Positions 1 through 64,000 of a stretch of 64,000 nt of DNA are shown here, piece by piece. Source of the stretch: Prochlorococcus marinus str. MIT 0919 (GTDB lineage Bacteria; Cyanobacteriota; Cyanobacteriia; PCC-6307; Cyanobiaceae); NCBI RefSeq assembly GCF_027359375.1, contig NZ_CP114779.1, positions 1,364,001 to 1,428,000 on the forward strand, given 5' to 3'. How positions within the stretch are numbered: position 1 is the first letter of the stretch; the number at the start of each line of letters is the position of its first letter. The position numbers and the translations under genes were made by a program. The notes under the pieces were generated by a model that was not told the DNA's origin, ran no database searches, and saw nothing but the letters and a program-made list of their open reading frames with translations.

Positions 1-431
1 CTTGCAGCTTCAGTTAATAACCTCTCTTGTCTTTTAACTACATTTTTTACACGAGCAATTAATTCATCTGGGTCAAAAGGCTTTGGAATGTAGTCATCAA
101 CTCCAGCTTGGTATCCTTGCGTTCTGTCAATGGTCATGCCTTTGGCAGTCAAAAAGATTACTGGTGTCCCTCCAAGCCTTTCATCTTCCCGTAGTCTTTT
201 AAGAAGTGTATAACCGTCACAACGAGGCATCATGACGTCACTGATAATCACGTCAGGGATGGTTTGTTGAGCTTTTTGCCAGCCTTCTTCACCATCAATG
301 GCTGTTGATACATCGAACCCCTCATCTTCTAGATAAGCTTGGACAGCATTTCTCATGCCAGGTTCGTCATCGACCAATAAGATGCGAGGCTGCTTAAGCA
401 CATCTAATTCGGATTTTTGTGATTCACTCAT
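1..431 (-). CDS. Response regulator, receiver domain (3' part outside window)
   Basis: Two-component response regulator; only the N-terminal 143 residues lie in the window. A complete receiver domain is visible: acidic pair D21-D22, phosphoacceptor D65 in the VIISD strand, T95 in FLTAK, and K117 in IPKPFD. The reading frame continues past the window edge after RQERLLTEAA, so an output domain is expected. From memory of marine cyanobacterial homologues this looks like the NarL/LuxR-type (Ycf29-like) regulator, but the output domain is not seen, so the class is inference. It is divergent from the cysteine desulfurase gene, sharing an 85 bp gap. Start is the ATG giving MSESQKSEL. Confidence 0.85.
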   Translation of the reverse strand, partial: MSESQKSELDVLKQPRILLVDDEPGMRNAVQAYLEDEGFDVSTAIDGEEGWQKAQQTIPDVIISDVMMPRCDGYTLLKRLREDERLGGTPVIFLTAKGMTIDRTQGYQAGVDDYIPKPFDPDELIARVKNVVKRQERLLTEAA

Positions 432-516
432 AAATTCAAGAATTAAGACTTGTAGAGAATCTAGAAGCGATATCACTCAGGATATTGATGTTGTAGTGAT
501 TTTCACGAGGGGGGTC

Positions 517-1665
517 ATGCCGGAAAAACCACTGGACTTCGACTATCAATCCACAACCCCTTGTTCTCCTTTGGTTCTTAAAGCCATGGAGCCCTATTGG
601 GAGGCCTTTTGGGGTAACCCATCCAATAGACAGAATCGCGCAGGCATTTATGCATCAGCCGCTATATCTAATGCTCGCGAAACGTTAGCGTCCATCCTAG
701 GAGTGTCTCCTGAATTGGTTGTCTTTACTAGTGGAGCTACAGAATCTAATAATTTAGCTTTGCTAGGTCATGCACGAGCAGAAGCTTTGAAGAATGGTAA
801 GCCTGGCCATTTGATTACACTTAAAACTGAGCACAATTCAATTCTTGACCCTATTTTACAACTTCATAGAGAGGGCTTTAGTGTTACTCAATTATCTACT
901 AAATCCGATGGCTTAATTGATTTAGAAAAATTAGAAGATGCATTTGAAGATGATACATTTATGGTAAGTATAATGGCCGCAAATAATGAAATAGGTGTAA
1001 TTCAACCCATTCCTAAAATAGCGTCATTATGTAGTAAATATGGAGCTTCTCTGCATAGTGATGGTGCTCAAGCGTTTGGCCATTTACCAATAAAACTAGA
1101 TAGATTAGGAGTTGATTTATTTAGTTTGAGTGGTCATAAGATCTATGGTCCAAAAGGTATAGGTGCATTAATTATTAACAAAGATATGCCTATACAACCT
1201 TTGCTTTGGGGTGGTGATCAAGAGCAAAATCTAAGGCCAGGAACTATACCTGTGCCATTAGTAATAGGCTTAGCCAAAGCGGCCGAGATAGCGTATAAAG
1301 AGCAAAAAGAAAATTCTTTAAAGCTATCTTCTTTGAGAAATCAGTTATGGAATGGCTTGAAAAAAGATATACCAGACTTGCTTTTAAATGGATCATTAAT
1401 AGAGCGTCTTCCTCATAATCTTAACTTTACAGTATTAAGAGTAAATGGAAGAAAATTGCATAAAGAATTGCGGCGATTTATCAATTGTAGCAGTTCATCT
1501 GCCTGTAGTAATGGCTCGCCTTCCCATGTCTTAAGAGCACTTGGTAGAAACTCTATTGAAGCTGAATCTTCTTTAAGATTAAGCTTAGGAAGAGAAACAA
1601 CTATGGAAGAAATTAATAAGGCTATTAGTATCATTTCAGAAGTCATTAAGCAATTGAGGTGTTGA
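517..1665 (+). CDS. Cysteine desulfurase (NifS/IscS family)
   Basis: PLP enzyme that removes sulfur from L-cysteine as a protein persulfide for Fe-S clusters or thiolated cofactors. Visible motifs: SGATESNN (PLP phosphate contact, residues 72-79), the PLP lysine K208 in SLSGHKIYGPKG, and the mobile catalytic Cys in SSSSACSNGSP (C330). The frame stays open upstream to 355, but that stretch overlaps the divergent regulator and resembles no family N-terminus. The ATG at 517 has a GAGGGGGG ribosome site just upstream and gives MPEKPLDFDYQSTTP, where cysteine desulfurases normally begin; length is 382 aa, as usual. Ends 4 bp from convergent rsmH. Which physiological class (IscS, NifS) cannot be decided here. 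Confidence 0.93.
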   Translation: MPEKPLDFDYQSTTPCSPLVLKAMEPYWEAFWGNPSNRQNRAGIYASAAISNARETLASILGVSPELVVFTSGATESNNLALLGHARAEALKNGKPGHLITLKTEHNSILDPILQLHREGFSVTQLSTKSDGLIDLEKLEDAFEDDTFMVSIMAANNEIGVIQPIPKIASLCSKYGASLHSDGAQAFGHLPIKLDRLGVDLFSLSGHKIYGPKGIGALIINKDMPIQPLLWGGDQEQNLRPGTIPVPLVIGLAKAAEIAYKEQKENSLKLSSLRNQLWNGLKKDIPDLLLNGSLIERLPHNLNFTVLRVNGRKLHKELRRFINCSSSSACSNGSPSHVLRALGRNSIEAESSLRLSLGRETTMEEINKAISIISEVIKQLRC

Positions 1666-1669
1666 CCGA

Positions 1670-2575
1670 CTATATTTTCTGAGAAATTCGTAATTTAGCA
1701 CTACGACTTCTTGGATTCAATGATATTTCTTGGTTGCTTGCGAGTATTGGTTTACGTGTAAGTATGTCTAGCCGATCATCATTTTTAAATGCATGCTTTA
1801 CCAATCTGTCTTCAAGAGAGTGGAAGCTAATAATGGCAAAAATACCGCCCGGTAAAATCCATTCTGGTGCCTTCTTTAGAAGCAAGGAAAGAACATCTAA
1901 TTCTTTATTAATAGCGATTCTTAGCGCTTGAAAAGTTTTAGTAGCAGGATGAATTCGTCTATGCCTTAATTTTTGTGGGTAACAGCCTGATATTGCATAT
2001 GCTAATGATTTTGTGCCTGAATAAGCTCCTTTATTCGCTAAGTCATCTTTGATTTTTTTTGCAATTCTTCTCGATAGCTTTTCTTCACCATACTTAAAGA
2101 TTATATCTGCTAAATCTCTTTCACTTAAGTCATCAATTAAGTCTGCAGCAGTAATCCCCTCAAACGGATTCATTCTCATATCTAATGGACCATCTTTTTG
2201 AAAACTAAATCCTCTTGTTGCTTCATCTAATTGAGGACTACTGACTCCTAGATCTGCGAAAACCGCGCAAAATTTTTCAGCTGAATTGAAGTTGGCAAAG
2301 TTAATATTGTTAACTTTTGCTCTATTTTTATAAATTTTTAGCTTTTGAGAAGCAGCTTTTATTGCTTCTGGATCTTGATCAAGTCCAATAACACTGATGC
2401 TCGGAAATTCCTTTAGCACTAAGGAAGAATGCCCTCCACCACCAACAGTTGCATCAAGCATTAAGCCTTGTTCTTTTAGATTCTCGGGTAGTTTTGCTAT
2501 TAATTGAATCAGCTCATTCGCAAGCACAGGTGTGTGATTGAAATTAGAAGTGGCAACTTTTGATTCTTCTTGCAT
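1670..2575 (-). CDS. rsmH: 16S rRNA m4C1402 N4-methyltransferase RsmH (MraW)
   Basis: SAM-dependent methyltransferase that modifies cytosine 1402 in the decoding centre of 16S rRNA. The N-terminus FNHTPVLANELIQL and the SAM-binding glycine loop DATVGGGGHS are diagnostic, followed by DLGVSSPQLD and GPLDMRMN, then the C-terminal FISFHSLEDR segment. At 301 aa it has normal length. It lies divergent to ndhH and away from any mra/fts cell-division cluster, as is usual in cyanobacteria. Start codon ATG gives MQEESKV; no better alternative is seen. Confidence 0.96.
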   Translation of the reverse strand: MQEESKVATSNFNHTPVLANELIQLIAKLPENLKEQGLMLDATVGGGGHSSLVLKEFPSISVIGLDQDPEAIKAASQKLKIYKNRAKVNNINFANFNSAEKFCAVFADLGVSSPQLDEATRGFSFQKDGPLDMRMNPFEGITAADLIDDLSERDLADIIFKYGEEKLSRRIAKKIKDDLANKGAYSGTKSLAYAISGCYPQKLRHRRIHPATKTFQALRIAINKELDVLSLLLKKAPEWILPGGIFAIISFHSLEDRLVKHAFKNDDRLDILTRKPILASNQEISLNPRSRSAKLRISQKI

Positions 2576-2619
2576 GACTGCTCCCTAATATCAAAGTATT
2601 ACTTTTAAGTACAGGCCGC

Positions 2620-3804
2620 ATGTCGCAGCTTGAAACGCGAACAGAGCCAATGGTGGTCAATTTTGGCCCCCATCATCCTTCAATGCATGGTGTATTGCGT
2701 TTAGTAGTCACACTTGATGGTGAAGATGTAATTGATTGTGAGCCAGTAATTGGTTATCTCCATAGGGGTATGGAGAAAATTGCTGAGAATCGAACAAATG
2801 TGATGTTTGTTCCATATGTCAGTCGGATGGACTATGCGGCGGGGATGTTTTATGAAGCAATTGTGGTTAATGCCCCAGAGCGGTTGGCCAACATTGTTGT
2901 ACCAAAGCGAGCTAGTTACATCAGAGTCTTGATGCTTGAACTTAATAGAATTGCCAATCATCTTCTCTGGCTGGGTCCTTTTTTGGCTGATGTAGGCGCT
3001 CAGACCCCTTTCTTTTATATTTTTAGAGAACGGGAAATGATTTATGACCTTTGGGAGGCTGCTACAGGTCAAAGATTAATTAACAATAATTATTTTCGTA
3101 TAGGCGGTGTTGCTTGTGATCTTCCTTGGGGATGGCTTGAGAAATGTAAGGATTTCTGCGAATGGTTTGGCCCCAAGATTGATGAATATGAAAAATTGAT
3201 AACTAATAATCCAATTTTCCGCAGACGAATAGAGGGGTTAGGAGCTATTTCACGTGAAGATGCGATTAACTGGAGCCTTTCTGGGCCTATGCTACGTGCT
3301 TCCGGAGTTGCATGGGACTTGCGCAAAGTAGATCATTATGAGTGTTATGACGACTTTGATTGGTCTATTGCCTGCGAGAAAGAAGGTGATTGTTTTGCTA
3401 GATACCGAGTCCGAATTGAGGAAATGAGACAGTCGTTAAAGATTTTGAAGCAAGCATGTGACATGATTCCAGGAGGACCTACTGAGAACCTAGAAGCTTC
3501 ACGTACACTCGAAGGAAAAGGTGGAAGCCTAGGAGGTTTTGATTACCAATATCTTGCTAAGAAAGTTGCGCCAACTTTTAAGATTCCTAATGGAGAACTT
3601 TATACGCGTTTAGAGTCTGGGAAAGGAGAAATTGGTGTATTTATTCAGGGTAAAAACGATGTCACTCCATGGAGATTTAAAATCAGAGCTGCAGATTTAA
3701 ATAATTTGCAAGTTCTCCCTCATATTCTTAAAGGTGCAAAAGTCGCGGATATTATGGCTATCCTTGGCTCAATTGATGTGATCATGGGTTCAGTAGATCG
3801 CTAA
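2620..3804 (+). CDS. ndhH: NAD(P)H-quinone oxidoreductase subunit H (NDH-1)
   Basis: The 49-kDa-type subunit of the cyanobacterial NDH-1 complex, sited in the peripheral arm near the quinone channel on the thylakoid membrane; it serves cyclic electron flow, respiration and CO2-uptake forms of NDH-1. The protein (394 aa) carries the family's opening [15 protein letters not shown], the [15 protein letters not shown] block, and ends with the expected MGSVDR. It stands alone here rather than with other ndh genes. The downstream thioesterase gene starts 12 bp later and is probably co-transcribed. Confidence 0.97.
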
Positions 3805-3816
3805 ATTTTAGATACT

Positions 3817-4257
3817 TTGCTCTCTTCTGATTGGCTGCATCTTAAACGTGTTGTTCGTTTTGGCGAAACAGATTCCGCTGGAGTTGTTCACTTTTATCAG
3901 ATTTTTCGTTGGTGTCATGAAGCTTGGGAAGAAAGTCTAAATAGGTTTGGAGTTAACGCATCTGAAATTTTTCCAAATATTCTCGATAAAACTCATGAGC
4001 CTTTAATAGCAATTCCTGTAGTGCACTGCTCTGCTGATTTTTGGAAACCACTCAGAACCGGAGACAATATTGAACTCGAACTTTTGCCTAAAACAATAAC
4101 TTTAGGTCGATTTCAAATTTTGACTAAATTCAAGCGGGGCTCGGAATATGTCGCTGAAGGTCTAGTGCATCATCAAGCTATTAATTCAAGAACAAGAGTT
4201 TCCTGTGAATTATCTGGTCCAATTAAAGCTTGGTTAGAGGCATCAGTACTGGATTAA
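3817..4257 (+). CDS. 1,4-dihydroxy-2-naphthoyl-CoA hydrolase (hotdog thioesterase)
   Basis: Single hotdog-fold acyl-CoA thioesterase (146 aa). The segment FGETDSAGVVHFYQIFRWCHEAWE has the 4HBT-family catalytic pattern with an Asp-Ser-Ala-Gly-Val-Val-His core. In cyanobacteria the closest family (Slr0204 type) hydrolyses DHNA-CoA in phylloquinone synthesis. That assignment is strengthened by menE, menC, menA and menF lying just downstream on both strands. The most upstream start is a TTG giving MLSSDWLHLKR; no strong ribosome site is seen, so the start is uncertain by a few codons. It follows ndhH by 12 bp. Confidence 0.85.
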   Translation: MLSSDWLHLKRVVRFGETDSAGVVHFYQIFRWCHEAWEESLNRFGVNASEIFPNILDKTHEPLIAIPVVHCSADFWKPLRTGDNIELELLPKTITLGRFQILTKFKRGSEYVAEGLVHHQAINSRTRVSCELSGPIKAWLEASVLD

Positions 4258-4299
4258 CGAGCTTTAGATTTTAAAATTTGTTCGTTACTACCTTGATTT

Positions 4300-5547
4300 T
4301 TAACATTGTTTTTTCTTCTTCTTACTTTCTACCCAAGATTTCCATTTTAGTATTTCCCATTTACCGCATTCATTAGTTTTCAGTTCTGGACATATATACC
4401 AATTCATAGGGCGTTCGCAAGGAGTCCACTCCCCAACCAGTTGCTCAAGTTTATTAAAAATATTTTCTAAGAGTTTTTTATCGATATTTTCTTGTAGACG
4501 TACAAGGGAGACCAATCTTTCTCCCCACTCTGCATCCTGAACTGGTATAAATAAAAGCTCTTTAATTGGCAAATTATTTTTCTTACAAGCATCAAGTAAA
4601 CGATGCTTTAGTACTTCAGGGAAGATGGTTTCTCCCCCTGAATGGATTGCAGTATCAACTCTTCCTATGATTCTCAAATGATTATTACCTTTATAGTTAA
4701 TTAGCTCTGCAAAATCTCCCGAATCCCACCAACCATTATTTAAGGTGATTTTCGCTATCTTTCCTTCTTGAAGAAAGGAATGTACTAACCTTGGTGTTTT
4801 GATTTGTAAGCGTTTGTTTTCTCCGATGCGTAATTCAACATCTATTAATGGCCTGCCCAAATTAGTTTGACCTGCAAGGAAGTCGTCAGGCCTTTGAGCA
4901 GTCACCATTGCTGTTGTTTCACTCGCTCCATAGCAGGGTGATAATCGAATACCTAAATTTCTTGAATTATGAATTAGGTTTTTCGATATTGGTGCGCCGC
5001 CTATCCATATAAGATTGAATGACTGAAGCCATGTTATACCAGCTGGGCATTGTAATAATCGATTGAGTTGAGTCGGTACTAAGGATGTTATTTTTGATAA
5101 TTCCCTATTTTTCAAGAAAGGATTGCAAGCATCTATTAGTTCTTGCGGATTTTTCATTATCGAAGGCTTGATGAACATCTGCTGTGAACCCCAGCAACGA
5201 CTACGCCACCACGACATCAATCCACTTACGTGATGTATTGGTAGCGTATGAAAAATGAAACACTTTGCAGGATTTATCTCTTGTGTTTCCAGCCATCTCT
5301 TCGTAGCAAATGCCGATTGGTTTAGATGACTAACTGGTAGTAGACATTGATGAGATATTTGTGTACTTCCTCCACTGTTCATAATTATTCCGGGACCTTT
5401 TGGGAGCAACTCCTTTGCAATATGAGTTGTTTGTTTATATTTAGTTGTTAACTGAACCCATTCCTCTTCTATTATTGCATGATCAATTTTTGTAGAACAT
5501 TCTTTGGCAAATTCAGGGTCACATGTAATTCGGATTATATTGTTCAT
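4300..5547 (-). CDS. menE: o-Succinylbenzoate-CoA ligase MenE
   Basis: Adenylate-forming ligase that activates o-succinylbenzoate with CoA in phylloquinone synthesis. Visible are a P-loop-like NSGGSTQ stretch, YGASETTAMV (the adenylate-binding A5 block), GWWDSGDFAEL and IIGRVDTAIHSGGETI (A7-A8). The longest frame begins four codons earlier (MESSMNN), but the inner ATG makes a four-base ATGA overlap with the menC stop, the usual sign of translational coupling, so I take that start (415 aa). The C-terminus is lysine rich (SKKKKKQC). Function is well supported by menC directly upstream. Confidence 0.93.
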   Translation of the reverse strand: MNNIIRITCDPEFAKECSTKIDHAIIEEEWVQLTTKYKQTTHIAKELLPKGPGIIMNSGGSTQISHQCLLPVSHLNQSAFATKRWLETQEINPAKCFIFHTLPIHHVSGLMSWWRSRCWGSQQMFIKPSIMKNPQELIDACNPFLKNRELSKITSLVPTQLNRLLQCPAGITWLQSFNLIWIGGAPISKNLIHNSRNLGIRLSPCYGASETTAMVTAQRPDDFLAGQTNLGRPLIDVELRIGENKRLQIKTPRLVHSFLQEGKIAKITLNNGWWDSGDFAELINYKGNNHLRIIGRVDTAIHSGGETIFPEVLKHRLLDACKKNNLPIKELLFIPVQDAEWGERLVSLVRLQENIDKKLLENIFNKLEQLVGEWTPCERPMNWYICPELKTNECGKWEILKWKSWVESKKKKKQC

Positions 5548-6512
5548 GCTGCTTTCCATACTAATTTTGGATTAGCACTAAATAAATTATCAACTGGACA
5601 CCAGCCTGGTGCCATTCCTGGTGCGGTTGGGGTAGCTCCTTTTGCTTGCAGACCTGCAAAGTGATTTACCCAACGCAGACCAATTCCAGTCTCGAAAGAT
5701 GTGCTAATAGCTATATATCTACTGTCTTTATGCATTGTCTTTAATAAGAGTCTTGGATCACCTTCAAGTGTTGGTCTACGTATTTGCCAACTGTCCCAAG
5801 TTCCTCTTAGCGAAGGTGTGGATAGGAGTGATTCATCGAGGGCAATGGGCATTTTTTTAGAAAGCTCTTGTAACCCTGCAATATCATTTGCTGGTAATGG
5901 TTGTTCTATCCATTCAATTTTAGGCTCTAGGTATAAATTGTTGACCCAATCCATAGCTTGTGCACGTTGCCATCCACCATTCACATCTAATCTTAGACGG
6001 CACTCGTTTGGAAGGATAACCAGGATGTCATGTATTAATTTCTTTTCAATTTCGTTGGAATAATTACCGACCTTCCACTTAAAAGTTAACTTTTGCTGTT
6101 GATTTTTATTGCTTTTCAATATTGGCATCAATGTTTCTATTGGAGACTTATCAGTTGGTAATAGAATTGCCGACTTTGGTGATGGAAGCCATTCTTGAGT
6201 GGATTGACTACCTATTAGACAGTCTAATTCTGCCAAGGCGGCTCCGATCCCAAATCCTAATGTTCCTGGCCAACTTCCGATATCCTTTTCAAGTTGATTA
6301 CGTGTTGGCGAATTGCCAATCTCTTTCAATATTGATTCACAGATTTTTAATTCTGATTTCTCTATTGGAGCGACTTCGCCCCATCCAATATGTGCATTGT
6401 CATCTTGAATTTGTATCAAAAAACCTGATTTTGACTCAAGAATACCCTGAGAAGTTTTTAGAGGTCTCAAGAGTTGAAAATAAAATGGTTTAGTTGAAAG
6501 ATACAAGGACAT
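5544..6512 (-). CDS. menC: o-Succinylbenzoate synthase MenC
   Basis: Enolase-superfamily enzyme that dehydrates SHCHC to o-succinylbenzoate. The signature residues of the family are visible: the KxK pair in FKWKVGN, the metal ligands in RLDVNGGW and EWIEQPLP, and ALDESL. Length 322 aa is typical. It lies between menE (ATGA overlap at its 3' end) and menA (8 bp gap upstream), so the three genes form one reverse-strand operon. OSB synthases are divergent in sequence and some family members are racemases, but the context settles the assignment. Confidence 0.92.
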   Translation of the reverse strand: MSLYLSTKPFYFQLLRPLKTSQGILESKSGFLIQIQDDNAHIGWGEVAPIEKSELKICESILKEIGNSPTRNQLEKDIGSWPGTLGFGIGAALAELDCLIGSQSTQEWLPSPKSAILLPTDKSPIETLMPILKSNKNQQQKLTFKWKVGNYSNEIEKKLIHDILVILPNECRLRLDVNGGWQRAQAMDWVNNLYLEPKIEWIEQPLPANDIAGLQELSKKMPIALDESLLSTPSLRGTWDSWQIRRPTLEGDPRLLLKTMHKDSRYIAISTSFETGIGLRWVNHFAGLQAKGATPTAPGMAPGWCPVDNLFSANPKLVWKAA

Positions 6513-6520
6513 ACATACCT

Positions 6521-7492
6521 TTACAGAGAGTTGGCCAAGTGAATGCCCAGCGGATGTGCTATCGCAATTCCTAAGCTCAGCCCTAAACCATTAAGGGTTT
6601 GAAAACGTAATGCTAAAAATTTACTTTCGCTGAGAAGGAGCTGATTGTTGTGATTTTCTTTCAGTAAACGTATTAGTGATATTGCTGACGGAAGAGCTAT
6701 TGCACTAAAAAGAGCTGTAATAGGGAAATGGCCTAAAAAGATCGGTATCCATTCGACAATAAGGCTAACAATTATGATCCATGGCACTAGTGTGGCTGCT
6801 TGTTTAGTACCTAGCCTGACTAAAAGGGTTCTCTTGCCATGCTTAGCATCTTCTTTTACTTGGTGGAACTGTGCACAAAAGAGGACTAATGATGTGGCTA
6901 GTGCTGGGCCTGCGCCCAATATGGTGGCTGTAATCCATGGGATTGAAGCTTGATTGGATGTATTAGGCGAAAGTACTAATAATGCTGCTGCTGTAGCAAA
7001 GGGGCCAAAAGCAATCCAACACAAAGATTCTCCCAAGCCTTGATATCCGAGCCTAAAGGGAGGACCTTGATATAAATATCCCAGAATACAACTTCCTAGC
7101 ACTAGTAATAAAACTGAGGGATCACTTTTCATGGCTAGTATTGACATCATTACAAGACCTAAAAGCAGTGTGAAATAGGCCACATTCCTAACAAGTTTTT
7201 TTCGCCCTGTAAGTGCTACAACAGAGTGGAACTTGAATTCATCGACCCCAGTTTCTGCATCAAAAAGATCATTGGTCAGGTTCTCCCATATCAATAAAAG
7301 AATTGACGCCACTAAAAAACCTATAAATTGGTCAAAACGAATGATTTCTCCATTGCCTAACTTCCACCCTGCAGCCAAAAGCACTGGCATCACAGCTACG
7401 GAATATAAAGGCCATTTGATTGCTTTTCTCCAGAGCTTTTTTTGTTCTCTTTTGGAGGAGTGAAGTGATGCAACAGCATTTTGATCTTGCAT
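6521..7492 (-). CDS. menA: 1,4-dihydroxy-2-naphthoate phytyltransferase MenA
   Basis: UbiA-family integral membrane prenyltransferase; in cyanobacteria it attaches a phytyl chain to DHNA, giving the phylloquinone skeleton. The first Asp-rich motif is seen in NLTNDLFDAETGVDE and the second in QFHQVKEDAKHGKRT; many hydrophobic helices follow. The frame is open to 7537, but the ATG at 7492 (MQDQNAVASL) is preceded by a GGGAGGAA ribosome site at good spacing while the outer ATG has none, so 323 aa is preferred. Divergent from menF. Confidence 0.93.
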   Translation of the reverse strand: MQDQNAVASLHSSKREQKKLWRKAIKWPLYSVAVMPVLLAAGWKLGNGEIIRFDQFIGFLVASILLLIWENLTNDLFDAETGVDEFKFHSVVALTGRKKLVRNVAYFTLLLGLVMMSILAMKSDPSVLLLVLGSCILGYLYQGPPFRLGYQGLGESLCWIAFGPFATAAALLVLSPNTSNQASIPWITATILGAGPALATSLVLFCAQFHQVKEDAKHGKRTLLVRLGTKQAATLVPWIIIVSLIVEWIPIFLGHFPITALFSAIALPSAISLIRLLKENHNNQLLLSESKFLALRFQTLNGLGLSLGIAIAHPLGIHLANSL

Positions 7493-7571
7493 TGGTTTTT
7501 GATTTCCTCCCTTTAGTCTGAATAACGGTGTATACATTTGGTCAGTCTCGTTGATCTGTGCCTAATTAGGT

Positions 7572-8975
7572 ATGAAATGTGACCCAACTTTCAGTGAATT
7601 TTTGCAAGCTTCGTTAAAAGCTTGGTCGCAAAAGCGGTCGGATGACTTTGTGTTGAGTTTGGCCTTATCAGTTCAAGATGTTGACCCGTTAGTTCAATTA
7701 CCGGTAATTGCAAATAAACAACAATTTAGCTTTTTGTGGGATAGGACTCCAGGACTTTGTATTGCTGCTGCTGGTAAATGTCAAAATTTTGAATTAGTGG
7801 GCCCAAGACGATTTGAGTTAGCTCAAAGATTTTCCAATGAAACTCTTGGTCGGTTAATAGATGGCAGTCCTGACACCCCTTCTCATTCCAAGCCTAAAGT
7901 TTTACTTGCGTTTACCTTTTTCGAACAAACTTCTGAAATTAAAATTGATACAAATATCATTCCTGCAGTTCAAGCGATTTTGCCAAGTTGGCAGTTAAGT
8001 AGACAGTCTGGTCATACTTGGTTACGGCTAAACTCTGTCATTTCTAATGCAGCTGATGTAAGGACCTGTGCTGAACAACTATGGTTGATGCGTGAAAGTG
8101 TTGTTTTAAATATTGATCCAACAATCCCCTCATTTGCTCAGGCTAATGGCGGTATTCCAATATCTCAGAATTGGCAAAAAAATTATCGTTCTGCTCTACA
8201 GAAGGGTATTGAGATAGTTAATTCTGGAGAGTTAAAGAAATTAGTTTTAGCAGTAAAAAAATCTGTTGTTCTCCAAGAGCCATTAAAACCATTGTTGCTC
8301 TTGGCTAATCTTCGAAATCGACAACCAGGGAGTTGTCGATTTCTTTGGAAACGGTCTCAAAACGAGTCGTTTTTTGGTGCATCTCCAGAACGCTTATTAA
8401 GTGTTCGGCAAGGCCAGATCAGTACGGATGCTCTAGCAGGAACTGCATTGTTAAAGGATGGAGACGCTCTTCTAAGCTCAGAAAAAGATTTGAGAGAACA
8501 CGAGCTTGTTGTGACTTCGATTTTGACCCAGATGAGCAATTATGGGTTAAAGCCCTATAGATCAAGAAGCCCTCGATTAGCAAAGCACGGTCATTTAGTG
8601 CACTTGCACACACCTATCACTGCTATATCGCACACCACCCTTCCACTGCAATTAGCTGAGGTATTGCATCCAACACCAGCAGTCGCGGGCTTACCACGCA
8701 CAAATGCTGTTAAATGGTTACGAGCACTCGAGTCGTTTGAGCGTGGAAATTATGCAGCCCCGGTAGGATGGGTTGACCTTGCTGGCAATTGCGAATTTAG
8801 GGTTGCTATTCGGTGTGGTTATCTACGAGGTTTAAAATTGGATTTAATAGCAGGAGCAGGCCTTGTAAGAGGCTCAATAGTAGAGAAAGAGTTAGAAGAA
8901 GTTAGAATAAAATTGGCTGTTATGGCAGATCAAATTTTATCTAAAGCTGAATTTTCAAGAAAAACTTTTAAGTAA
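7572..8975 (+). CDS. menF: Isochorismate synthase MenF
   Basis: Chorismate-utilising enzyme (467 aa) that makes isochorismate, the entry point to phylloquinone. The C-terminal chorismate-binding domain shows [40 protein letters not shown] and the final RVAIRCGYL...AGAGLVRGS blocks. The N-terminal part is poorly conserved, as usual. It is divergent from menA, so one short intergenic region of about 80 bp probably drives both arms of the pathway. Its 3' end overlaps the convergent gshB by 21 bp. Confidence 0.94.
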
Positions 8976-9881
8976 TTCATTGATAACCCTTTCGGCTAGA
9001 GGGATATTCATAAGGCTTTCAACTTCTCGAATACCGGTTGGACTGGTGACATTGATTTCACTTAACATTCCGCCAATAACATCTATTCCAACGAAAAATA
9101 AACCTTCATTTCTTAATGCAGGAGACAGTTCTTCACAAATTTCTTTTTCCCGCTTAGATAAATCTGTAGCTTCTGCTGTACCTCCTAACGCAAGATTACT
9201 TCGAAAATCTCCTAATTTTGGACGTCGATTAATTGCTCCATACGCTATACCATTCACGAGCAAAATTCTTTTATCTCCTTCTAATACTTTTGGCAGAAAT
9301 TTCTGCATCATTACTGGCAATGTCTCTTGTGATGTAACCAATTCTAAGATTGCTTCAAGCCCTTCTGCTTCATTTGCTATTCGAATCACTCCTTGGCCAC
9401 CTTTCCCTCCTAATGGCTTAAGGACTACCTCACCTTGCTCTTTGGCAAAAGCTTTTAATTCATGAACTCTACTTGCGACTAGTGTGGGAGCCATTAATTT
9501 GCTAAATCTAAGGGCACCAAGTTTTTCATTCCATGCTCTCAGGGAGGATGGTTTATTTAAAACAAGAACTCCTTCGCGTTCGGCAACTTCAAGTAAATGA
9601 GTTGCATATAAAAAAGCTTCATCGACTGGAGGATCTTTACGCATCCAAATGCAATCAAATTGATTCAAATAGAGATTTTGAGGTGGATCAATTTTTATCC
9701 ATGGAGTAGGCCACACATGGCTTGCAAATACTCCTGCTCTGTCTCCTTTTGCTTGAAGATCTGATGGGGTGCACACCCAAACTTCTATAGATGCTTTATG
9801 AGCTGCTTCCATTAATGCGGCGGAAGAGTCTTTAATTGGATTTATTTGTTTTATGGGGTCAAGAACAAAAAGTTGTTTCAT
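8955..9881 (-). CDS. gshB: Glutathione synthetase GshB
   Basis: ATP-grasp ligase joining glycine to gamma-glutamylcysteine, the last step of glutathione synthesis. Visible family blocks are the N-terminal [30 protein letters not shown], the glycine-rich [16 protein letters not shown] of the ATP-grasp fold, and [14 protein letters not shown] near the end. Length 308 aa is usual for the bacterial enzyme. It shares a four-base overlap with the upstream grxC, so glutathione synthesis and a glutathione-using glutaredoxin are coupled. The 3' end overlaps menF convergently. Confidence 0.95.
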
Positions 9882-10135
9882 TGATTTAGCAGAGCATCTA
9901 ATTCGTTATTTTCTTCAAGTTTATAGAGTTCATCGCATCCCCCTATACCTTTTTCATTAATAAAGATTTGAGGAACCGTAGATCGCCCATTAGCCCTTTC
10001 TGTCATTTCCCTACGTCCGTTTTCATCTTTATCAATTGGGTATTCTTGAAAAGTTACTCCTTTTGTGTGAAGGAGTTGCTTCGCACGAATACAGAATGGA
10101 CAATACTGCCACGTGTAGATTTCAACTTTTGCCAT
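9878..10135 (-). CDS. grxC: Glutaredoxin 3 (GrxC type)
   Basis: Small dithiol glutaredoxin of 85 aa. The active site is CPFC (YCPFCIRAK), preceded by the EIYTW strand; the cis-proline is in STVPQIFI and the glutathione-binding GGCDEL follows. It reduces protein disulfides and mixed disulfides with glutathione in the cytosol. Its stop overlaps the start of gshB by four bases. Upstream it is divergent from prfB. Confidence 0.96.
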
Positions 10136-10214
10136 GTGATCATGATTCTCTGAAGATCATCCCATGTAGGTTCCCTATGCTTATAGTTTCTTTAAGTCTG
10201 TATTGATTTTAGAA

Positions 10215-11343
10215 GTGCAAGATTTGTCAGATTTCAAGAGAGATCTCTCTTTGCTTACTAAGCGCCTGAGCAATGCTCAGGACTGTCTTTGACATTCCAG
10301 CATTGAATGCACTGCAGAAAGATTTGGAACAAATAGCTTCTCAGCCTGAGTTTTGGAATGACCAGCAAAAAGCGAAGAAAGAAATGAGGAAGCTTGATGA
10401 TGTGAAAGCGCAATTATCAAAATTAGTTGAATGGAATGGAGTACTAGAGGATGCTCAAGTTTCTTTAGAACTATATGAACTTGATCATGATGATGAGATT
10501 TTGCTTATTGCAACTAAGGGCTTAGCTAAATTAAAAACAGATCTTGATCTTTGGGAATTAGAAAGGCTTTTAAGCGGTCCATATGATATCGAAGGTGCAG
10601 TTTTGTCCATTAATGCTGGAGCAGGAGGAACTGATGCTCAAGATTGGGCTCAAATGCTTCTAAGGATGTATACACGCTGGGCAGAGGACCATGACATGAA
10701 AGTAAGTATTAACGAGCTCTCTGAAGGGGAAGAGGCTGGTATTAAGAGTGTGACCATTGAGATTGAAGGGCGCTATGCATATGGTTATTTACAGCATGAA
10801 AAAGGTACACACAGGTTGGTCAGAATCTCTCCATTTAATGCAAATGGCAAAAGGCAAACAAGTTTTGCAGGTGTAGAGGTAATGCCCAAACTTGAAGATG
10901 AGGTGCAATTAGATATTCCTGAAAAGGATTTAGAAGTAACTACAAGTCGATCTGGGGGGGCAGGAGGACAAAATGTTAATAAAGTAGAAACCGCAGTCCG
11001 TATTCTTCATGTACCCACAGGTTTAGCAGTCCGTTGTACTCAAGAACGCTCTCAATTACAAAATAAAGATAAGGCATTAACTTTGCTCAAGGCAAAGTTA
11101 ATGGTTGTTGCGCAAGAACAACGAGCGTCTGAAATAGCAGATATCCGTGGAGACATTGTTGAAGCAGCATGGGGGAATCAAATTCGTAATTACGTTTTTC
11201 ATCCATATCAGATGGTTAAAGATTTGCGAACAGCTAAAGAGTCCACTGATATAGAGGGAGTCATGAACGGAAATATAGATTCCTTTATTCAGTCACTTTT
11301 ATTACAAGGTATAGAAAAAGCTCAAAATACTTTAGAGAATTAA
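10215..11343 (+). CDS. prfB: Peptide chain release factor 2, made by programmed +1 frameshift
   Basis: Class I release factor for UGA and UAA. Two frames must be joined: GTG at 10215 reads 25 codons ending ...NAQDCL at CTT 10287-10289, then meets TGA at 10290-10292; skipping T10290 resumes at GAC 10291 with DIPALNAL and continues to 11343. The joined protein is 375 aa, normal for RF2, while the second frame alone lacks the N-terminal helix. The peptidyl-tRNA motif GGQ is in [13 protein letters not shown]. The CTTTGAC slip site is the classic autoregulatory one: RF2 shortage favours the shift. The GTG start is inferred from alignment with family N-termini (DLSDFKRDL); no strong ribosome site is visible. 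Confidence 0.94.
10284..10296 (+). promoter_or_regulatory. prfB programmed frameshift site (CTT TGA C)
   Basis: In the upstream frame the order is GAC TGT CTT TGA CAT; in the +1 frame it is CTT then GAC ATT CCA. This is the slippery CUU followed by a weak UGA-C stop known from bacterial RF2 genes. An AGGA lies four bases before the CTT and could act as the internal Shine-Dalgarno stimulator. Both flanking frames have RF2-like protein sequence, so this is not a sequencing error. Confidence 0.93.
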
Positions 11344-11346
11344 TTC

Positions 11347-11526
11347 ATGAATCAAAGATCTTCTACTGAAAAGAAGGCTCCACCTCCAAGCTTTGTTAAG
11401 CTAGCAATGAAGAATATGGTGCGGAAGGGTAGTCAAAGTCTCTGGCACTTGTCTCTTACTGCCTTTGGCTTCCTGATTTTCATTTTAGTGATTGCATCCC
11501 TTGGGAGGCCAACAATCCCTAACTGA
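11347..11526 (+). CDS. Small membrane protein, DUF3285-like (59 aa)
   Basis: A 59-residue protein beginning MNQRSSTEKKAPPPS and ending GRPTIPN, lying 3 bp after the prfB stop. It has a Pro-rich start, a basic stretch KLAMKNMVRKGSQS, and one hydrophobic helix of about 20 residues (roughly 35-54). The pattern PSFVKLAMKNMVRKG...SLGRP matches what I recall of the cyanobacterial DUF3285 family; function is unknown. Tight spacing to prfB and ybeY suggests one operon. It is short and easily missed by gene callers. Confidence 0.85.
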   Translation: MNQRSSTEKKAPPPSFVKLAMKNMVRKGSQSLWHLSLTAFGFLIFILVIASLGRPTIPN

Positions 11527-11534
11527 TTTATAAT

Positions 11535-12104
11535 ATGTATAAACAGAAGAAAATACCTTCAGAAGTTAATTTAGAACTTGCATTTCATGGTTTTAAAGAT
11601 TCTAATAAAATGCAAAGTGATCTTTTAATAGATTCGGAGATTTGGCTGAGTAAGTTAGAATCTTGGATTAAATTTATTCGCATTAATGATCTGACCTTTT
11701 GCCCAAACTTGGTCAAAGAAGTTAATCAATTTAGTATTGGATTACATCTTGTTAATGATGAAGATATGATCAAGATCAATAAACAGTGGCGGCATAAAGA
11801 TGAGGTTACAGATGTAATTTCTTTTCCTACACTTGATAAGAATAGTTTGTTTTCCCCGCAATTACAATGTATTGAGTTGGGCGATATTATTGTTTCTGTA
11901 CAAACAGCAAATAAACAAGCCAATGAGCAGAAACATTCTTTGACAAGAGAATTATGTTGGTTAGTTACTCATGGACTTCTACATTTATTGGGTTGGGATC
12001 ATCCAACAGAGATGAGGCTTGATGAGATGTTGAATTTTCAAGACAAGCTCCTTAAAATCAAGGATACTTCCTCAATTGTTGCTTCAGGAGGCATTTACAA
12101 TTGA
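11535..12104 (+). CDS. ybeY: Endoribonuclease YbeY (rRNA maturation)
   Basis: Zinc-dependent RNase needed for 16S rRNA 3' end maturation and ribosome quality control. The metal site is THGLLHLLGWDH (three His in HxxxHxxxxxH spacing), preceded by WRHKDEVTDVISFP and the ELGDIIVS strand. The 189 aa form has an N-terminal extension of about 40 residues before the conserved fold; an inner ATG (MQSDLLIDSEIW) is an alternative start. It overlaps dgkA by four bases. Confidence 0.93.
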   Translation: MYKQKKIPSEVNLELAFHGFKDSNKMQSDLLIDSEIWLSKLESWIKFIRINDLTFCPNLVKEVNQFSIGLHLVNDEDMIKINKQWRHKDEVTDVISFPTLDKNSLFSPQLQCIELGDIIVSVQTANKQANEQKHSLTRELCWLVTHGLLHLLGWDHPTEMRLDEMLNFQDKLLKIKDTSSIVASGGIYN

Positions 12105-12562
12105 CGAATCCCAGTAATGAAGATTTGGCAAGGGAAAAGGTCACAGAGTTGACTAGTCATGCCAAAAGACCCTTGAGAAGAGATTCGTGGCTCATAGCGA
12201 AAGATTTGCCTGCTAGTTTTCAATATGCCGCTCAAGGTATTAAGTATGGTTTTTCGAGTGAACGTAATTTTCGAATACATGTTGCTATTGCATGTATTGT
12301 TAGCTTCTTAAGCATTTGGCTTGAATTACCTGTTTATAATCTTGCGATACTTGTACTTACCATTGCATCTGTTTTAGTTTTAGAGCTACTAAATACGGCT
12401 ATAGAAGCAGTGGTTGATCTTTCTATTGGTAGACGCTTTCATCCTTTAGCACGTATTGCAAAAGATTGTTCAGCTGCTGCTGTGCTCATTGCCTCCATTA
12501 GCTCAGTGCTTGTTGCTGTTCTTTTAATACTTCCTAAACTTTTAGATCGTTTAAATTTCTGA
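12101..12562 (+). CDS. dgkA: Diacylglycerol/undecaprenol kinase DgkA
   Basis: Small integral membrane lipid kinase (153 aa). The conserved glutamate helix VLELLNTAIEAVVDL and the RNFRIHVA segment identify the family; three hydrophobic helices are seen. Gram-positive and many cyanobacterial members phosphorylate undecaprenol rather than diacylglycerol, so the substrate is open. The start is TTG at 12101, which overlaps the ybeY stop as TTGA; an AGGAGG site lies about nine bases upstream inside ybeY, which makes this start convincing. The N-terminal 40 residues are soluble and lineage-specific. Confidence 0.92.
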   Translation: MTNPSNEDLAREKVTELTSHAKRPLRRDSWLIAKDLPASFQYAAQGIKYGFSSERNFRIHVAIACIVSFLSIWLELPVYNLAILVLTIASVLVLELLNTAIEAVVDLSIGRRFHPLARIAKDCSAAAVLIASISSVLVAVLLILPKLLDRLNF

Positions 12563-12572
12563 GGTTTTATAA

Positions 12573-13184
12573 ATGCTTTTAGTTATTGACAATTATGATA
12601 GCTTTACTTTCAATCTTGTTCAGTATTTAGGCGAGTTAGCTTTAGATCATCCAATAGCACAAAATATTCGAGTAGAACGTAATGATGCGCTAACTATTTC
12701 TCAAGTTAAAAGTATAAATCCAGCAGCTATCCTTTTATCACCAGGTCCTGGTGACCCTAATCAATCAGGTGTTTGCTTAGAAATTCTTAGAGAAATTGCT
12801 TCTCAAGTACCTATCCTTGGGGTTTGCTTAGGTCATCAAGCGATTGCACAGGTTTTTGGAGGTGAAATTATTCAAGCCAAAGAGCTTATGCATGGAAAGA
12901 CATCTAAAGTTTTTCATAATGGTGAAGGAGTATTTTTAAAAATGCCTAATCCTTTTGTTGCAACTAGGTATCACAGCTTGATAGCCAATCAAAAAAATCT
13001 ACCTGATTGCCTGGAGGTCACAGCATGGCTAAAAGATGGGACAATTATGGGGATTCGTCACAGGAATTACCCTTGCCTTCACGGAGTTCAATTTCATCCG
13101 GAAAGTGTCCTCACTGACTCTGGTCATTTATTACTTAGCAATTTTTTAGCTTCAGCAGAATCAATAAGAAATCATGATTTTTAA
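12573..13184 (+). CDS. trpG: Glutamine amidotransferase subunit of anthranilate/ADC synthase (TrpG/PabA)
   Basis: Class I glutamine amidotransferase (203 aa) supplying ammonia from glutamine to chorismate. Visible are the opening LLVIDNYDSFTFNLVQYL, LLSPGPGDPNQSG, the nucleophile Cys in LGVCLGHQAIAQVFGG, and the catalytic HGVQFHPESV. In cyanobacteria one such subunit can serve both tryptophan (trpG) and folate (pabA) synthesis; the neighbours do not discriminate. It overlaps the next gene by 11 bp. Confidence 0.93.
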   Translation: MLLVIDNYDSFTFNLVQYLGELALDHPIAQNIRVERNDALTISQVKSINPAAILLSPGPGDPNQSGVCLEILREIASQVPILGVCLGHQAIAQVFGGEIIQAKELMHGKTSKVFHNGEGVFLKMPNPFVATRYHSLIANQKNLPDCLEVTAWLKDGTIMGIRHRNYPCLHGVQFHPESVLTDSGHLLLSNFLASAESIRNHDF

Positions 13185-13914
13185 TCACTTTCTCTCAGGA
13201 TCAATATTTAAGAAGACTTTTCTTGGGATTGTTCTCACTTTTACAGCGATTGCACCGGTTAAAGCGGATCGTATTCGTATTACTAGTTATGGTCATAGCG
13301 CTCTCTTAATTAAAGGAGGTGGCTATTCAGTTTTGTTAAACCCTTTTAAGACAGTTGGTTGCGCTGAGGGATTGAAGAAACTAAATAACTTGCAAGCAGA
13401 CGTAGTGCTTGCAAGTTCAGAATTGGCTGATGAAGGGAATAGAAATGTGAAAGGAATTTTCTTTTCCGAACCAGGGTCCTATAGAGTTCGTGATTTAAAA
13501 ATAGAAGGAGTTCAAGCCCCTCATGACCGCTTTGGAGGCAGGAGGTATGGCTTTACTACTGCCTGGCAATGGGTTCAAGATGGAACTAATTTCATACACC
13601 TTGGTGGGAGTGTGACTCCACTAAAACTGCAGCAAAAATTACTTTTTGGGAGACCAGATGTTTTAGTAATCGCAGTTGGTGGAGGCTCTAAGGTTTATTC
13701 CGGCAAAGAGGCTGCAGCAGTAGTTCAGTATCTGAAGCCTAAGATTGTGATACCTGTGCAATATGCAAGAGGCAAAAACCTAAAAAATTGTGATTTAACG
13801 GGGATTGAGCCGTTTTTAAATGCTCTTAAGGATGTTCAAGTTAAAGAGGTTGGAAGAAGCTTTACTCTGAAAAGCAAGATACCTGATTCACTAACAGTTC
13901 ATTTAATGCCTTAA
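13174..13914 (+). CDS. Metallo-beta-lactamase-fold protein with signal peptide
   Basis: 246 aa. The N-terminus (FKKTFLGIVLTFTAIAPVKA) looks like a signal peptide with a cleavage site after PVKA, so the product is probably periplasmic or lumenal. The rest resembles the UlaG/YtkL-like branch of the metallo-beta-lactamase fold: ITSYGHSALLIKGGGYSVLLNPF, a central APHDRFGGRRYGFTT and late VIAVGGGSKVYSGKEA and IVIPVQYARG. The usual HxHxDH zinc motif is absent, so hydrolase activity is doubtful. Translationally linked to trpG by an 11 bp overlap; its stop overlaps that of convergent hisC. Confidence 0.8.
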   Translation: MIFNHFLSGSIFKKTFLGIVLTFTAIAPVKADRIRITSYGHSALLIKGGGYSVLLNPFKTVGCAEGLKKLNNLQADVVLASSELADEGNRNVKGIFFSEPGSYRVRDLKIEGVQAPHDRFGGRRYGFTTAWQWVQDGTNFIHLGGSVTPLKLQQKLLFGRPDVLVIAVGGGSKVYSGKEAAAVVQYLKPKIVIPVQYARGKNLKNCDLTGIEPFLNALKDVQVKEVGRSFTLKSKIPDSLTVHLMP

Positions 13915-15026
13915 CGACTATCACTATTTAAAAAGGTCTCCCAGAATTGTTTCATTTGATCTGTTGTGCCAATACTTACTCTTAAGGATCCATCCAGGAG
14001 CTGCTTCCCCTGCATACTTCTTACCAATATTTTTTCATCTCTTAGAGATGATACTACTTTGGCTGCATTTGATTTTGGCCAGATCAAAAAGTAATTACCA
14101 CTCTTAATATGATGCCTATAATTATGAGACGTTAATTGGTCTTTTATCCACACTCGTGCTTTTAATACTTCTTTGACATAGTTGTCAATATACTTTTGGT
14201 CATTTAATGCCGCAAAGGCTGCTGCCACAGCAAAGCTATTGATATCATAAGGACCTGTTACACGGAGGATATAATCTATAATTTCTTGCTTGCCAATAGC
14301 GAAACCTATTCGCAAGCCTGCCAAACCGGAAGTTTTAGATAATGATCGCAGTACAACAATGTTTGGAGATGTCTCAAAATTAACTAGTGGTAAAACACTG
14401 TCTCCTAAGAAAGCTGCATAAAGTTCATCAATAACTATTAATGTTTGAGGAGAAGCCTTTGCAAGGTCAAGTATTTGTTTCGCAGGTAGTATGGTCCCTG
14501 TAGGGTTATTGGGATTGCATATCATCATTATTTTAGGTTTTAATTCAACTAGTGATTGGTAAATTGCATTAAAAGGAAATTGAAACTCTAGACCTTCGTA
14601 TGGAAATTCAAGAATTTTCATACCTTGCATAGATGCACAAGGCTTGTAGTAACCAAAAGTAGGTGTTGTTGTTATACATTGACTCCTTGTATCCCCATAA
14701 GCATGAAATATGGCGTGAATTGCTGCATCAACACCATTAAATAATCCAATTTGTTGAGGGATGATTGGTTTGCAAAACTCTGAAGAGTTTATGTTATTAA
14801 CTACAGCTTTTTGTAGACCATTGTATTCGGGGTAAACGGCTATTTCTTCAGAAGTCAATTTGTGAATTGCTTCTATTACTTTCGGACTTGGACCAATTGT
14901 ATTTTCATTGAAATCAAGTCTGAGCATACCTCTACGACCCTCTAGTGGCGCAGAGTAAGGCTCCATATTGACTATCTCGGGACGAGGCTTAGGTAATTTA
15001 AAAAAAGTGGATTCAAATAATTTCAT
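13911..15026 (-). CDS. hisC: Histidinol-phosphate aminotransferase-like (HisC)
   Basis: Fold-type I PLP aminotransferase of 371 aa. Motifs: LDFNENTIGPSPKV at the start, CNPNNPTGT (PLP phosphate/aspartate region), VIDELYAAF, and the PLP lysine in LRSLSKTSGLAGLRIGF. It probably converts histidinol phosphate/imidazole acetol phosphate in histidine synthesis; some relatives act on aromatic amino acids. A second, more distant paralogue lies at 29064-30164. It begins at the base where argS ends, so it is the last gene of mnmE-nadC-argS-hisC. Confidence 0.86.
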   Translation of the reverse strand: MKLFESTFFKLPKPRPEIVNMEPYSAPLEGRRGMLRLDFNENTIGPSPKVIEAIHKLTSEEIAVYPEYNGLQKAVVNNINSSEFCKPIIPQQIGLFNGVDAAIHAIFHAYGDTRSQCITTTPTFGYYKPCASMQGMKILEFPYEGLEFQFPFNAIYQSLVELKPKIMMICNPNNPTGTILPAKQILDLAKASPQTLIVIDELYAAFLGDSVLPLVNFETSPNIVVLRSLSKTSGLAGLRIGFAIGKQEIIDYILRVTGPYDINSFAVAAAFAALNDQKYIDNYVKEVLKARVWIKDQLTSHNYRHHIKSGNYFLIWPKSNAAKVVSSLRDEKILVRSMQGKQLLDGSLRVSIGTTDQMKQFWETFLNSDSR

Positions 15027-16837
15027 TACATTCTTTCTAAACTTGGTATTCCTAAAAGGCTTAAACCTAGCTTGAGAGTATCAGCTGTAAGCCTACATAG
15101 CATTAAACGAGAAGACCTTGATGGCTCTTTAGCTTTTAATACAGGAATTTGATCATAAAATCTATTAAAAACCTGACTTAATTCAAAAAGATAGTTACAT
15201 AGACGATTAGGGAGTAAGTCTTTTTCGAAATCTAGAATTACCTCGTCAAACTTTAATAGCTCTCGTATTAAACTCCATTCTTGGGGCTCATGGAACACAA
15301 GCTTTCCTTCTAAGTTATTAAAACTTCCTCCTTTGCGATTAATTCCTCTTATACGTACGCAAGCATATAACAAATAAGGTGCGGTATTCCCTTGCAAAGC
15401 AAGCATTCTGTCAAAATTAAATTGGTAATTAGTGATTCTATTTTGACTTAGATCTGCATATTTCACAGCAGCTATGCCAATGGTTCTTGAAACTTTTTCA
15501 ATGAATTCCTCACTTTCATGACGACCTTCTTCTCTAAGACGTCTTTCTAAATCACCTTTAGCTCGTTTAACTGCTTCATCTAAAAGGTCTTTTAGACGTA
15601 CAGTTGTACCAGAACGTGTTTTTAATTTCTTACCATCTTCACCTTGCACTAAACCAAAAGGAACATGTTCAACACGACAATGTTTAGGGAGCCAATTAGC
15701 ACGACGTGCAACTTGAAAAACACCGGAAAAATGATTTGATTGGCCTGCATCAGTCACATAAATTATTCGACCTGCTCCATCTCCTTTTGGCAACTCTTTT
15801 AGTCTATATCTAATTGCAGCAAGATCAGTTGTGGCATAGTTGAACCCCCCATCGCTTTTTCGCACAATTATTGGTAAAGGTTTACCTCCTTTCCCAGTTA
15901 TTCCCTCCAGAAAAACGCATTCTGCACCATTATCAGTCACTAACAAATTTTCTTTTCTTAGATCCTCAACAACATCTTTTAGATAGGAATTATAAAAAGA
16001 TTCTCCTCGTTCAGTAAGAGAAACATCAAGCCTATCATAGATTTTTTGAAATTCATTACGTGATTGACTACATAGTAGTTGCCAAGCAAGCAAACTCTTT
16101 TGATCTCCGCTTTGTAATTTAACTACTTCTTCTCGAGATGATAATTGAAAGTCTTTGTCTTCATCAAAACGTTCTTTTGCTTTTTTATAAAATACTACCA
16201 AGTCTCCAAGATCAATAGTATTAGCTTTTTCTAATGCTTCGGGTGCTACCAGTTTTAGATATGTAATTAACATTCCGAATTGAGTACCCCAATCACCAAC
16301 ATGGTTAAGACGAAGGACAGAGTACCCTCTGAATTCCAAAATACGAGCAATACAGTCACCTATAATTGTTGATCTTAAATGACCAACATGCATCTCCTTA
16401 GCAATGTTGGGACTTGAGAAATCAACTACTACAGGCTTTGGCTTTTCTGCACCATCTTGTGCATTTACCAGTGGGATACCAAGACGACTATCTTTGAGTC
16501 GTGATCTAATTTCAGACTCAAGACAGTTATTGGTAAGGGTTAAATTTATAAAGCCTGGACCAGCGATTTTGGGGGCGATACATATTTTTTTGAAATCATC
16601 GTCTTTTTCTAATTGTTTTATAATTGCTTCCGCAATTTCTCTTGGTGATTGTTTTATTATTTTTGCTAGTGGTAAAGCACCATTGATTTGAAAGTCACCA
16701 AACTCTGGTTTTGATGCTGGAACTAATTGAGGGTTGAAGTACTCCCCTTTCCTCTGAGCATCAGTTGTTAATACAGGAAAGGCAAGCGTAACTGCAGTTG
16801 TAATTTGGCTTTCTAGAGTTCTGTAAATACTATTCAT
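15026..16837 (-). CDS. argS: Arginyl-tRNA synthetase
   Basis: Class I aminoacyl-tRNA synthetase, 603 aa, charging tRNA-Arg. The HIGH motif is HVGHLRST (from residue 150) after [15 protein letters not shown]; the KMSKS-like loop is the reduced GKKLKTRSG form common in ArgRS. The N-terminal add-1 domain and C-terminal DALR anticodon-binding domain are present; the end [11 protein letters not shown] is as expected. Single-base overlaps with both hisC and nadC show a tightly linked operon. Confidence 0.97.
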
Positions 16838-17727
16838 TATTGATTTAATGTTTGATCATCGAAACGCATACTGAAATCAATCCAAGTGCTTTTTGTAATA
16901 GGTGCACTGCAAGATATTAGGTCAATACCTGTTAGAGCATAATCTTTTATTTTAGATGGGTTGATTCCTGAAGCTTCAATAATTATCTGTGAAGGTCTTA
17001 CGTTAGTTAGGTCTTTAGATAATTTTCTCAAGCGCGGCACTAGATGATTTAAATCTTCAGGCGACATTTCATCTATCAATATTCCATCAGCACCCTCTAT
17101 AATTGATTCTTCAGCTTGCTGGGCAGTCTCAACTTCAACGATAATTTTTGCTGTCCATGGGATTTGACTTCTGAGAGCTTTAATTGAATTGCCTATACCA
17201 TTGCTCCATGCAATGTGATTTTCTTTGAGCATTGCTGCATCATCTAGCCCCATGCGGTGATTTACACCGCCACCGCATCTTATGGCATATTTCTCTAAGA
17301 CACGCAGTCCAGGAGTGGTTTTTCTAGTGTCAGCAAGTCGCACGCCGGTCCCTTTGAGTTCGCTGGCGAGTTTTGCTGTTGCTGTTGCAATTCCTGAAAG
17401 ATGCATAGCAATGTTTAATGCTGTTCGCTCACCAGCTAATAGTACAGATGCTGGCCCAGTAATATCTAAAATTTTTTGACCATTTTGAAATTGTTCGCCT
17501 TCTGATATGAGTAATTGAACTTCTACTTCCGTATTGAGCCGCTCAAATATTTTTCTGACTAAAGGCCCACTACAAAAAACACCACTTTGCTTTGCTATCC
17601 ATTTGGCGGTAACAATCTTTTCATTAATGGCCACCAGTGTTAGATCACCCCTCCCAAGATCTTCCTTTAGCCAATGATCTATTAGATGATGAATAGCAGG
17701 TGTTTCCAAATGCACTTTATTTACCAA
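16837..17727 (-). CDS. nadC: Nicotinate-nucleotide pyrophosphorylase (quinolinate phosphoribosyltransferase)
   Basis: Makes nicotinate mononucleotide from quinolinate and PRPP in de novo NAD synthesis (296 aa). Family blocks: [46 protein letters not shown] and [20 protein letters not shown]. The barrel continues with [14 protein letters not shown] and [12 protein letters not shown]. It overlaps mnmE by 11 bp upstream and argS by one base downstream. Confidence 0.97.
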
Positions 17728-19078
17728 TACAAAATCTTGAGAAGATTTTATCTAGTAACGCCTCTGATAGTTCATGTCCTGTTAGTTCTCCTAACCTTTG
17801 GATTGCCTCACGTAAGTCAATAGTCCAAAAATCCCATGGCAAGTCTTGATTTGCAACTTCTAGAGTCTTATTGAGGCAGTTAGCTGTGGATGTGACTAGA
17901 TCTAATTGCCTTTCATTTAATGCAATTTCAATATCATGAGTTTTGTTGACTCCGCAAAGTGATAATAAAGATTGAATTAAATCATTTTTTCCTTTGCCAG
18001 TTAAAGCACTAAAAATTATATCTGGATTGATTATCTCAGATGTAACCGAGATATCGGCTTTATTGCCTACGATAAGTTTTGGGATATGTTCAGGAATTTG
18101 ATTAGACAATTCTTCTGATTCTTTGCTCCAGCCAACGCTTAAGTCAAAAACCAATATAACTATATCAGAGGTGAGTAAAGCTTTTTGACTTCTTTCAATA
18201 CCGACTATCTCTATTTCGTCGTTTGTATTGCGTATGCCTGCTGTATCTACGAGTGTAATAGGAATACCATCTAAAATAATCTCACTCTCTAAGAGATCTC
18301 GTGTTGTGCCAGGAATAGAGGTTACGATTGCTTTTTCTTGCTTACTCAGCAGATTTAAGATAGAACTTTTTCCAACATTCGGTAATCCAATTAAGGTAAC
18401 TTTTAAACCATTGCGGAAATAACAACCTTGCCTAGCATCTCTTATTAGTTTTTGTAATGCATCTTTTATTTGGACAATGTTAGCTATTACTTCTTCTTTG
18501 TTCAGAGGAGGCAGGTCTTCTTCGAAATCAATGCGTGCTTCGATTTCACTTAATTGATCTAATAGCTTTTCTCTGTACAAATTGATTTCTTTATTTAAAT
18601 GACCATTGAGCCCTGCAAGGGCAAGATCAGCCGCTTTTTGACTCTTAGCACTGATGAGATCATCAATTGCTTCAGCTTGTGTTAAATCGAGACGACCATT
18701 TAACACAGCCCTTTGACTAAACTCTCCAGGGAAAGCTCTTCTGACATTTGGCTGAGAAAGGATTTGTTCCATAATTCTGTGAACTGAAATCAATCCGCCA
18801 TGACAATGAATCTCTACAACATCTTCTCTAGTAAAGCTTCTAGGGGACTCCATAATCAATATTAGAACCTCATCAATTTGCTTCTTAGTTACTTGATCGA
18901 TTACATGACCATAGACAACGCGATGGCTGCTCCAGACTTGGTTGCCTGGTATATAAACTATTTGTTTGCAAATTTTCTGGGAGAATTTTCCAGAGATTCG
19001 AATAACAGCAATTCCTCCTTCTCCTGGAGATACAGCAGATGCAATTGCTGCGATAGTATCTTCAGTTGGTAAACACAT
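17717..19078 (-). CDS. mnmE: tRNA modification GTPase MnmE (TrmE)
   Basis: Acts with MnmG to form the 5-carboxymethylaminomethyl group on U34 of certain tRNAs. N-terminal folate-binding domain (DTIAAIASAVSPGEGGIAVIRISG), helical domain, and embedded G domain with GLPNVGKSS (G1), TTRDL (G2), DTAGIR (G3) and NKAD (G4); the C-terminus FSRFCIGK holds the catalytic-type CxGK. Two ATGs lie six bases apart; the inner one (MCLPTED, 453 aa) has an AGG eight bases upstream, while for the outer one it is only two bases away, so I chose the inner. Confidence 0.96.
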   Translation of the reverse strand: MCLPTEDTIAAIASAVSPGEGGIAVIRISGKFSQKICKQIVYIPGNQVWSSHRVVYGHVIDQVTKKQIDEVLILIMESPRSFTREDVVEIHCHGGLISVHRIMEQILSQPNVRRAFPGEFSQRAVLNGRLDLTQAEAIDDLISAKSQKAADLALAGLNGHLNKEINLYREKLLDQLSEIEARIDFEEDLPPLNKEEVIANIVQIKDALQKLIRDARQGCYFRNGLKVTLIGLPNVGKSSILNLLSKQEKAIVTSIPGTTRDLLESEIILDGIPITLVDTAGIRNTNDEIEIVGIERSQKALLTSDIVILVFDLSVGWSKESEELSNQIPEHIPKLIVGNKADISVTSEIINPDIIFSALTGKGKNDLIQSLLSLCGVNKTHDIEIALNERQLDLVTSTANCLNKTLEVANQDLPWDFWTIDLREAIQRLGELTGHELSEALLDKIFSRFCIGK

Positions 19079-19152
19079 GATCATTGCCTAAAAATTACGT
19101 ACGTTTTTACGATTAAATCCTTGTTCTTGTTTAGCATCACCTTGGTCATATC

Positions 19153-19620
19153 ATGAGCAGTATTTTTTTGAATATTCTGCAGAAATTCCGAGATCTTATT
19201 GTTTGGTTTTGGAAGCAAGAAGGGACGCCTGCTAAGCGGGCACGTGGCTTGGCAGTTGGTGTATTTAGTGGGTGCTTTCCATTCTTTGGACTTCAAACAC
19301 TGATTGGTATTTTTTTGGCAACTATTTTTAGAGCAAATCATTTGCTTGCAATAGCAGGAACTTGGATTAGTAATCCGTTTACTTATTTTCCCCTTTATTG
19401 GCTCAATTATAGAGTTGGTGAAGTCTTTGTTGGGGAAGGTAATCATTTAAAGGCCTTCCATCACTTAACAAGAAAAGAATTGTGGGATCAAGGATTAATT
19501 TTTAGTAGTAGAATCTTACTTGGATCATCAATAGTTGGTTTAATAACTGGCATTATTTCAGGATTAACTTTCTATGCAGTACTGAAATTCTTTTTAAAAA
19601 AACGTAAGCCACTTTTTTGA
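19153..19620 (+). CDS. DUF2062 membrane protein
   Basis: 155 aa protein of the DUF2062 type: a short soluble start with basic residues (GTPAKRARGLAVGVFSGCFPFFG), then a membrane region with GTWISNPFTYFPLYWLNYRVG, and a final helix ending in KKRKPLF. The motif of a Pro-rich, aromatic re-entrant stretch (NPFTYFPLY) is typical of the family. Function is unknown. It is divergent from mnmE and convergent with rsh, so there is no operon to guide a role. Confidence 0.83.
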   Translation: MSSIFLNILQKFRDLIVWFWKQEGTPAKRARGLAVGVFSGCFPFFGLQTLIGIFLATIFRANHLLAIAGTWISNPFTYFPLYWLNYRVGEVFVGEGNHLKAFHHLTRKELWDQGLIFSSRILLGSSIVGLITGIISGLTFYAVLKFFLKKRKPLF

Positions 19621-19629
19621 AAGAGCAGT

Positions 19630-21972
19630 TTAATTCATTCCTGTACGCGCAATATCTATAACATCTGCCATGGAACGGATTTTGTTCATGGTGGTTTTTA
19701 ATTGATCTGAATCTTTTAATTCAATCCTTAGATCAATGCAAGCAGGTTTGCCATAGGCAGTTTGTACCCGCGCATCGCTGACATTAATTCCACTATCGGA
19801 AAGTCTCATTAGAATATCTTTGAGCACGCCTACACGATCTATCACTTCAATGCGTAATTGAGTGGAAAACCTTTGCTCTTGAATGAAATGAGCCTTATTC
19901 CATTTAACAGGTAGTCTTCGTTCGTTAGGTATAGAATTAATATTAACACAATTTTGTCGATGAATAGTAATTCCATGATTACCTAAAGCCACGGCTCCGA
20001 GGATTTCTTCTCCTGGCAGAGGGTTACAACATCCACCTATTTTATAATCTAGACCTTCTACTCCCAGAATTGCAGCATTTCCTGAAGTAGACTTCTTGAG
20101 ATAAACCGTCTCTTGTTGATTCGCAAGTTGCTTTGCTATATCTGAGTTTGATATTGGTACTTCAGGTGCTAAATTTTGCAATTTTATCTCTTCTCTTAAG
20201 CGATTAAGTACTTGATGCAAAGTAATTGCACCAAAACCAAGGGAAGCCAGTAGATCTTCTGTTGATTTTAAATTGCATCTTTCAGCAACTTTATTCATAG
20301 CATCACTCTTAAGAAGAGTATCTAGCCCTTGTCGACCCAAGTCACGTTCAAGAAGGTTTTTGCCACGCTCAATAGTCTCATTGCGATGACTTTTTTTATA
20401 CCATTGTCTGATACGATTTCTAGCAGTAGGAGTGGCTACAAAATTAAGCCAATCAAGGCTTGGGTGCGCTGTTTTATTTGTCAGAACTTCGACAAAGTCA
20501 CCATTTTTTAGTGCAGTTGATAAGGGACATAGTCGATCATTGATACGTGTTCCATGACAGTGGTTTCCAACTTCAGAGTGTATGCGATATGCGAAATCAA
20601 TTGCAGTCGAACCTTTTCTTAGACCTACAACATCACCTTTAGGAGTGAAAACGAAAACTTCTTCATCAAATAAATCCTCCTTAATTGATGCTAGATAGTC
20701 ATTATGATCATTATTACCACTTTCTTGTTGCCATTCAATTAGTTGCCGCAGCCAATTGAATCTTTCTGTAGAGCCCAAGGCAGGTGAACCACCTTCTTTG
20801 TATTTCCAGTGCGCAGCTATGCCGTATTCCGCCATTTGATGCATTTCAGGCGTCCTAATCTGTATTTCAATTGGACGATGCTTCCCAATCACTACTGTAT
20901 GAAGTGATTGGTATCCATTGGGTTTTGGGAGCCCAATATAATCTTTGAATCGGCCAGGGATGGGTCTGAAGGTATCATGTACAACTGCTAAAGCTCTATA
21001 ACAGGTTTCAAGATTTGGAACAATTATACGTAGAGCTGCTATGTCATATATTTCGTGAAATTCTTTTTGCTGAAGTTGCATCTTGCTCCATATTCCAAAG
21101 AGATGTTTTGGCCTACCACTAATCTCAAATTCATTAAGCCCTATAGAAGAAAGCCGCTCTTTTAGTAACTCGACGGTAAATCCTAGACGCTTTTCTCTTT
21201 CACTTCTTTTAGTTACAATTTCTTGTTGGATCCCTCTATATGCTTCAGGTTCAAGCAATTTAAAAGCCAGATCTTCCAATTCCCATTTAAAACGACCTAT
21301 CCCAAGTCGATTGGCTAATGGAGCATATATTTCTCTAGTTTCAAGAGCAATACGTTGTTGTTTGTCTGACTGAAGAGAATCTAAAGTTCTCATATTATGT
21401 AATCTGTCAGCCAGCTTTACGAGTACAACGCGTATATCACTTGCCATTGCAAGAAACATTTTGCGTAGGTTTTCCGCCTGCGCTTCTGTTCTATTTGTAA
21501 AATGTATTCCTCCTAATTTGGTTACACCTTCGACTAGGCCAGCGACTTCTTCTCCAAAGAATTCTTTTAATTGCTCTAATGAGAGATCAGTATCTTCTAC
21601 AGCATCGTGAAGAAAACCTGCAGCTATAACAGTCGGACTAGCTCCAATTTCTTTTAATAAGTCTGCTACTGCAATCGGGTGAATTATATAAGGGTCGCCA
21701 CTAGCTCTAAATTGCCCCTTATGCAGCCTAAAAGCTAAATCGAAAGAATTTGCCAATAAAGCTTCCGAATCGGTTGGGCAGCTCTCTCCTAGACCTGGGG
21801 GAACTTTTTCAATACATGCTTTTAACCAGTCGGGTAATTGAATCCCATAGTCCTCTGTGCTACTGATTGGGTGAGATCGAAGTAGAGGCTCATTCCCCAT
21901 TGCCAAATCGCAGGCCGAATTGGCCTGGGCTGAATTAGGCATTGAGGTGGCATTTACCATCTCACTTAGCAA
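19630..21972 (-). CDS. Bifunctional (p)ppGpp synthetase/hydrolase (RelA/SpoT homologue)
   Basis: Long Rsh enzyme of 780 aa controlling the stringent response. The hydrolase HD pair is in AAGFLHDAVEDTD (H122-D123) after YIIHPIAVADLL; the synthetase domain shows RPIPGRFKDYIGLPKPNGYQSLHT; then a TGS domain (EVFVFTPKGDVVGLRKGSTAIDFAY), a conserved CCNPLPGEEI segment and a C-terminal ACT domain (VIDRVGVLKDILMRLSD). Both catalytic domains look intact, so it is bifunctional. ATG at 21960 (MVNATS) is an alternative start; the first 45 residues are not conserved-looking. Divergent from the ABC gene. Confidence 0.95.
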   Translation of the reverse strand: MLSEMVNATSMPNSAQANSACDLAMGNEPLLRSHPISSTEDYGIQLPDWLKACIEKVPPGLGESCPTDSEALLANSFDLAFRLHKGQFRASGDPYIIHPIAVADLLKEIGASPTVIAAGFLHDAVEDTDLSLEQLKEFFGEEVAGLVEGVTKLGGIHFTNRTEAQAENLRKMFLAMASDIRVVLVKLADRLHNMRTLDSLQSDKQQRIALETREIYAPLANRLGIGRFKWELEDLAFKLLEPEAYRGIQQEIVTKRSEREKRLGFTVELLKERLSSIGLNEFEISGRPKHLFGIWSKMQLQQKEFHEIYDIAALRIIVPNLETCYRALAVVHDTFRPIPGRFKDYIGLPKPNGYQSLHTVVIGKHRPIEIQIRTPEMHQMAEYGIAAHWKYKEGGSPALGSTERFNWLRQLIEWQQESGNNDHNDYLASIKEDLFDEEVFVFTPKGDVVGLRKGSTAIDFAYRIHSEVGNHCHGTRINDRLCPLSTALKNGDFVEVLTNKTAHPSLDWLNFVATPTARNRIRQWYKKSHRNETIERGKNLLERDLGRQGLDTLLKSDAMNKVAERCNLKSTEDLLASLGFGAITLHQVLNRLREEIKLQNLAPEVPISNSDIAKQLANQQETVYLKKSTSGNAAILGVEGLDYKIGGCCNPLPGEEILGAVALGNHGITIHRQNCVNINSIPNERRLPVKWNKAHFIQEQRFSTQLRIEVIDRVGVLKDILMRLSDSGINVSDARVQTAYGKPACIDLRIELKDSDQLKTTMNKIRSMADVIDIARTGMN

Positions 21973-22016
21973 GATTCCATTAGTTTATTAAGGATTAACA
22001 CCCCTCGCTACACCTT

Positions 22017-23618
22017 ATGACTAGTTTCCCTGGGGATGTTTTAAATATTAAAAACTTGAGGATGTGTTATCCCGCTAGTAATCAATGGATTCTTGATGGG
22101 TTTAATTTAAATATTGCTGTAGGAGAACGTGTTGCACTAATTGGCAGCTCAGGCTCTGGGAAAAGCAGTGTTGCAAAATCACTCTTGCAGATTCTTCCGA
22201 ATGGAAGCCTTTGTAAAGGGGATTTAGTTCTATGTGGGAAAGATTTATTGACTTTGTCAGATAAAGAGATGCAAAATTTTAGGGGCGAGAAGGTTGGTTT
22301 CGTTTTTCAAGATCCAATGAATCGCCTCAATCCGTTGATGACGATAGGTGACCATTTAATTGATACCTTAAAAGCTCACAAACCAGACAAAACATCTTTA
22401 TGGCATCGGCACCGTAGTGAAGAATTGTTGGTAAAAGTTGGCATTGATGTAGCTCGTTTTAATTCTTTTCCCCATGAATTTAGCGGCGGAATGCGCCAAC
22501 GTTTGGCAATTGCATTAGCAATTTCATTGAATCCACCGTTAATAGTTGCTGATGAACCCACTTCCAGTCTTGATGTTTCAGTGGCAAATCAAATCATGAC
22601 TGAATTGAGCAATCTCTGCGATGAGCTTGGGACTGCCCTCTTGTTGATTACGCATGATCTCGCTCTTGCAGCAAGATGGTGTGGAAGAATGAGCATCATT
22701 CAACATGGAAAAATTGTTGAAGAAGGATTGAGCACGGACGTTGTGGCTAATCCAATATCGTTAATAGGGAAAAGATTGGTGTTTGCGGCGAGAGAACGAG
22801 AGCAAAATAATTGTGTTACAAGAACTAATCAACATTGTGTTCTAGATGTTGATCAAGTTCGCTGTTGGCATGCGAATGGAGGACTGCCTTGGCAACCAAA
22901 TTGGATTAAGGCCGTTAATGAGGTTTCCTTTTCCCTTTATGCAGGCGAAACCCTTGGAGTTGTGGGATTATCAGGGTGCGGTAAAAGCACTTTATGTAGT
23001 GCCCTTTTAGGTTTGACACCCATTCGAGGGGGCTGCATTAAGCTATGTGGACAAGATTTGACTACCTTAAATAGTCAATCCTTAAGAAAGGCGCGACAGT
23101 CTTTGCAAATGGTTTTCCAAGACCCTTGTGCATCTATGAATCCAAAAATGACAGTTCTAGATGCTATCGCTGACCCATTGCTGATTCATAACATGTTTAA
23201 CCGTCACCAGGCAAAGGAAAAAGCAAGAATTCTTTTGGGTCATGTTGGACTTACTCCTGTAGAAGACTTTCATGCAAGGTTTCCTAATCAATTATCAGGT
23301 GGACAGCAACAAAGAGTAGCTATAGCTCGTGCACTTGCTTTAAACCCACAGGTTCTTATATGTGATGAAAGTGTAAGCATGTTGGACGTTGAAATTCAAG
23401 CAGAGATTTTAGCTTTATTAAGCTCATTACAGGAAACTTTAGGGCTTTCTATACTTTTTATTACCCATGATTTATCCTTGGCCCGTGGTTTTTGCCATAG
23501 AACCCTTTTGTTAGATCAGGGCATAGTCGTTGAAGAAGGCCCTTCCGAAAAGTTATTTCAAAGACCTCAACATGCCCTTACTAAACAGTTGATTAAGGAC
23601 TCACCAACTCTGAGATAA
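22017..23618 (+). CDS. ABC transporter, two fused ATPase domains (oligopeptide/YejF type)
   Basis: 533 aa with two complete nucleotide-binding domains in tandem. Domain 1: Walker A GSSGSGKS (43-50), signature SGGMRQR, Walker B VADEPTSSLD. Domain 2: Walker A GLSGCGKST (near 316-324), signature LSGGQQQR, Walker B CDESVSMLD, where Ser replaces the usual Pro-Thr. This is the layout of DppD-DppF/YejF fusions that drive peptide or nickel-peptide uptake. No permease or binding protein is nearby, so substrate and partners are unknown. Confidence 0.9.
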   Translation: MTSFPGDVLNIKNLRMCYPASNQWILDGFNLNIAVGERVALIGSSGSGKSSVAKSLLQILPNGSLCKGDLVLCGKDLLTLSDKEMQNFRGEKVGFVFQDPMNRLNPLMTIGDHLIDTLKAHKPDKTSLWHRHRSEELLVKVGIDVARFNSFPHEFSGGMRQRLAIALAISLNPPLIVADEPTSSLDVSVANQIMTELSNLCDELGTALLLITHDLALAARWCGRMSIIQHGKIVEEGLSTDVVANPISLIGKRLVFAAREREQNNCVTRTNQHCVLDVDQVRCWHANGGLPWQPNWIKAVNEVSFSLYAGETLGVVGLSGCGKSTLCSALLGLTPIRGGCIKLCGQDLTTLNSQSLRKARQSLQMVFQDPCASMNPKMTVLDAIADPLLIHNMFNRHQAKEKARILLGHVGLTPVEDFHARFPNQLSGGQQQRVAIARALALNPQVLICDESVSMLDVEIQAEILALLSSLQETLGLSILFITHDLSLARGFCHRTLLLDQGIVVEEGPSEKLFQRPQHALTKQLIKDSPTLR

Positions 23619-23628
23619 AAAGTATTGA

Positions 23629-24588
23629 TTAATTTTTTTGTAAAACTTTAAGCAATCTTTTAAAAGAAATAGGCAATGGCGCCTCAAAAAGCATCTCTTT
23701 ATTAGTCTGTGGATGCTTTAGACCAAGTTGATATGCATGTAGAGCTTGTCCAGATAGTGCAATAGGCAATTTACGACAACGACTGTAAGTAGAATCTCCA
23801 ATGATTGGATGACCGATATGAGCACAATGAACTCGAATTTGATGTGTTCGCCCTGTATCTAACTGGAAAGCTATAAGAGAATAATTGCCTAGCCTTTCTT
23901 TAAGTTCCCAATGGGTACATGCATATCTACCTGATTCATCAGAGACAACTGCATATTTTTTTCTATTCATTGGGTGTCGTCCAATTGCCCCTAAAATTGT
24001 TCCACTATCTCCTTGTGGTATTCCATGCACTATTGCTAAGTATTTTCTAGATGCAATTCTTTTTTGAATTTGTAGCTGGAGATTCACTAATGATTCTTGT
24101 GTTTTAGCAATAACAATGCAGCCTGTTGTATCTTTGTCGAGCCTGTGTACGATCCCTGGACGAAGTTTGCCGCTAATGCCTGGGAGATCATTGCAGTGGT
24201 GTAGTAAGCCGTTGACAAGAGTGCCATCCTTATTCCCAGGAGCTGGATGAACAGCTACTCCTGCCTCTTTATTAATAACTATTAGCTCTTTATCCTCATA
24301 TATTACATCTAAATGCATTTTTTCAGGCTTTAAATATGGCAAGGGCTCTGGAGGCGGTAACCATAGTTGAATCTCATCTCCGGTTCGCAAAGGTGTCTTT
24401 GCTTTACCTTCTTTCCCATTAACTTTTACGAACCCAGCATTGATAAATTTTTGAATACTTGCTCGACTTTGTTCTGATCTTTGACTGACTAGCCAACGGT
24501 CAAGTCGCATTGGCAATGGTTTGGGATAATGTAGGATTATTAATTCTCCTTCGCCTTCTCCAAAGGATTGTGCATTATTCTCTTCCAT
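23629..24588 (-). CDS. 23S rRNA pseudouridine synthase, RluD-like
   Basis: RluA-family pseudouridine synthase of 319 aa. An N-terminal S4 RNA-binding domain (MRLDRWLVSQ...GFVKVNGKEG, about 26-70) precedes the catalytic domain with HRLDKDTTGC holding the nucleophile D151, and RTHQIRVHCAHIGHPIIGD. The S4 domain plus this length favours the RluD branch, which modifies helix 69 of 23S rRNA. Starts on the last base of the ribosome-assembly GTPase gene upstream, so the two ribosome genes are coupled. Confidence 0.92.
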   Translation of the reverse strand: MEENNAQSFGEGEGELIILHYPKPLPMRLDRWLVSQRSEQSRASIQKFINAGFVKVNGKEGKAKTPLRTGDEIQLWLPPPEPLPYLKPEKMHLDVIYEDKELIVINKEAGVAVHPAPGNKDGTLVNGLLHHCNDLPGISGKLRPGIVHRLDKDTTGCIVIAKTQESLVNLQLQIQKRIASRKYLAIVHGIPQGDSGTILGAIGRHPMNRKKYAVVSDESGRYACTHWELKERLGNYSLIAFQLDTGRTHQIRVHCAHIGHPIIGDSTYSRCRKLPIALSGQALHAYQLGLKHPQTNKEMLFEAPLPISFKRLLKVLQKN

Positions 24589-25457
24589 TATGTAGGTAAT
24601 TCAAGTGCGATTTTCCCAAGCAATAATTTTCTAAAGTCATCTAATAACTTATGAGACATTCTTCTTAGGTCAGATGAAGTATGGATATTGGCTGCATTCT
24701 CTAACCATTGATGGGTATCTCCTTTGCTTCTTTTGAAAGGAATACCATAACGTTTTTCAAGAGAATTGTTTATTCGTTCGTGATTATGATTATCCAGATG
24801 ATGTAGCAATTTTAAGAAAGCTATTGCTACAGATTCCACATCATAAGCAGCTTGCCCAATATCATCACATATCGCAAGTCGAAGAGCAGCTTGTTGATTA
24901 TCTAATCGTGGCGGCAAGACTCCTGGAGCATCTAATAAATCAAGTCTTTGCCCAAGCCTTACCCATTGCAGCGATTTCGTAACCCCTGCACGTCTAGAAC
25001 TAGCGACTACTTTCTTGTTCACCAATCTATTAATTAACGCTGATTTCCCAACATTAGGAAACCCTAGTGTTAGAGCCCTAACGGGCCGATGACGCATGCC
25101 TCTGAGTTCGCGACGCTGGTTCAACTCTTCACCCATTTGTATTGCTGCTTCTTTGATTACCCCTATCCCAGTGCCATTTTGTGCATTGCACCACCTTGGG
25201 GTTTCCCCATTGCTTTTAAACCATAAATCCCATTCCTCTAGATTTTTCTCTGTAATCATGTCTTTTCTATTAATAACTAAGAGGTGTTTCTTGTTGACAA
25301 TCCATTTTTTTAGATGAGGATGGGAAGTCGAAAGTGGTATTCGTGCATCTCTAACTTCGATTACTAGATCAACTTGGTCTATGTTTTTTGCTAGCTGTCT
25401 TTCGGCTTTTGCAATGTGGCCTGGATACCATTGAATAAGAGGGGTCACGACATTCAA
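24588..25457 (-). CDS. Ribosome biogenesis GTPase YlqF/RbgA
   Basis: Circularly permuted GTPase (289 aa): the G4 motif NRKDM comes first, then G1 GFPNVGKSALINRL, and G3 DAPGVLPP. The start IQWYPGHIAKAERQL is characteristic of YlqF/RbgA, which helps late assembly of the 50S subunit. Begins with ATG giving MNVVTPLIQWYPGH. One-base overlap with the rluD-like gene. The 469 bp upstream contains no gene. Confidence 0.94.
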   Translation of the reverse strand: MNVVTPLIQWYPGHIAKAERQLAKNIDQVDLVIEVRDARIPLSTSHPHLKKWIVNKKHLLVINRKDMITEKNLEEWDLWFKSNGETPRWCNAQNGTGIGVIKEAAIQMGEELNQRRELRGMRHRPVRALTLGFPNVGKSALINRLVNKKVVASSRRAGVTKSLQWVRLGQRLDLLDAPGVLPPRLDNQQAALRLAICDDIGQAAYDVESVAIAFLKLLHHLDNHNHERINNSLEKRYGIPFKRSKGDTHQWLENAANIHTSSDLRRMSHKLLDDFRKLLLGKIALELPT

Positions 25458-25926
25458 TTCTGAATAGTGGAGGGGGGTGAATTGTTGAAATAGAACTTTG
25501 AAGTTTTTATTGTGTTTTAATTTCTATAGTTTAGGCAATTTAAGACAGCTGAGGTTGTAAGCAAATTTTTGCAGATATATGAACAAAACTTTTTTGAAAC
25601 ACTCGATAATCCCAACAAATTTTGTAAGATTCAATTTCGAATCTTTTCCTTTGAACTAAAAATCTAGGTTGATTGTGATCATTGCCTCTGGCACTCTTTT
25701 TAAGTGGGGGTTGGCTTTATTTCATTGCTGAAAATGTTTTTTGGAATTTGGGCTTTCTTTTATTAGGTAATTTATTTGTAAAAATTTTTGTGAGTAAGCC
25801 GCACTAGTGGTTTTATTATTTTTTGGCACTTCGTGCGGCAATGGTCAGATGTTTCCTCTGGCCAAAAAAAAACCACGAATGCATTTGTCAGAGTAATGTC
25901 ATCAAGTTTGCAATTTTTGAGTCCCA
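25458..25926. other. Gene-free 469 bp region upstream of pgk
   Basis: No open frame or tRNA is convincing here. The left two thirds are AT rich with little obvious structure. The right part (25798-25876) holds several complementary segments that can fold into a branched RNA on the plus strand, described separately. The promoters for pgk (plus) and the ylqF operon (minus) must lie here; I could not place them with confidence. Confidence 0.6.
25798..25876 (+). ncRNA. Candidate structured RNA / 5' leader of pgk
   Basis: Outer helix GTGGTTTT (25807-25814) with AAAACCAC (25869-25876) encloses two hairpins: GCAC-TTC-GTGC (25826-25836) and TGGTCAGA-TGTTTCC-TCTGGCCA (25842-25864, one U-G pair). A competing helix GCCGCAC (25798-25804) with GTGCGGC (25833-25839) cannot form together with the first hairpin and would be a pseudoknot with the outer helix. 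This lies 51 bases before the pgk ATG. I recognise no known family; it may be a leader, a small RNA or chance. Confidence 0.4.
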
Positions 25927-27135
25927 ATGGCAAAGCGTTCTCTTTCTAGTCTTAATGCAGAAGATATAAGTGGTAAGAGAGTATTGGTTAGAGTTGACTT
26001 TAATGTTCCAGTCAATACTGAAGGTTCCATAACAGATGATACAAGGATTCGTGCTGCTCTCCCAACAATTAAGGACTTGATGTCGAAAGGCGCGCGCGTG
26101 ATCCTTTCTGCTCACTTTGGACGCCCTAAAGGTAAGCCTAATGATGAAATGCGCCTTACTCCTGTAGCAGATAGGCTTAGTGAATTATTGGGCATAACTG
26201 TTGTAAAAACTGATAGCTGTATTGGCCCTGATGCAGAGTCAAAAGTTAACGATCTTAAGGACGGTGGGGTAGTCCTTTTGGAAAATGTTCGTTTTATGCC
26301 TGGAGAAGAGAAAAATGATTTGGAGTTTGCTAAACAGTTATCAAAATTAGCTCAGGTTTATGTCAATGATGCTTTCGGCGCGGCTCACCGTGCTCATGCG
26401 TCAACTGAAGGAGTAACTAAATTTCTTAGCCCTAATGTTGCTGGCTATTTAATGGAAAAGGAGCTTCAGTATCTCCAGGGTGCTATCGATTCTCCCAAGA
26501 GACCTTTGGCTGCAATTGTTGGAGGTTCTAAAGTAAGCAGTAAGATTGGTGTCTTGGAATCTTTAATAGATAAATGTGACAAGGTTCTTATTGGTGGAGG
26601 AATGATATTTACTTTTTATAAAGCTCGTGGCCTTTCTGTAGGGAAAAGTTTAGTTGAAGATGACAAACTTGATCTTGCTAAAGCACTTGAAGAAAAAGCC
26701 AGATCGAAAGGTGTTGAGTTGCTTTTGCCTACAGATGTAATACTTGCAGATAATTTTGCTGCAGATGCCGACAGTCAAATAGCTTCAATAAATTCTATTC
26801 CTGAAGGATGGATGGGACTTGATATAGGACCTGATTCAGTAAAAGTTTTCCAAGACGCTTTGAATTCTTGTAAAACAGTAATTTGGAATGGACCTATGGG
26901 GGTTTTTGAATTTGATAAATTTGCTAATGGCACTAACTCTATTGCAAGTACTTTGGCTGAATTAGGAGAAAGAGGTTGCTGCACGATTATTGGAGGTGGC
27001 GATTCAGTTGCTGCTGTTGAGAAAGCAGGTCTTGCTGCGAAAATGTCTCACATCTCTACTGGTGGTGGTGCCAGTCTTGAGCTGCTTGAAGGGAAAGTTT
27101 TACCAGGTGTTTCTGCACTTGATGAAATTGTTTAA
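25927..27135 (+). CDS. pgk: Phosphoglycerate kinase
   Basis: Interconverts 1,3-bisphosphoglycerate and 3-phosphoglycerate; in a cyanobacterium it works mainly in the Calvin cycle and also in glycolysis (402 aa). The N-terminal [40 protein letters not shown], the hinge region and [15 protein letters not shown] with [14 protein letters not shown] at the C-terminus are all intact. ATG start gives [10 protein letters not shown] possible structured leader precedes it. Confidence 0.98.
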
Positions 27136-27195
27136 TCAACTCTGTTTACTGGTTAGGTTTCTTTGATTATGTCTTCGAGAGATATATTGTTTATG

Positions 27196-27939
27196 TTATG
27201 GATTGATTTCACTTACATCAGAGACAATTCGTACAGTCTTAGTAATAGAGATCAATCCTTTTGGATGGGCTATTAAGGCAGCCCATTTTTGTGTGCCTGG
27301 CGACAAAGGTGCTTGTACAGTTTTATATAAACCGCCAGAGGCCAATGGAACAATAGGTATGTTCGGAATTAATTTCCCTTGATAATCTTCCTCATTAATC
27401 GTGATTAAGCCACCTGCAATAATTGCATCTTCTAAGGGTTTCTCAAGAATAATATCGACATTATAAGTTGTTCCTGTTAATACATAATCTGGAATGCTTA
27501 AGTCAATATCTATAGGATGGTCAGTACTCTTTAAAATTGAGTATTCATTGATTACTTCTTTCTGAATAATTTTTTTATCACTTAAGGTAATTGCAATTTT
27601 TTGCATTGCTTCTAAGGAAAATGTTTTAGCACCTAACTGCTTTTCAGCATTGATATATAGATCAATAGAATGCCTTTTATCTTTTAGCTGATTTCCTTTT
27701 TCTATTCTCCATTTTGCATTGGGAAACTTTTCAAGAAACTCTACACACTCTTTATACAAGTTTTTTGAAATTGCATTACTAAAAAGTTTATCAAGCTCTG
27801 CGAATCTTCTAGTATTTAGAGAGTTTTGTATGTCCTGGCTGAGTTGCTTGATATTTATTTCTCTAGAATAGCTTGGACTGTTGAATGCAAAAAGTAAAAA
27901 GATTCCTGAACTTAGACAAAACTTGATTACATGCTGCAC
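27196..27939 (-). CDS. Exported protein of unknown function
   Basis: 247 aa. The first 25 residues form a signal peptide (IKFCLSSGIFLLFAFNSPSYS), so the protein is likely periplasmic or lumenal. The middle is helical and charged; the last 100 residues are beta-rich (DYVLTGTTYNVDIILEKPLED, APLSPGTQKWAALIAHPKG). I recognise no catalytic motif. It resembles lineage-restricted cyanobacterial hypotheticals. Convergent with pgk, divergent from murG. Confidence 0.8.
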   Translation of the reverse strand: MQHVIKFCLSSGIFLLFAFNSPSYSREINIKQLSQDIQNSLNTRRFAELDKLFSNAISKNLYKECVEFLEKFPNAKWRIEKGNQLKDKRHSIDLYINAEKQLGAKTFSLEAMQKIAITLSDKKIIQKEVINEYSILKSTDHPIDIDLSIPDYVLTGTTYNVDIILEKPLEDAIIAGGLITINEEDYQGKLIPNIPIVPLASGGLYKTVQAPLSPGTQKWAALIAHPKGLISITKTVRIVSDVSEINP

Positions 27940-28003
27940 CTTAAATTCCTCTTGAGTACCTCTGATTGTAAGCCTAGGTATTACTAGGGATTATTGTATT
28001 GCT

Positions 28004-29071
28004 ATGTCTCGCTTATTGATTGCGGCAAGTGGAACAGGCGGCCATCTTTTTCCTGCGGTTGCTGTTGCAGAAGCTTTGCCGAAAACTTGGGAAATTACTT
28101 GGTTGGGGGTGCCTGATCGTTTAGAGGTAAAGCTTGTCCCTAAAAAGTTTGAGCTGATAACTGTTCCAGTAGGGGGGTTGCAAAAGAATGGATTGATGAA
28201 GTTTGTTCAAGCGCTGAAATTAATTGCAGCAACATTATCAGTGATACGAGTGATTAGAAAAAAAAGGATAAAAGTTATTTTTACTACCGGTGGTTATATA
28301 GCTGTACCAGCTGTTTTGGCTGCAAAGTTATCTGGCATACGAGTAGTCCTTCATGAATCAAACGCCTTTCCTGGCAAAGCAACTAGGCTTTTTGGAAGAT
28401 TTTGTGATCAAGTTGCACTTGGTTGGCCACCAGCTGCTAAATACCTGCCAAAGTGCAACTTAGTTGTAACTGGGACTCCTGTGCGCGAGGCCTTTCTAGC
28501 TTTTAATTCAGTTCCTTCCTGGGTACCAGTTGGAGGTGGTCCTTTAATAGTTGTTCTAGGAGGAAGTCAAGGTGCGGTTGGTTTGAATCGAATGATTAGA
28601 GATGTTTTGCCTGACTTGCTTGCCAAGGGTTGTCGAGTTGTTCATATTACCGGTAATAAAAATCAATCCAACAAAGTAAATGCCAAATTGGTTGAGAAGC
28701 CATTTACGAATGAAATACCTGGTTTGTTACAACATGCAGATCTTATTATTAGTAGAGCTGGCGCTGGTGCGTTAAGTGAATTTGCTGTTTGCAACACACC
28801 TGTTGTTTTGGTTCCTTATCCTTATGCAACAGATAGTCATCAAGAATTTAATGCAATGTATGCAGCGGAATTTGGAGGAGCACTAATTGTCCATGAGCAT
28901 GAACCGGGTAAGAAAGCTTTAGCAAATGTATTAGATCATTTGTTAACTAGTTTTATCTCACAGAAAATAGATTCCTTAAACTTGCTTGATTTAATGAAGG
29001 AAGGTATGTCAAAGATGGCAGTTAGAGATTCTCATCTAAGAATTGTTGAGATCTTGGAACAAATCAGTTAG
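28004..29071 (+). CDS. murG: MurG, lipid II-forming GlcNAc transferase
   Basis: Peripheral membrane glycosyltransferase that adds GlcNAc to lipid I, giving lipid II for peptidoglycan. GT-B fold with the N-terminal ASGTGGHLFPAVAVAEAL (glycine loop), FTTGGYIAVPAVLAAKL, HESNAFPGKATR, and the C-terminal UDP-GlcNAc site VLGGSQGAVGLNRM and ISRAGAGALSEFAVCNTPVVLVPYPYATDSHQ. 355 aa is standard. Overlaps the convergent aminotransferase gene by 8 bp. Confidence 0.97.
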   Translation: MSRLLIAASGTGGHLFPAVAVAEALPKTWEITWLGVPDRLEVKLVPKKFELITVPVGGLQKNGLMKFVQALKLIAATLSVIRVIRKKRIKVIFTTGGYIAVPAVLAAKLSGIRVVLHESNAFPGKATRLFGRFCDQVALGWPPAAKYLPKCNLVVTGTPVREAFLAFNSVPSWVPVGGGPLIVVLGGSQGAVGLNRMIRDVLPDLLAKGCRVVHITGNKNQSNKVNAKLVEKPFTNEIPGLLQHADLIISRAGAGALSEFAVCNTPVVLVPYPYATDSHQEFNAMYAAEFGGALIVHEHEPGKKALANVLDHLLTSFISQKIDSLNLLDLMKEGMSKMAVRDSHLRIVEILEQIS

Positions 29072-30164
29072 TAAATGATTTTATTGCATTAAAAATACGT
29101 TGGTTATTAGATTCGTTTTGAAGGCTAATCCGCAACCAGTTTTCACCTAAACCTTCAAATGATCTGCAGTCTCTAAGCAGTATTTTCTTTTGGGCAAGAT
29201 GTTCTCGTAATGGTAGAAGGGAAGTATTGCTTTCAATTAAAAAGAAGTTGGTGGATGATGGATGAGCTTTAATCCCAGTCAGGGTGTTTAAATGGGAGTG
29301 GAGCCATGAACCTTCTCCTATGATCCATTGATGTATTTGTTGAATATGTCTTTTATATAAGCTTGTATCTTTCATCAGCCTTTCTCCTACTGCAATAGCT
29401 AGAGAGTTCATTGGCCATGGATCTCGAAGATTTTCCCACTTTTTCAACCGTTCAGGTGCACTAATAACATAGCCAATTCTCAAACCAGCTATTGAAAATA
29501 GTTTGGTAAGACTTCTGATTACAATTAGGTTCTCATATTTTGTTGTGAGTGGAATTAATGATTGCTTTTCACCCTCAGGAACAAGAGGTAAGAAGGCTTC
29601 GTCACATATAACAAGCTTGTAAGTTTTGGTTAATTTCTCTAAAGAATTACGATCCCACAATTGTCCAGTTGGATTATGTGGGTTGGTAATCCAAATGACT
29701 TCAGAGATTTCTTTGATTGGAAAAGATTGTGGAAAGCTTGAATTCCAACGTAATGGAAGAGAACTTTGCTTGTAAGTTCCTCCCCAACAATTTATGGCTC
29801 TTTGATAGTCTGCAAATCCTGGGTTGGGTAAGATGCTGAGACCAGTGTTGACTGCATCACGGCCTGCCCATGTCATTAACTCTGCTGCTCCATTGCCAGG
29901 TAGCACCATAGATGTTTTAACTTTGTGCCAAGAGGCAATAGCTTCTTTTAAATTGTATAAATTACGATCAGGGTAATTTTTAAGCCCCATGTTTTCTATC
30001 GCTTTTAAGATGCATTGATTTATTGCTTTTTGAGGTGAGAAAGGAGCCAAGGATGCGCTTGCATCTAGAAGCTCGTAGGCTTCTAGCCCTAATCTTTGAG
30101 CTTCTTCAGCAATATTGCCTCCATGTTCAAATCCAAGCGAATCGCAGTTATTATCTATAGCCAT
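29064..30164 (-). CDS. Aminotransferase of the CobC/CobD (threonine-phosphate decarboxylase) type
   Basis: 366 aa fold-type I PLP enzyme. It starts with [15 protein letters not shown], close to the HGG(N) opening of threonine-phosphate decarboxylases; then [36 protein letters not shown] and the PLP lysine in [18 protein letters not shown]. Probable role: making the aminopropanol linker of (pseudo)cobalamin. HisC is a relative and cannot be excluded by motif alone, but a closer hisC is at 13911-15026. Overlaps pyrD by 10 bp. Confidence 0.8.
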
Positions 30165-31333
30165 GGTGTATTGCTTCCCACTACTTCAGAGATATTATTG
30201 AAGTTATGTCGATCCAATTGAGAAGATAGTCCATCGAGAATTTGAGGCACGAGAATAGGCCCTTTGAAAATCCAACCTGTATAAACTTGTAGAAGAGATG
30301 CACCCGCTGAAATTCGCTCCCAAGCACTTTGCGGCGAATCAATTCCTCCTACACCTATAAGAGGTAGTTGTTCTCCTGCTGATTGCCTTAAAATCTTGAT
30401 GACTTCCAAGGCTCTATTTTGCAGTGGATGGCCACTGAGACCACCCGCTTCTTTGGAAAGTCTTAAACCAGTCTGTGAAATCACTCTATCCTCCAGCCCT
30501 AGCCGGTCTAGACTGGTATTTACCGCGATCAAACCTGCCAGTCCTTCCTCGTAGGCAAGTTTTGCGATCTCTTTAATTGCATTGTTGTCTAGGTCAGGAG
30601 CAATTTTTACCAGTAATGGTGGACAGCTGCGAATTCGACGCAGTCGTTCTATTAGTTTCCTTAATTTTTTTGGATCTTGTAATGTTCTAAGACCGGGTGT
30701 ATTAGGAGAGCTGACATTGATTACTGCATAGTCTGCAAAAGGAGCTAACAGTTCTAAGGAGGCCGCATAGTCATCTGGTGCTTGTTCAAGTGCGGTTATT
30801 TTTGACTTCCCGAAATTAATACCAAGTATTGTTGGTCGGTATCCAGGTATTTGGATCCTTTGCTTTTTTAGTGTTTTGCAAAGATTAGCCGCACCATTAT
30901 TGTTAAAACCCATTCGATTTAGAGCTGCTTGCTCTTTAGCTAGACGAAAAAGCCTAGGTTGGGGATTGCCTTTTTGAGGATGCCATGTAACTGTACCAAG
31001 CTCAGCAAAGCCGAAACCAAAATAACTCCATAAACCTGCAGCTATACCATTCTTGTCAAAACCCGCTGCAAGGCCTAATGGATTATTGAAATCACATCCA
31101 AATAATTTTTGTTTTAGCCTTGAGTCTTTCCTTTCAAGCTCTTTACTTAATTGAGCCAATACTTCTGAGATGCCTGGCCATTTTCGATATAGTGATACTT
31201 GACCTAATGTATTAAGGACAATAGTTGTTAATTTCTCAGCATCCAGACCTTCATCTTGTGAGAGGACTGGTGCAAGTAATTGTTTATATAGAGAGGGTAT
31301 TGAAAGAAATTTTGCTGTTAGTGAATTCCCCAT
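30155..31333 (-). CDS. pyrD: Dihydroorotate dehydrogenase (quinone), class 2
   Basis: FMN enzyme of pyrimidine synthesis, 392 aa. The N-terminal extension of about 70 residues marks the membrane-associated, quinone-using class 2. Blocks: [54 protein letters not shown] (catalytic Ser region), LLVKIAPDL, and [27 protein letters not shown]. Followed by the CobC-like gene with a 10 bp overlap, so the two share a transcript. Confidence 0.96.
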
Positions 31334-31348
31334 CTTTTTGATACCCTT

Positions 31349-31819
31349 TCATTTGAGTGGTATAGCAATATTTTTAGAAAAGCTTACTGCTATTGTGTCG
31401 ACTCTTTCGTTGTCAGGGTCACCGCTATGACCTTTAACATATTCCAGATTTACATTAGATAGACGTTCTTTATCTAAACTTTTCCAGAGGTCTTGATTCA
31501 ATACTGGCTTTCCTGCAGCAGTTTTCCATCCTTTTTTCTTCCAGCCTAAAATCCATTTATTAAGTCCATCAATTAGATATTTACTATCTGTTCTTATTGT
31601 TATTCCTGCCTGAAGAGGCAGGGTTTTCAGTTTTCTCATTATCTCTAAAGCTGCGGTTAGTTCCATTCGATTGTTTGTTGTATCAGGCACATGACCGCCA
31701 TACTCTTTTACGGTTCCATCTGCAAACCGTATTAAACCTCCCCAACCTCCTGGGCCAGGATTTCCACTACATGCACCATCTGTAGCCGCAGCAATAACCT
31801 CGCCGTGATTATTTGTCAT
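31349..31819 (-). CDS. rnhA: Ribonuclease H (RNase HI)
   Basis: Removes RNA from RNA-DNA hybrids; 156 aa. Catalytic acids are visible in [18 protein letters not shown] (Asp), [12 protein letters not shown] (Glu), [14 protein letters not shown] (Asp) and the late GDPDNERVD. The frame is open to 31924, but that part runs through the rplL terminator and into rplL itself; the ATG at 31819 directly after the terminator gives [15 protein letters not shown], matching the family. It therefore needs its own promoter or read-through. Confidence 0.93.
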
Positions 31820-31823
31820 AGTC

Positions 31824-31850
31824 AAAAAAGAGCCGGTCATTTGACCGGCT
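31824..31850 (-). terminator. Rho-independent terminator after rplL
   Basis: Read on the minus strand: AGCCGGTCA-AA-TGACCGGCT, a perfect nine-pair hairpin, followed by CTTTTTT. It ends the secE-nusG-rpl block 40 bp after the rplL stop and sits only 5 bases before the rnhA start codon. Confidence 0.93.
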
Positions 31851-31889
31851 AGTAAATAGACAAAAGATAAATTATAAAAAGTAGTTAAT

Positions 31890-32291
31890 TTATTTAAGGG
31901 TAACTTTCCCTCCGACAGCTTCAATTGCTTTTTTCAATGCTTCAGCATCTTCTTTGGAAGCACCTTCTTTGATTGTTTTTGGAGCTGCCTCAACCATTGC
32001 TTTTGCGTCTCCAAGCCCTAACCCTGTAGCGTTTCTAACTTCTTTTAATACCTTGATCTTTGCTGCTGCATCAAAGCTTTCAAGGACAACATCAAATTCG
32101 GTTTTCTCTTCAGCAGCATCACTGCCTCCAGCAGCACCTCCAGCTGCTGCTCCAGGAGCGGCCATTACTACTCCTGCTGATGCAGCAGCAGAAACACCAA
32201 AGGCCTCTTCAATTTGCTTTACAAGTTCAGAAGCTTCTAGCAATGAAAGTCCTTTGAGAGATTCGAGAATTTCGTCGGTTTTTGAAGACAT
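31890..32291 (-). CDS. rplL: Ribosomal protein L7/L12
   Basis: Stalk protein of the 50S subunit, 133 aa. The N-terminal dimer domain ([20 protein letters not shown]) is followed by an Ala/Gly-rich hinge (about 38-58) and the C-terminal factor-binding domain [25 protein letters not shown]...[21 protein letters not shown]. 50 bp after rplJ and ended by a strong terminator. Confidence 0.98.
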
Positions 32292-32341
32292 GGTTTTGGA
32301 TTGAAGAATTATTTAGAGAAAGTTATAGAAGATAGGTGAAA

Positions 32342-32869
32342 TTAATTATCACCATTTTCAGAATGTTGTTTGAGAGATCTTGCAAGTCCAGAAGGAACTT
32401 CATTGATTCCAACAGCTACTTGCGTAGCTATAGAATTTATTGCTCCAGCAATTTGCGCAATTAATGCTTCCTTGGAAGGGAGGTTGGCAATTGCTTTAAG
32501 TTCTTCTTGAGATAAGAGTTTCCCTTCAAAAAGTCCTCCCTTTGTTTCGGACTTTTTGGTATCTTTCTGAAAAGCTTGAACAGCTTTCACGGCACCACCT
32601 ACATCGCCCTTAACCAGAACGAATGCATTGGTGCCAGTTAGTAATGACTCAAGGCTTGCCCAAGAATCATTACCATCTATTGCCTTTCGCATCAAGGTGT
32701 TTTTAGTTACCTTGCATACACCACTGCTTGCCTCTAAACGAGCTCGCAGATCAGACATTTCTTTGATGGATAAACCTTGGTAATCAAGGACAAGAGCCAT
32801 TTCAGATTGATCTAGAAGACCTTTGATCTCCTCGACTATTTGTTTTTTGCTCTCCAGGGTGCGGCCCAT
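32342..32869 (-). CDS. rplJ: Ribosomal protein L10
   Basis: Anchors the L7/L12 stalk to 23S rRNA (175 aa). Starts [22 protein letters not shown], with the expected [16 protein letters not shown] and KNTLMRKAI blocks. The C-terminal helix that holds L7/L12 dimers is present. A 226-base leader with hairpins lies upstream, in line with the known L10 feedback control of rplJ-rplL. Confidence 0.97.
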
Positions 32870-33095
32870 GGTAATTGGATCGAATCAGGGGGAAAAGCTG
32901 ACATGCGGGCGAATTTATCTCGATATAGAGACGAGGCCGCTATTGATCAATCCAATTAGAAAAATCGTTGCGTTTACCTCGGCAGGGTTTAAAGGAGTTG
33001 TGCAAATATTGCACAGTTCTCTTACCTGCTGTCTTTGGCCGGGCGCATGCCCTTTGACTGTTAAGTCAAGTTATTAGAATAATATCAAATTGTAA
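32870..33095 (-). promoter_or_regulatory. rplJ leader (probable L10 autoregulatory leader)
   Basis: 226 bases between rplA and rplJ with no gene. Perfect hairpins: TTGACT-GTTA-AGTCAA (33054-33069), GGGC-GCAT-GCCC (33041-33052) and TGTGCAA-ATA-TTGCACA (32999-33015). The minus-strand text also has GAGGTAAACG, like a conserved part of bacterial L10 leaders. L10-L12 binding to such leaders represses translation in other bacteria. Assignment rests on position and hairpins; no covariance check was possible. Confidence 0.65.
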
Positions 33096-33800
33096 TTAGT
33101 CTTGTGAAATATCTTGTAAAGCCGTGATGTCTATTTCTACAGAAGGTCCCATGGTGGAAGTTATATAAAGACTTTTCCAAAAACGGCCTTTTGCTCCACT
33201 TGGCTTATTTCTATCGATAGTTTCTTGAAGAGTTTTGAGGTTCTCAAGCAAAGCTTCTTCTGAAAAACTGGCCTTACCAAAACGTACATGGATAATTCCA
33301 GCTCGATCAGCTCTGAATTCAAGTTTTCCAGCTTTAAACTCTTTAATTGCTCCTGCAATGTCAGTTGTAACTGTCCCCGCTTTAGGATTAGGCATTAGCC
33401 CTCTTGGTCCAAGTACTCTTCCAAGTTTTGCAACCTTAGGCATCATGTCAGGTGTAGCAATAAGAAGATCGAAGTTCATTTCTCCTTTATTAATAGCTTC
33501 TACTAAATCTTCTTCGCCTGATATATCCGCCCCAGCAGTTTGTGCTTCGGCAACTTTTTCTCCTCTTGCGATCACAGCAATCTTGATAGTTTGTCCTGTT
33601 CCTTGTGGAAGTGCAACAGTGGTTCTTATCTGCTGGTCTGTGTACTTGGGATCAATCCCCAAGCGAATATGTGCTTCTATTGTTTCATCAAATTTTGCTG
33701 TTGCAGTTTCTTTAACCAGTTTGATTCCTTCAATTGGTTCGTAGACTTTGTCCTCAACTTTTGAGGACAAACTAGTCATTCTTTTTGAAAGTTTTTTCAT
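33096..33800 (-). CDS. rplA: Ribosomal protein L1
   Basis: Binds 23S rRNA at the L1 stalk; 234 aa. Typical blocks: [61 protein letters not shown], and the [19 protein letters not shown] region. Start ATG gives [11 protein letters not shown]. 75 bp after rplK; L1 can bind its own mRNA in other bacteria, but I did not find a clear copy of the rRNA site. Confidence 0.98.
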
Positions 33801-33875
33801 AAGGCTTTTTGGGGTTCAGCCGACAAAGATTGTCTCCCCCTATAAGGTTTTCTTGGTCAAATTGAAAGAGATCTA

Positions 33876-34301
33876 TTAGTCAGTAATTGAAACACCCATA
33901 TTTCTGGCTGTTCCTTCTATGACTTTCATTGCTGACTCGATGCTATTGCAATTGAGGTCTGGCAATTTAGTTTTAGCGATTTCTTCAAGTTGACTACGTT
34001 TAATAGTACCTGCTTGACCTTTTGCTGACTCGCCAGAGCCCTTATCTATACCTGCTGCCTTGGTAATTAGGACAGCTGCGGGTGGGGTTTTTGTTATGAA
34101 AGTAAAACTTCGATCTTCAAAAACAGAGATCTCTACGGGGATTACAAACCCTGCTTTGTCTTGAGTCCTAGCGTTGTACTCTTTGCAAAAGGCCATGATG
34201 TTTACACCATGTTGTCCTAATGCAGGACCTACTGGAGGTGCAGGGTTTGCTTTGCCAGCCTGGAGGGCCAACTTGATCACAGCTACAATTTTCTTTGCCA
34301 T
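33876..34301 (-). CDS. rplK: Ribosomal protein L11
   Basis: GTPase-centre protein of the 50S subunit, 141 aa. The frame extends two codons further to a TTG, but the universal start [20 protein letters not shown] fixes the ATG at 34301. Continues with [26 protein letters not shown] and ends in [12 protein letters not shown]. Between nusG and rplA, as in all bacteria with this cluster. Confidence 0.98.
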
Positions 34302-34400
34302 CGTCAATAAATTGGATTCTTAGTTAAAGGAAAGTGTTTAAGGCTTTTGCAAACTTACTTCCTTAAAGGCCTAATAAATTACTACTAAGCAATTAAGTTT

Positions 34401-35018
34401 TTAGTTCTGTTTGCTTATTTGTGAGAATTCAAGCTCAACAGGAGTTTCTCTCCCGAAGATAGAAAGGAGTGCTTTTAATTTGTTCCTTTCCCCAGATACT
34501 TCAATAACTTCTCCTTGGAAATCCTTAAAAGGTCCTCCAGTAACTAGGATTTGGTCGCCTTCTGATAAATCAAGTTTCACTACCGCTTTCTTCTCAGAGG
34601 CTCGTTTAAAGATTCTGTTTACTTCTTCGCGACTTAATGGCCTTGGCTTTATATGCCCTCTTCCTCTGCCAGTAGGTCGACGATCTTCAGCTCCAACAAA
34701 ATTAATAACGTTAGGTGTGCTTCGAACTGCCATCATTGTGTCCTCATCAAGAATCATCCTGACCAGTACATAACCGGGAAAAACTTTTTCTTCCGTGGAT
34801 TGCCTAGATCCATCTTTTTTTAATTTAACCGCTGGAGTTTGAGGAATTTCTATTTCAAGGATTCTATTGCTTACACCTAGAGTTACAGCTCTTTGTTCAA
34901 GAGTTGCTTTGACTTTTTTCTCGCAACTGGAAGCGACTTGAACGGCATACCATCTGGCTATTGTTGTTTTCGCAATAGAAGCACTGTCTTCCAATTTGTT
35001 TTGAGAGGGTAAATCCAT
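34401..35018 (-). CDS. nusG: Transcription elongation/termination factor NusG
   Basis: Binds RNA polymerase and affects pausing and Rho-dependent events; 205 aa from the chosen start. The NGN domain begins RWYAVQVASSCEKKVKATLEQR and includes VFPGYVLVRMILDEDTM and VRSTPNVINFVG; the KOW domain is DQILVTGGPFKDFQGEVIEV. The frame is open to 35138 but that would overlap secE by 28 bp with unrelated sequence, so ATG 35018 (MDLPSQNKLED) is preferred. Confidence 0.95.
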   Translation of the reverse strand: MDLPSQNKLEDSASIAKTTIARWYAVQVASSCEKKVKATLEQRAVTLGVSNRILEIEIPQTPAVKLKKDGSRQSTEEKVFPGYVLVRMILDEDTMMAVRSTPNVINFVGAEDRRPTGRGRGHIKPRPLSREEVNRIFKRASEKKAVVKLDLSEGDQILVTGGPFKDFQGEVIEVSGERNKLKALLSIFGRETPVELEFSQISKQN

Positions 35019-35110
35019 TATTTGAGATCTTTCTGGAGGGTTGGAATCAAACTCTGACACGTTGTTTAAATAAATCGATAAAGGGTAATAAGGGTGTTGA
35101 AATTCATGTT

Positions 35111-35353
35111 TCAACGAAATATGTGAGAGGCACCCCAACCAAAGAAACGACTTACTGCTGCAATTGCTGCGGCAGATAGGGTTACCATTAATATTACAGC
35201 TATTGACTCGCTAAATAGTTGTTGGCGACTCGGCCAAACTACTAATTTAAGTTCGTCAATAGTTGTGGCCAGAAAACCTTTTTTGGGAGAAGGATCTTCA
35301 TTCGATGGTTGAGAAACCGAATTTGGGGTTTCGTTAGAAGTTGTGCTTGTCAC
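35111..35353 (-). CDS. secE: Preprotein translocase subunit SecE
   Basis: Single-helix SecE (80 aa): a polar Ser/Pro-rich N-terminal tail, then the conserved TTIDELKLVVWPSRQQLFSESIAV amphipathic segment and one membrane helix ending in RFFGWGASHIFR. Together with SecY and SecG it forms the translocation channel in plasma and thylakoid membranes. First gene of the nusG-rpl cluster, 92 bp before nusG. Confidence 0.95.
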   Translation of the reverse strand: MTSTTSNETPNSVSQPSNEDPSPKKGFLATTIDELKLVVWPSRQQLFSESIAVILMVTLSAAAIAAVSRFFGWGASHIFR

Positions 35354-35439
35354 TGTTAGAAGTCTCAGGCTGAATCTTGTGAAATAGCTCTGAATTGCAA
35401 AGTCCCTTTACTAGTTTAGATTAATCGATAATGACTATT

Positions 35440-38181
35440 TTAGTCCTCTCCAACAAATATTAGGGGTTCAGATTTGTCTGTTGCGGTTTTTATCCTTACT
35501 GCATTTAATCCAACAAATTTGTCTTCTAATAATTTTGTAGCAAGAGGATTTTCAACTCTTCTGCGAAGAATTCTTCTTAAAGGCCTAGCGCCATACTCTG
35601 GCTCATAACCTTCACTTGCAAGTGTTTCGATTGTTGAATTATCTATACGAAGTTCTAAATCTTGTTCAGAGAGTAATTTCGTTAATTCATTAAGTTGAAG
35701 TTTTACAATTTGTTTTAGACCATCTAGGGAGAGGGGGCTAAAGCAAATTATTTCATCTATTCGGTTCAGAAATTCTGGACGAAATTGTTTTCTTAGTGCT
35801 TGATCAATGTCTTCGCTGAGATCTTTTATCGGGTTGTTTTCATTATCAGAAGGATCAGTTCTGTGAAGTGTATTTTCTAGAATTTTTCTACTAGCAAGGT
35901 TGCTTGTCATTACGATTACAGTGTGACGAAAGTCGACGGTTCTTCCCTGAGAATCAGTTAATCGTCCATCATCTAGGACTTGAAGCAGAATATTGAATAC
36001 ATCTGGGTGTCCTTTCTCTATTTCATCTAAAAGTAAAACTGAATATGGTTTACGCCTCACAGCCTCTGTAAGTTGGCCACCTTCTTCATAGCCAACATAT
36101 CCAGGAGGAGCACCTAGAAGTCTTGCAACTGCATTCCTTTCCATGAATTCACTCATATCAAGCCTTATTAATGCTTCTTCTTCGTCAAACAATGATGATG
36201 CTAGGGCTTTTGCCAGTTCCGTTTTGCCTACACCTGTGGGGCCTAGGAAAAGAAAGGATCCAATAGGCCTAAAACTATCTTTCATTCCTGCTCTGGCTCG
36301 TTTTATGGCTTCACTAACTGCTTTAACAGCTTCTGATTGTCCAATAACTTTACTTGCTAACTCTATTTCTAAAGTTAAAAGTTTTTGCTTCTCACCTGCT
36401 AATACTTTATTTACAGGTATCCCTGTCCAGCGAGCTACAACATCTGCAATATCATTAGGCTCTACTCTATTTCGCAAGATTGATTTTTTATCATTATTCA
36501 ATATTTCCAGCTCTGCTTCTAAGTTTGCTATTTCTTCTTGTAAGTAATGCTTATCATCATATTTGAGCCTAGCTACTGTTTCAAGATCCCCTTCATTCTC
36601 TGCCTCTTCTATTTCATGATTTAACGAGTTATCTTGATTAATTAAATTTTTAAGCTCGTCAAATTTACTTTTTTCTTCTTTCCATTGATTTGATAATTCG
36701 ATACATATTCTTTCAGATATTTCTATTTCATTTTGTATTTGTTGAACCTTTTCTTCTAATCCTTGCTCTTCAGCATTTATTAGTTTTGAACTTAAATTTT
36801 CTAATTTAAGTTCCTCTTCTTTTAAAATTTTCGGCTTTGAATTCACTTCTAATTTTATTTGTGCCGCTGCTTCATCAATTAAATCGATAGCTTTATCTGG
36901 AAGGCAGCGATCACTTATATATCTATTTGCTAATCTATTTGCTGTAATTAATGATTCATCAGTAATGCTGACACCATGATGTATTTCATATTTTCCCTTA
37001 ATACCTCTCAATATCTCTACACTAAGATCAATACTTGGTTCTTTAATTAGAACTTGTTGGAACCTCCTATTTAGTGCTTGATCTTTATCAATTGTTCTAC
37101 GAAAATTTTCAGGTGTTGTTGCACCAATACATCTTAGTTTCCCACTCGCAAGAGCAGGTTTAAGAAGACTACCTGCATCTGCACTTGATCTATCTGTGCT
37201 TAAAATTGTATGTAATTCATCAATAAATAAAATAACTCCTTCTTCAGGTTTGCTAGCTCTCTCAAGAACTGACCTTAGCCTTTCTTCAAATTGACCTCGA
37301 AATTTCGTACCTGCAATTAGCGCACCTAAATCTAGTGATATTAACTTCAATCCTCTTATGGAATCAGGTACTTCATTGCTAACTATTTTTTGTGATAGAA
37401 GCTCAGCAACAGCTGTTTTCCCAACACCAGGTGCACCAATTAAGACAGGGTTATTCTTACCTCTACGAGATAATACTTTAATGACTAATTGGATTTCTTC
37501 ATCTCTACCTATAACTGGGTCAAGTTCTTTATTTAAGGCTGCAAGAGTTAAATCTTTACCAAATTCTGTTAATGGATTGAGTGGTTCGTTTGCTTCTTCT
37601 TTGCTTAAAGAGCTTATTTTTTCTATAGAATTTTCATTAACGAACTCCCTAGCTTTCCTTTGACTTGAATTTGTGACTTGACTGACTGATTGCGAGGTGT
37701 TTGATTTATTTTCATACTTAACATTTGGAATATTACCTTGTATAGGTAATCGCCTTAACTCACTTTCTATGATTTCACTAGGTAGACCAGCTTCTTCAAA
37801 TAATTCAGCTCCAATCCGCTTATCTCGACCTATAGCCATAATTAGATGAGAGATTTCGATTAGTTTTGAACCCCAGCGACTTCTGAAAATCTCAGCTTGG
37901 TCTAGTAATTCTTCTAAATCCTCACCAATAAAAAGTTGATTATTACTTGATGATGCATTGCGAGAAAGAAATTCCTCAAGATTATCTAAAAATTCATTAT
38001 GGTTAATTGATAAAGCTTGAATATTATTTTTGAATTGTTGGTCGGTAAACAGTACGAAAAGAACATGTTCAACATCGAGGTATTCATGCCTCCAGCGACT
38101 GGCTTCTTTTTCGCTTTCTAGTAATAAGCCCCATGAATTCTGGCTAAATAGTTCAGGGTTATGGGTAAGACTTTTTTTCAT
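35440..38181 (-). CDS. clpB: ClpB-type AAA+ chaperone (probably ClpB2)
   Basis: 913 aa Hsp100 protein: a divergent N-domain (about 1-150), NBD1 with Walker A IGAPGVGKTAVAE and Walker B ILFIDELHT, a coiled-coil middle domain (about 440-560, dense Glu/Lys/Leu), NBD2 with GPTGVGKTELAK and LLLDEIEKGHPDVFN, and a C-terminal domain ending LEDKFVGLNAVRI. The middle domain makes it ClpB rather than ClpC/A. Cyanobacteria have two ClpB proteins; the unusual N-domain and position next to secE suggest ClpB2, which is an inference. Confidence 0.88.
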   Translation of the reverse strand: MKKSLTHNPELFSQNSWGLLLESEKEASRWRHEYLDVEHVLFVLFTDQQFKNNIQALSINHNEFLDNLEEFLSRNASSSNNQLFIGEDLEELLDQAEIFRSRWGSKLIEISHLIMAIGRDKRIGAELFEEAGLPSEIIESELRRLPIQGNIPNVKYENKSNTSQSVSQVTNSSQRKAREFVNENSIEKISSLSKEEANEPLNPLTEFGKDLTLAALNKELDPVIGRDEEIQLVIKVLSRRGKNNPVLIGAPGVGKTAVAELLSQKIVSNEVPDSIRGLKLISLDLGALIAGTKFRGQFEERLRSVLERASKPEEGVILFIDELHTILSTDRSSADAGSLLKPALASGKLRCIGATTPENFRRTIDKDQALNRRFQQVLIKEPSIDLSVEILRGIKGKYEIHHGVSITDESLITANRLANRYISDRCLPDKAIDLIDEAAAQIKLEVNSKPKILKEEELKLENLSSKLINAEEQGLEEKVQQIQNEIEISERICIELSNQWKEEKSKFDELKNLINQDNSLNHEIEEAENEGDLETVARLKYDDKHYLQEEIANLEAELEILNNDKKSILRNRVEPNDIADVVARWTGIPVNKVLAGEKQKLLTLEIELASKVIGQSEAVKAVSEAIKRARAGMKDSFRPIGSFLFLGPTGVGKTELAKALASSLFDEEEALIRLDMSEFMERNAVARLLGAPPGYVGYEEGGQLTEAVRRKPYSVLLLDEIEKGHPDVFNILLQVLDDGRLTDSQGRTVDFRHTVIVMTSNLASRKILENTLHRTDPSDNENNPIKDLSEDIDQALRKQFRPEFLNRIDEIICFSPLSLDGLKQIVKLQLNELTKLLSEQDLELRIDNSTIETLASEGYEPEYGARPLRRILRRRVENPLATKLLEDKFVGLNAVRIKTATDKSEPLIFVGED

Positions 38182-38226
38182 TGTGACTTGGATTATAGCT
38201 TGTATAAAAAACCTTTAGTCAGGTAT

Positions 38227-38619
38227 TCAATTTTTGGAACTCTTTTCAATTAATTCAATTTTGTAGCCATCAGGATCTTCAATAAAAGCAATTAATGTGT
38301 TTCCATGTTTCATCGGTCCAGGTTCTCTGACAATATTTCCACCACTTTTCCTGAGTGATTCGCAAGTCTCAAAGATATTTTCTACGCCTAACGCTATGTG
38401 ACCATAACCATTGCCAATTTCGTAATTAGGAATATCCCAGTTGTGAGTAAGCTCTATCACAGTATTTTCCTCCTCTACTCCGTACCCTACAAAAGCCAGG
38501 GTGAATCTGCCTGAGGGGTAGTCTTTTTGCCGAAGAAGCTTCATCCCTAAAACCTCTGTATAAAAACTTAGTGATTTTTCTAGATTGCCTACTCGAAGCA
38601 TCGTGTGGAGCATCCTCAT
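38227..38619 (-). CDS. gloA: Lactoylglutathione lyase (glyoxalase I)
   Basis: Converts the hemithioacetal of methylglyoxal and glutathione to S-lactoylglutathione; 130 aa. Sequence [53 protein letters not shown] and [15 protein letters not shown] includes the four expected metal ligands (His, Glu, His, Glu). Glutathione is available through gshB in this window. Confidence 0.95.
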
Positions 38620-38670
38620 GTCAGGTGATATGTTTTTAATAACTTATCTTTATTCTGCTAGGTAAAATAG

Positions 38671-40062
<1,392 letters not shown>

Positions 40063-40084
40063 AGGGTAATTCTTGTTGGTTTAA

Positions 40085-41773
40085 TTATTGTACTTTTCTT
40101 TCTGTTTTCAGTCTTTCTACTCGTTCGTCTCGTCTCATTTTTAGCTGTAACTTGATCCAACCCATTGAAACTGGTAGCGCAAATAGTAGTGGCAAGAGAG
40201 AGAAAACAGGCTGTTTGCTAGATCCTAAAAGTGCTGCAGCAATACCAAGACAACCTATCAAGATTGATTGAGACATTGATTGTTGAGCACTTATCATTCT
40301 GCGTAGTTGTCTATCAGATTCACCTAGCCTTATTTGTAATTGAAGATCACCTTGTTCTAATCGTTCAAGACTTTCATCTAATCGTTTTGGCAGAGCGACT
40401 GCTTTACTGCCTAGTTCTCCTACTTGGCGACCAATCTCATTAATTAGATCATTAGGATTGGAATTTTGTGAGCTCATAATTGACAAGAGGTATGGCTTTG
40501 CTATTGAAATTAAATTAAAGCTAGGATCAAGAGTCCTGCCAACACCCTCAAATGTTGAAAGTGCTCTAATAACAAAAATTAATTCTACTGGCAATCTAAA
40601 AGGTTTGCCGTAAACCAATTCGTAAAGATCTCCTGAAAGTTTATCTATTACATTTGGGGAAAATGGAGGAGTAAGCATTTCGTCTAGCATTACCCTCACT
40701 AGTCGTCTGACAGGGCCAATATCAATCCCTTTAGCAATTAGGCCTGCTTCTTGTAATTCTAAAACCAATCCTGATGAATCTTTTATAGCCGCAGCTCTCA
40801 CCATAGAACCAAGCTTGCTTCTAAGTCGCTCAGAGACCATCCCCATCATTCCAAAGTCGTAATAGATAAGGCATCCCTCTGGACTGATTGCAAGATTCCC
40901 AGGGTGTGGATCTGCATGAAAAAAACCGAATTCAATTAGTTGCTTTAAATAACTAGAGGCTCCAATTTCAGCGATATTTGATGGGTTGATTCCTTTTTTA
41001 GCTAATGTTTTTTGATCATTAACTTTAATCCCAGGGAGATAGTCTAAACATATAATTTTTTGTGTAGTTAGCTCCCATATGACACCAGGTATTTGAATTT
41101 TTGGATCGTCGAGAAATTGTTGTCTAAACCGTGCAGCAAACTCAGCTTCTTTTCGAAAATCTAGTTCTCGGAGTAATACTTTTTGGCATTCTTTTGCCAT
41201 GCCAACCCAATCTCTTCCTTGACTCCAAGATTTCTTTTTTTGAAGTAATGATGCAACTGACTGCATTACTTCAAGGTCTAGTCTGAAAAATGTTTCTAAT
41301 CCAGGACGTTGAATTTTAAAGACAACTTCTCTTCCACTTTTCAGATGTCCCTTATGTACTTGAGCTAGTGATGCAGCTCCTAAAGGTATTTCTTCTATGT
41401 CAATGATTTCTTTGCATCTTGGACCTAATTCATATTCAAGAATTTCTTGGGCTATTTGAAAATTAAATGGTGGAACATTATCTTGAAGAGAAGCCAATTC
41501 AATTATCCAACCTTTTGGTAATACATCTGGACGTGCCGATAGTAATTGTCCTAGTTTTATAAATGCGGAGCCAAGTTTGAGTAGTTCTTTTGTTAACCAG
41601 CGTGCTCTTTTTGCCTGCCTAGAATTTTGTTTTAGTTTACTAAAACCTCCTAAGTAAGACCATTCTTGATTATCCCACCAAAGAAAGATAATCAGCAGTA
41701 AGACTGATTGCCATATATTTATTGCACGAATATTTCTGCGAATAGCTTTTTTTAATTGCTTGATGGTTTTCAA
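40085..41773 (-). CDS. ABC1/UbiB-family atypical kinase
   Basis: 562 aa. The ABC1 core shows the family KxGQ motif in FIKLGQLLSARPDVLP, the Ala-rich nucleotide loop PLGAASLAQVHKG, VFKIQRPG, EFGFFHADPHPGNLAI and YYDFGMMG. Two hydrophobic helices near the C-terminus suggest membrane attachment. In plastids and cyanobacteria such proteins affect prenylquinone and lipid metabolism, but the substrate is unknown. Overlaps the small gene upstream by four bases. Confidence 0.92.
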   Translation of the reverse strand: MKTIKQLKKAIRRNIRAINIWQSVLLLIIFLWWDNQEWSYLGGFSKLKQNSRQAKRARWLTKELLKLGSAFIKLGQLLSARPDVLPKGWIIELASLQDNVPPFNFQIAQEILEYELGPRCKEIIDIEEIPLGAASLAQVHKGHLKSGREVVFKIQRPGLETFFRLDLEVMQSVASLLQKKKSWSQGRDWVGMAKECQKVLLRELDFRKEAEFAARFRQQFLDDPKIQIPGVIWELTTQKIICLDYLPGIKVNDQKTLAKKGINPSNIAEIGASSYLKQLIEFGFFHADPHPGNLAISPEGCLIYYDFGMMGMVSERLRSKLGSMVRAAAIKDSSGLVLELQEAGLIAKGIDIGPVRRLVRVMLDEMLTPPFSPNVIDKLSGDLYELVYGKPFRLPVELIFVIRALSTFEGVGRTLDPSFNLISIAKPYLLSIMSSQNSNPNDLINEIGRQVGELGSKAVALPKRLDESLERLEQGDLQLQIRLGESDRQLRRMISAQQSMSQSILIGCLGIAAALLGSSKQPVFSLLPLLFALPVSMGWIKLQLKMRRDERVERLKTERKVQ

Positions 41774-42090
41774 TCTATGCCCTCAAAATTTCTTGTTAGC
41801 TGTGAAATTTTTCTTCTCAACTGTTCAATTTTCATATCTGGATCTTTTTTACAATCTTCGTTGAATATTGATGAATTTGTTGTTCCCTTATCTTCTTCAT
41901 TACCTTCTTGATCAAGACGAGTTGCTTCGTTGATGATTTCATTCTTTAAGAGATTCCATTCTTCTTTAAGACGGTCTGGAGCATCTTTAGCTTTTAGAGC
42001 TATTTCAGATGCTTGGTTAAGAATTTCCTTCCCTATGCGAACAGTTAGTCGATTAAGGGTTGCTTTAATAAGGTTTTCAGATGAACTCAT
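41770..42090 (-). CDS. Small conserved-looking protein of unknown function (106 aa)
   Basis: Soluble, highly charged, helical protein (MSSSENLIKATLNRLTVRIG... KIEQLRRKISQLTRNFEGID). The final 20 residues look like a short coiled coil. It resembles proteins sometimes labelled thylakoid-associated in cyanobacteria, but I cannot confirm this. It overlaps the ABC1-kinase gene by four bases (ATGA type), so the two are translated together and may act together. Confidence 0.78.
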   Translation of the reverse strand: MSSSENLIKATLNRLTVRIGKEILNQASEIALKAKDAPDRLKEEWNLLKNEIINEATRLDQEGNEEDKGTTNSSIFNEDCKKDPDMKIEQLRRKISQLTRNFEGID

Positions 42091-42129
42091 AGCTTAATTC
42101 ATAAAGTTAACGAATTAGAGTTTTGATGA

Positions 42130-42642
42130 TTATGGGTCTGGAAGGGACTCAAAAAGTTTTTTGAAAGGTTGATTTTTTCTTTCTAATACTTCATCAACAA
42201 TTTTAAACTTGTTTTCTATTAAGGGGTTTGGTTTGTCTTGTTGGGGATTTTCTATCAATTCTAAATCATTTATATTTTCACTAGATAGAGCTTTGAAAAA
42301 TCCCTCTTTTTTACTCCCATTGTTCAGTTGAGTGGGCTTAGACTTGCCAAGTGTTTTAGAGGCCTGTGCAGGCTGTAGGGGCTGTCGAAGGCCTTCAATT
42401 TTTAAAGTGGTTTCTGACTGTTTAGTTGTTCTCTGTGGCATTCGATTTAAATTTTTGTCTATTGCCCCATGCTGATTTATTTCATTGCTCGAAACAGAAG
42501 TGCGCGATTGGGTTTGACTCCCTTCTAAAAAAGGGACAAATATCTTTTTGGACGTTATATACCCAATGGCAATAAAAGCTCCTGTTCCAAACGGGATTAT
42601 CCAGAATTGAGCAATTTTTTTAAAGTTTTTGTTTATATTCAT
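42130..42642 (-). CDS. Single-helix membrane protein of unknown function (170 aa)
   Basis: A membrane helix near residues 12-35 (FWIIPFGTGAFIAIGYITS) is followed by a long, low-complexity, Ser/Gln/Asn/Lys-rich tail to the end (ENKFKIVDEVLERKNQPFKKLFESLPDP). No known domain. Codon use looks like its neighbours. It is 39 bp upstream of the 106-residue gene and could head the same operon. Confidence 0.65.
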   Translation of the reverse strand: MNINKNFKKIAQFWIIPFGTGAFIAIGYITSKKIFVPFLEGSQTQSRTSVSSNEINQHGAIDKNLNRMPQRTTKQSETTLKIEGLRQPLQPAQASKTLGKSKPTQLNNGSKKEGFFKALSSENINDLELIENPQQDKPNPLIENKFKIVDEVLERKNQPFKKLFESLPDP

Positions 42643-42802
42643 AATTCTGCAATTCTTTGGATTTTACATAAATGCATTGCTGTTACTTGCTTTTGCCCAT
42701 AAAATTTATTCTCAGAGTCTTTACTAATTCTATTAATCGGGTGCATTCTTTTCACAATGCCATCCATAATTAACTAAATAGAGTTCATGCTCTTAAAAGG
42801 TA

Positions 42803-42853
42803 GACCTGACGATTCCTTTTAATCGCAGGTCAATATTTCCTCTTATATAGGAA
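42803..42853 (+). promoter_or_regulatory. Two tandem hairpins upstream of the reductase-like gene
   Basis: First hairpin: GACCTG-(A)-CGATT, loop CCTTTT, AATCG-CAGGTC (42803-42831), eleven pairs with one bulged A. Second: TTCCT, loop of seven, AGGAA (42837-42853). Neither has a following T-tract, so they are not terminators. They end 29 bases before the TTG start and could be a leader structure or a dyad operator. Confidence 0.45.
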
Positions 42854-42882
42854 GATAAACAATTCAAGGAGAAACAAGCGTT

Positions 42883-43839
42883 TTGGAAACTATTGAAGCT
42901 GATGTTGTCATAGTTGGCGGAGGGCCTGCTGGATGTAGCTGCGCTTTATATTCTTCCAGGGCTGATTTAAAGACAATAATTCTTGATAAAAACCCCTCTG
43001 TTGGTGCTTTGGCTATTACTCATCAAATAGCCAACTACCCTGGAGTGCCAACAGATATCAGTGGAGATGATTTATTGACTTTAATGCGTGACCAAGCAAT
43101 TCAGTATGGGACTGATTATCGTAGAGCCCAGGTTTTTGGTATAGATGTAACTGGAGATCTCAAAACTGTTTTCACTCCTGAAGGTACTTTCAAGGCAAAG
43201 GCTCTTGTGTTAGCTAGTGGTGCAATGGGAAGACCAGCTTCTTTTAAGGGAGAGGCTGATTTCTTAGGCAGAGGAGTGAGTTACTGTGCTACCTGCGATG
43301 GTGCTTTTTACAAAGGGCGAGAAGTTGCAGTAGTTGGCGTGAATAAAGAAGCCATAGAAGAAGCGAATGTCCTTACTAAATTTGCTTCCACTGTTCATTG
43401 GATCACCTCTAATGACCCTAAAGAGGATGATTTAGATGCTCAAAATTTAATTCAAGAACCTAATGTTAAACATTGGAGTAGGACAAGGTTGATGCAAATA
43501 GAAGGGGGTGATGCAGGAGTGACAGGCATTCTCGTGAAAAATCGCACTCAGGAGTCACATCAGTCATTAGCTCTTGAAGGTGTATTTGTCTATATGAGTG
43601 GTTCCAAGCCAATCACTGATTTCTTGGGTGGTCAAATAGCTTTAAAAGAAGATGGAGGAGTTGTTGTTGATGATTTCATGTCTACTACCTCTGAAGGTGT
43701 TTGGGCTATAGGCGATATTCGTAATACTCCTTTCAAGCAAGCAGTAGTAGCAGCGTCAGATGGATGTATTGCGGCAATGGCTATTGATAGATTTTTAAAT
43801 AGTCGTAAATCAATCAGAGTTGATTGGGTTCATTCATAA
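42883..43839 (+). CDS. Thioredoxin-reductase-like flavoprotein lacking NADPH motifs (DDOR/DTR-like)
   Basis: 318 aa, same size and order as low-Mr thioredoxin reductase: FAD loop VVIVGGGPAGCSCAL, redox pair CATC (135-138) in SYCATCDGAF, and C-terminal FAD block GVWAIGDIRNTPFKQAV. The second nucleotide-binding loop, normally GxGxxA, reads VAVVGVNKEAIEEA, and the HRRxxxRA NADPH-phosphate motif is replaced by VHWITSNDPKEDD. Canonical NADPH use is thus unlikely. It fits the diflavin-linked (DDOR, earlier DTR) group described in Gloeobacter and marine cyanobacteria, a family assignment from memory. TTG start; AGGAG lies upstream. Convergent with sbtB. Confidence 0.88.
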   Translation: METIEADVVIVGGGPAGCSCALYSSRADLKTIILDKNPSVGALAITHQIANYPGVPTDISGDDLLTLMRDQAIQYGTDYRRAQVFGIDVTGDLKTVFTPEGTFKAKALVLASGAMGRPASFKGEADFLGRGVSYCATCDGAFYKGREVAVVGVNKEAIEEANVLTKFASTVHWITSNDPKEDDLDAQNLIQEPNVKHWSRTRLMQIEGGDAGVTGILVKNRTQESHQSLALEGVFVYMSGSKPITDFLGGQIALKEDGGVVVDDFMSTTSEGVWAIGDIRNTPFKQAVVAASDGCIAAMAIDRFLNSRKSIRVDWVHS

Positions 43840-43840
43840 A

Positions 43841-44122
43841 CTACATTTCTATAGCTTCGGAAATATAAGCAACTCCACCGTAATAGTTCAGTATTGATTG
43901 AATATTTTCTTTTATGTTGTTGATTATTTCTATTTCGCAAAAAACTATGACATGAGCATTGGCTCCTAAGCCAGTAAACTCCATGTCTTCTGAAACAACA
44001 GTTTGAGGACCTTTTCCTGTTGCATGCTTCATAACTGTATAACCAGGCACTTCCGCTTCTTCTAGTGCCTTTAAAATTGCATCTAGTTCTCTTTCACTAA
44101 AGATCAAATCCAAACGTTTCAT
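43841..44122 (-). CDS. sbtB: SbtB, PII-like regulator of SbtA
   Basis: Small PII-fold protein (93 aa): MKRLDLIFSERELDAILKALEEAEVPGYTVMKHATGKG, a T-loop-like stretch PQTVVSEDMEFTGLGANAH, and the VIVFCEIEIINNIKENIQSIL strand-helix. SbtB binds adenine nucleotides and regulates the SbtA bicarbonate transporter. It lies 4 bp after sbtA in the same operon. It ends at SEAIEM and lacks the C-terminal CGPxGC redox loop known from some freshwater SbtB proteins. Confidence 0.9.
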   Translation of the reverse strand: MKRLDLIFSERELDAILKALEEAEVPGYTVMKHATGKGPQTVVSEDMEFTGLGANAHVIVFCEIEIINNIKENIQSILNYYGGVAYISEAIEM

Positions 44123-44126
44123 TTAT

Positions 44127-45122
44127 TTATCCTATGGATGGAATAATTTTGTTAACTAATCCCATATATAAAGGTATTCCTATAACTATGTTGAAAGGGA
44201 AAGTTAATCCTAATGTCGTTGAAATGTAATAACTTGCCTTGGCTTCTGGGACAGTCATTCGCATGGCTGCTGGAACAGCTAAGTAAGAGGCACTTGCACA
44301 AAGAACAGCAAATAAAAGTGCATTGCCAGGACCAAGATATAAGGCTTTGGCCACCCATATACCTATGAATGCATTGAGTAAAGGTATAATTACTGCGAAA
44401 AAAATTAAAAATGGACCTGCTTTTTTTAGGCTAGGAAGTCTTTGAGCAGCAACAATACCCATATCTAATAAAAAGAAACATTCCGCTCCATAAAATAATT
44501 TACCTGTGAATGGCTGCATTTTTTCAACACCGATAGGGTTATGTGCTGCAGTTAAAAAGCCAATAAAAAGACTTCCTAAAAGTAAATAAACGGATCCATT
44601 TAGCATTGATTCATGCAAAATTGCAGTCCACTTCATTTCTCTTGCATTAGGCCTTTTTTTAGGTGCATATAATTTGACAAGCAATAGACCTACAATTATC
44701 GCTGGGGACTCCATTAAGGCAAGAGCTGCAACCATAAAACCATCAAAGGGAATCCCTTGGCTTTCTAAGAAACTTTCTGCTGTTATAAAGGTAACTGCAC
44801 TTATTGAACCGTAAGCAGATGCAATAGCTGCAGAATTAAAGACATCAAATTTTAATCTTAAGATTACAAAACAAACCAAAGGTATTGTTAAAGACATAAT
44901 TATTGCAGTCAGAACAGTTGGTAAAACTTGTCCTCCAAAGCCACTTTTTTCAAGCTCTAAGCCACCTTTGAAACCAATAGCTAATAATAAATATAAAGAA
45001 AATAGTTTTGGAAGGGGAGCAGGTATTTCCAGGTCTGAACGTACAACGACCGCAATGATCCCCAGAAAGAAAAATAATACTGGAGGTGCTAATACATTTT
45101 GCAGAACTAAATTTGTCTCCAT
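44127..45122 (-). CDS. sbtA: Sodium-dependent bicarbonate transporter SbtA
   Basis: Plasma membrane HCO3-/Na+ symporter of the carbon-concentrating mechanism, 331 aa with about ten hydrophobic helices in two inverted halves. Signature stretches: LYLLLAIGFKGGLELEKSG, AYGSISAVTFITAESFLESQG, ALALMESPAIIVGLLL, and the late CASASYLAVPAAMRMTVPEAKAS. The central cytosolic loop is short. Followed by sbtB, preceded 66 bp upstream by a SulP transporter gene on the same strand. Confidence 0.94.
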   Translation of the reverse strand: METNLVLQNVLAPPVLFFFLGIIAVVVRSDLEIPAPLPKLFSLYLLLAIGFKGGLELEKSGFGGQVLPTVLTAIIMSLTIPLVCFVILRLKFDVFNSAAIASAYGSISAVTFITAESFLESQGIPFDGFMVAALALMESPAIIVGLLLVKLYAPKKRPNAREMKWTAILHESMLNGSVYLLLGSLFIGFLTAAHNPIGVEKMQPFTGKLFYGAECFFLLDMGIVAAQRLPSLKKAGPFLIFFAVIIPLLNAFIGIWVAKALYLGPGNALLFAVLCASASYLAVPAAMRMTVPEAKASYYISTTLGLTFPFNIVIGIPLYMGLVNKIIPSIG

Positions 45123-45188
45123 AGGCTTTTTGCTTGATTTTATTTAAAGGGTATACTTCTGAGCGATTTTATTTTTAGATAGTACTGT

Positions 45189-46874
45189 TTATTTTTTAAT
45201 TTCATTTAATGCAGCTTGAAGTGCTTCTTTCCTGCTGGTAACTATCTGATCTATGCCAAACTTAGATAGCCTTTCTTTCACTTTTCCAGTAGCTCCTGCT
45301 ACATAAGCTTTCCTAGAATTTACTTTTGCTTCTTGAATCATATCTTCAATAGCTAAAGTAGCAGTTACCCCAAGTCTAGGTACATCAGTGATATCAAGAA
45401 TTAGAACTTTATAGTTTCTTACAAGCATCATTCTTTCGCTTATTCCTTTAGCAGCTCCAAAACTTAAAGGTCCTTTAAGCCTAAATAACATTACTTCACC
45501 AGAACAGCGAGATAATAAATCTTGCTCTTCTTCAGGTAAGGATGGTAGATCTTCTTCTTGAGAATTAAGAGGGTTATCAGCATCCATGCCTTCCAATTGC
45601 GTTTGAGTGATTGAGTCAATCGTGAGCATATTGGCAACGAAAACACCAACTAAGACTGCCCAAATCAAATCCCAAAAGACTGTCATCAGAAGAACGCCAT
45701 ACATTACCGTGGCAGTTTTAAGAGAGAGAAGGTGAGCTCTGCGTAAGAAGCCCCAGTCGATAATATCTAGACCAACTTTTATGAGAATTCCCGCGAGAAG
45801 CGCTGTGGGGATTTGTTCTGCCAGAGGCCCCGCACCAATTAAAACAATTAAAAGCACTATTGAATGAACCATCCCTGATAAGGGGGTCGTTCCTCCAGAC
45901 TTAACATTAATTACTGTTCTCATGGTTGCACCTGCACCGGGTAAACCTGAGAAAAGACCAGCTATAGCATTCCCAATACCTTGCCCAATCAGCTCTCTAT
46001 CAGAATTGTGACGTGTTTGTGAAATGTTATCTGCTACAAGAGACGTAAGAAGAGAGTCAATCGCACCAAGTACTGCAAGTACTAGACCTGCTTTAAAAAT
46101 AATTGGTAAATATTGGTTAAAGCTTGGGACACTTAAAGAAGGAATACCTTTTGGTATATCACCAATTCGATCTATCGCTGTATTGCCAAAAAAGAAAATT
46201 GAAATAGGTGTAACTATTAATAAAGCCAAAAGAGGAGAAGGGATCCATTGACTTATTTTTCTTGGAGTAAGAAAAACAATGCCCAGAGTCATTACTGCAA
46301 CTCCTATTGCAGCTCCATTCGGCTCAAAATTATTGATTACAGTTGCAAGTGATTCAATTACTCCTCCTCTAGTGCTTATTCCCAGAAGAGGTCCAATTTG
46401 TAATGCAATAATAATTACACCTATTCCAGACATAAAGCCTGAAACAACTGAGTAAGGGACAAGAGTTATATATTTACCAAGTTTAAAAATTCCAAATAAT
46501 ATTTGAAAGAAACCTCCAATAACTACTGCTGCCATTACAAGGGGCAAAATTTGTTCTGCAGATAGGTCTCTTGGAACGCCCACTGCTGCAAGGCTTGCCA
46601 CTACTCCAGCCACTGTTACGCTCATTGGCCCTGTAGGACCACTTACTTGCGCTGGCGTACCCCCAAATAATGCAGCTAAAAAACCTACTACAACAGCACC
46701 ATACAGCCCATATATTGCCCCACCAGGCCCAAGAGCAGCGTTGCCAAAGGCTAGTGCTAATGGCAATGCAACTACAGCAGCTGTGATGCCACCAAGGATG
46801 TCACCTCTAATATTATTTAGGTGAAAACCGTTAATTAATTTCAATTGAAGACTCCGTGGGGGATCTTGTTCCAT
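45189..46874 (-). CDS. SulP-family anion transporter, BicA-like
   Basis: 561 aa with the SulP transmembrane core (GDILGGITAAVVALPLALAFG, AQVSGPTGPMSVTVAGVV, NAIAGLFSGLPGAGATMRTVINVKSGG) and a C-terminal STAS domain (about 445-556: EVMLFRLKGPLSFGAAKGISER, VLILDITDVPRLGVTATLAIEDM). Its place directly before sbtA-sbtB argues for Na+-linked bicarbonate uptake (BicA type). Sulfate is the alternative substrate of SulP proteins and cannot be ruled out by sequence reading alone. Confidence 0.9.
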   Translation of the reverse strand: MEQDPPRSLQLKLINGFHLNNIRGDILGGITAAVVALPLALAFGNAALGPGGAIYGLYGAVVVGFLAALFGGTPAQVSGPTGPMSVTVAGVVASLAAVGVPRDLSAEQILPLVMAAVVIGGFFQILFGIFKLGKYITLVPYSVVSGFMSGIGVIIIALQIGPLLGISTRGGVIESLATVINNFEPNGAAIGVAVMTLGIVFLTPRKISQWIPSPLLALLIVTPISIFFFGNTAIDRIGDIPKGIPSLSVPSFNQYLPIIFKAGLVLAVLGAIDSLLTSLVADNISQTRHNSDRELIGQGIGNAIAGLFSGLPGAGATMRTVINVKSGGTTPLSGMVHSIVLLIVLIGAGPLAEQIPTALLAGILIKVGLDIIDWGFLRRAHLLSLKTATVMYGVLLMTVFWDLIWAVLVGVFVANMLTIDSITQTQLEGMDADNPLNSQEEDLPSLPEEEQDLLSRCSGEVMLFRLKGPLSFGAAKGISERMMLVRNYKVLILDITDVPRLGVTATLAIEDMIQEAKVNSRKAYVAGATGKVKERLSKFGIDQIVTSRKEALQAALNEIKK

Positions 46875-46991
46875 ACAGCCTAAATCTTTCAGGTACTTTT
46901 CGTTCGGGCTTCCCTACATTAGGATTTACGCCAAGTTAGGAACTCAGCTGGGAAACCTAATGCAATTAGTGCTTTTAGGTCAAATACTTTT

Positions 46992-47927
46992 ATGAAAGTT
47001 GGAGGTTATCGAGATTATTTTCATATTCTTGGCATCGATCAAAATGCTAGTAGCAATGAGGTTAAGAGTGCTTTTCGCAAACTTGCTAGAAAGTATCACC
47101 CAGATTTAAATCAAGGTGATTCGCAAGCTGAGGCAAAATTTAAAGAAATCAATGAAGCCTATGAAGTGCTTTCAGATCCTCTTAAGAGGAAGCGATATGA
47201 GCAGTTTGGTAAATATTGGAACCAATCTACTTTTAGCAATAATGCAAGATCTGGGCTTGATATCGATTTTGGAAAATATGGAAATTTCGATGAGTTTATC
47301 AATGACCTCTTAGGCAGATTTGGTTTTGCTAGTGGGGTTCCTAGTGATGATAAGTTTCCACAACCTATACCAAGAAAACCTATAAACTTAGATGCAGAAG
47401 TTTTACTAAAGATTTCTTTCTTAGAAGCTTTCCAAGGTTCACAACGAAAGTTTTCAGTAGACCAGGAGGTAATACAGATAAAGATTCCGAAGGGAATAGC
47501 GAATGGTGCAAAACTAAGAGTGAAAGGTAAAGGGAATTTTCAACCAGGCATGGGGAGACGGGGTGATCTCTATATAAATATTGAAGTTGAAGAACATCCA
47601 GTTTGGAAGTTTCAAGGTAATCATCAGCTTTTCGCCGAATTGCCTCTTGCTTTGGATGAATGTTTACTGGGTGGAACAATTAATGTAATGACCCCGGATG
47701 GTGAAACTGAATTAACTATCCCTTCAAACATTTTGCCAGGGCAAAGTTTGAGATTAAAAGGTAAAGGATGGCCTACTACCAATACTTCTCGGGGTGACCT
47801 AACCCTAGTCATTAAGTTGAAATTGCCTGCAAAATGGACAGCTAAGGAGCTTGAGTTCCTACATCAACTTCAGAAGCTAAGAGTTACTAATCCACGAAAG
47901 GATTGGATGAGATTGGCACGTTTATAG
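46992..47927 (+). CDS. DnaJ-like co-chaperone without zinc finger (CbpA type)
   Basis: 311 aa type II Hsp40. J domain at residues 5-72 with HPD in [12 protein letters not shown], then a Gly/Phe-containing linker ([19 protein letters not shown]), and two C-terminal peptide-binding domains ([53 protein letters not shown]). No CxxCxGxG repeats are present. Stimulates Hsp70 (DnaK). Divergent from the SulP gene; hemB follows 41 bp downstream. Confidence 0.93.
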
Positions 47928-47968
47928 CGACTTCGATATACGATCACTATTAAGTTTATATTTTGCGT

Positions 47969-48967
47969 ATGGATTTAACGTATCGCCCTCGGCGCCTTCG
48001 CAGAACATCTGCTTTAAGAAGTTTGGTAAGAGAAAATATTCTCCAATCTACTGATTTTATATATCCATTATTTGTTCATGAAGGCAACGATGTGGAAGCA
48101 ATAGGTGCCATGCCTGGAGCGAATAGATGGAGTTTAGATGCACTGGTTGGCGAAGTGGAAAGAGCATGGGACCTTGGGATTAGATGTATAGTGCTTTTCC
48201 CAAAAGTTTCCGAAGACCTTAAAACGGAAGATGGTTCAGAGTGTTTTAACGCGAATGGACTAATCCCAAAAGCTATTAGGCGTTTAAAGAAAGAATTACC
48301 TGAAATGTCAATAATGACTGATGTGGCCTTAGACCCATATTCCAGTGATGGACATGATGGAATCGTTAGTTCTGATGGAGTTATTTTAAATGATGAAACT
48401 GTTGATAGCCTTTGCAAGCAAGCAATTGTTCAAGCTGAAGCAGGTGCTGATTTAATTGGCCCCAGTGACATGATGGATGGACGGGTAGGTGCAATTCGAG
48501 AAGCTTTAGATGATGAAGGTTTTGATCAGGTTGGAATTATCAGTTATACAGCGAAATATTCTTCAGCTTATTACGGACCTTTTCGAGAAGCTCTTGATTC
48601 TGCTCCTAAACCTATGAATTCAAAGCCTATTCCAAACGATAAGAGTACTTACCAAATGGATCCAGCCAATGCAAGAGAAGCAATAACGGAAGCTCAACTT
48701 GATGAGCAAGAAGGATCAGACATCTTAATGGTAAAACCTGGCTTGGCTTATTTAGATATCATTTATCGATTGCGTCAGGAATCTGAACTGCCCATTGCTG
48801 CTTACAACGTAAGCGGAGAGTATTCCATGGTTAAGGCAGCAGCAGAAAGATCCTGGATAGACGAAAAAGCTGTAGTTCTAGAAACGTTATTGAGTTTCAA
48901 AAGAGCTGGAGCTGATTTAATACTCACGTATCATGCATGTGATGCTGCTAGATGGTTGAAGGACTAA
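47969..48967 (+). CDS. hemB: Porphobilinogen synthase (delta-aminolevulinate dehydratase)
   Basis: Joins two 5-aminolevulinates for heme, chlorophyll and corrin synthesis. 332 aa from ATG 47969 (MDLTYRPRRLRRT). Catalytic lysines are visible in SYTAKYSSAYYGPFREA and MVKPGLAYLD; MTDVALDPYSSDGHDG marks the metal region, with Asp/Ser in place of the zinc cysteines, i.e. the magnesium-type site. A TTG two codons upstream is possible but unlikely. Confidence 0.96.
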   Translation: MDLTYRPRRLRRTSALRSLVRENILQSTDFIYPLFVHEGNDVEAIGAMPGANRWSLDALVGEVERAWDLGIRCIVLFPKVSEDLKTEDGSECFNANGLIPKAIRRLKKELPEMSIMTDVALDPYSSDGHDGIVSSDGVILNDETVDSLCKQAIVQAEAGADLIGPSDMMDGRVGAIREALDDEGFDQVGIISYTAKYSSAYYGPFREALDSAPKPMNSKPIPNDKSTYQMDPANAREAITEAQLDEQEGSDILMVKPGLAYLDIIYRLRQESELPIAAYNVSGEYSMVKAAAERSWIDEKAVVLETLLSFKRAGADLILTYHACDAARWLKD

Positions 48968-49049
48968 TGGTTCTTATAAGTAGACAAAGAGCTATCAAAC
49001 TCTTAGTGAAGTTTTCAGGCTCTTAAAAATCATTTACACAAAAGATTTG

Positions 49050-49436
49050 ATGAAGATCACTACAAATGTTCGAAGATTAGGCCACATAGCTCTAAGAGTT
49101 AAAGATGTGGAACGTGCAAAAGCTTTTTATATAAATCTTGGGATGAACTTAGTCTGGGATGATCCTGACTGGTGTTATTTAGAAGCAGGTTTAGGGAAGG
49201 ATGGATTAGCCTTGCTTGGTCCAGGCTATAAAGCTGCAGGCCCACATTTTGCATTTCACTTTACTGATAAAGAAGAAGTTAAATCTTTGCATGGAGAATT
49301 GCAGCGTGCAGGAGTTTTTGTTGGCTCTTTGCATGACCATCGAGATGGAACCTCCTCTTTTTACTTGAAAGATTCAGAGGGAAATTGGTTGGAAATGCTC
49401 TATTTGCCACCAAGTGGTATCCCATCTAACCAGTAA
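49050..49436 (+). CDS. Glyoxalase/bleomycin-resistance-fold (VOC) protein
   Basis: 128 aa VOC-fold protein: VRRLGHIALRVKDVERAKAFYINLGMNLVWDD, then GPHFAFHFTDKEEV and SFYLKDSEGNWLEMLYLPPSG, giving a plausible His/Glu metal set. It is not glyoxalase I: the gloA-specific blocks are missing and a clear gloA lies at 38227. Substrate unknown. Starts at the second of two adjacent start codons (TTG ATG); 17 bp before mutS2. Confidence 0.85.
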   Translation: MKITTNVRRLGHIALRVKDVERAKAFYINLGMNLVWDDPDWCYLEAGLGKDGLALLGPGYKAAGPHFAFHFTDKEEVKSLHGELQRAGVFVGSLHDHRDGTSSFYLKDSEGNWLEMLYLPPSGIPSNQ

Positions 49437-49453
49437 AGAAAAAACCAATTTGA

Positions 49454-51877
49454 ATGAGTCAATTGCCTAACAATTTAGGACCAGATGCCTCTCATCAAGC
49501 GTTTCAAGAAACATTGGATTTATTAGATTGGCATATACTGTGTAGTCATCTTTCGACATTTGCGCATACCTCTCAGGGGAAAAGGAAGTGCAATAGCTTT
49601 GTCATCCCAACAGATATTGATACAACTCAAAGGAGGTTATCTGAAACATTAGAAATACTTCTTTTGGATGAAACTTTGGAAGGTGGGTTAAGTTTTCTAG
49701 GTGTGCATGATTTAGATGAAATTATTTCTCATTGCTTCAAAGGAGGTGTAGCTACTGGTGAAGAACTCTTAAAGATAGCCGAGACCCTCAGAGCGGGGCG
49801 ACGTATTAGACGAATGATCGAAGATGTAGCAGTTCGTCCAGTCACGAGTTCTCTAGTAGCTAATCTCACTACACTTCCTGAACTTGAAAAAATACTTGTG
49901 TTTGGAATAGAAGAAGGAGGTCGTATTGCAGATCGTGCTAGTGAAAACTTATATAAGCTTCGCTCTAGCTTGAATGATCTACGGAATGAACGAAGGGAGC
50001 GTCTGCAAGCACTTATAAGGAAAAATAATGCAATTATTCAAGACACAATTATTTCTGAAAGATATGGCCGACCTGTGATTTCTTTGAAAACTGGGACTGC
50101 AGATCAGATACCTGGTGTTGTTCATGATAGTTCTGCTTCTGGAAATACTATTTTCTTAGAGCCACAAATAGTGATTCAATTAGGCAATAAAATTTTGGAA
50201 GTCCAAAATAAAATTCTCTCTGAAGAAAAACGTCTCCTTGCAATTTGGAGTAAATTAATTAAGGAAAATTACCACTCAATATTTAACCTTTGTAGAATTC
50301 TTTTAGATCTTGAATTTGCTCTCGCTCGAGCTAGGTATGGTGCTTGGTTAGATGGTGTTCTTCCTTCAGTTGAGAATGATAAGCAGTCTCCATTTTTTAT
50401 TAAAGAATTTCGACACCCTTTGTTGGTATGGCAACAAAAAAAGAACTCTAAAAGTAATGTTGTCCCTGTCAGCTTTGAAGTTTGCTCGAGCTTAAGAGTG
50501 GTAACTATCACAGGACCAAATACAGGTGGTAAAACAATTGCTTTAAAAAGCTTTGGCTTATTAGTCCTAATGGCGAGGTCAGGCATGTTGCTTCCATGTA
50601 TTGGCAACCCTTGTTTGCCATGGTGCGATCAAGTGTTAGCTGATATTGGAGACGAACAATCTCTTCAACAAAATCTTTCGACATTTAGCGGACACATTGT
50701 TCGAATAGCTCGCATCCTTGATGCAATTGATTCTTCTTCAGGCCCAACAGTTGTTTTATTAGATGAGATTGGGGCAGGAACAGATCCAACTGAAGGAAGT
50801 GCCTTAGCCATTGCTTTATTGCGAACCTTGGCTGATCGAGCCAGGATCACAATTGCAACCACCCACTTAGGTGAATTAAAGGCACTGAAATATAATGATT
50901 CAAGGTTTGAGAATGCATCAGTTGCTTTTGATAGTTCAACTATAAGACCTACTTATAATTTGCAATGGGGAATTCCGGGTAGGAGTAATGCCCTTGCAAT
51001 TGCCATTCGCCTAGGACTTGATCCTGAAATTACTGCATTAGCAAAGAACTTAATTGCCCCTAAAGGATCTAGTGATGTCAATCATGTAATTAGTGGTTTG
51101 GAAGATCAGAGAAAGAGTCAACAGAAAGCAGCAGAAGATGCAGCAGCTCTTTTGGCTAGGACAGAGCTTTTATATGAAGAGATATTGTCTAAATGGGAGC
51201 AACAACGTGAACATTCGAGGAAATGGAAAGAGGATGGGAGGAAACTGTTGGAGATATCTATTCGTCAGGGCCAAAAGGAAGTGCGTGATTTAATCCGTCG
51301 CTTACGCGAAGAAGGAGCAAGTGGAGATATAGCAAGGAAAACTGGGCAACGCTTAAAGCAAATTGAGCTGGAATCTCACGAAAGACTTCCAACGAAAACA
51401 TCTAAATTGCAAGAATGGATACCTAAAATTGGCGATAGAGTAAGGTTGATTGCTCTTGCGAAAGCTGGTGAAGTGATAGCTATTTCAGAAGATGGCATGC
51501 ATTTAACGGTTCTATGTGGCATTTTTAGAAGTACTGTCGACTTAATTGCGGTTGAAACTCTTGACGGACGCAAGCCGACCCAACCTAAGACTTCGGTAGA
51601 AGTTAATGTTGATACGTCTATCATGAATAGTTCACTAATTAAAACTAAGCGGAATACAGTTGATGTTAGAGGGTTAAGGGTGCATGAGGCTGAAAGTGTA
51701 GTAGAAGATGTGATTCGCAATTCTACAGGAAAGATATGGGTGATTCATGGTATTGGAACTGGTAAATTGAAAAAAGGCTTACGAGAGTGGCTATCGCTAC
51801 TTCCTTATGTTAAGGATGTAGAAGATGCTGATCCTGCTCATGGTGGAGCTGCTTGTAGTGTTGTTTCTTTGCGATAA
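49454..51877 (+). CDS. mutS2: MutS2 endonuclease/ribosome-rescue ATPase
   Basis: 807 aa. N-terminal clamp/lever region with the family YGRPVISLK...PGVVHDSSASGNTIFLEP, ATPase with Walker A TGPNTGGKTIALK, DIGDEQSLQQNLSTFSGH and LLDEIGAGTDPTEGSALA, a long charged coiled coil (about 540-640), and a C-terminal Smr domain starting VDVRGLRVHEAESVVEDVI with HGIGTGKLKKGLREWL. No mismatch-recognition domain, so it is not MutS. Known roles in other bacteria are limiting recombination and splitting collided ribosomes. Confidence 0.95.
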   Translation: MSQLPNNLGPDASHQAFQETLDLLDWHILCSHLSTFAHTSQGKRKCNSFVIPTDIDTTQRRLSETLEILLLDETLEGGLSFLGVHDLDEIISHCFKGGVATGEELLKIAETLRAGRRIRRMIEDVAVRPVTSSLVANLTTLPELEKILVFGIEEGGRIADRASENLYKLRSSLNDLRNERRERLQALIRKNNAIIQDTIISERYGRPVISLKTGTADQIPGVVHDSSASGNTIFLEPQIVIQLGNKILEVQNKILSEEKRLLAIWSKLIKENYHSIFNLCRILLDLEFALARARYGAWLDGVLPSVENDKQSPFFIKEFRHPLLVWQQKKNSKSNVVPVSFEVCSSLRVVTITGPNTGGKTIALKSFGLLVLMARSGMLLPCIGNPCLPWCDQVLADIGDEQSLQQNLSTFSGHIVRIARILDAIDSSSGPTVVLLDEIGAGTDPTEGSALAIALLRTLADRARITIATTHLGELKALKYNDSRFENASVAFDSSTIRPTYNLQWGIPGRSNALAIAIRLGLDPEITALAKNLIAPKGSSDVNHVISGLEDQRKSQQKAAEDAAALLARTELLYEEILSKWEQQREHSRKWKEDGRKLLEISIRQGQKEVRDLIRRLREEGASGDIARKTGQRLKQIELESHERLPTKTSKLQEWIPKIGDRVRLIALAKAGEVIAISEDGMHLTVLCGIFRSTVDLIAVETLDGRKPTQPKTSVEVNVDTSIMNSSLIKTKRNTVDVRGLRVHEAESVVEDVIRNSTGKIWVIHGIGTGKLKKGLREWLSLLPYVKDVEDADPAHGGAACSVVSLR

Positions 51878-51972
51878 TCATCTTTAAAGGAGCTTTATGA
51901 GAGATATGGCTTGGCCAGTGCTACGTATAATTGTCCCAAGTCTTTAAAGACCATTGATACAGCAGGAGTGAT

Positions 51973-52962
51973 ATGCAGTTCATCGATCAAGCATGTATTT
52001 CGGTCAAAGCAGGACGAGGAGGTGATGGGATTGTTGCTTTTCGAAGAGAAAAATATGTTCCTGCAGGTGGCCCTTCTGGTGGGGATGGAGGGAAAGGTGG
52101 CGAAGTTTTGCTTCAAGCTGATAGCAATTTGCAGACGCTGTTAGATTTCAAGTTTCAGAAGTTTATAAATGCTCAGGATGGACGAAGAGGCGGCCCTAAT
52201 AAATGTACAGGTGCATCTGGGAAAGACCTGGTTCTTAAAGTTCCTTGTGGAACTCAAGTTAAAGACCAAGTAACAGGAATAGTTCTGGGTGATCTAACTA
52301 CACACGGAGAAGTCCTTATAGTTGCATTTGGAGGTCGAGGTGGCTTAGGTAATGCGCATTTTTTGAGCAATAGTAATCGAGCCCCCGAAAAGTGTACTGA
52401 AGGTAAAGAAGGAGAAGAGTGGTTATTACATTTGGAATTAAAGCTGTTAGCAGAAGTTGGGATTATTGGCTTGCCAAATGCAGGGAAAAGCACATTGATG
52501 TCTGTTATTTCCTCAGCCAGACCAAAAATAGCTGATTACCCTTTTACTACTTTGATTCCAAACCTTGGAGTTGTTCGTAAGCCAAGTGGAGATGGAACGG
52601 TTTTTGCTGATATTCCTGGTCTGATTGCAGGTGCGGCGGCAGGTGTAGGACTTGGCCATGAATTTTTGAGACATATAGAGAGGACAAAGCTCCTTGTTCA
52701 TCTCGTCGATGCTTCTTCGGCAAACCCTTTGGAAGATATAGCGATTATTGAAAAAGAGCTTCTTGAATATGGTCATGGATTAATGGACAGACCAAGACTT
52801 CTTGTCTTTAACAAGAAAGAACTTTTGACTACAGACAAAAAGCAGCGTCTATATAAAGAAATAGTCACTTCTTCTAATCAAGATTTATTTTTTATTTCTG
52901 CAGCAATGTGTGAAGGGTTAGAGGAGTTGTTAAAAGTAGTCTGGTCTAAGTTAGATATTTAA
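51973..52962 (+). CDS. obg: GTPase Obg (CgtA)
   Basis: 329 aa ribosome-associated GTPase. The glycine-rich Obg fold begins [40 protein letters not shown], then the G domain with [11 protein letters not shown] (G1), [11 protein letters not shown] (G2), [10 protein letters not shown] (G3) and FNKKEL (G4). The variable C-terminal OCT domain is absent, as is common. 95 bp after mutS2. Confidence 0.96.
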
Positions 52963-53040
52963 TTTTATGTGTTTGTGATCAAATTGATACTTGTCTATAT
53001 CCTAAAGATTGGTCATAAATGGTATGAGGTTATTTAAGTT

Positions 53041-53223
53041 ATGAATTTTTTCACTTGCTTCGATGGACAAGGCAATGTAATTGCTAGATGTCAGACTACT
53101 CAAGATATTGAAGTGCTTAGAAAAATGGGGCGGCCTATAGAGGAGGTCCGTGAAATGAAGAATGAAGAAGCAGTTGTTTGTTCTTTAACAGGAAGCCCTT
53201 CAGACTTCAACATGGACTATTGA
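53041..53223 (+). CDS. Small protein of unknown function (60 aa)
   Basis: Begins MNFFTCFDGQGNVIARCQTTQ and ends SDFNMDY. A GAGG lies about ten bases before the ATG. Two Cys pairs are not arranged as a metal site. It sits between obg and a strong terminator, so it is probably expressed. I recognise no family; such short proteins are often restricted to marine picocyanobacteria. Confidence 0.7.
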   Translation: MNFFTCFDGQGNVIARCQTTQDIEVLRKMGRPIEEVREMKNEEAVVCSLTGSPSDFNMDY

Positions 53224-53245
53224 AAGAGAACGCTTTTCTGTAGAA

Positions 53246-53278
53246 CTTAAAAAGCGGGCTGCTCGCCCGCTTTTTAAG
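53246..53278. terminator. Bidirectional rho-independent terminator
   Basis: CTTAAAAAGCGGGC, loop TGCTC, GCCCGCTTTTTAAG: a perfect 14-pair palindrome whose A and T flanks give a T-tract on either strand. It lies between the 60-residue gene (plus) and CP12 (minus) and can end both transcripts. Confidence 0.95.
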
Positions 53279-53301
53279 AGTTTTTTCTTTTGAAGCTTTA
53301 T

Positions 53302-53520
53302 TTAATCGTCATAGACAAGACATTCAGGTTCGTCGGGGTTGGCATCGCAAAATAATTCCAAGGCATTCGGGTCATGCTTGTCTTCAGGATGATGTTCCTT
53401 ATATTCCTCAAGAGAGTGAAGTTCATCCTCTAAGTGCCTTACTTTGGGAGTGTTCCCTTCGGCTTTGGCTGAAAGGATCTCATTTTGATCCTTTTGAATG
53501 TGTTCGTCGATGGAGTTCAT
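53302..53520 (-). CDS. CP12 Calvin-cycle regulator, one Cys pair only
   Basis: 72 aa, mostly disordered and acidic. The C-terminus NALELFCDANPDEPECLVYDD is the conserved CP12 tail (C58, C67) that binds GAPDH; in the dark the oxidised form ties up PRK and GAPDH. The N-terminal Cys pair of plant and many cyanobacterial CP12s is absent, and the middle AWD-type core is replaced by a charged helix (VRHLEDELHSLEEY). Directly followed by the shared terminator. Confidence 0.92.
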   Translation of the reverse strand: MNSIDEHIQKDQNEILSAKAEGNTPKVRHLEDELHSLEEYKEHHPEDKHDPNALELFCDANPDEPECLVYDD

Positions 53521-53638
53521 GAATTCTTAGCTGGGTCTTTCATTCGACGAACATAGCTTAATTAGTTTCAGCACTTGTGTCACATGTGTAAACCGCACTT
53601 GGTTTGCTTTACAACATCTTTCTTTTAGAAATGTATTT

Positions 53639-54319
53639 CTAGATACTAGAAACGTTCTTTTCTTTTTGATTTTGCAGATATTCAAAAACACTTTTATCCC
53701 CTACATCCAGAGAGGATTCAAGACCAAATTTGCGCCAACCCATAATTAATAAAAGGACTGCGCTAAGTCCAAGTAAGCTTGCAATCGATAATAGACTGAA
53801 GAATCCAAATAAATGTCCTAGCAGGCTTAGCGGGAGAAATAAAGTTAAACCTATTGCCTCTGGCCTGCGAAAACAAAAAAATTCTTTGAAGCCTAAACCT
53901 GTTAAAGCTGCAAAGAATGGACCAATGATGAGTTCTAGCTTTGGCGTGGAGGCAATACCCTCAAGCAAGTTTTGAGGACTTGAATAAAAAAGTAGTAATA
54001 AGAAACCCATACAACCTATCCCCCATAAAATTTTTAGACTTTGATGCAGAAAGACTATATATATATGAATCCATTTCAGTGCTAGGCCTAATGAAATACT
54101 CATCGGTATAAGCCATAGCCAAGCACTCTCGGGTCCTATGGTGAACCAGTGCAAAAGACCTAGGCAAAAGGATAAGCCTAAAACTAGAACTGATATTCGA
54201 TATCTTTGGACCTCGATTTGATCTTTTAATGTAATCGTGTAACTACCATATATACCTTGCAATACAGGTTCGTTAACTGTCTCAAGACTACCTATGATAT
54301 TTAGGTTTGGCTTATTCAT
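53639..54319 (-). CDS. DUF2301 integral membrane protein
   Basis: 226 aa with about six hydrophobic helices after a soluble start (VLQGIYGSYTITLKDQIEVQRYR). The sequence GFKEFFCFRRPEAIGLTLFLPLSLLGHLFG agrees with what I recall of DUF2301. Function unknown. Overlaps the GST-like gene by four bases, so the two are coupled. Confidence 0.82.
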   Translation of the reverse strand: MNKPNLNIIGSLETVNEPVLQGIYGSYTITLKDQIEVQRYRISVLVLGLSFCLGLLHWFTIGPESAWLWLIPMSISLGLALKWIHIYIVFLHQSLKILWGIGCMGFLLLLFYSSPQNLLEGIASTPKLELIIGPFFAALTGLGFKEFFCFRRPEAIGLTLFLPLSLLGHLFGFFSLLSIASLLGLSAVLLLIMGWRKFGLESSLDVGDKSVFEYLQNQKEKNVSSI

Positions 54320-55308
54320 CGTGTATATGGTGCCAGACTATTCACTATATTCTCTATATTTGGACCATTTGGAATAATGTTGCTTGGATTTAATGGAAAA
54401 AGTGCTCCAAAATAGTCTCTTCGCCATACGTTAGCGTCGCAAGTATTTTTAACTCCAGGAATACTAAAAAATGTTTTACGCCATTCCCAAATTTTCGGGA
54501 ATGCCCATAAAGGTTTTGCACTACATTTAAATAAGGGGGCATATACTGATTCCCATCGGATTAAAGTTGGGAAAAGCATAATGTCGGCTAGGGTTAAAGT
54601 ATCACCACAAATCCAAGGCCCTTGTTTGGATAATTTCTTTTCTATCAAACTTAGAGAATGAAATAATTCAGAGCTGGCATCTTCATAAGCTTTTTGAGTA
54701 CGAGCAAAACCACATCGATAAACCCCATCATTAATAGATGATTGCATCAGTTCGGAGCATTGCTTTATTTCATCTTGAATTCCCTTTGGGAAGAGATTAA
54801 TAGCATTTGACTTTACTGGCCAATCATTGAGCATTTTAATTAGTTGAGCACTTTCATTACCTAAAAGTTCTGGATTGTTTTTCCCTTTAGGTTTTGGATC
54901 AATAATTGTAGGAACAGTTGCTCGATGACTTGGGGGCGTTCTGCAGAGTTTGTATAGCTCTAAGAGAGTCTTGCATCCCATAAAGTTTGGTTCAATTAAC
55001 CACCTTCCTCCTTGGGGATCAGGTGTTGCTAATTTCAAATCAATATTATTTTGAAGACCTCTTAAGATATAAACAAGCCAGGTTCGATGTGCCCACGGGC
55101 AGCTTCTACCAATAATTAGAAAAGGAAGTTCATTTTTTGATCGATTTACTAGTGTTTCTGGATGTTGAATATGCGCATTGTTTTTTTGACTAGGCACTCT
55201 TTTGTAATTGCCTTCTTTGTCAGCGGGTGCAAGGCCTTTCATGAGCTGAATCCATTCCCATTTCCATGTATCTCGAGTAAAGGCAACAATTGTTGGTGGA
55301 ATTGACAT
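54316..55308 (-). CDS. Glutathione S-transferase of the glutathionyl-hydroquinone reductase type
   Basis: 330 aa. The active-site motif is RSCPWAHRTW, the CPWA signature of Xi-class GSTs (YqjG/ECM4), whose Cys removes glutathione from glutathionyl-quinones. The N-terminal thioredoxin-like half is followed by an all-helical half with a late CGDTLTLADIMLFPTLIRW. Physiological substrate not known; a link to quinones is inference. Four-base overlap with the DUF2301 gene. Confidence 0.88.
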   Translation of the reverse strand: MSIPPTIVAFTRDTWKWEWIQLMKGLAPADKEGNYKRVPSQKNNAHIQHPETLVNRSKNELPFLIIGRSCPWAHRTWLVYILRGLQNNIDLKLATPDPQGGRWLIEPNFMGCKTLLELYKLCRTPPSHRATVPTIIDPKPKGKNNPELLGNESAQLIKMLNDWPVKSNAINLFPKGIQDEIKQCSELMQSSINDGVYRCGFARTQKAYEDASSELFHSLSLIEKKLSKQGPWICGDTLTLADIMLFPTLIRWESVYAPLFKCSAKPLWAFPKIWEWRKTFFSIPGVKNTCDANVWRRDYFGALFPLNPSNIIPNGPNIENIVNSLAPYTR

Positions 55309-55362
55309 GACAGCTAGCTTTTTGGCTATTTTCAGATAAAAGTAAGCTTTTTCTTGAATTTA

Positions 55363-56286
55363 ATGCCTGGTATTAATGTTTTATTAGTTGCTGGGACTCA
55401 TGGGAATGAAATAAATGCTCCTTGGCTTTTTGATCAATGGAAATCATATCCAGAGTTAATTAAACCTTATGGATTAAATTTATCTAAAGTTATTGGCAAC
55501 CCTTTAGCAAGAGAAACTTGTAAAAGATATATAGATCAAGATTTGAATAGGAGTTTCACTAAACAAAATTTTAGTATTTCTCATAAGGATAATTACGAGA
55601 TCAAACGAGCGAAAGAACTGGTTGATATATACGGAAGTGAAGGGAGGCTTTCATCTCAAATAGTCATTGATTTTCATAGCACGACATCATGTATGGGATG
55701 CAGCCTCGTTGTATATGGAAGAAGGTCAGTTGATCTAGCACTTGCATCTTTAATTCAAAGTCGCATAGGAATACCAATATATTTACATGAAGGAGATGAA
55801 TCCCAAGCAGGCTTTCTCGTCGAATACTGGCCTTGCGGCCTTGTTGTAGAAATAGGTCCTGTCCCACAAGGAACACTTAACCATAAAATTATTCATCAGA
55901 CATTAATTTCGTTGCAGGTATGTATTGAAGAAATTGCAAAAGTTAAATCTAGGAATGCACGCTTCCCTAAGAATTTAATTATTCATAGACATTTGAAAAG
56001 TATTGACTTCCCTAGAGATTCAAATGGAAAGCAATGTGCATATATACACTCTAGGTTGGACTGCAAGGATTGGTGTCTTGTTAAAAAAGGTACACCTTTA
56101 TTTCAAAGTTTGAATGGAAACACAGTTCATTTCGATGACCCAGATTTACCCGATTCTATAATTCCAGTGTTTATAAACGAAGCTGCATATGCTGAGAAAG
56201 GAATTGCTATGAGTTTTACAATTAAAGAAATATGGGATGTCAAAGAAGAATGGAAGAATGATTTTTATAAATTGTTATTTGATTAA
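55363..56286 (+). CDS. Aspartoacylase/succinylglutamate desuccinylase-family protein
   Basis: 307 aa zinc carboxypeptidase-fold protein. Metal ligands are in VAGTHGNEINAPW (His, Glu) and VIDFHSTTSCMGC (His); the catalytic Glu is in GLVVEIGPVPQG; RYIDQDLNRSF and GNPLA also match the aspartoacylase family. The in-frame TTG at 55354 is an alternative start. True substrate in cyanobacteria unknown. Confidence 0.87.
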   Translation: MPGINVLLVAGTHGNEINAPWLFDQWKSYPELIKPYGLNLSKVIGNPLARETCKRYIDQDLNRSFTKQNFSISHKDNYEIKRAKELVDIYGSEGRLSSQIVIDFHSTTSCMGCSLVVYGRRSVDLALASLIQSRIGIPIYLHEGDESQAGFLVEYWPCGLVVEIGPVPQGTLNHKIIHQTLISLQVCIEEIAKVKSRNARFPKNLIIHRHLKSIDFPRDSNGKQCAYIHSRLDCKDWCLVKKGTPLFQSLNGNTVHFDDPDLPDSIIPVFINEAAYAEKGIAMSFTIKEIWDVKEEWKNDFYKLLFD

Positions 56287-56294
56287 AAATTTGA

Positions 56295-56627
56295 CTACCC
56301 ACATGCCCAGGTTGATTGTTCTTTAGTGCAAGGCAAATCAGTTTTCATTCCGTCATGCCAGTAAATTCTTAAACGGTCATCTTCAGATCCAAGTCTTAAA
56401 GTTATAGATTTTATGTATAAAACTTTTTTGCCAAATTCCTTTTTTAATCCTTTATAATTATTTTCAACTTTTATTATTGATTCCAGTTTGGAAACCCTAT
56501 CTTCTAACTTGACTATATCAGATAATGAATTCTTTTTTTGTATAATTTTAGTAGATTTCTTACAGCCTGAATTTACTAATAGTGAAGCAATTATAATTAG
56601 ATATATTAATTTTTTTGATTTAATCAA
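56295..56627 (-). CDS. Small lipoprotein of unknown function (110 aa)
   Basis: Signal peptide MIKSKKLIYLIIIASLLVNSGC with a lipobox ending at C22, then a basic linker and a coiled-coil-like segment (SDIVKLEDRVSKLESIIKV). The last part has two cysteines (LPCTKEQSTWACG). No known domain. Convergent with the aspartoacylase gene and divergent from psbA. Confidence 0.75.
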   Translation of the reverse strand: MIKSKKLIYLIIIASLLVNSGCKKSTKIIQKKNSLSDIVKLEDRVSKLESIIKVENNYKGLKKEFGKKVLYIKSITLRLGSEDDRLRIYWHDGMKTDLPCTKEQSTWACG

Positions 56628-56846
56628 TAGCTTTATTCCGCTTAAGTCAAGCTTACCTTAACTTTTTTACCAAAGCTAAGCTTTTTTTATAATTTAGATA
56701 TTGGGTCAATTTTTTATCTCAAATTGAGTGTTTTAAAAAGGTTTTCTATTTGTTCTGTCGTTCCAGAGGATTGCCGAACTACTAATATTTTCGACTTTCT
56801 TAATAAAGTTCTTTGTCTTTAGGGCGCGATTCTCGACATTTTCATC

Positions 56847-56852
56847 TATACT
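56847..56852 (+). promoter_or_regulatory. Possible -10 element of psbA
   Basis: TATACT lies 65 bases before the psbA ATG in an otherwise gene-free 290 bp region. No matching -35 box at 16-18 bp was found. Downstream, CGAGA-AATA-TCTCG (56861-56874) can form a short hairpin in the leader. No strong ribosome site is visible before the ATG. Confidence 0.4.
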
Positions 56853-56917
56853 CCATTCGGCGAGAAATATCTCGTTCTTAATTACCGTCCCAGTTTTGGG
56901 ACTTAATTCACGTCCTC

Positions 56918-58000
56918 ATGACAACCCTTCAGCAGCAGCGTTCTTCGCTGCTTAAAGGTTGGCCACAGTTCTGTGAGTGGGTTACTTCAACTAACAACCG
57001 TATTTATGTCGGTTGGTTTGGTGTATTGATGATCCCTTGCCTGTTGGCTGCAACCGCTTGTTTCATTGTTGCTTTCATTGCTGCTCCTCCAGTAGACATC
57101 GATGGCATCCGTGAACCTGTTGCTGGTTCATTTATGTATGGAAACAACATCATTTCTGGTGCTGTTGTTCCATCAAGTAATGCAATTGGCCTTCACTTCT
57201 ACCCTATTTGGGAAGCTGCAACTGTTGATGAATGGCTTTACAACGGTGGCCCTTATCAGCTTGTAGTTTTCCACTTCCTTATTGGCATCTCAGCTTATAT
57301 GGGACGTCAGTGGGAGCTCTCATATCGTTTAGGTATGCGTCCTTGGATATGTGTTGCTTATTCAGCACCTGTATCTGCAGCTTTCGCTGTTTTCCTTGTT
57401 TATCCTTTCGGTCAGGGTTCATTCTCTGATGGAATGCCCTTAGGGATTTCAGGAACATTCAACTTTATGTTTGTGTTCCAGGCTGAGCACAACATTCTAA
57501 TGCACCCATTCCATATGGCTGGCGTTGCTGGAATGTTTGGAGGAAGCCTTTTCTCTGCAATGCATGGTTCTTTGGTGACATCTTCACTTATTCGTGAGAC
57601 CACCGAGACAGAGTCTCAGAACTATGGTTATAAGTTTGGTCAAGAGGAAGAAACCTACAATATCGTCGCAGCCCATGGCTACTTCGGTCGTTTGATCTTC
57701 CAATACGCAAGTTTCAATAATAGTCGCAGCCTTCACTTCTTCTTGGCAATTTTCCCAGTTGTTTGTGTTTGGTTGACTTCTATGGGCATTTGCACCATGG
57801 CTTTCAACCTCAATGGCTTTAACTTCAACCAATCTGTAGTTGATGCAAACGGCAAGGTTGTCCCAACTTGGGGTGATGTTCTTAACCGTGCAAACTTAGG
57901 TATGGAAGTTATGCATGAGCGTAATGCTCACAACTTCCCTCTTGACCTTGCTGCTGCTGAGTCCACTTCTGTGGCTTTAGTTGCTCCAGCTATTGGTTAA
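56918..58000 (+). CDS. psbA: Photosystem II reaction-centre protein D1
   Basis: 360 aa, five membrane helices. Binds P680, pheophytin, QB and the Mn4CaO5 cluster. Visible: [15 protein letters not shown] start, [62 protein letters not shown], and the C-terminal [16 protein letters not shown] with cleavage expected after LDLA. One extra residue near the N-terminus shifts numbering by one; the residue equal to D1-130 is Gln (GRQWELS), not Glu. Followed by a strong terminator, so it is probably monocistronic. Confidence 0.98.
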
Positions 58001-58044
58001 TTCTAGTTATTCTAATTAGATAAATAACTTAAGTTTGAGTTTTC

Positions 58045-58072
58045 AAGCCCCCTCTTAGAGGGGGCTTTTTTT
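58045..58072 (+). terminator. Rho-independent terminator after psbA
   Basis: AAGCCCCCTC, loop TTA, GAGGGGGCTT followed by a run of T. GC-rich stem in an AT-rich setting, 45 bp after the psbA stop. Confidence 0.95.
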
Positions 58073-58160
58073 ATCTATTTTATTAATTTATCTAAGGGCG
58101 TAATTGAATTGCTTCCTTTTTGCAGATATCTCTTTAAGATTTTGAGAAAGTCAGAGATTT

Positions 58161-59249
58161 ATGGGAAGCAGTTTCGGGGATCTTTTTCGGATAAGTACCT
58201 TTGGGGAGTCACATGGAAGGGGAATTGGGGTGATTTTAGAAGGTTGCCCTCCAAGACTGGAATTAGATATTGACCATATACAATCTGAACTTGATAGAAG
58301 AAAACCTGGTCAAAGTAAAATTACTACTCCAAGGAAAGAAGCAGATCAGGTTGAAATTTTAAGTGGATTGATTGATAACACAACCTTAGGCAGCCCTATA
58401 TCAATGATTGTTAGGAATAAGGATTTTCGTCCTAATGATTACAGTGATATGAAAAGTGTTTTGCGACCTTCTCATGCTGATGGTACTTATTTTCTTAAGT
58501 ATGGTGTACAGGCAGCCAGTGGAGGTGGGAGAGCTTCAGCAAGAGAGACAATAGGACGTGTGGCGGCCGGTGCAATTGCAAAGCAAGTTCTCAAAAAAGC
58601 TAACAATACCGAAATATTGGCTTGGGTTAAGCGTATTCACACTATTGAGGCGGAGATAGATCCCACCATGGTTGAATTCAAAGATATAGAAGCCAATATT
58701 GTTAGATGTCCTGATCAAGCTGTAGCTGAATTAATGGTTGATCGTATTCAAGAAATTAGTTTAGACGGTGATTCTTGCGGTGGAGTTATTGAGTGTGTAG
58801 TTCGCAATGCCCCAGTTGGATTGGGAATGCCAGTTTTTGATAAGTTAGAAGCAGATTTAGGAAAGGCATTATTGTCTTTACCTGCCTCTAAAGGCTTCGA
58901 AGTAGGTTCAGGCTTTGGTGGTACGTTGCTTAAAGGCAGCGAGCACAATGATATGTTTCTTCCTTCTGAGAAAGGGAGACTTAGAACTGCAACAAATAAT
59001 TCTGGTGGTATTCAAGGCGGAATTAGTAATGGAGAGCCGATTGTAATGCGAGTAGGTTTTAAGCCAACAGCCACTATTCGTAAAAACCAAGACACAGTAG
59101 ATATTGAGGGAAATAAAACAGTGCTCACAGCAAAAGGTCGTCATGATCCATGTGTTTTGCCAAGAGCTGTCCCAATGGTTGAATCTATGGTTGCTTTAGT
59201 TTTAGCTGATCATCTTTTAAAGCAAAAAGGGCAGTGCAGTCTTTGGTAG
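58161..59249 (+). CDS. aroC: Chorismate synthase
   Basis: Last step of the shikimate route, FMNH2-dependent; 362 aa. Begins [31 protein letters not shown], followed by [70 protein letters not shown] and [17 protein letters not shown], all typical. Chorismate from it feeds menF and trpG in this window. Confidence 0.97.
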
Positions 59250-59290
59250 TAAGCATTTCTTCTCCGGTGAAAACCACGGAAAATTTCTGC

Positions 59291-61138
59291 TTATATATAT
59301 TCTGCAATTTTGACTTCACTCTTAATCAACAAATTTTGCAATTGTTCTGAATCAACTGTTTCTTTCTCAACAAGCATCTCCGCTAGCTCATCAAGTACTT
59401 TTCTATTATCAATAAGAACTTTTGTAGCTCTCTTGTAAGCAAAATCAACTAACTGAGATACCTCTTCGTCAATTGTTGCAGCTGTATCTTCCGAGAAATC
59501 CCTCTCAGAAGCAATATCTCGTCCTAGAAACATCCCTCCTTGAGATCTACCTAAAGCAACTGGACCAAGTTTTTCACTCATGCCAAAACGAGTCACCATT
59601 TGCCTGGCAACTTGTGCGACTTGAGTAAGGTCGTTAGAAGCTCCTGTGGTGACTTCATCTTCTCCATAAACTATTTCTTCTGCAACTCTCCCACCTAGTG
59701 CTACAGCCATTTGATTTTGCAAATAAGAGCGAGAATAGAGTCCTGATTCCATTCGCTCTTCGCTAGGGGTAAAGAATGTCAAGCCTCCTGCTTGACCTCT
59801 TGGAATAATAGAAATTTTTTGCACAGGATCATAATCTGGCATTAATGCTCCGACTAAAGCGTGACCTGCTTCGTGATATGCAACTAATCTTTTACGTCTT
59901 TCACTCATTACGCGATCTTTTTTCTCTGGACCAGCCATTACACGTTCTATAGCATCTCCAACTTCATCATTGCTAACTTCAGTTAGTTCTCTTCTTGCTG
60001 CAAGGATTGCAGCTTCGTTTAGAAGGTTTGCAAGATCTGCACCAGTAAAACCGGGAGTTCTTCTTGCTACTTGATCAAGATCTACTGATTTTGAAAGAGT
60101 TTTTGCTCTTGCATGTACTTTTAATATTTGTAGCCTACCTAAGTAGTCTGGCCGGTCTACAACGACTTGCCTGTCAAACCTTCCAGGCCTCATGAGTGCT
60201 GCATCAAGAACATCTGGTCTATTAGTAGCTGCAACGATAATTATTCCTGTATTTCCTTCAAACCCATCCATTTCCGTAAGTAGTTGATTTAGGGTTTGCT
60301 CTCTTTCGTCATTCCCACCACCTAGGCCAGCACCTCTTTGTCGTCCAACTGCATCAATTTCATCAATAAAGACTATGCATGGAGCATTCTTTTTTGCCTG
60401 TTCAAATAAATCCCTGACTCTACTTGCGCCAACACCCACAAACATCTCTACAAATTCTGATCCTGAGATAGAGAAAAAGGGCACTGCTGCTTCACCTGCA
60501 ACTGCTTTAGCTAAAAGAGTTTTCCCTGTACCTGGAGGACCAACTAAAAGAACTCCTTTTGGAATTTTTGCTCCAACTGCAGTAAAACGATCAGGACTCT
60601 TTAAAAAGTCAACAACTTCAGAAAGTTCTAATTTTGCTCCTTCTATACCTGCAACATCTTTAAATGTGACTTGAGTAGAAGGTTCCATTTGCAAGCGAGC
60701 TTTACTCTTCCCAAAACTCATTGCAGGATTACCACCAGCTCCTCCTTGTGCGCGTCTAAATAGAAAAAATAGTCCTCCTAATAAAATTATTGGAAAAATA
60801 AGACTACCTGCGGCTTGCTGGAAAGGACTTGCTTGACGAGTTGGTTGCACACCAATATCAACATTGTGTTCAGTGAGTAGTTGCAAAAGATCATTGTCTG
60901 GAGCAAGAGTTACTTCAGCTCTACTACCATCATTTTCAATAATTTGTGCTGTTCCATTGTCAGGAGAGATCGTTACTCTGCTGATTTGATTTTCTTCTAC
61001 TGCTTCAATGAAATCGCTATATCTCAATGTTTTTGAATCACGGGAAGGATCTGGTTTATCCAATAAAGCAGTACCAACAAAAATTACTACCACTACCATT
61101 AGGAAGTAGAGAGCAATGTTTCTCCAACGTTTGTTCAA
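59291..61138 (-). CDS. ftsH: FtsH AAA+ zinc metalloprotease
   Basis: 615 aa membrane protease. Two membrane helices (about 8-25 and 112-128) frame a lumenal/periplasmic loop; Walker A GPPGTGKT (200-207), Walker [10 protein letters not shown], the [23 protein letters not shown], and the zinc site HEAGH (422-426). In cyanobacteria FtsH hexamers remove damaged D1 in PSII repair; which FtsH paralogue this is cannot be told here. Upstream gene is sat. Confidence 0.96.
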
Positions 61139-61185
61139 GGGACTTTTACTTGCAATGAAGAGATGTTAATAGGAATTTGGCAATA

Positions 61186-62358
61186 TTAGGCTTTGCGTAG
61201 TACTTCCACAACGCTTTTGAATGCAAACCATTCTGGTATCTCTTCTCCATTTCGGAGCATTTTCCTGAATTCAGTTCCGCTGAGCTTCTTTATATGTAGG
61301 TTCATTTCTTTTGCATGCTCGGCTGTGACATATCCCTTTTCTTCTGTGAAAACAAGGTTCAATGAAGGCACTGTATCCATCTTGAGCTCAGGAGCAAGCT
61401 TTTTAGCAAAATCCTGGGCTTCATATGGACCATAAAAGTCTTCTCCAGTAATGCTTGATTTGCATCCAGCCATATCGCGTCCAATTATGAAATGCGTACA
61501 ACCATAATTTCTTCTAATAATCATGTGTTGAAGAGCTTCCCTAGGCCCAGCCATATGCATTGAATAGGGTAGGTAAGCCCATCGAATTCTTGGATTGTTT
61601 ACCTCTGCGGCTAACCTTTCATAGCTTTGGAACCTCACTTCTCCATCAATATCATCTTCTTGTGTAGGACCACATGTTGGATGTACTAAAACAACGGCAT
61701 TTTTGCTTACATTCTTTGCTTCAAGGGCTCTAGTGAATAGTTCATAGTGTGCTCTATGGATTGGATTTCTACATTGAAATGCCACAACATTTTCGTTTTT
61801 GGGCAGTTGCTTTCTAACTTCTGCAGGGGTTTGACATGGGAAAACCCGTTTTGGAAGTTCTAAAGCTTTTATAGGACCTCCCATATAAAACCGTTTGCGA
61901 TTAGATGCAATCATCCTCACTGCAGGGTGCTCTAAAGATGTGGTCCCATAACATCCTTTTGCTTCTAGGGCTTTGTCAGGTTCCCATTTCTCTTGAATAT
62001 GCAAAACGGCTAAATCTTGTCCTTTATATGTTAGTAGCACTTGGTCGTTGACTTGTAAGTCTTCTCTATCAGTGTCCATCACGATTGGTAGGCCAAACAG
62101 CACCCCCCCAGTTGTTCTATGATTTTTAACCACTGATTCATAATCAGCTTGAAGCATAAATCCAGTTAGGGGAGAGAATCCACCAACTGCTAGTAATTCA
62201 ATATCGCATGCATTCCTGTCAGAACACTCTATCGTTTGAGTGGCTTGGCTTTTGATAGTTTTTTGAGTGCTTTCTGCGACAATTAAATCTACAAGAGTCC
62301 CACCATAGGGTTCTATAACCTCTGATTGAGTTGAATGGATTGATTGATTAGAGATCAT
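61186..62358 (-). CDS. sat: Sulfate adenylyltransferase (ATP sulfurylase)
   Basis: Makes adenosine 5'-phosphosulfate, first step of sulfate assimilation; 390 aa. Active-site blocks: FQCRNPIHRAHYELFTRAL, VHPTCGPTQEDDIDG, MHMAGPREALQHMIIRRNYGCTHFIIGRDMAG and SGTEFRKMLRNGEEIPEWF. No fused APS kinase. Lies between psbO and ftsH on the same strand, cut off from psbO by a terminator. Confidence 0.97.
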   Translation of the reverse strand: MISNQSIHSTQSEVIEPYGGTLVDLIVAESTQKTIKSQATQTIECSDRNACDIELLAVGGFSPLTGFMLQADYESVVKNHRTTGGVLFGLPIVMDTDREDLQVNDQVLLTYKGQDLAVLHIQEKWEPDKALEAKGCYGTTSLEHPAVRMIASNRKRFYMGGPIKALELPKRVFPCQTPAEVRKQLPKNENVVAFQCRNPIHRAHYELFTRALEAKNVSKNAVVLVHPTCGPTQEDDIDGEVRFQSYERLAAEVNNPRIRWAYLPYSMHMAGPREALQHMIIRRNYGCTHFIIGRDMAGCKSSITGEDFYGPYEAQDFAKKLAPELKMDTVPSLNLVFTEEKGYVTAEHAKEMNLHIKKLSGTEFRKMLRNGEEIPEWFAFKSVVEVLRKA

Positions 62359-62435
62359 TAGCAGGACATTGATCTTGCAAATTCTCCCAGATAGAGAAGC
62401 AAAAAAACTATTATTTTCTCAGTAATTTTTTTTTC

Positions 62436-62463
62436 AATAAAAAAGGAGCCTGTAAAAGGCTCC
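62436..62463 (-). terminator. Rho-independent terminator after psbO
   Basis: On the minus strand GGAGCC, loop TTTTACA, GGCTCC followed by TTTTTT. It lies about 35 bp after the psbO stop and before the sat start, so psbO and sat are separate units. Confidence 0.92.
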
Positions 62464-62498
62464 CTTTAAATCTATGCACTTTTAGTACAAAAGGTTAA

Positions 62499-63290
62499 CT
62501 AGGCTTTGCGGCCATAGAGTTCTCCAATGATTTTCACATCAACTGGCTCTTTGGATCCAAGATCATTATCAGAAGGTTGTATGGCAACAAATGTACCAGC
62601 AAATTCTTCAGTATCAGAATCGACAGTGTCTATAGAAAGAGTGATAACTCCTTGCCCAGAAATGTCTCTTTTGATATTTTCCTTTGCAAGCTCTTCATCA
62701 TCACCTCCTAATGCAACTAGACCTTGGGCATATTCAACACCTGTGTCTTTTGCGCGACTTTTAGGGTCTAGGAAATCACCTGTTCTATAGCTTGGAGTGA
62801 ATGTTGTTCCATTTGCTTCAGTCCCAGATTGAATGGACTTGCTCTTGAACTCAACAGACATATCCTTTGCTGAGAAGACGAAAGGATACTCTTCTCCGTT
62901 AGGAGCTAGTACTGTTATAAGTTGGAAATCAATACCACCTTTTTCTTTAAAGGTGCTACCTGAAACGTCGCCATAGACTTGCTCAACTGTTGTGTTGTTT
63001 CTAGGGCTAATTATTTTTGCGGGTGCAAAATCAGCTTTTGAACGCTTGGTTTTTGCAACCTTTACATACACTTGTGTTGGGTGCATGCAAATGTCTGTTA
63101 GACCCCCATCAATACTTAGGGATCCCCCTGATTCCGCTGGGAGGCTTGGGCAATCATTAGCTTTGCCGGTATTTACAATATCGGCAAATTTAGAATTACC
63201 CCTTTCTCCGGAGGCGGAAGCACTACTTGGGGCAGATATAAAAGTGAGACAAAAAGCAAGCACCAGGGCTAGCAAAGGACGAAATCTCAT
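62499..63290 (-). CDS. psbO: Photosystem II manganese-stabilising protein PsbO
   Basis: Extrinsic 33 kDa-type lumenal protein that stabilises the Mn4CaO5 cluster; 263 aa. The frame is open to 63338, but ATG 63290 gives a clean signal peptide (MRFRPLLALVLAFCLTFISA..) with likely cleavage after SASA. The disulfide cysteines are in NDCPSLP and DICMHPT. Ends VKIIGELYGRKA. Confidence 0.96.
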   Translation of the reverse strand: MRFRPLLALVLAFCLTFISAPSSASASGERGNSKFADIVNTGKANDCPSLPAESGGSLSIDGGLTDICMHPTQVYVKVAKTKRSKADFAPAKIISPRNNTTVEQVYGDVSGSTFKEKGGIDFQLITVLAPNGEEYPFVFSAKDMSVEFKSKSIQSGTEANGTTFTPSYRTGDFLDPKSRAKDTGVEYAQGLVALGGDDEELAKENIKRDISGQGVITLSIDTVDSDTEEFAGTFVAIQPSDNDLGSKEPVDVKIIGELYGRKA

Positions 63291-63520
63291 GGGTGGGAAG
63301 CCTAAGGGCCAAATACAGCGGTATAAAAAACCGCTCAATTACTCAGTTGGGAGCTTACAGGGGGAATTGCGCGATATGTAAAGCGTTTTGCAGCTCTCAA
63401 CAACCCGTAGCTTATTGGAGAATATAAAAAGTCGCTGAAAATTCTATGAACCCTTTGATAGCAAGCTTTTTCGATAATTTCTTATTTGGAAGCCAATAAA
63501 AAAAATTTGATTAATTTTTT

Positions 63521-64000
63521 TTATAATTGTTTTTTTATTAATTTTAAGACCTCATCTAGTAAAAGATGAGCGATGGATAATTTTGAATCAATCGGAATAG
63601 TGATAAGGCTGTCTTGAGCGCCAACTAACCATCCTTCGTTCAAGTTTGATTCAAAACCTTGGTCTGGCCTATCGATTGGATTTGCAAATACCAAGTCGCA
63701 TCCTTTTCTAGATTTTTTAAGAATGGCAAGTTGTTTGATTTCATTATCTGTTCCTGTTAAGGCACTAAAGCCAAGAATTATCTGACCATTAGGACGATTC
63801 TTTCCTAGTTCCGCTAGTAGATCAGGTACTAGTTCAAAATTTCCGCAAAGATTTTCAATAAGACTTTCCTTGTTCAATTTTTTTTGATTGCTGCAATTTT
63901 TCAACCTTAGATCTGAAATCGCTGCTGTCATTGCAATTGCATTTGAATTCGCTTGAAGCTTACTAAGCATTTTTTGCATATCCTTACCACTTCGAATTGG
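63521..64000 (-). CDS. coaBC: Phosphopantothenoylcysteine synthetase/decarboxylase, C-terminal part (cut by window)
   Basis: The last 159 residues of a longer protein; the frame runs off the right edge. MTAAISDLRLKN matches the CoaB AAVSDY/F-x-KxK region, then FELVPDLLAELGKNRPNGQIILGFSALTGTDNE and GCDLVFANPIDRPDQGFESNLNEGWLV. CoaBC converts phosphopantothenate to phosphopantetheine in coenzyme A synthesis. The decarboxylase half is outside the window. Confidence 0.88.
   Translation of the reverse strand, partial: PIRSGKDMQKMLSKLQANSNAIAMTAAISDLRLKNCSNQKKLNKESLIENLCGNFELVPDLLAELGKNRPNGQIILGFSALTGTDNEIKQLAILKKSRKGCDLVFANPIDRPDQGFESNLNEGWLVGAQDSLITIPIDSKLSIAHLLLDEVLKLIKKQL

Follow-up and report, generated by a model that had tools for sequence, protein, structure and literature searches.

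We found that the prfB gene of Prochlorococcus marinus str. MIT 0919 is divided between two reading frames, ORF1 and ORF2, which encode release factor 2 (RF2) and need the textbook +1 ribosomal frameshift to do so. Our reading, to which we assign a probability of about 0.7, is that the frameshift is obligatory and is a cyanobacterial variant, whose stimulator is a hairpin within the mRNA in place of a strong duplex between the mRNA and 16S rRNA. RF2 frameshifting is the textbook case of +1 recoding and is said to be remarkably conserved, the internal Shine-Dalgarno being a major feature of it, and autoregulation of RF2 by frameshifting is established for E. coli. The gene lies in the 64,000 nucleotide stretch of DNA that was analysed (the window), from a genome of 1.72 Mb on a single contig; among named organisms, Prochlorococcus and Synechococcus are the closest to it. 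Throughout, "family" refers to the family of the host (GTDB Cyanobiaceae), from which 99 distinct sequences were used for the shift site and start codon columns.

The upstream frame (ORF1, 10215 to 10292, + strand) has 25 codons followed by an in-frame TGA at 10290-10292, and the +1 frame is open from the GAC at 10291 up to a stop at 11341-11343. This second frame (ORF2, 10291 to 11343, + strand) encodes 350 aa with the PCRF and RF-1 domains, and the joined product recomputes to 25 + 350 = 375 aa, which agrees with the length in the first-pass annotation. The TIGR00020 model scores the joined product highest at 465.7 bits, compared to 460.1 for a product starting from the ATG at 10273 and 457.0 for ORF2 alone. 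Solved RF2 chains align with the joined product across the junction, beginning at its residue 3, and the ORF1 protein is kept in all relatives. The first-pass annotation had proposed that prfB requires the +1 frameshift and that the upstream frame encodes the RF2 N-terminus, and had named loss of this frame in close relatives as one observation that would speak against it; both proposals are borne out, and none of the relatives examined has lost the frame.

At the junction the early in-frame stop is preceded by the slippery codon CTT and followed by the weak context base C (CTT TGA C, 10287 to 10293, + strand). These seven bases are invariant in 99 of the 99 distinct family sequences and nearly so in other cyanobacteria, and CTT TGA without the following base shows no variation among the examined relatives of the class. 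As a bare motif CTTTGAC is common, with 15 occurrences in the window compared to 10.4 expected, and its abundance was dropped as evidence since the difference is not significant. The site goes beyond chance because its position is fixed in all of these family sequences and not because the motif is rare. In three genomes of one deep-branching cyanobacterial family (L177, L179 and L180 of f13) the C after CTT TGA is replaced by A or G, and the hairpin described below is retained.

A single-frame gene caller would offer a different model, in which there is no frameshift and RF2 is initiated within ORF2 at the ATG at 10273 to give 356 aa. The reading frame from 10273 to 11343 is indeed open. However, only 19 of the 44 distinct family sequences have this ATG, as do 10 of those from other cyanobacteria; it lies across the variable hairpin loop and is for that reason not conserved. 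The model also has to contend with an ORF1 protein that is conserved in all relatives and with a joined product that outscores the ORF2-only forms and aligns across the junction, and we regard it as hardly credible. As a start codon ATG 10273 was ruled out by its absence from over half of the distinct family sequences. The first-pass annotation rightly warned that a start here would give a wrong N-terminus, as MLRTVF would replace 25 conserved residues. Its statement that this ATG lies inside the upstream frame needs correction, as it is true of the position only: the codon at 10273-10275 shares the main (+1) frame with ORF2 (10291 − 10273 = 18), and it does no more than overlap ORF1.

The start codon of ORF1 is the GTG at 10215-10217 (+ strand). 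In the corresponding column (codon −25) of the 99 distinct family sequences we count 54 TTG, 41 GTG, 3 CTG, 1 CCG and no ATG, so that GTG or TTG is found in 95 of the 99 and the third base is always G. In the four sequences with CTG or CCG, a GTG or TTG lies further upstream in frame, at a distance of one or about ten codons. A stop in frame at −27 leaves −25 as the only possible start in a number of relatives (e.g. L084, L088, L093, L102 and L110), which is why 10215 was chosen over the TTG at 10203; the latter is ruled out by the stop at −27 in the close relative L084. Over all 113 host-family records an ATG start of prfB is found in none and GTG or TTG at −25 in 109, and ATG stands at the corresponding start in 82 of 90 other cyanobacterial sequences. 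The use of a non-ATG start may reduce initiation and the output of RF2. Upstream of it, a TATAGT at 10182-10187 (+ strand) was spotted by eye as a candidate −10 promoter element, about 25-28 nt 5′ of the start, and relatives have a TANNNT box (TAGCGT, TACGGT, TAGCTT) at a similar distance from theirs. TATAGT is possibly the −10 element of prfB, with a short leader that would have no Shine-Dalgarno.

The hairpin lies within ORF1 just upstream of the shift site. It has a stem of 7 bp, CCTGAGC-AAT-GCTCAGG (10265-10281), formed by a 5′ arm CCTGAGC (10265 to 10271, + strand) and a 3′ arm GCTCAGG (10275 to 10281, + strand) around a variable loop AAT (10272 to 10274, + strand), which is the source of the non-conserved ATG 10273. 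Its 3′ end is 5 nt before the CTT, which leaves 2 nt between the hairpin and the E-site codon, and with an energy of −11.3 kcal/mol it is a stable upstream hairpin of the type described in PMC6321510. Few short folds of the gene are as stable. In the minimum free energy (MFE) fold of an isolated 51-nt segment of this genome an alternative wins, in which CAATGCT (10271-10277) pairs with AGCATTG (10300-10306) across the shift site; in a 211-nt fold the hairpin appears both in the MFE structure and in the centroid. A search of Rfam gave no relevant match.

The stem is well conserved. Codons −9, −8 and −4 are nearly always CGC, CTG and CAG, also in the AT-rich Prochlorococcus, and relatives have the variants CCTGGGC-NNN-GCCCAGG, CCTGGGT-NNN-ACCCAGG and CCTGAGT-NNN-ACTCAGG. 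All 7 pairs form in 84% of the distinct family sequences (37 of 44) and in 74% of those taken from other families of cyanobacteria (53 of 72). It could be argued that this is an ordinary RF2 site, where the AGGA serves as a weak internal Shine-Dalgarno and conserved amino acids together with codon usage give rise to the inverted repeat as a by-product. Such an argument can draw on the retention of CAGGA throughout cyanobacteria and on the peptide RLG-x-(A/T)-QD, which favours a palindrome. However, a null in which the amino acids are fixed and the codons are drawn from each gene's own usage gives all 7 pairs in 5.6% of the family and 2.1% of the other cyanobacterial sequences, i.e. 2-6% compared to the 74-84% observed. 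The 5′ arm, which is useless to a Shine-Dalgarno, is moreover frozen at its synonymous sites: its Leu codon is CTG in 128 of 128 sequences and the third base of its Arg codon is C in 121 of 128. In the 37 AT-rich members of the family CTG is used in 37 of 37, though it makes up 2.9% of Leu codons, and CGC in 32 of 37, though it makes up 11.6% of Arg codons.

Two-sided covariation of the pairs also goes against a by-product. Among 68 distinct sequences 95.4% of the cells are paired, compared to 90.8 ± 0.6% after shuffling, with 35 two-sided changes compared to 16.3 ± 4.3 and a covariation score of 0.234 compared to 0.145 ± 0.011; none of 500 shuffles reached the observed value in any of the three measures. 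A control with a slid register gave at most 56.5% paired. Because relatedness inflates shuffle tests, the covariation was repeated with one sequence per family (38 families), where the two variable pairs still stand above the shuffles, with a mean P of 0.005 and 0.0004. Taking this together we find the by-product explanation quite unlikely. In three family members (L090, L102 and L059) the stems are broken while CTT TGA C is kept, and two of these have CAAGA for CAGGA; they are natural tests of how much decay of the stimulator can be tolerated.

The same covariation bears on the idea of a DNA operator, with the dyad bound by a regulator protein. In favour of this idea, the inverted repeat follows a possible promoter at a distance of about 80 bp. 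Here the bases covary with pairing kept, unlike the fixed sequence of a protein contact, and the single occurrence in the genome, the 3-nt loop and the constant distance to the shift site also fit poorly with an operator, which makes this idea very improbable. The hairpin could instead be real and have another role, such as hiding the AGGA against internal initiation, setting mRNA stability or pausing RNA polymerase. This is in line with the covering of the AGGA by the 3′ arm and with the high stability of the fold. Such roles sit less well with the spacing between hairpin and CTT, which is fixed with no indel in any relative, with the lack of a T-run after the stem, and with the lack of the hairpin in groups that have a strong internal Shine-Dalgarno, and we consider them unlikely.

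It is because of these last groups that we tie the hairpin to the role of the stimulator. The hairpin together with CTTTGA is found exactly once in each of the 65 class genomes searched and in 0 of 81 other genomes of the phylum, so that it is confined to one class; a reversed control pattern gave zero matches in the same search. The host genome has a single occurrence. A strong internal Shine-Dalgarno (AGGGGG-like, 3 nt before the CTT) was looked for at the 5′ side of the site and only AGGA was found (10279 to 10282, + strand), a weak remnant that overlaps the 3′ arm. The duplex with the anti-Shine-Dalgarno is about −4 kcal/mol here compared to −9.9 in other groups, and the 16S tail of the host has an intact anti-Shine-Dalgarno. 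In most of the out-of-class relatives that we examined, AAGGAG or AGGAGG precedes the usual 3-nt spacer, while AGGGGG or AGGAGG prevails in distant bacteria, and neither group has such a stem. The hairpin energy is about −10 to −11 kcal/mol in cyanobacteria compared to a mean of −1.8 elsewhere, and thus a weak anti-Shine-Dalgarno duplex goes with a strong hairpin in cyanobacteria and the reverse is seen in out-of-class relatives and other phyla. These sequences suggest that a strong mRNA-rRNA duplex gave way to an equally placed, or nearly so, strong duplex within the mRNA itself. It seems somewhat probable to us that the whole cyanobacterial class has swapped the ancestral mRNA:16S rRNA stimulator of the RF2 frameshift for a cis-acting hairpin. 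The first-pass annotation had called this the known RF2 autoregulatory site, which holds for the RF2 +1 frameshift site itself, but not for the usual strong internal Shine-Dalgarno, which is weak here and has a covarying hairpin in its stead.

In the reading that we prefer the hairpin, in place of the weak Shine-Dalgarno, probably makes the ribosome slip. We infer that this could work as follows. When RF2 is scarce the ribosome would pause with its P site on CUU and its A site on UGA, and the 7-bp hairpin, melted by the passing ribosome, would refold just behind the E site. The refolded hairpin could then pull or wedge the mRNA toward the exit side and weaken the pairing in the E and P sites, so that the peptidyl-tRNA would slip from CUU to UUU and full-length RF2 would be made. 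When RF2 is plentiful the UGA would be read as a stop and a 25-residue peptide released. This autoregulation by the level of RF2 is assumed by analogy with E. coli, and the residual AGGA could serve as a weak Shine-Dalgarno, which counts against the hairpin in this role. So do its stem of 7 bp compared to the 12 of the tested H1 hairpin, its gap of 5 nt and not 3 nt to the CUU, the alternative pairing in the 51-nt fold, and the family members that keep the shift site with a broken stem.

If this reading is true, a natural upstream hairpin stands in for the internal Shine-Dalgarno at a +1 frameshift that is conserved and serves a housekeeping gene, and the essential property of the stimulator would be a duplex at the mRNA exit and not the pairing with rRNA as such. 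The mechanistic question about the stimulator becomes testable by synonymous mutations. Sequence logos limited to the Shine-Dalgarno would overlook the cyanobacterial version, and annotators could reliably place the true start of prfB by the hairpin plus shift site. In a 2025 survey that covered 12,753 genomes the motif consists of an SD-like element, a slippery sequence and a stop (PMC12421855), and the main text of the survey mentions neither a hairpin, nor secondary structure, nor cyanobacteria. The sections of a 2016 review on RF2 and on 5′ stimulators (PMC5009743) likewise contain no prfB hairpin, and older comparative work may hold an earlier mention.

The site shares with the RF2 frameshift of E. 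coli and most bacteria (PMC12421855, PMC5009743) the early in-frame TGA, the CTT, the C after the stop and a +1 ORF2 that encodes RF2. It differs at the 5′ side, where other bacteria have AGGGGG with a 3-nt spacer, an internal Shine-Dalgarno so spaced being a major feature of the E. coli site (PMC5009743), whereas here we see a weak AGGA within the 3′ arm of a 7-bp hairpin and a 5-nt spacer. The closest likeness to the hairpin is the synthetic H1 (PMC6321510, PMC3639245), which is likewise stable, lies just upstream of the same site and was proposed to mimic the SD:anti-SD duplex. Huang 2018 placed a synthetic hairpin upstream of CUUUGA and obtained about 60% of the stimulation by the internal Shine-Dalgarno with 70S ribosomes in vitro, an effect that was seen only without RF2 and was far smaller with a destabilised stem (PMC6321510). 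Cho 2013 proposed that closure of the stem pulls the mRNA, and asked if a cis hairpin could replace the internal Shine-Dalgarno (PMC3639245). By analogy the cyanobacterial prfB hairpin would fit the role raised in both papers (PMC6321510, PMC3639245), though H1 is engineered with a 12-bp stem and the prfB hairpin is natural, has 7 bp and is conserved across a class. Other natural structures 5′ of a recoding site, as treated in the review (PMC5009743), are the upstream stem-loop of barley yellow dwarf virus and the 5′ stem-loop of phage T4 gene 60, the latter thought to work by zippering at the mRNA exit of the ribosome. These two serve a 50-nt bypass and a viral frameshift, while the prfB hairpin would act on a housekeeping gene of bacteria and its +1 shift.
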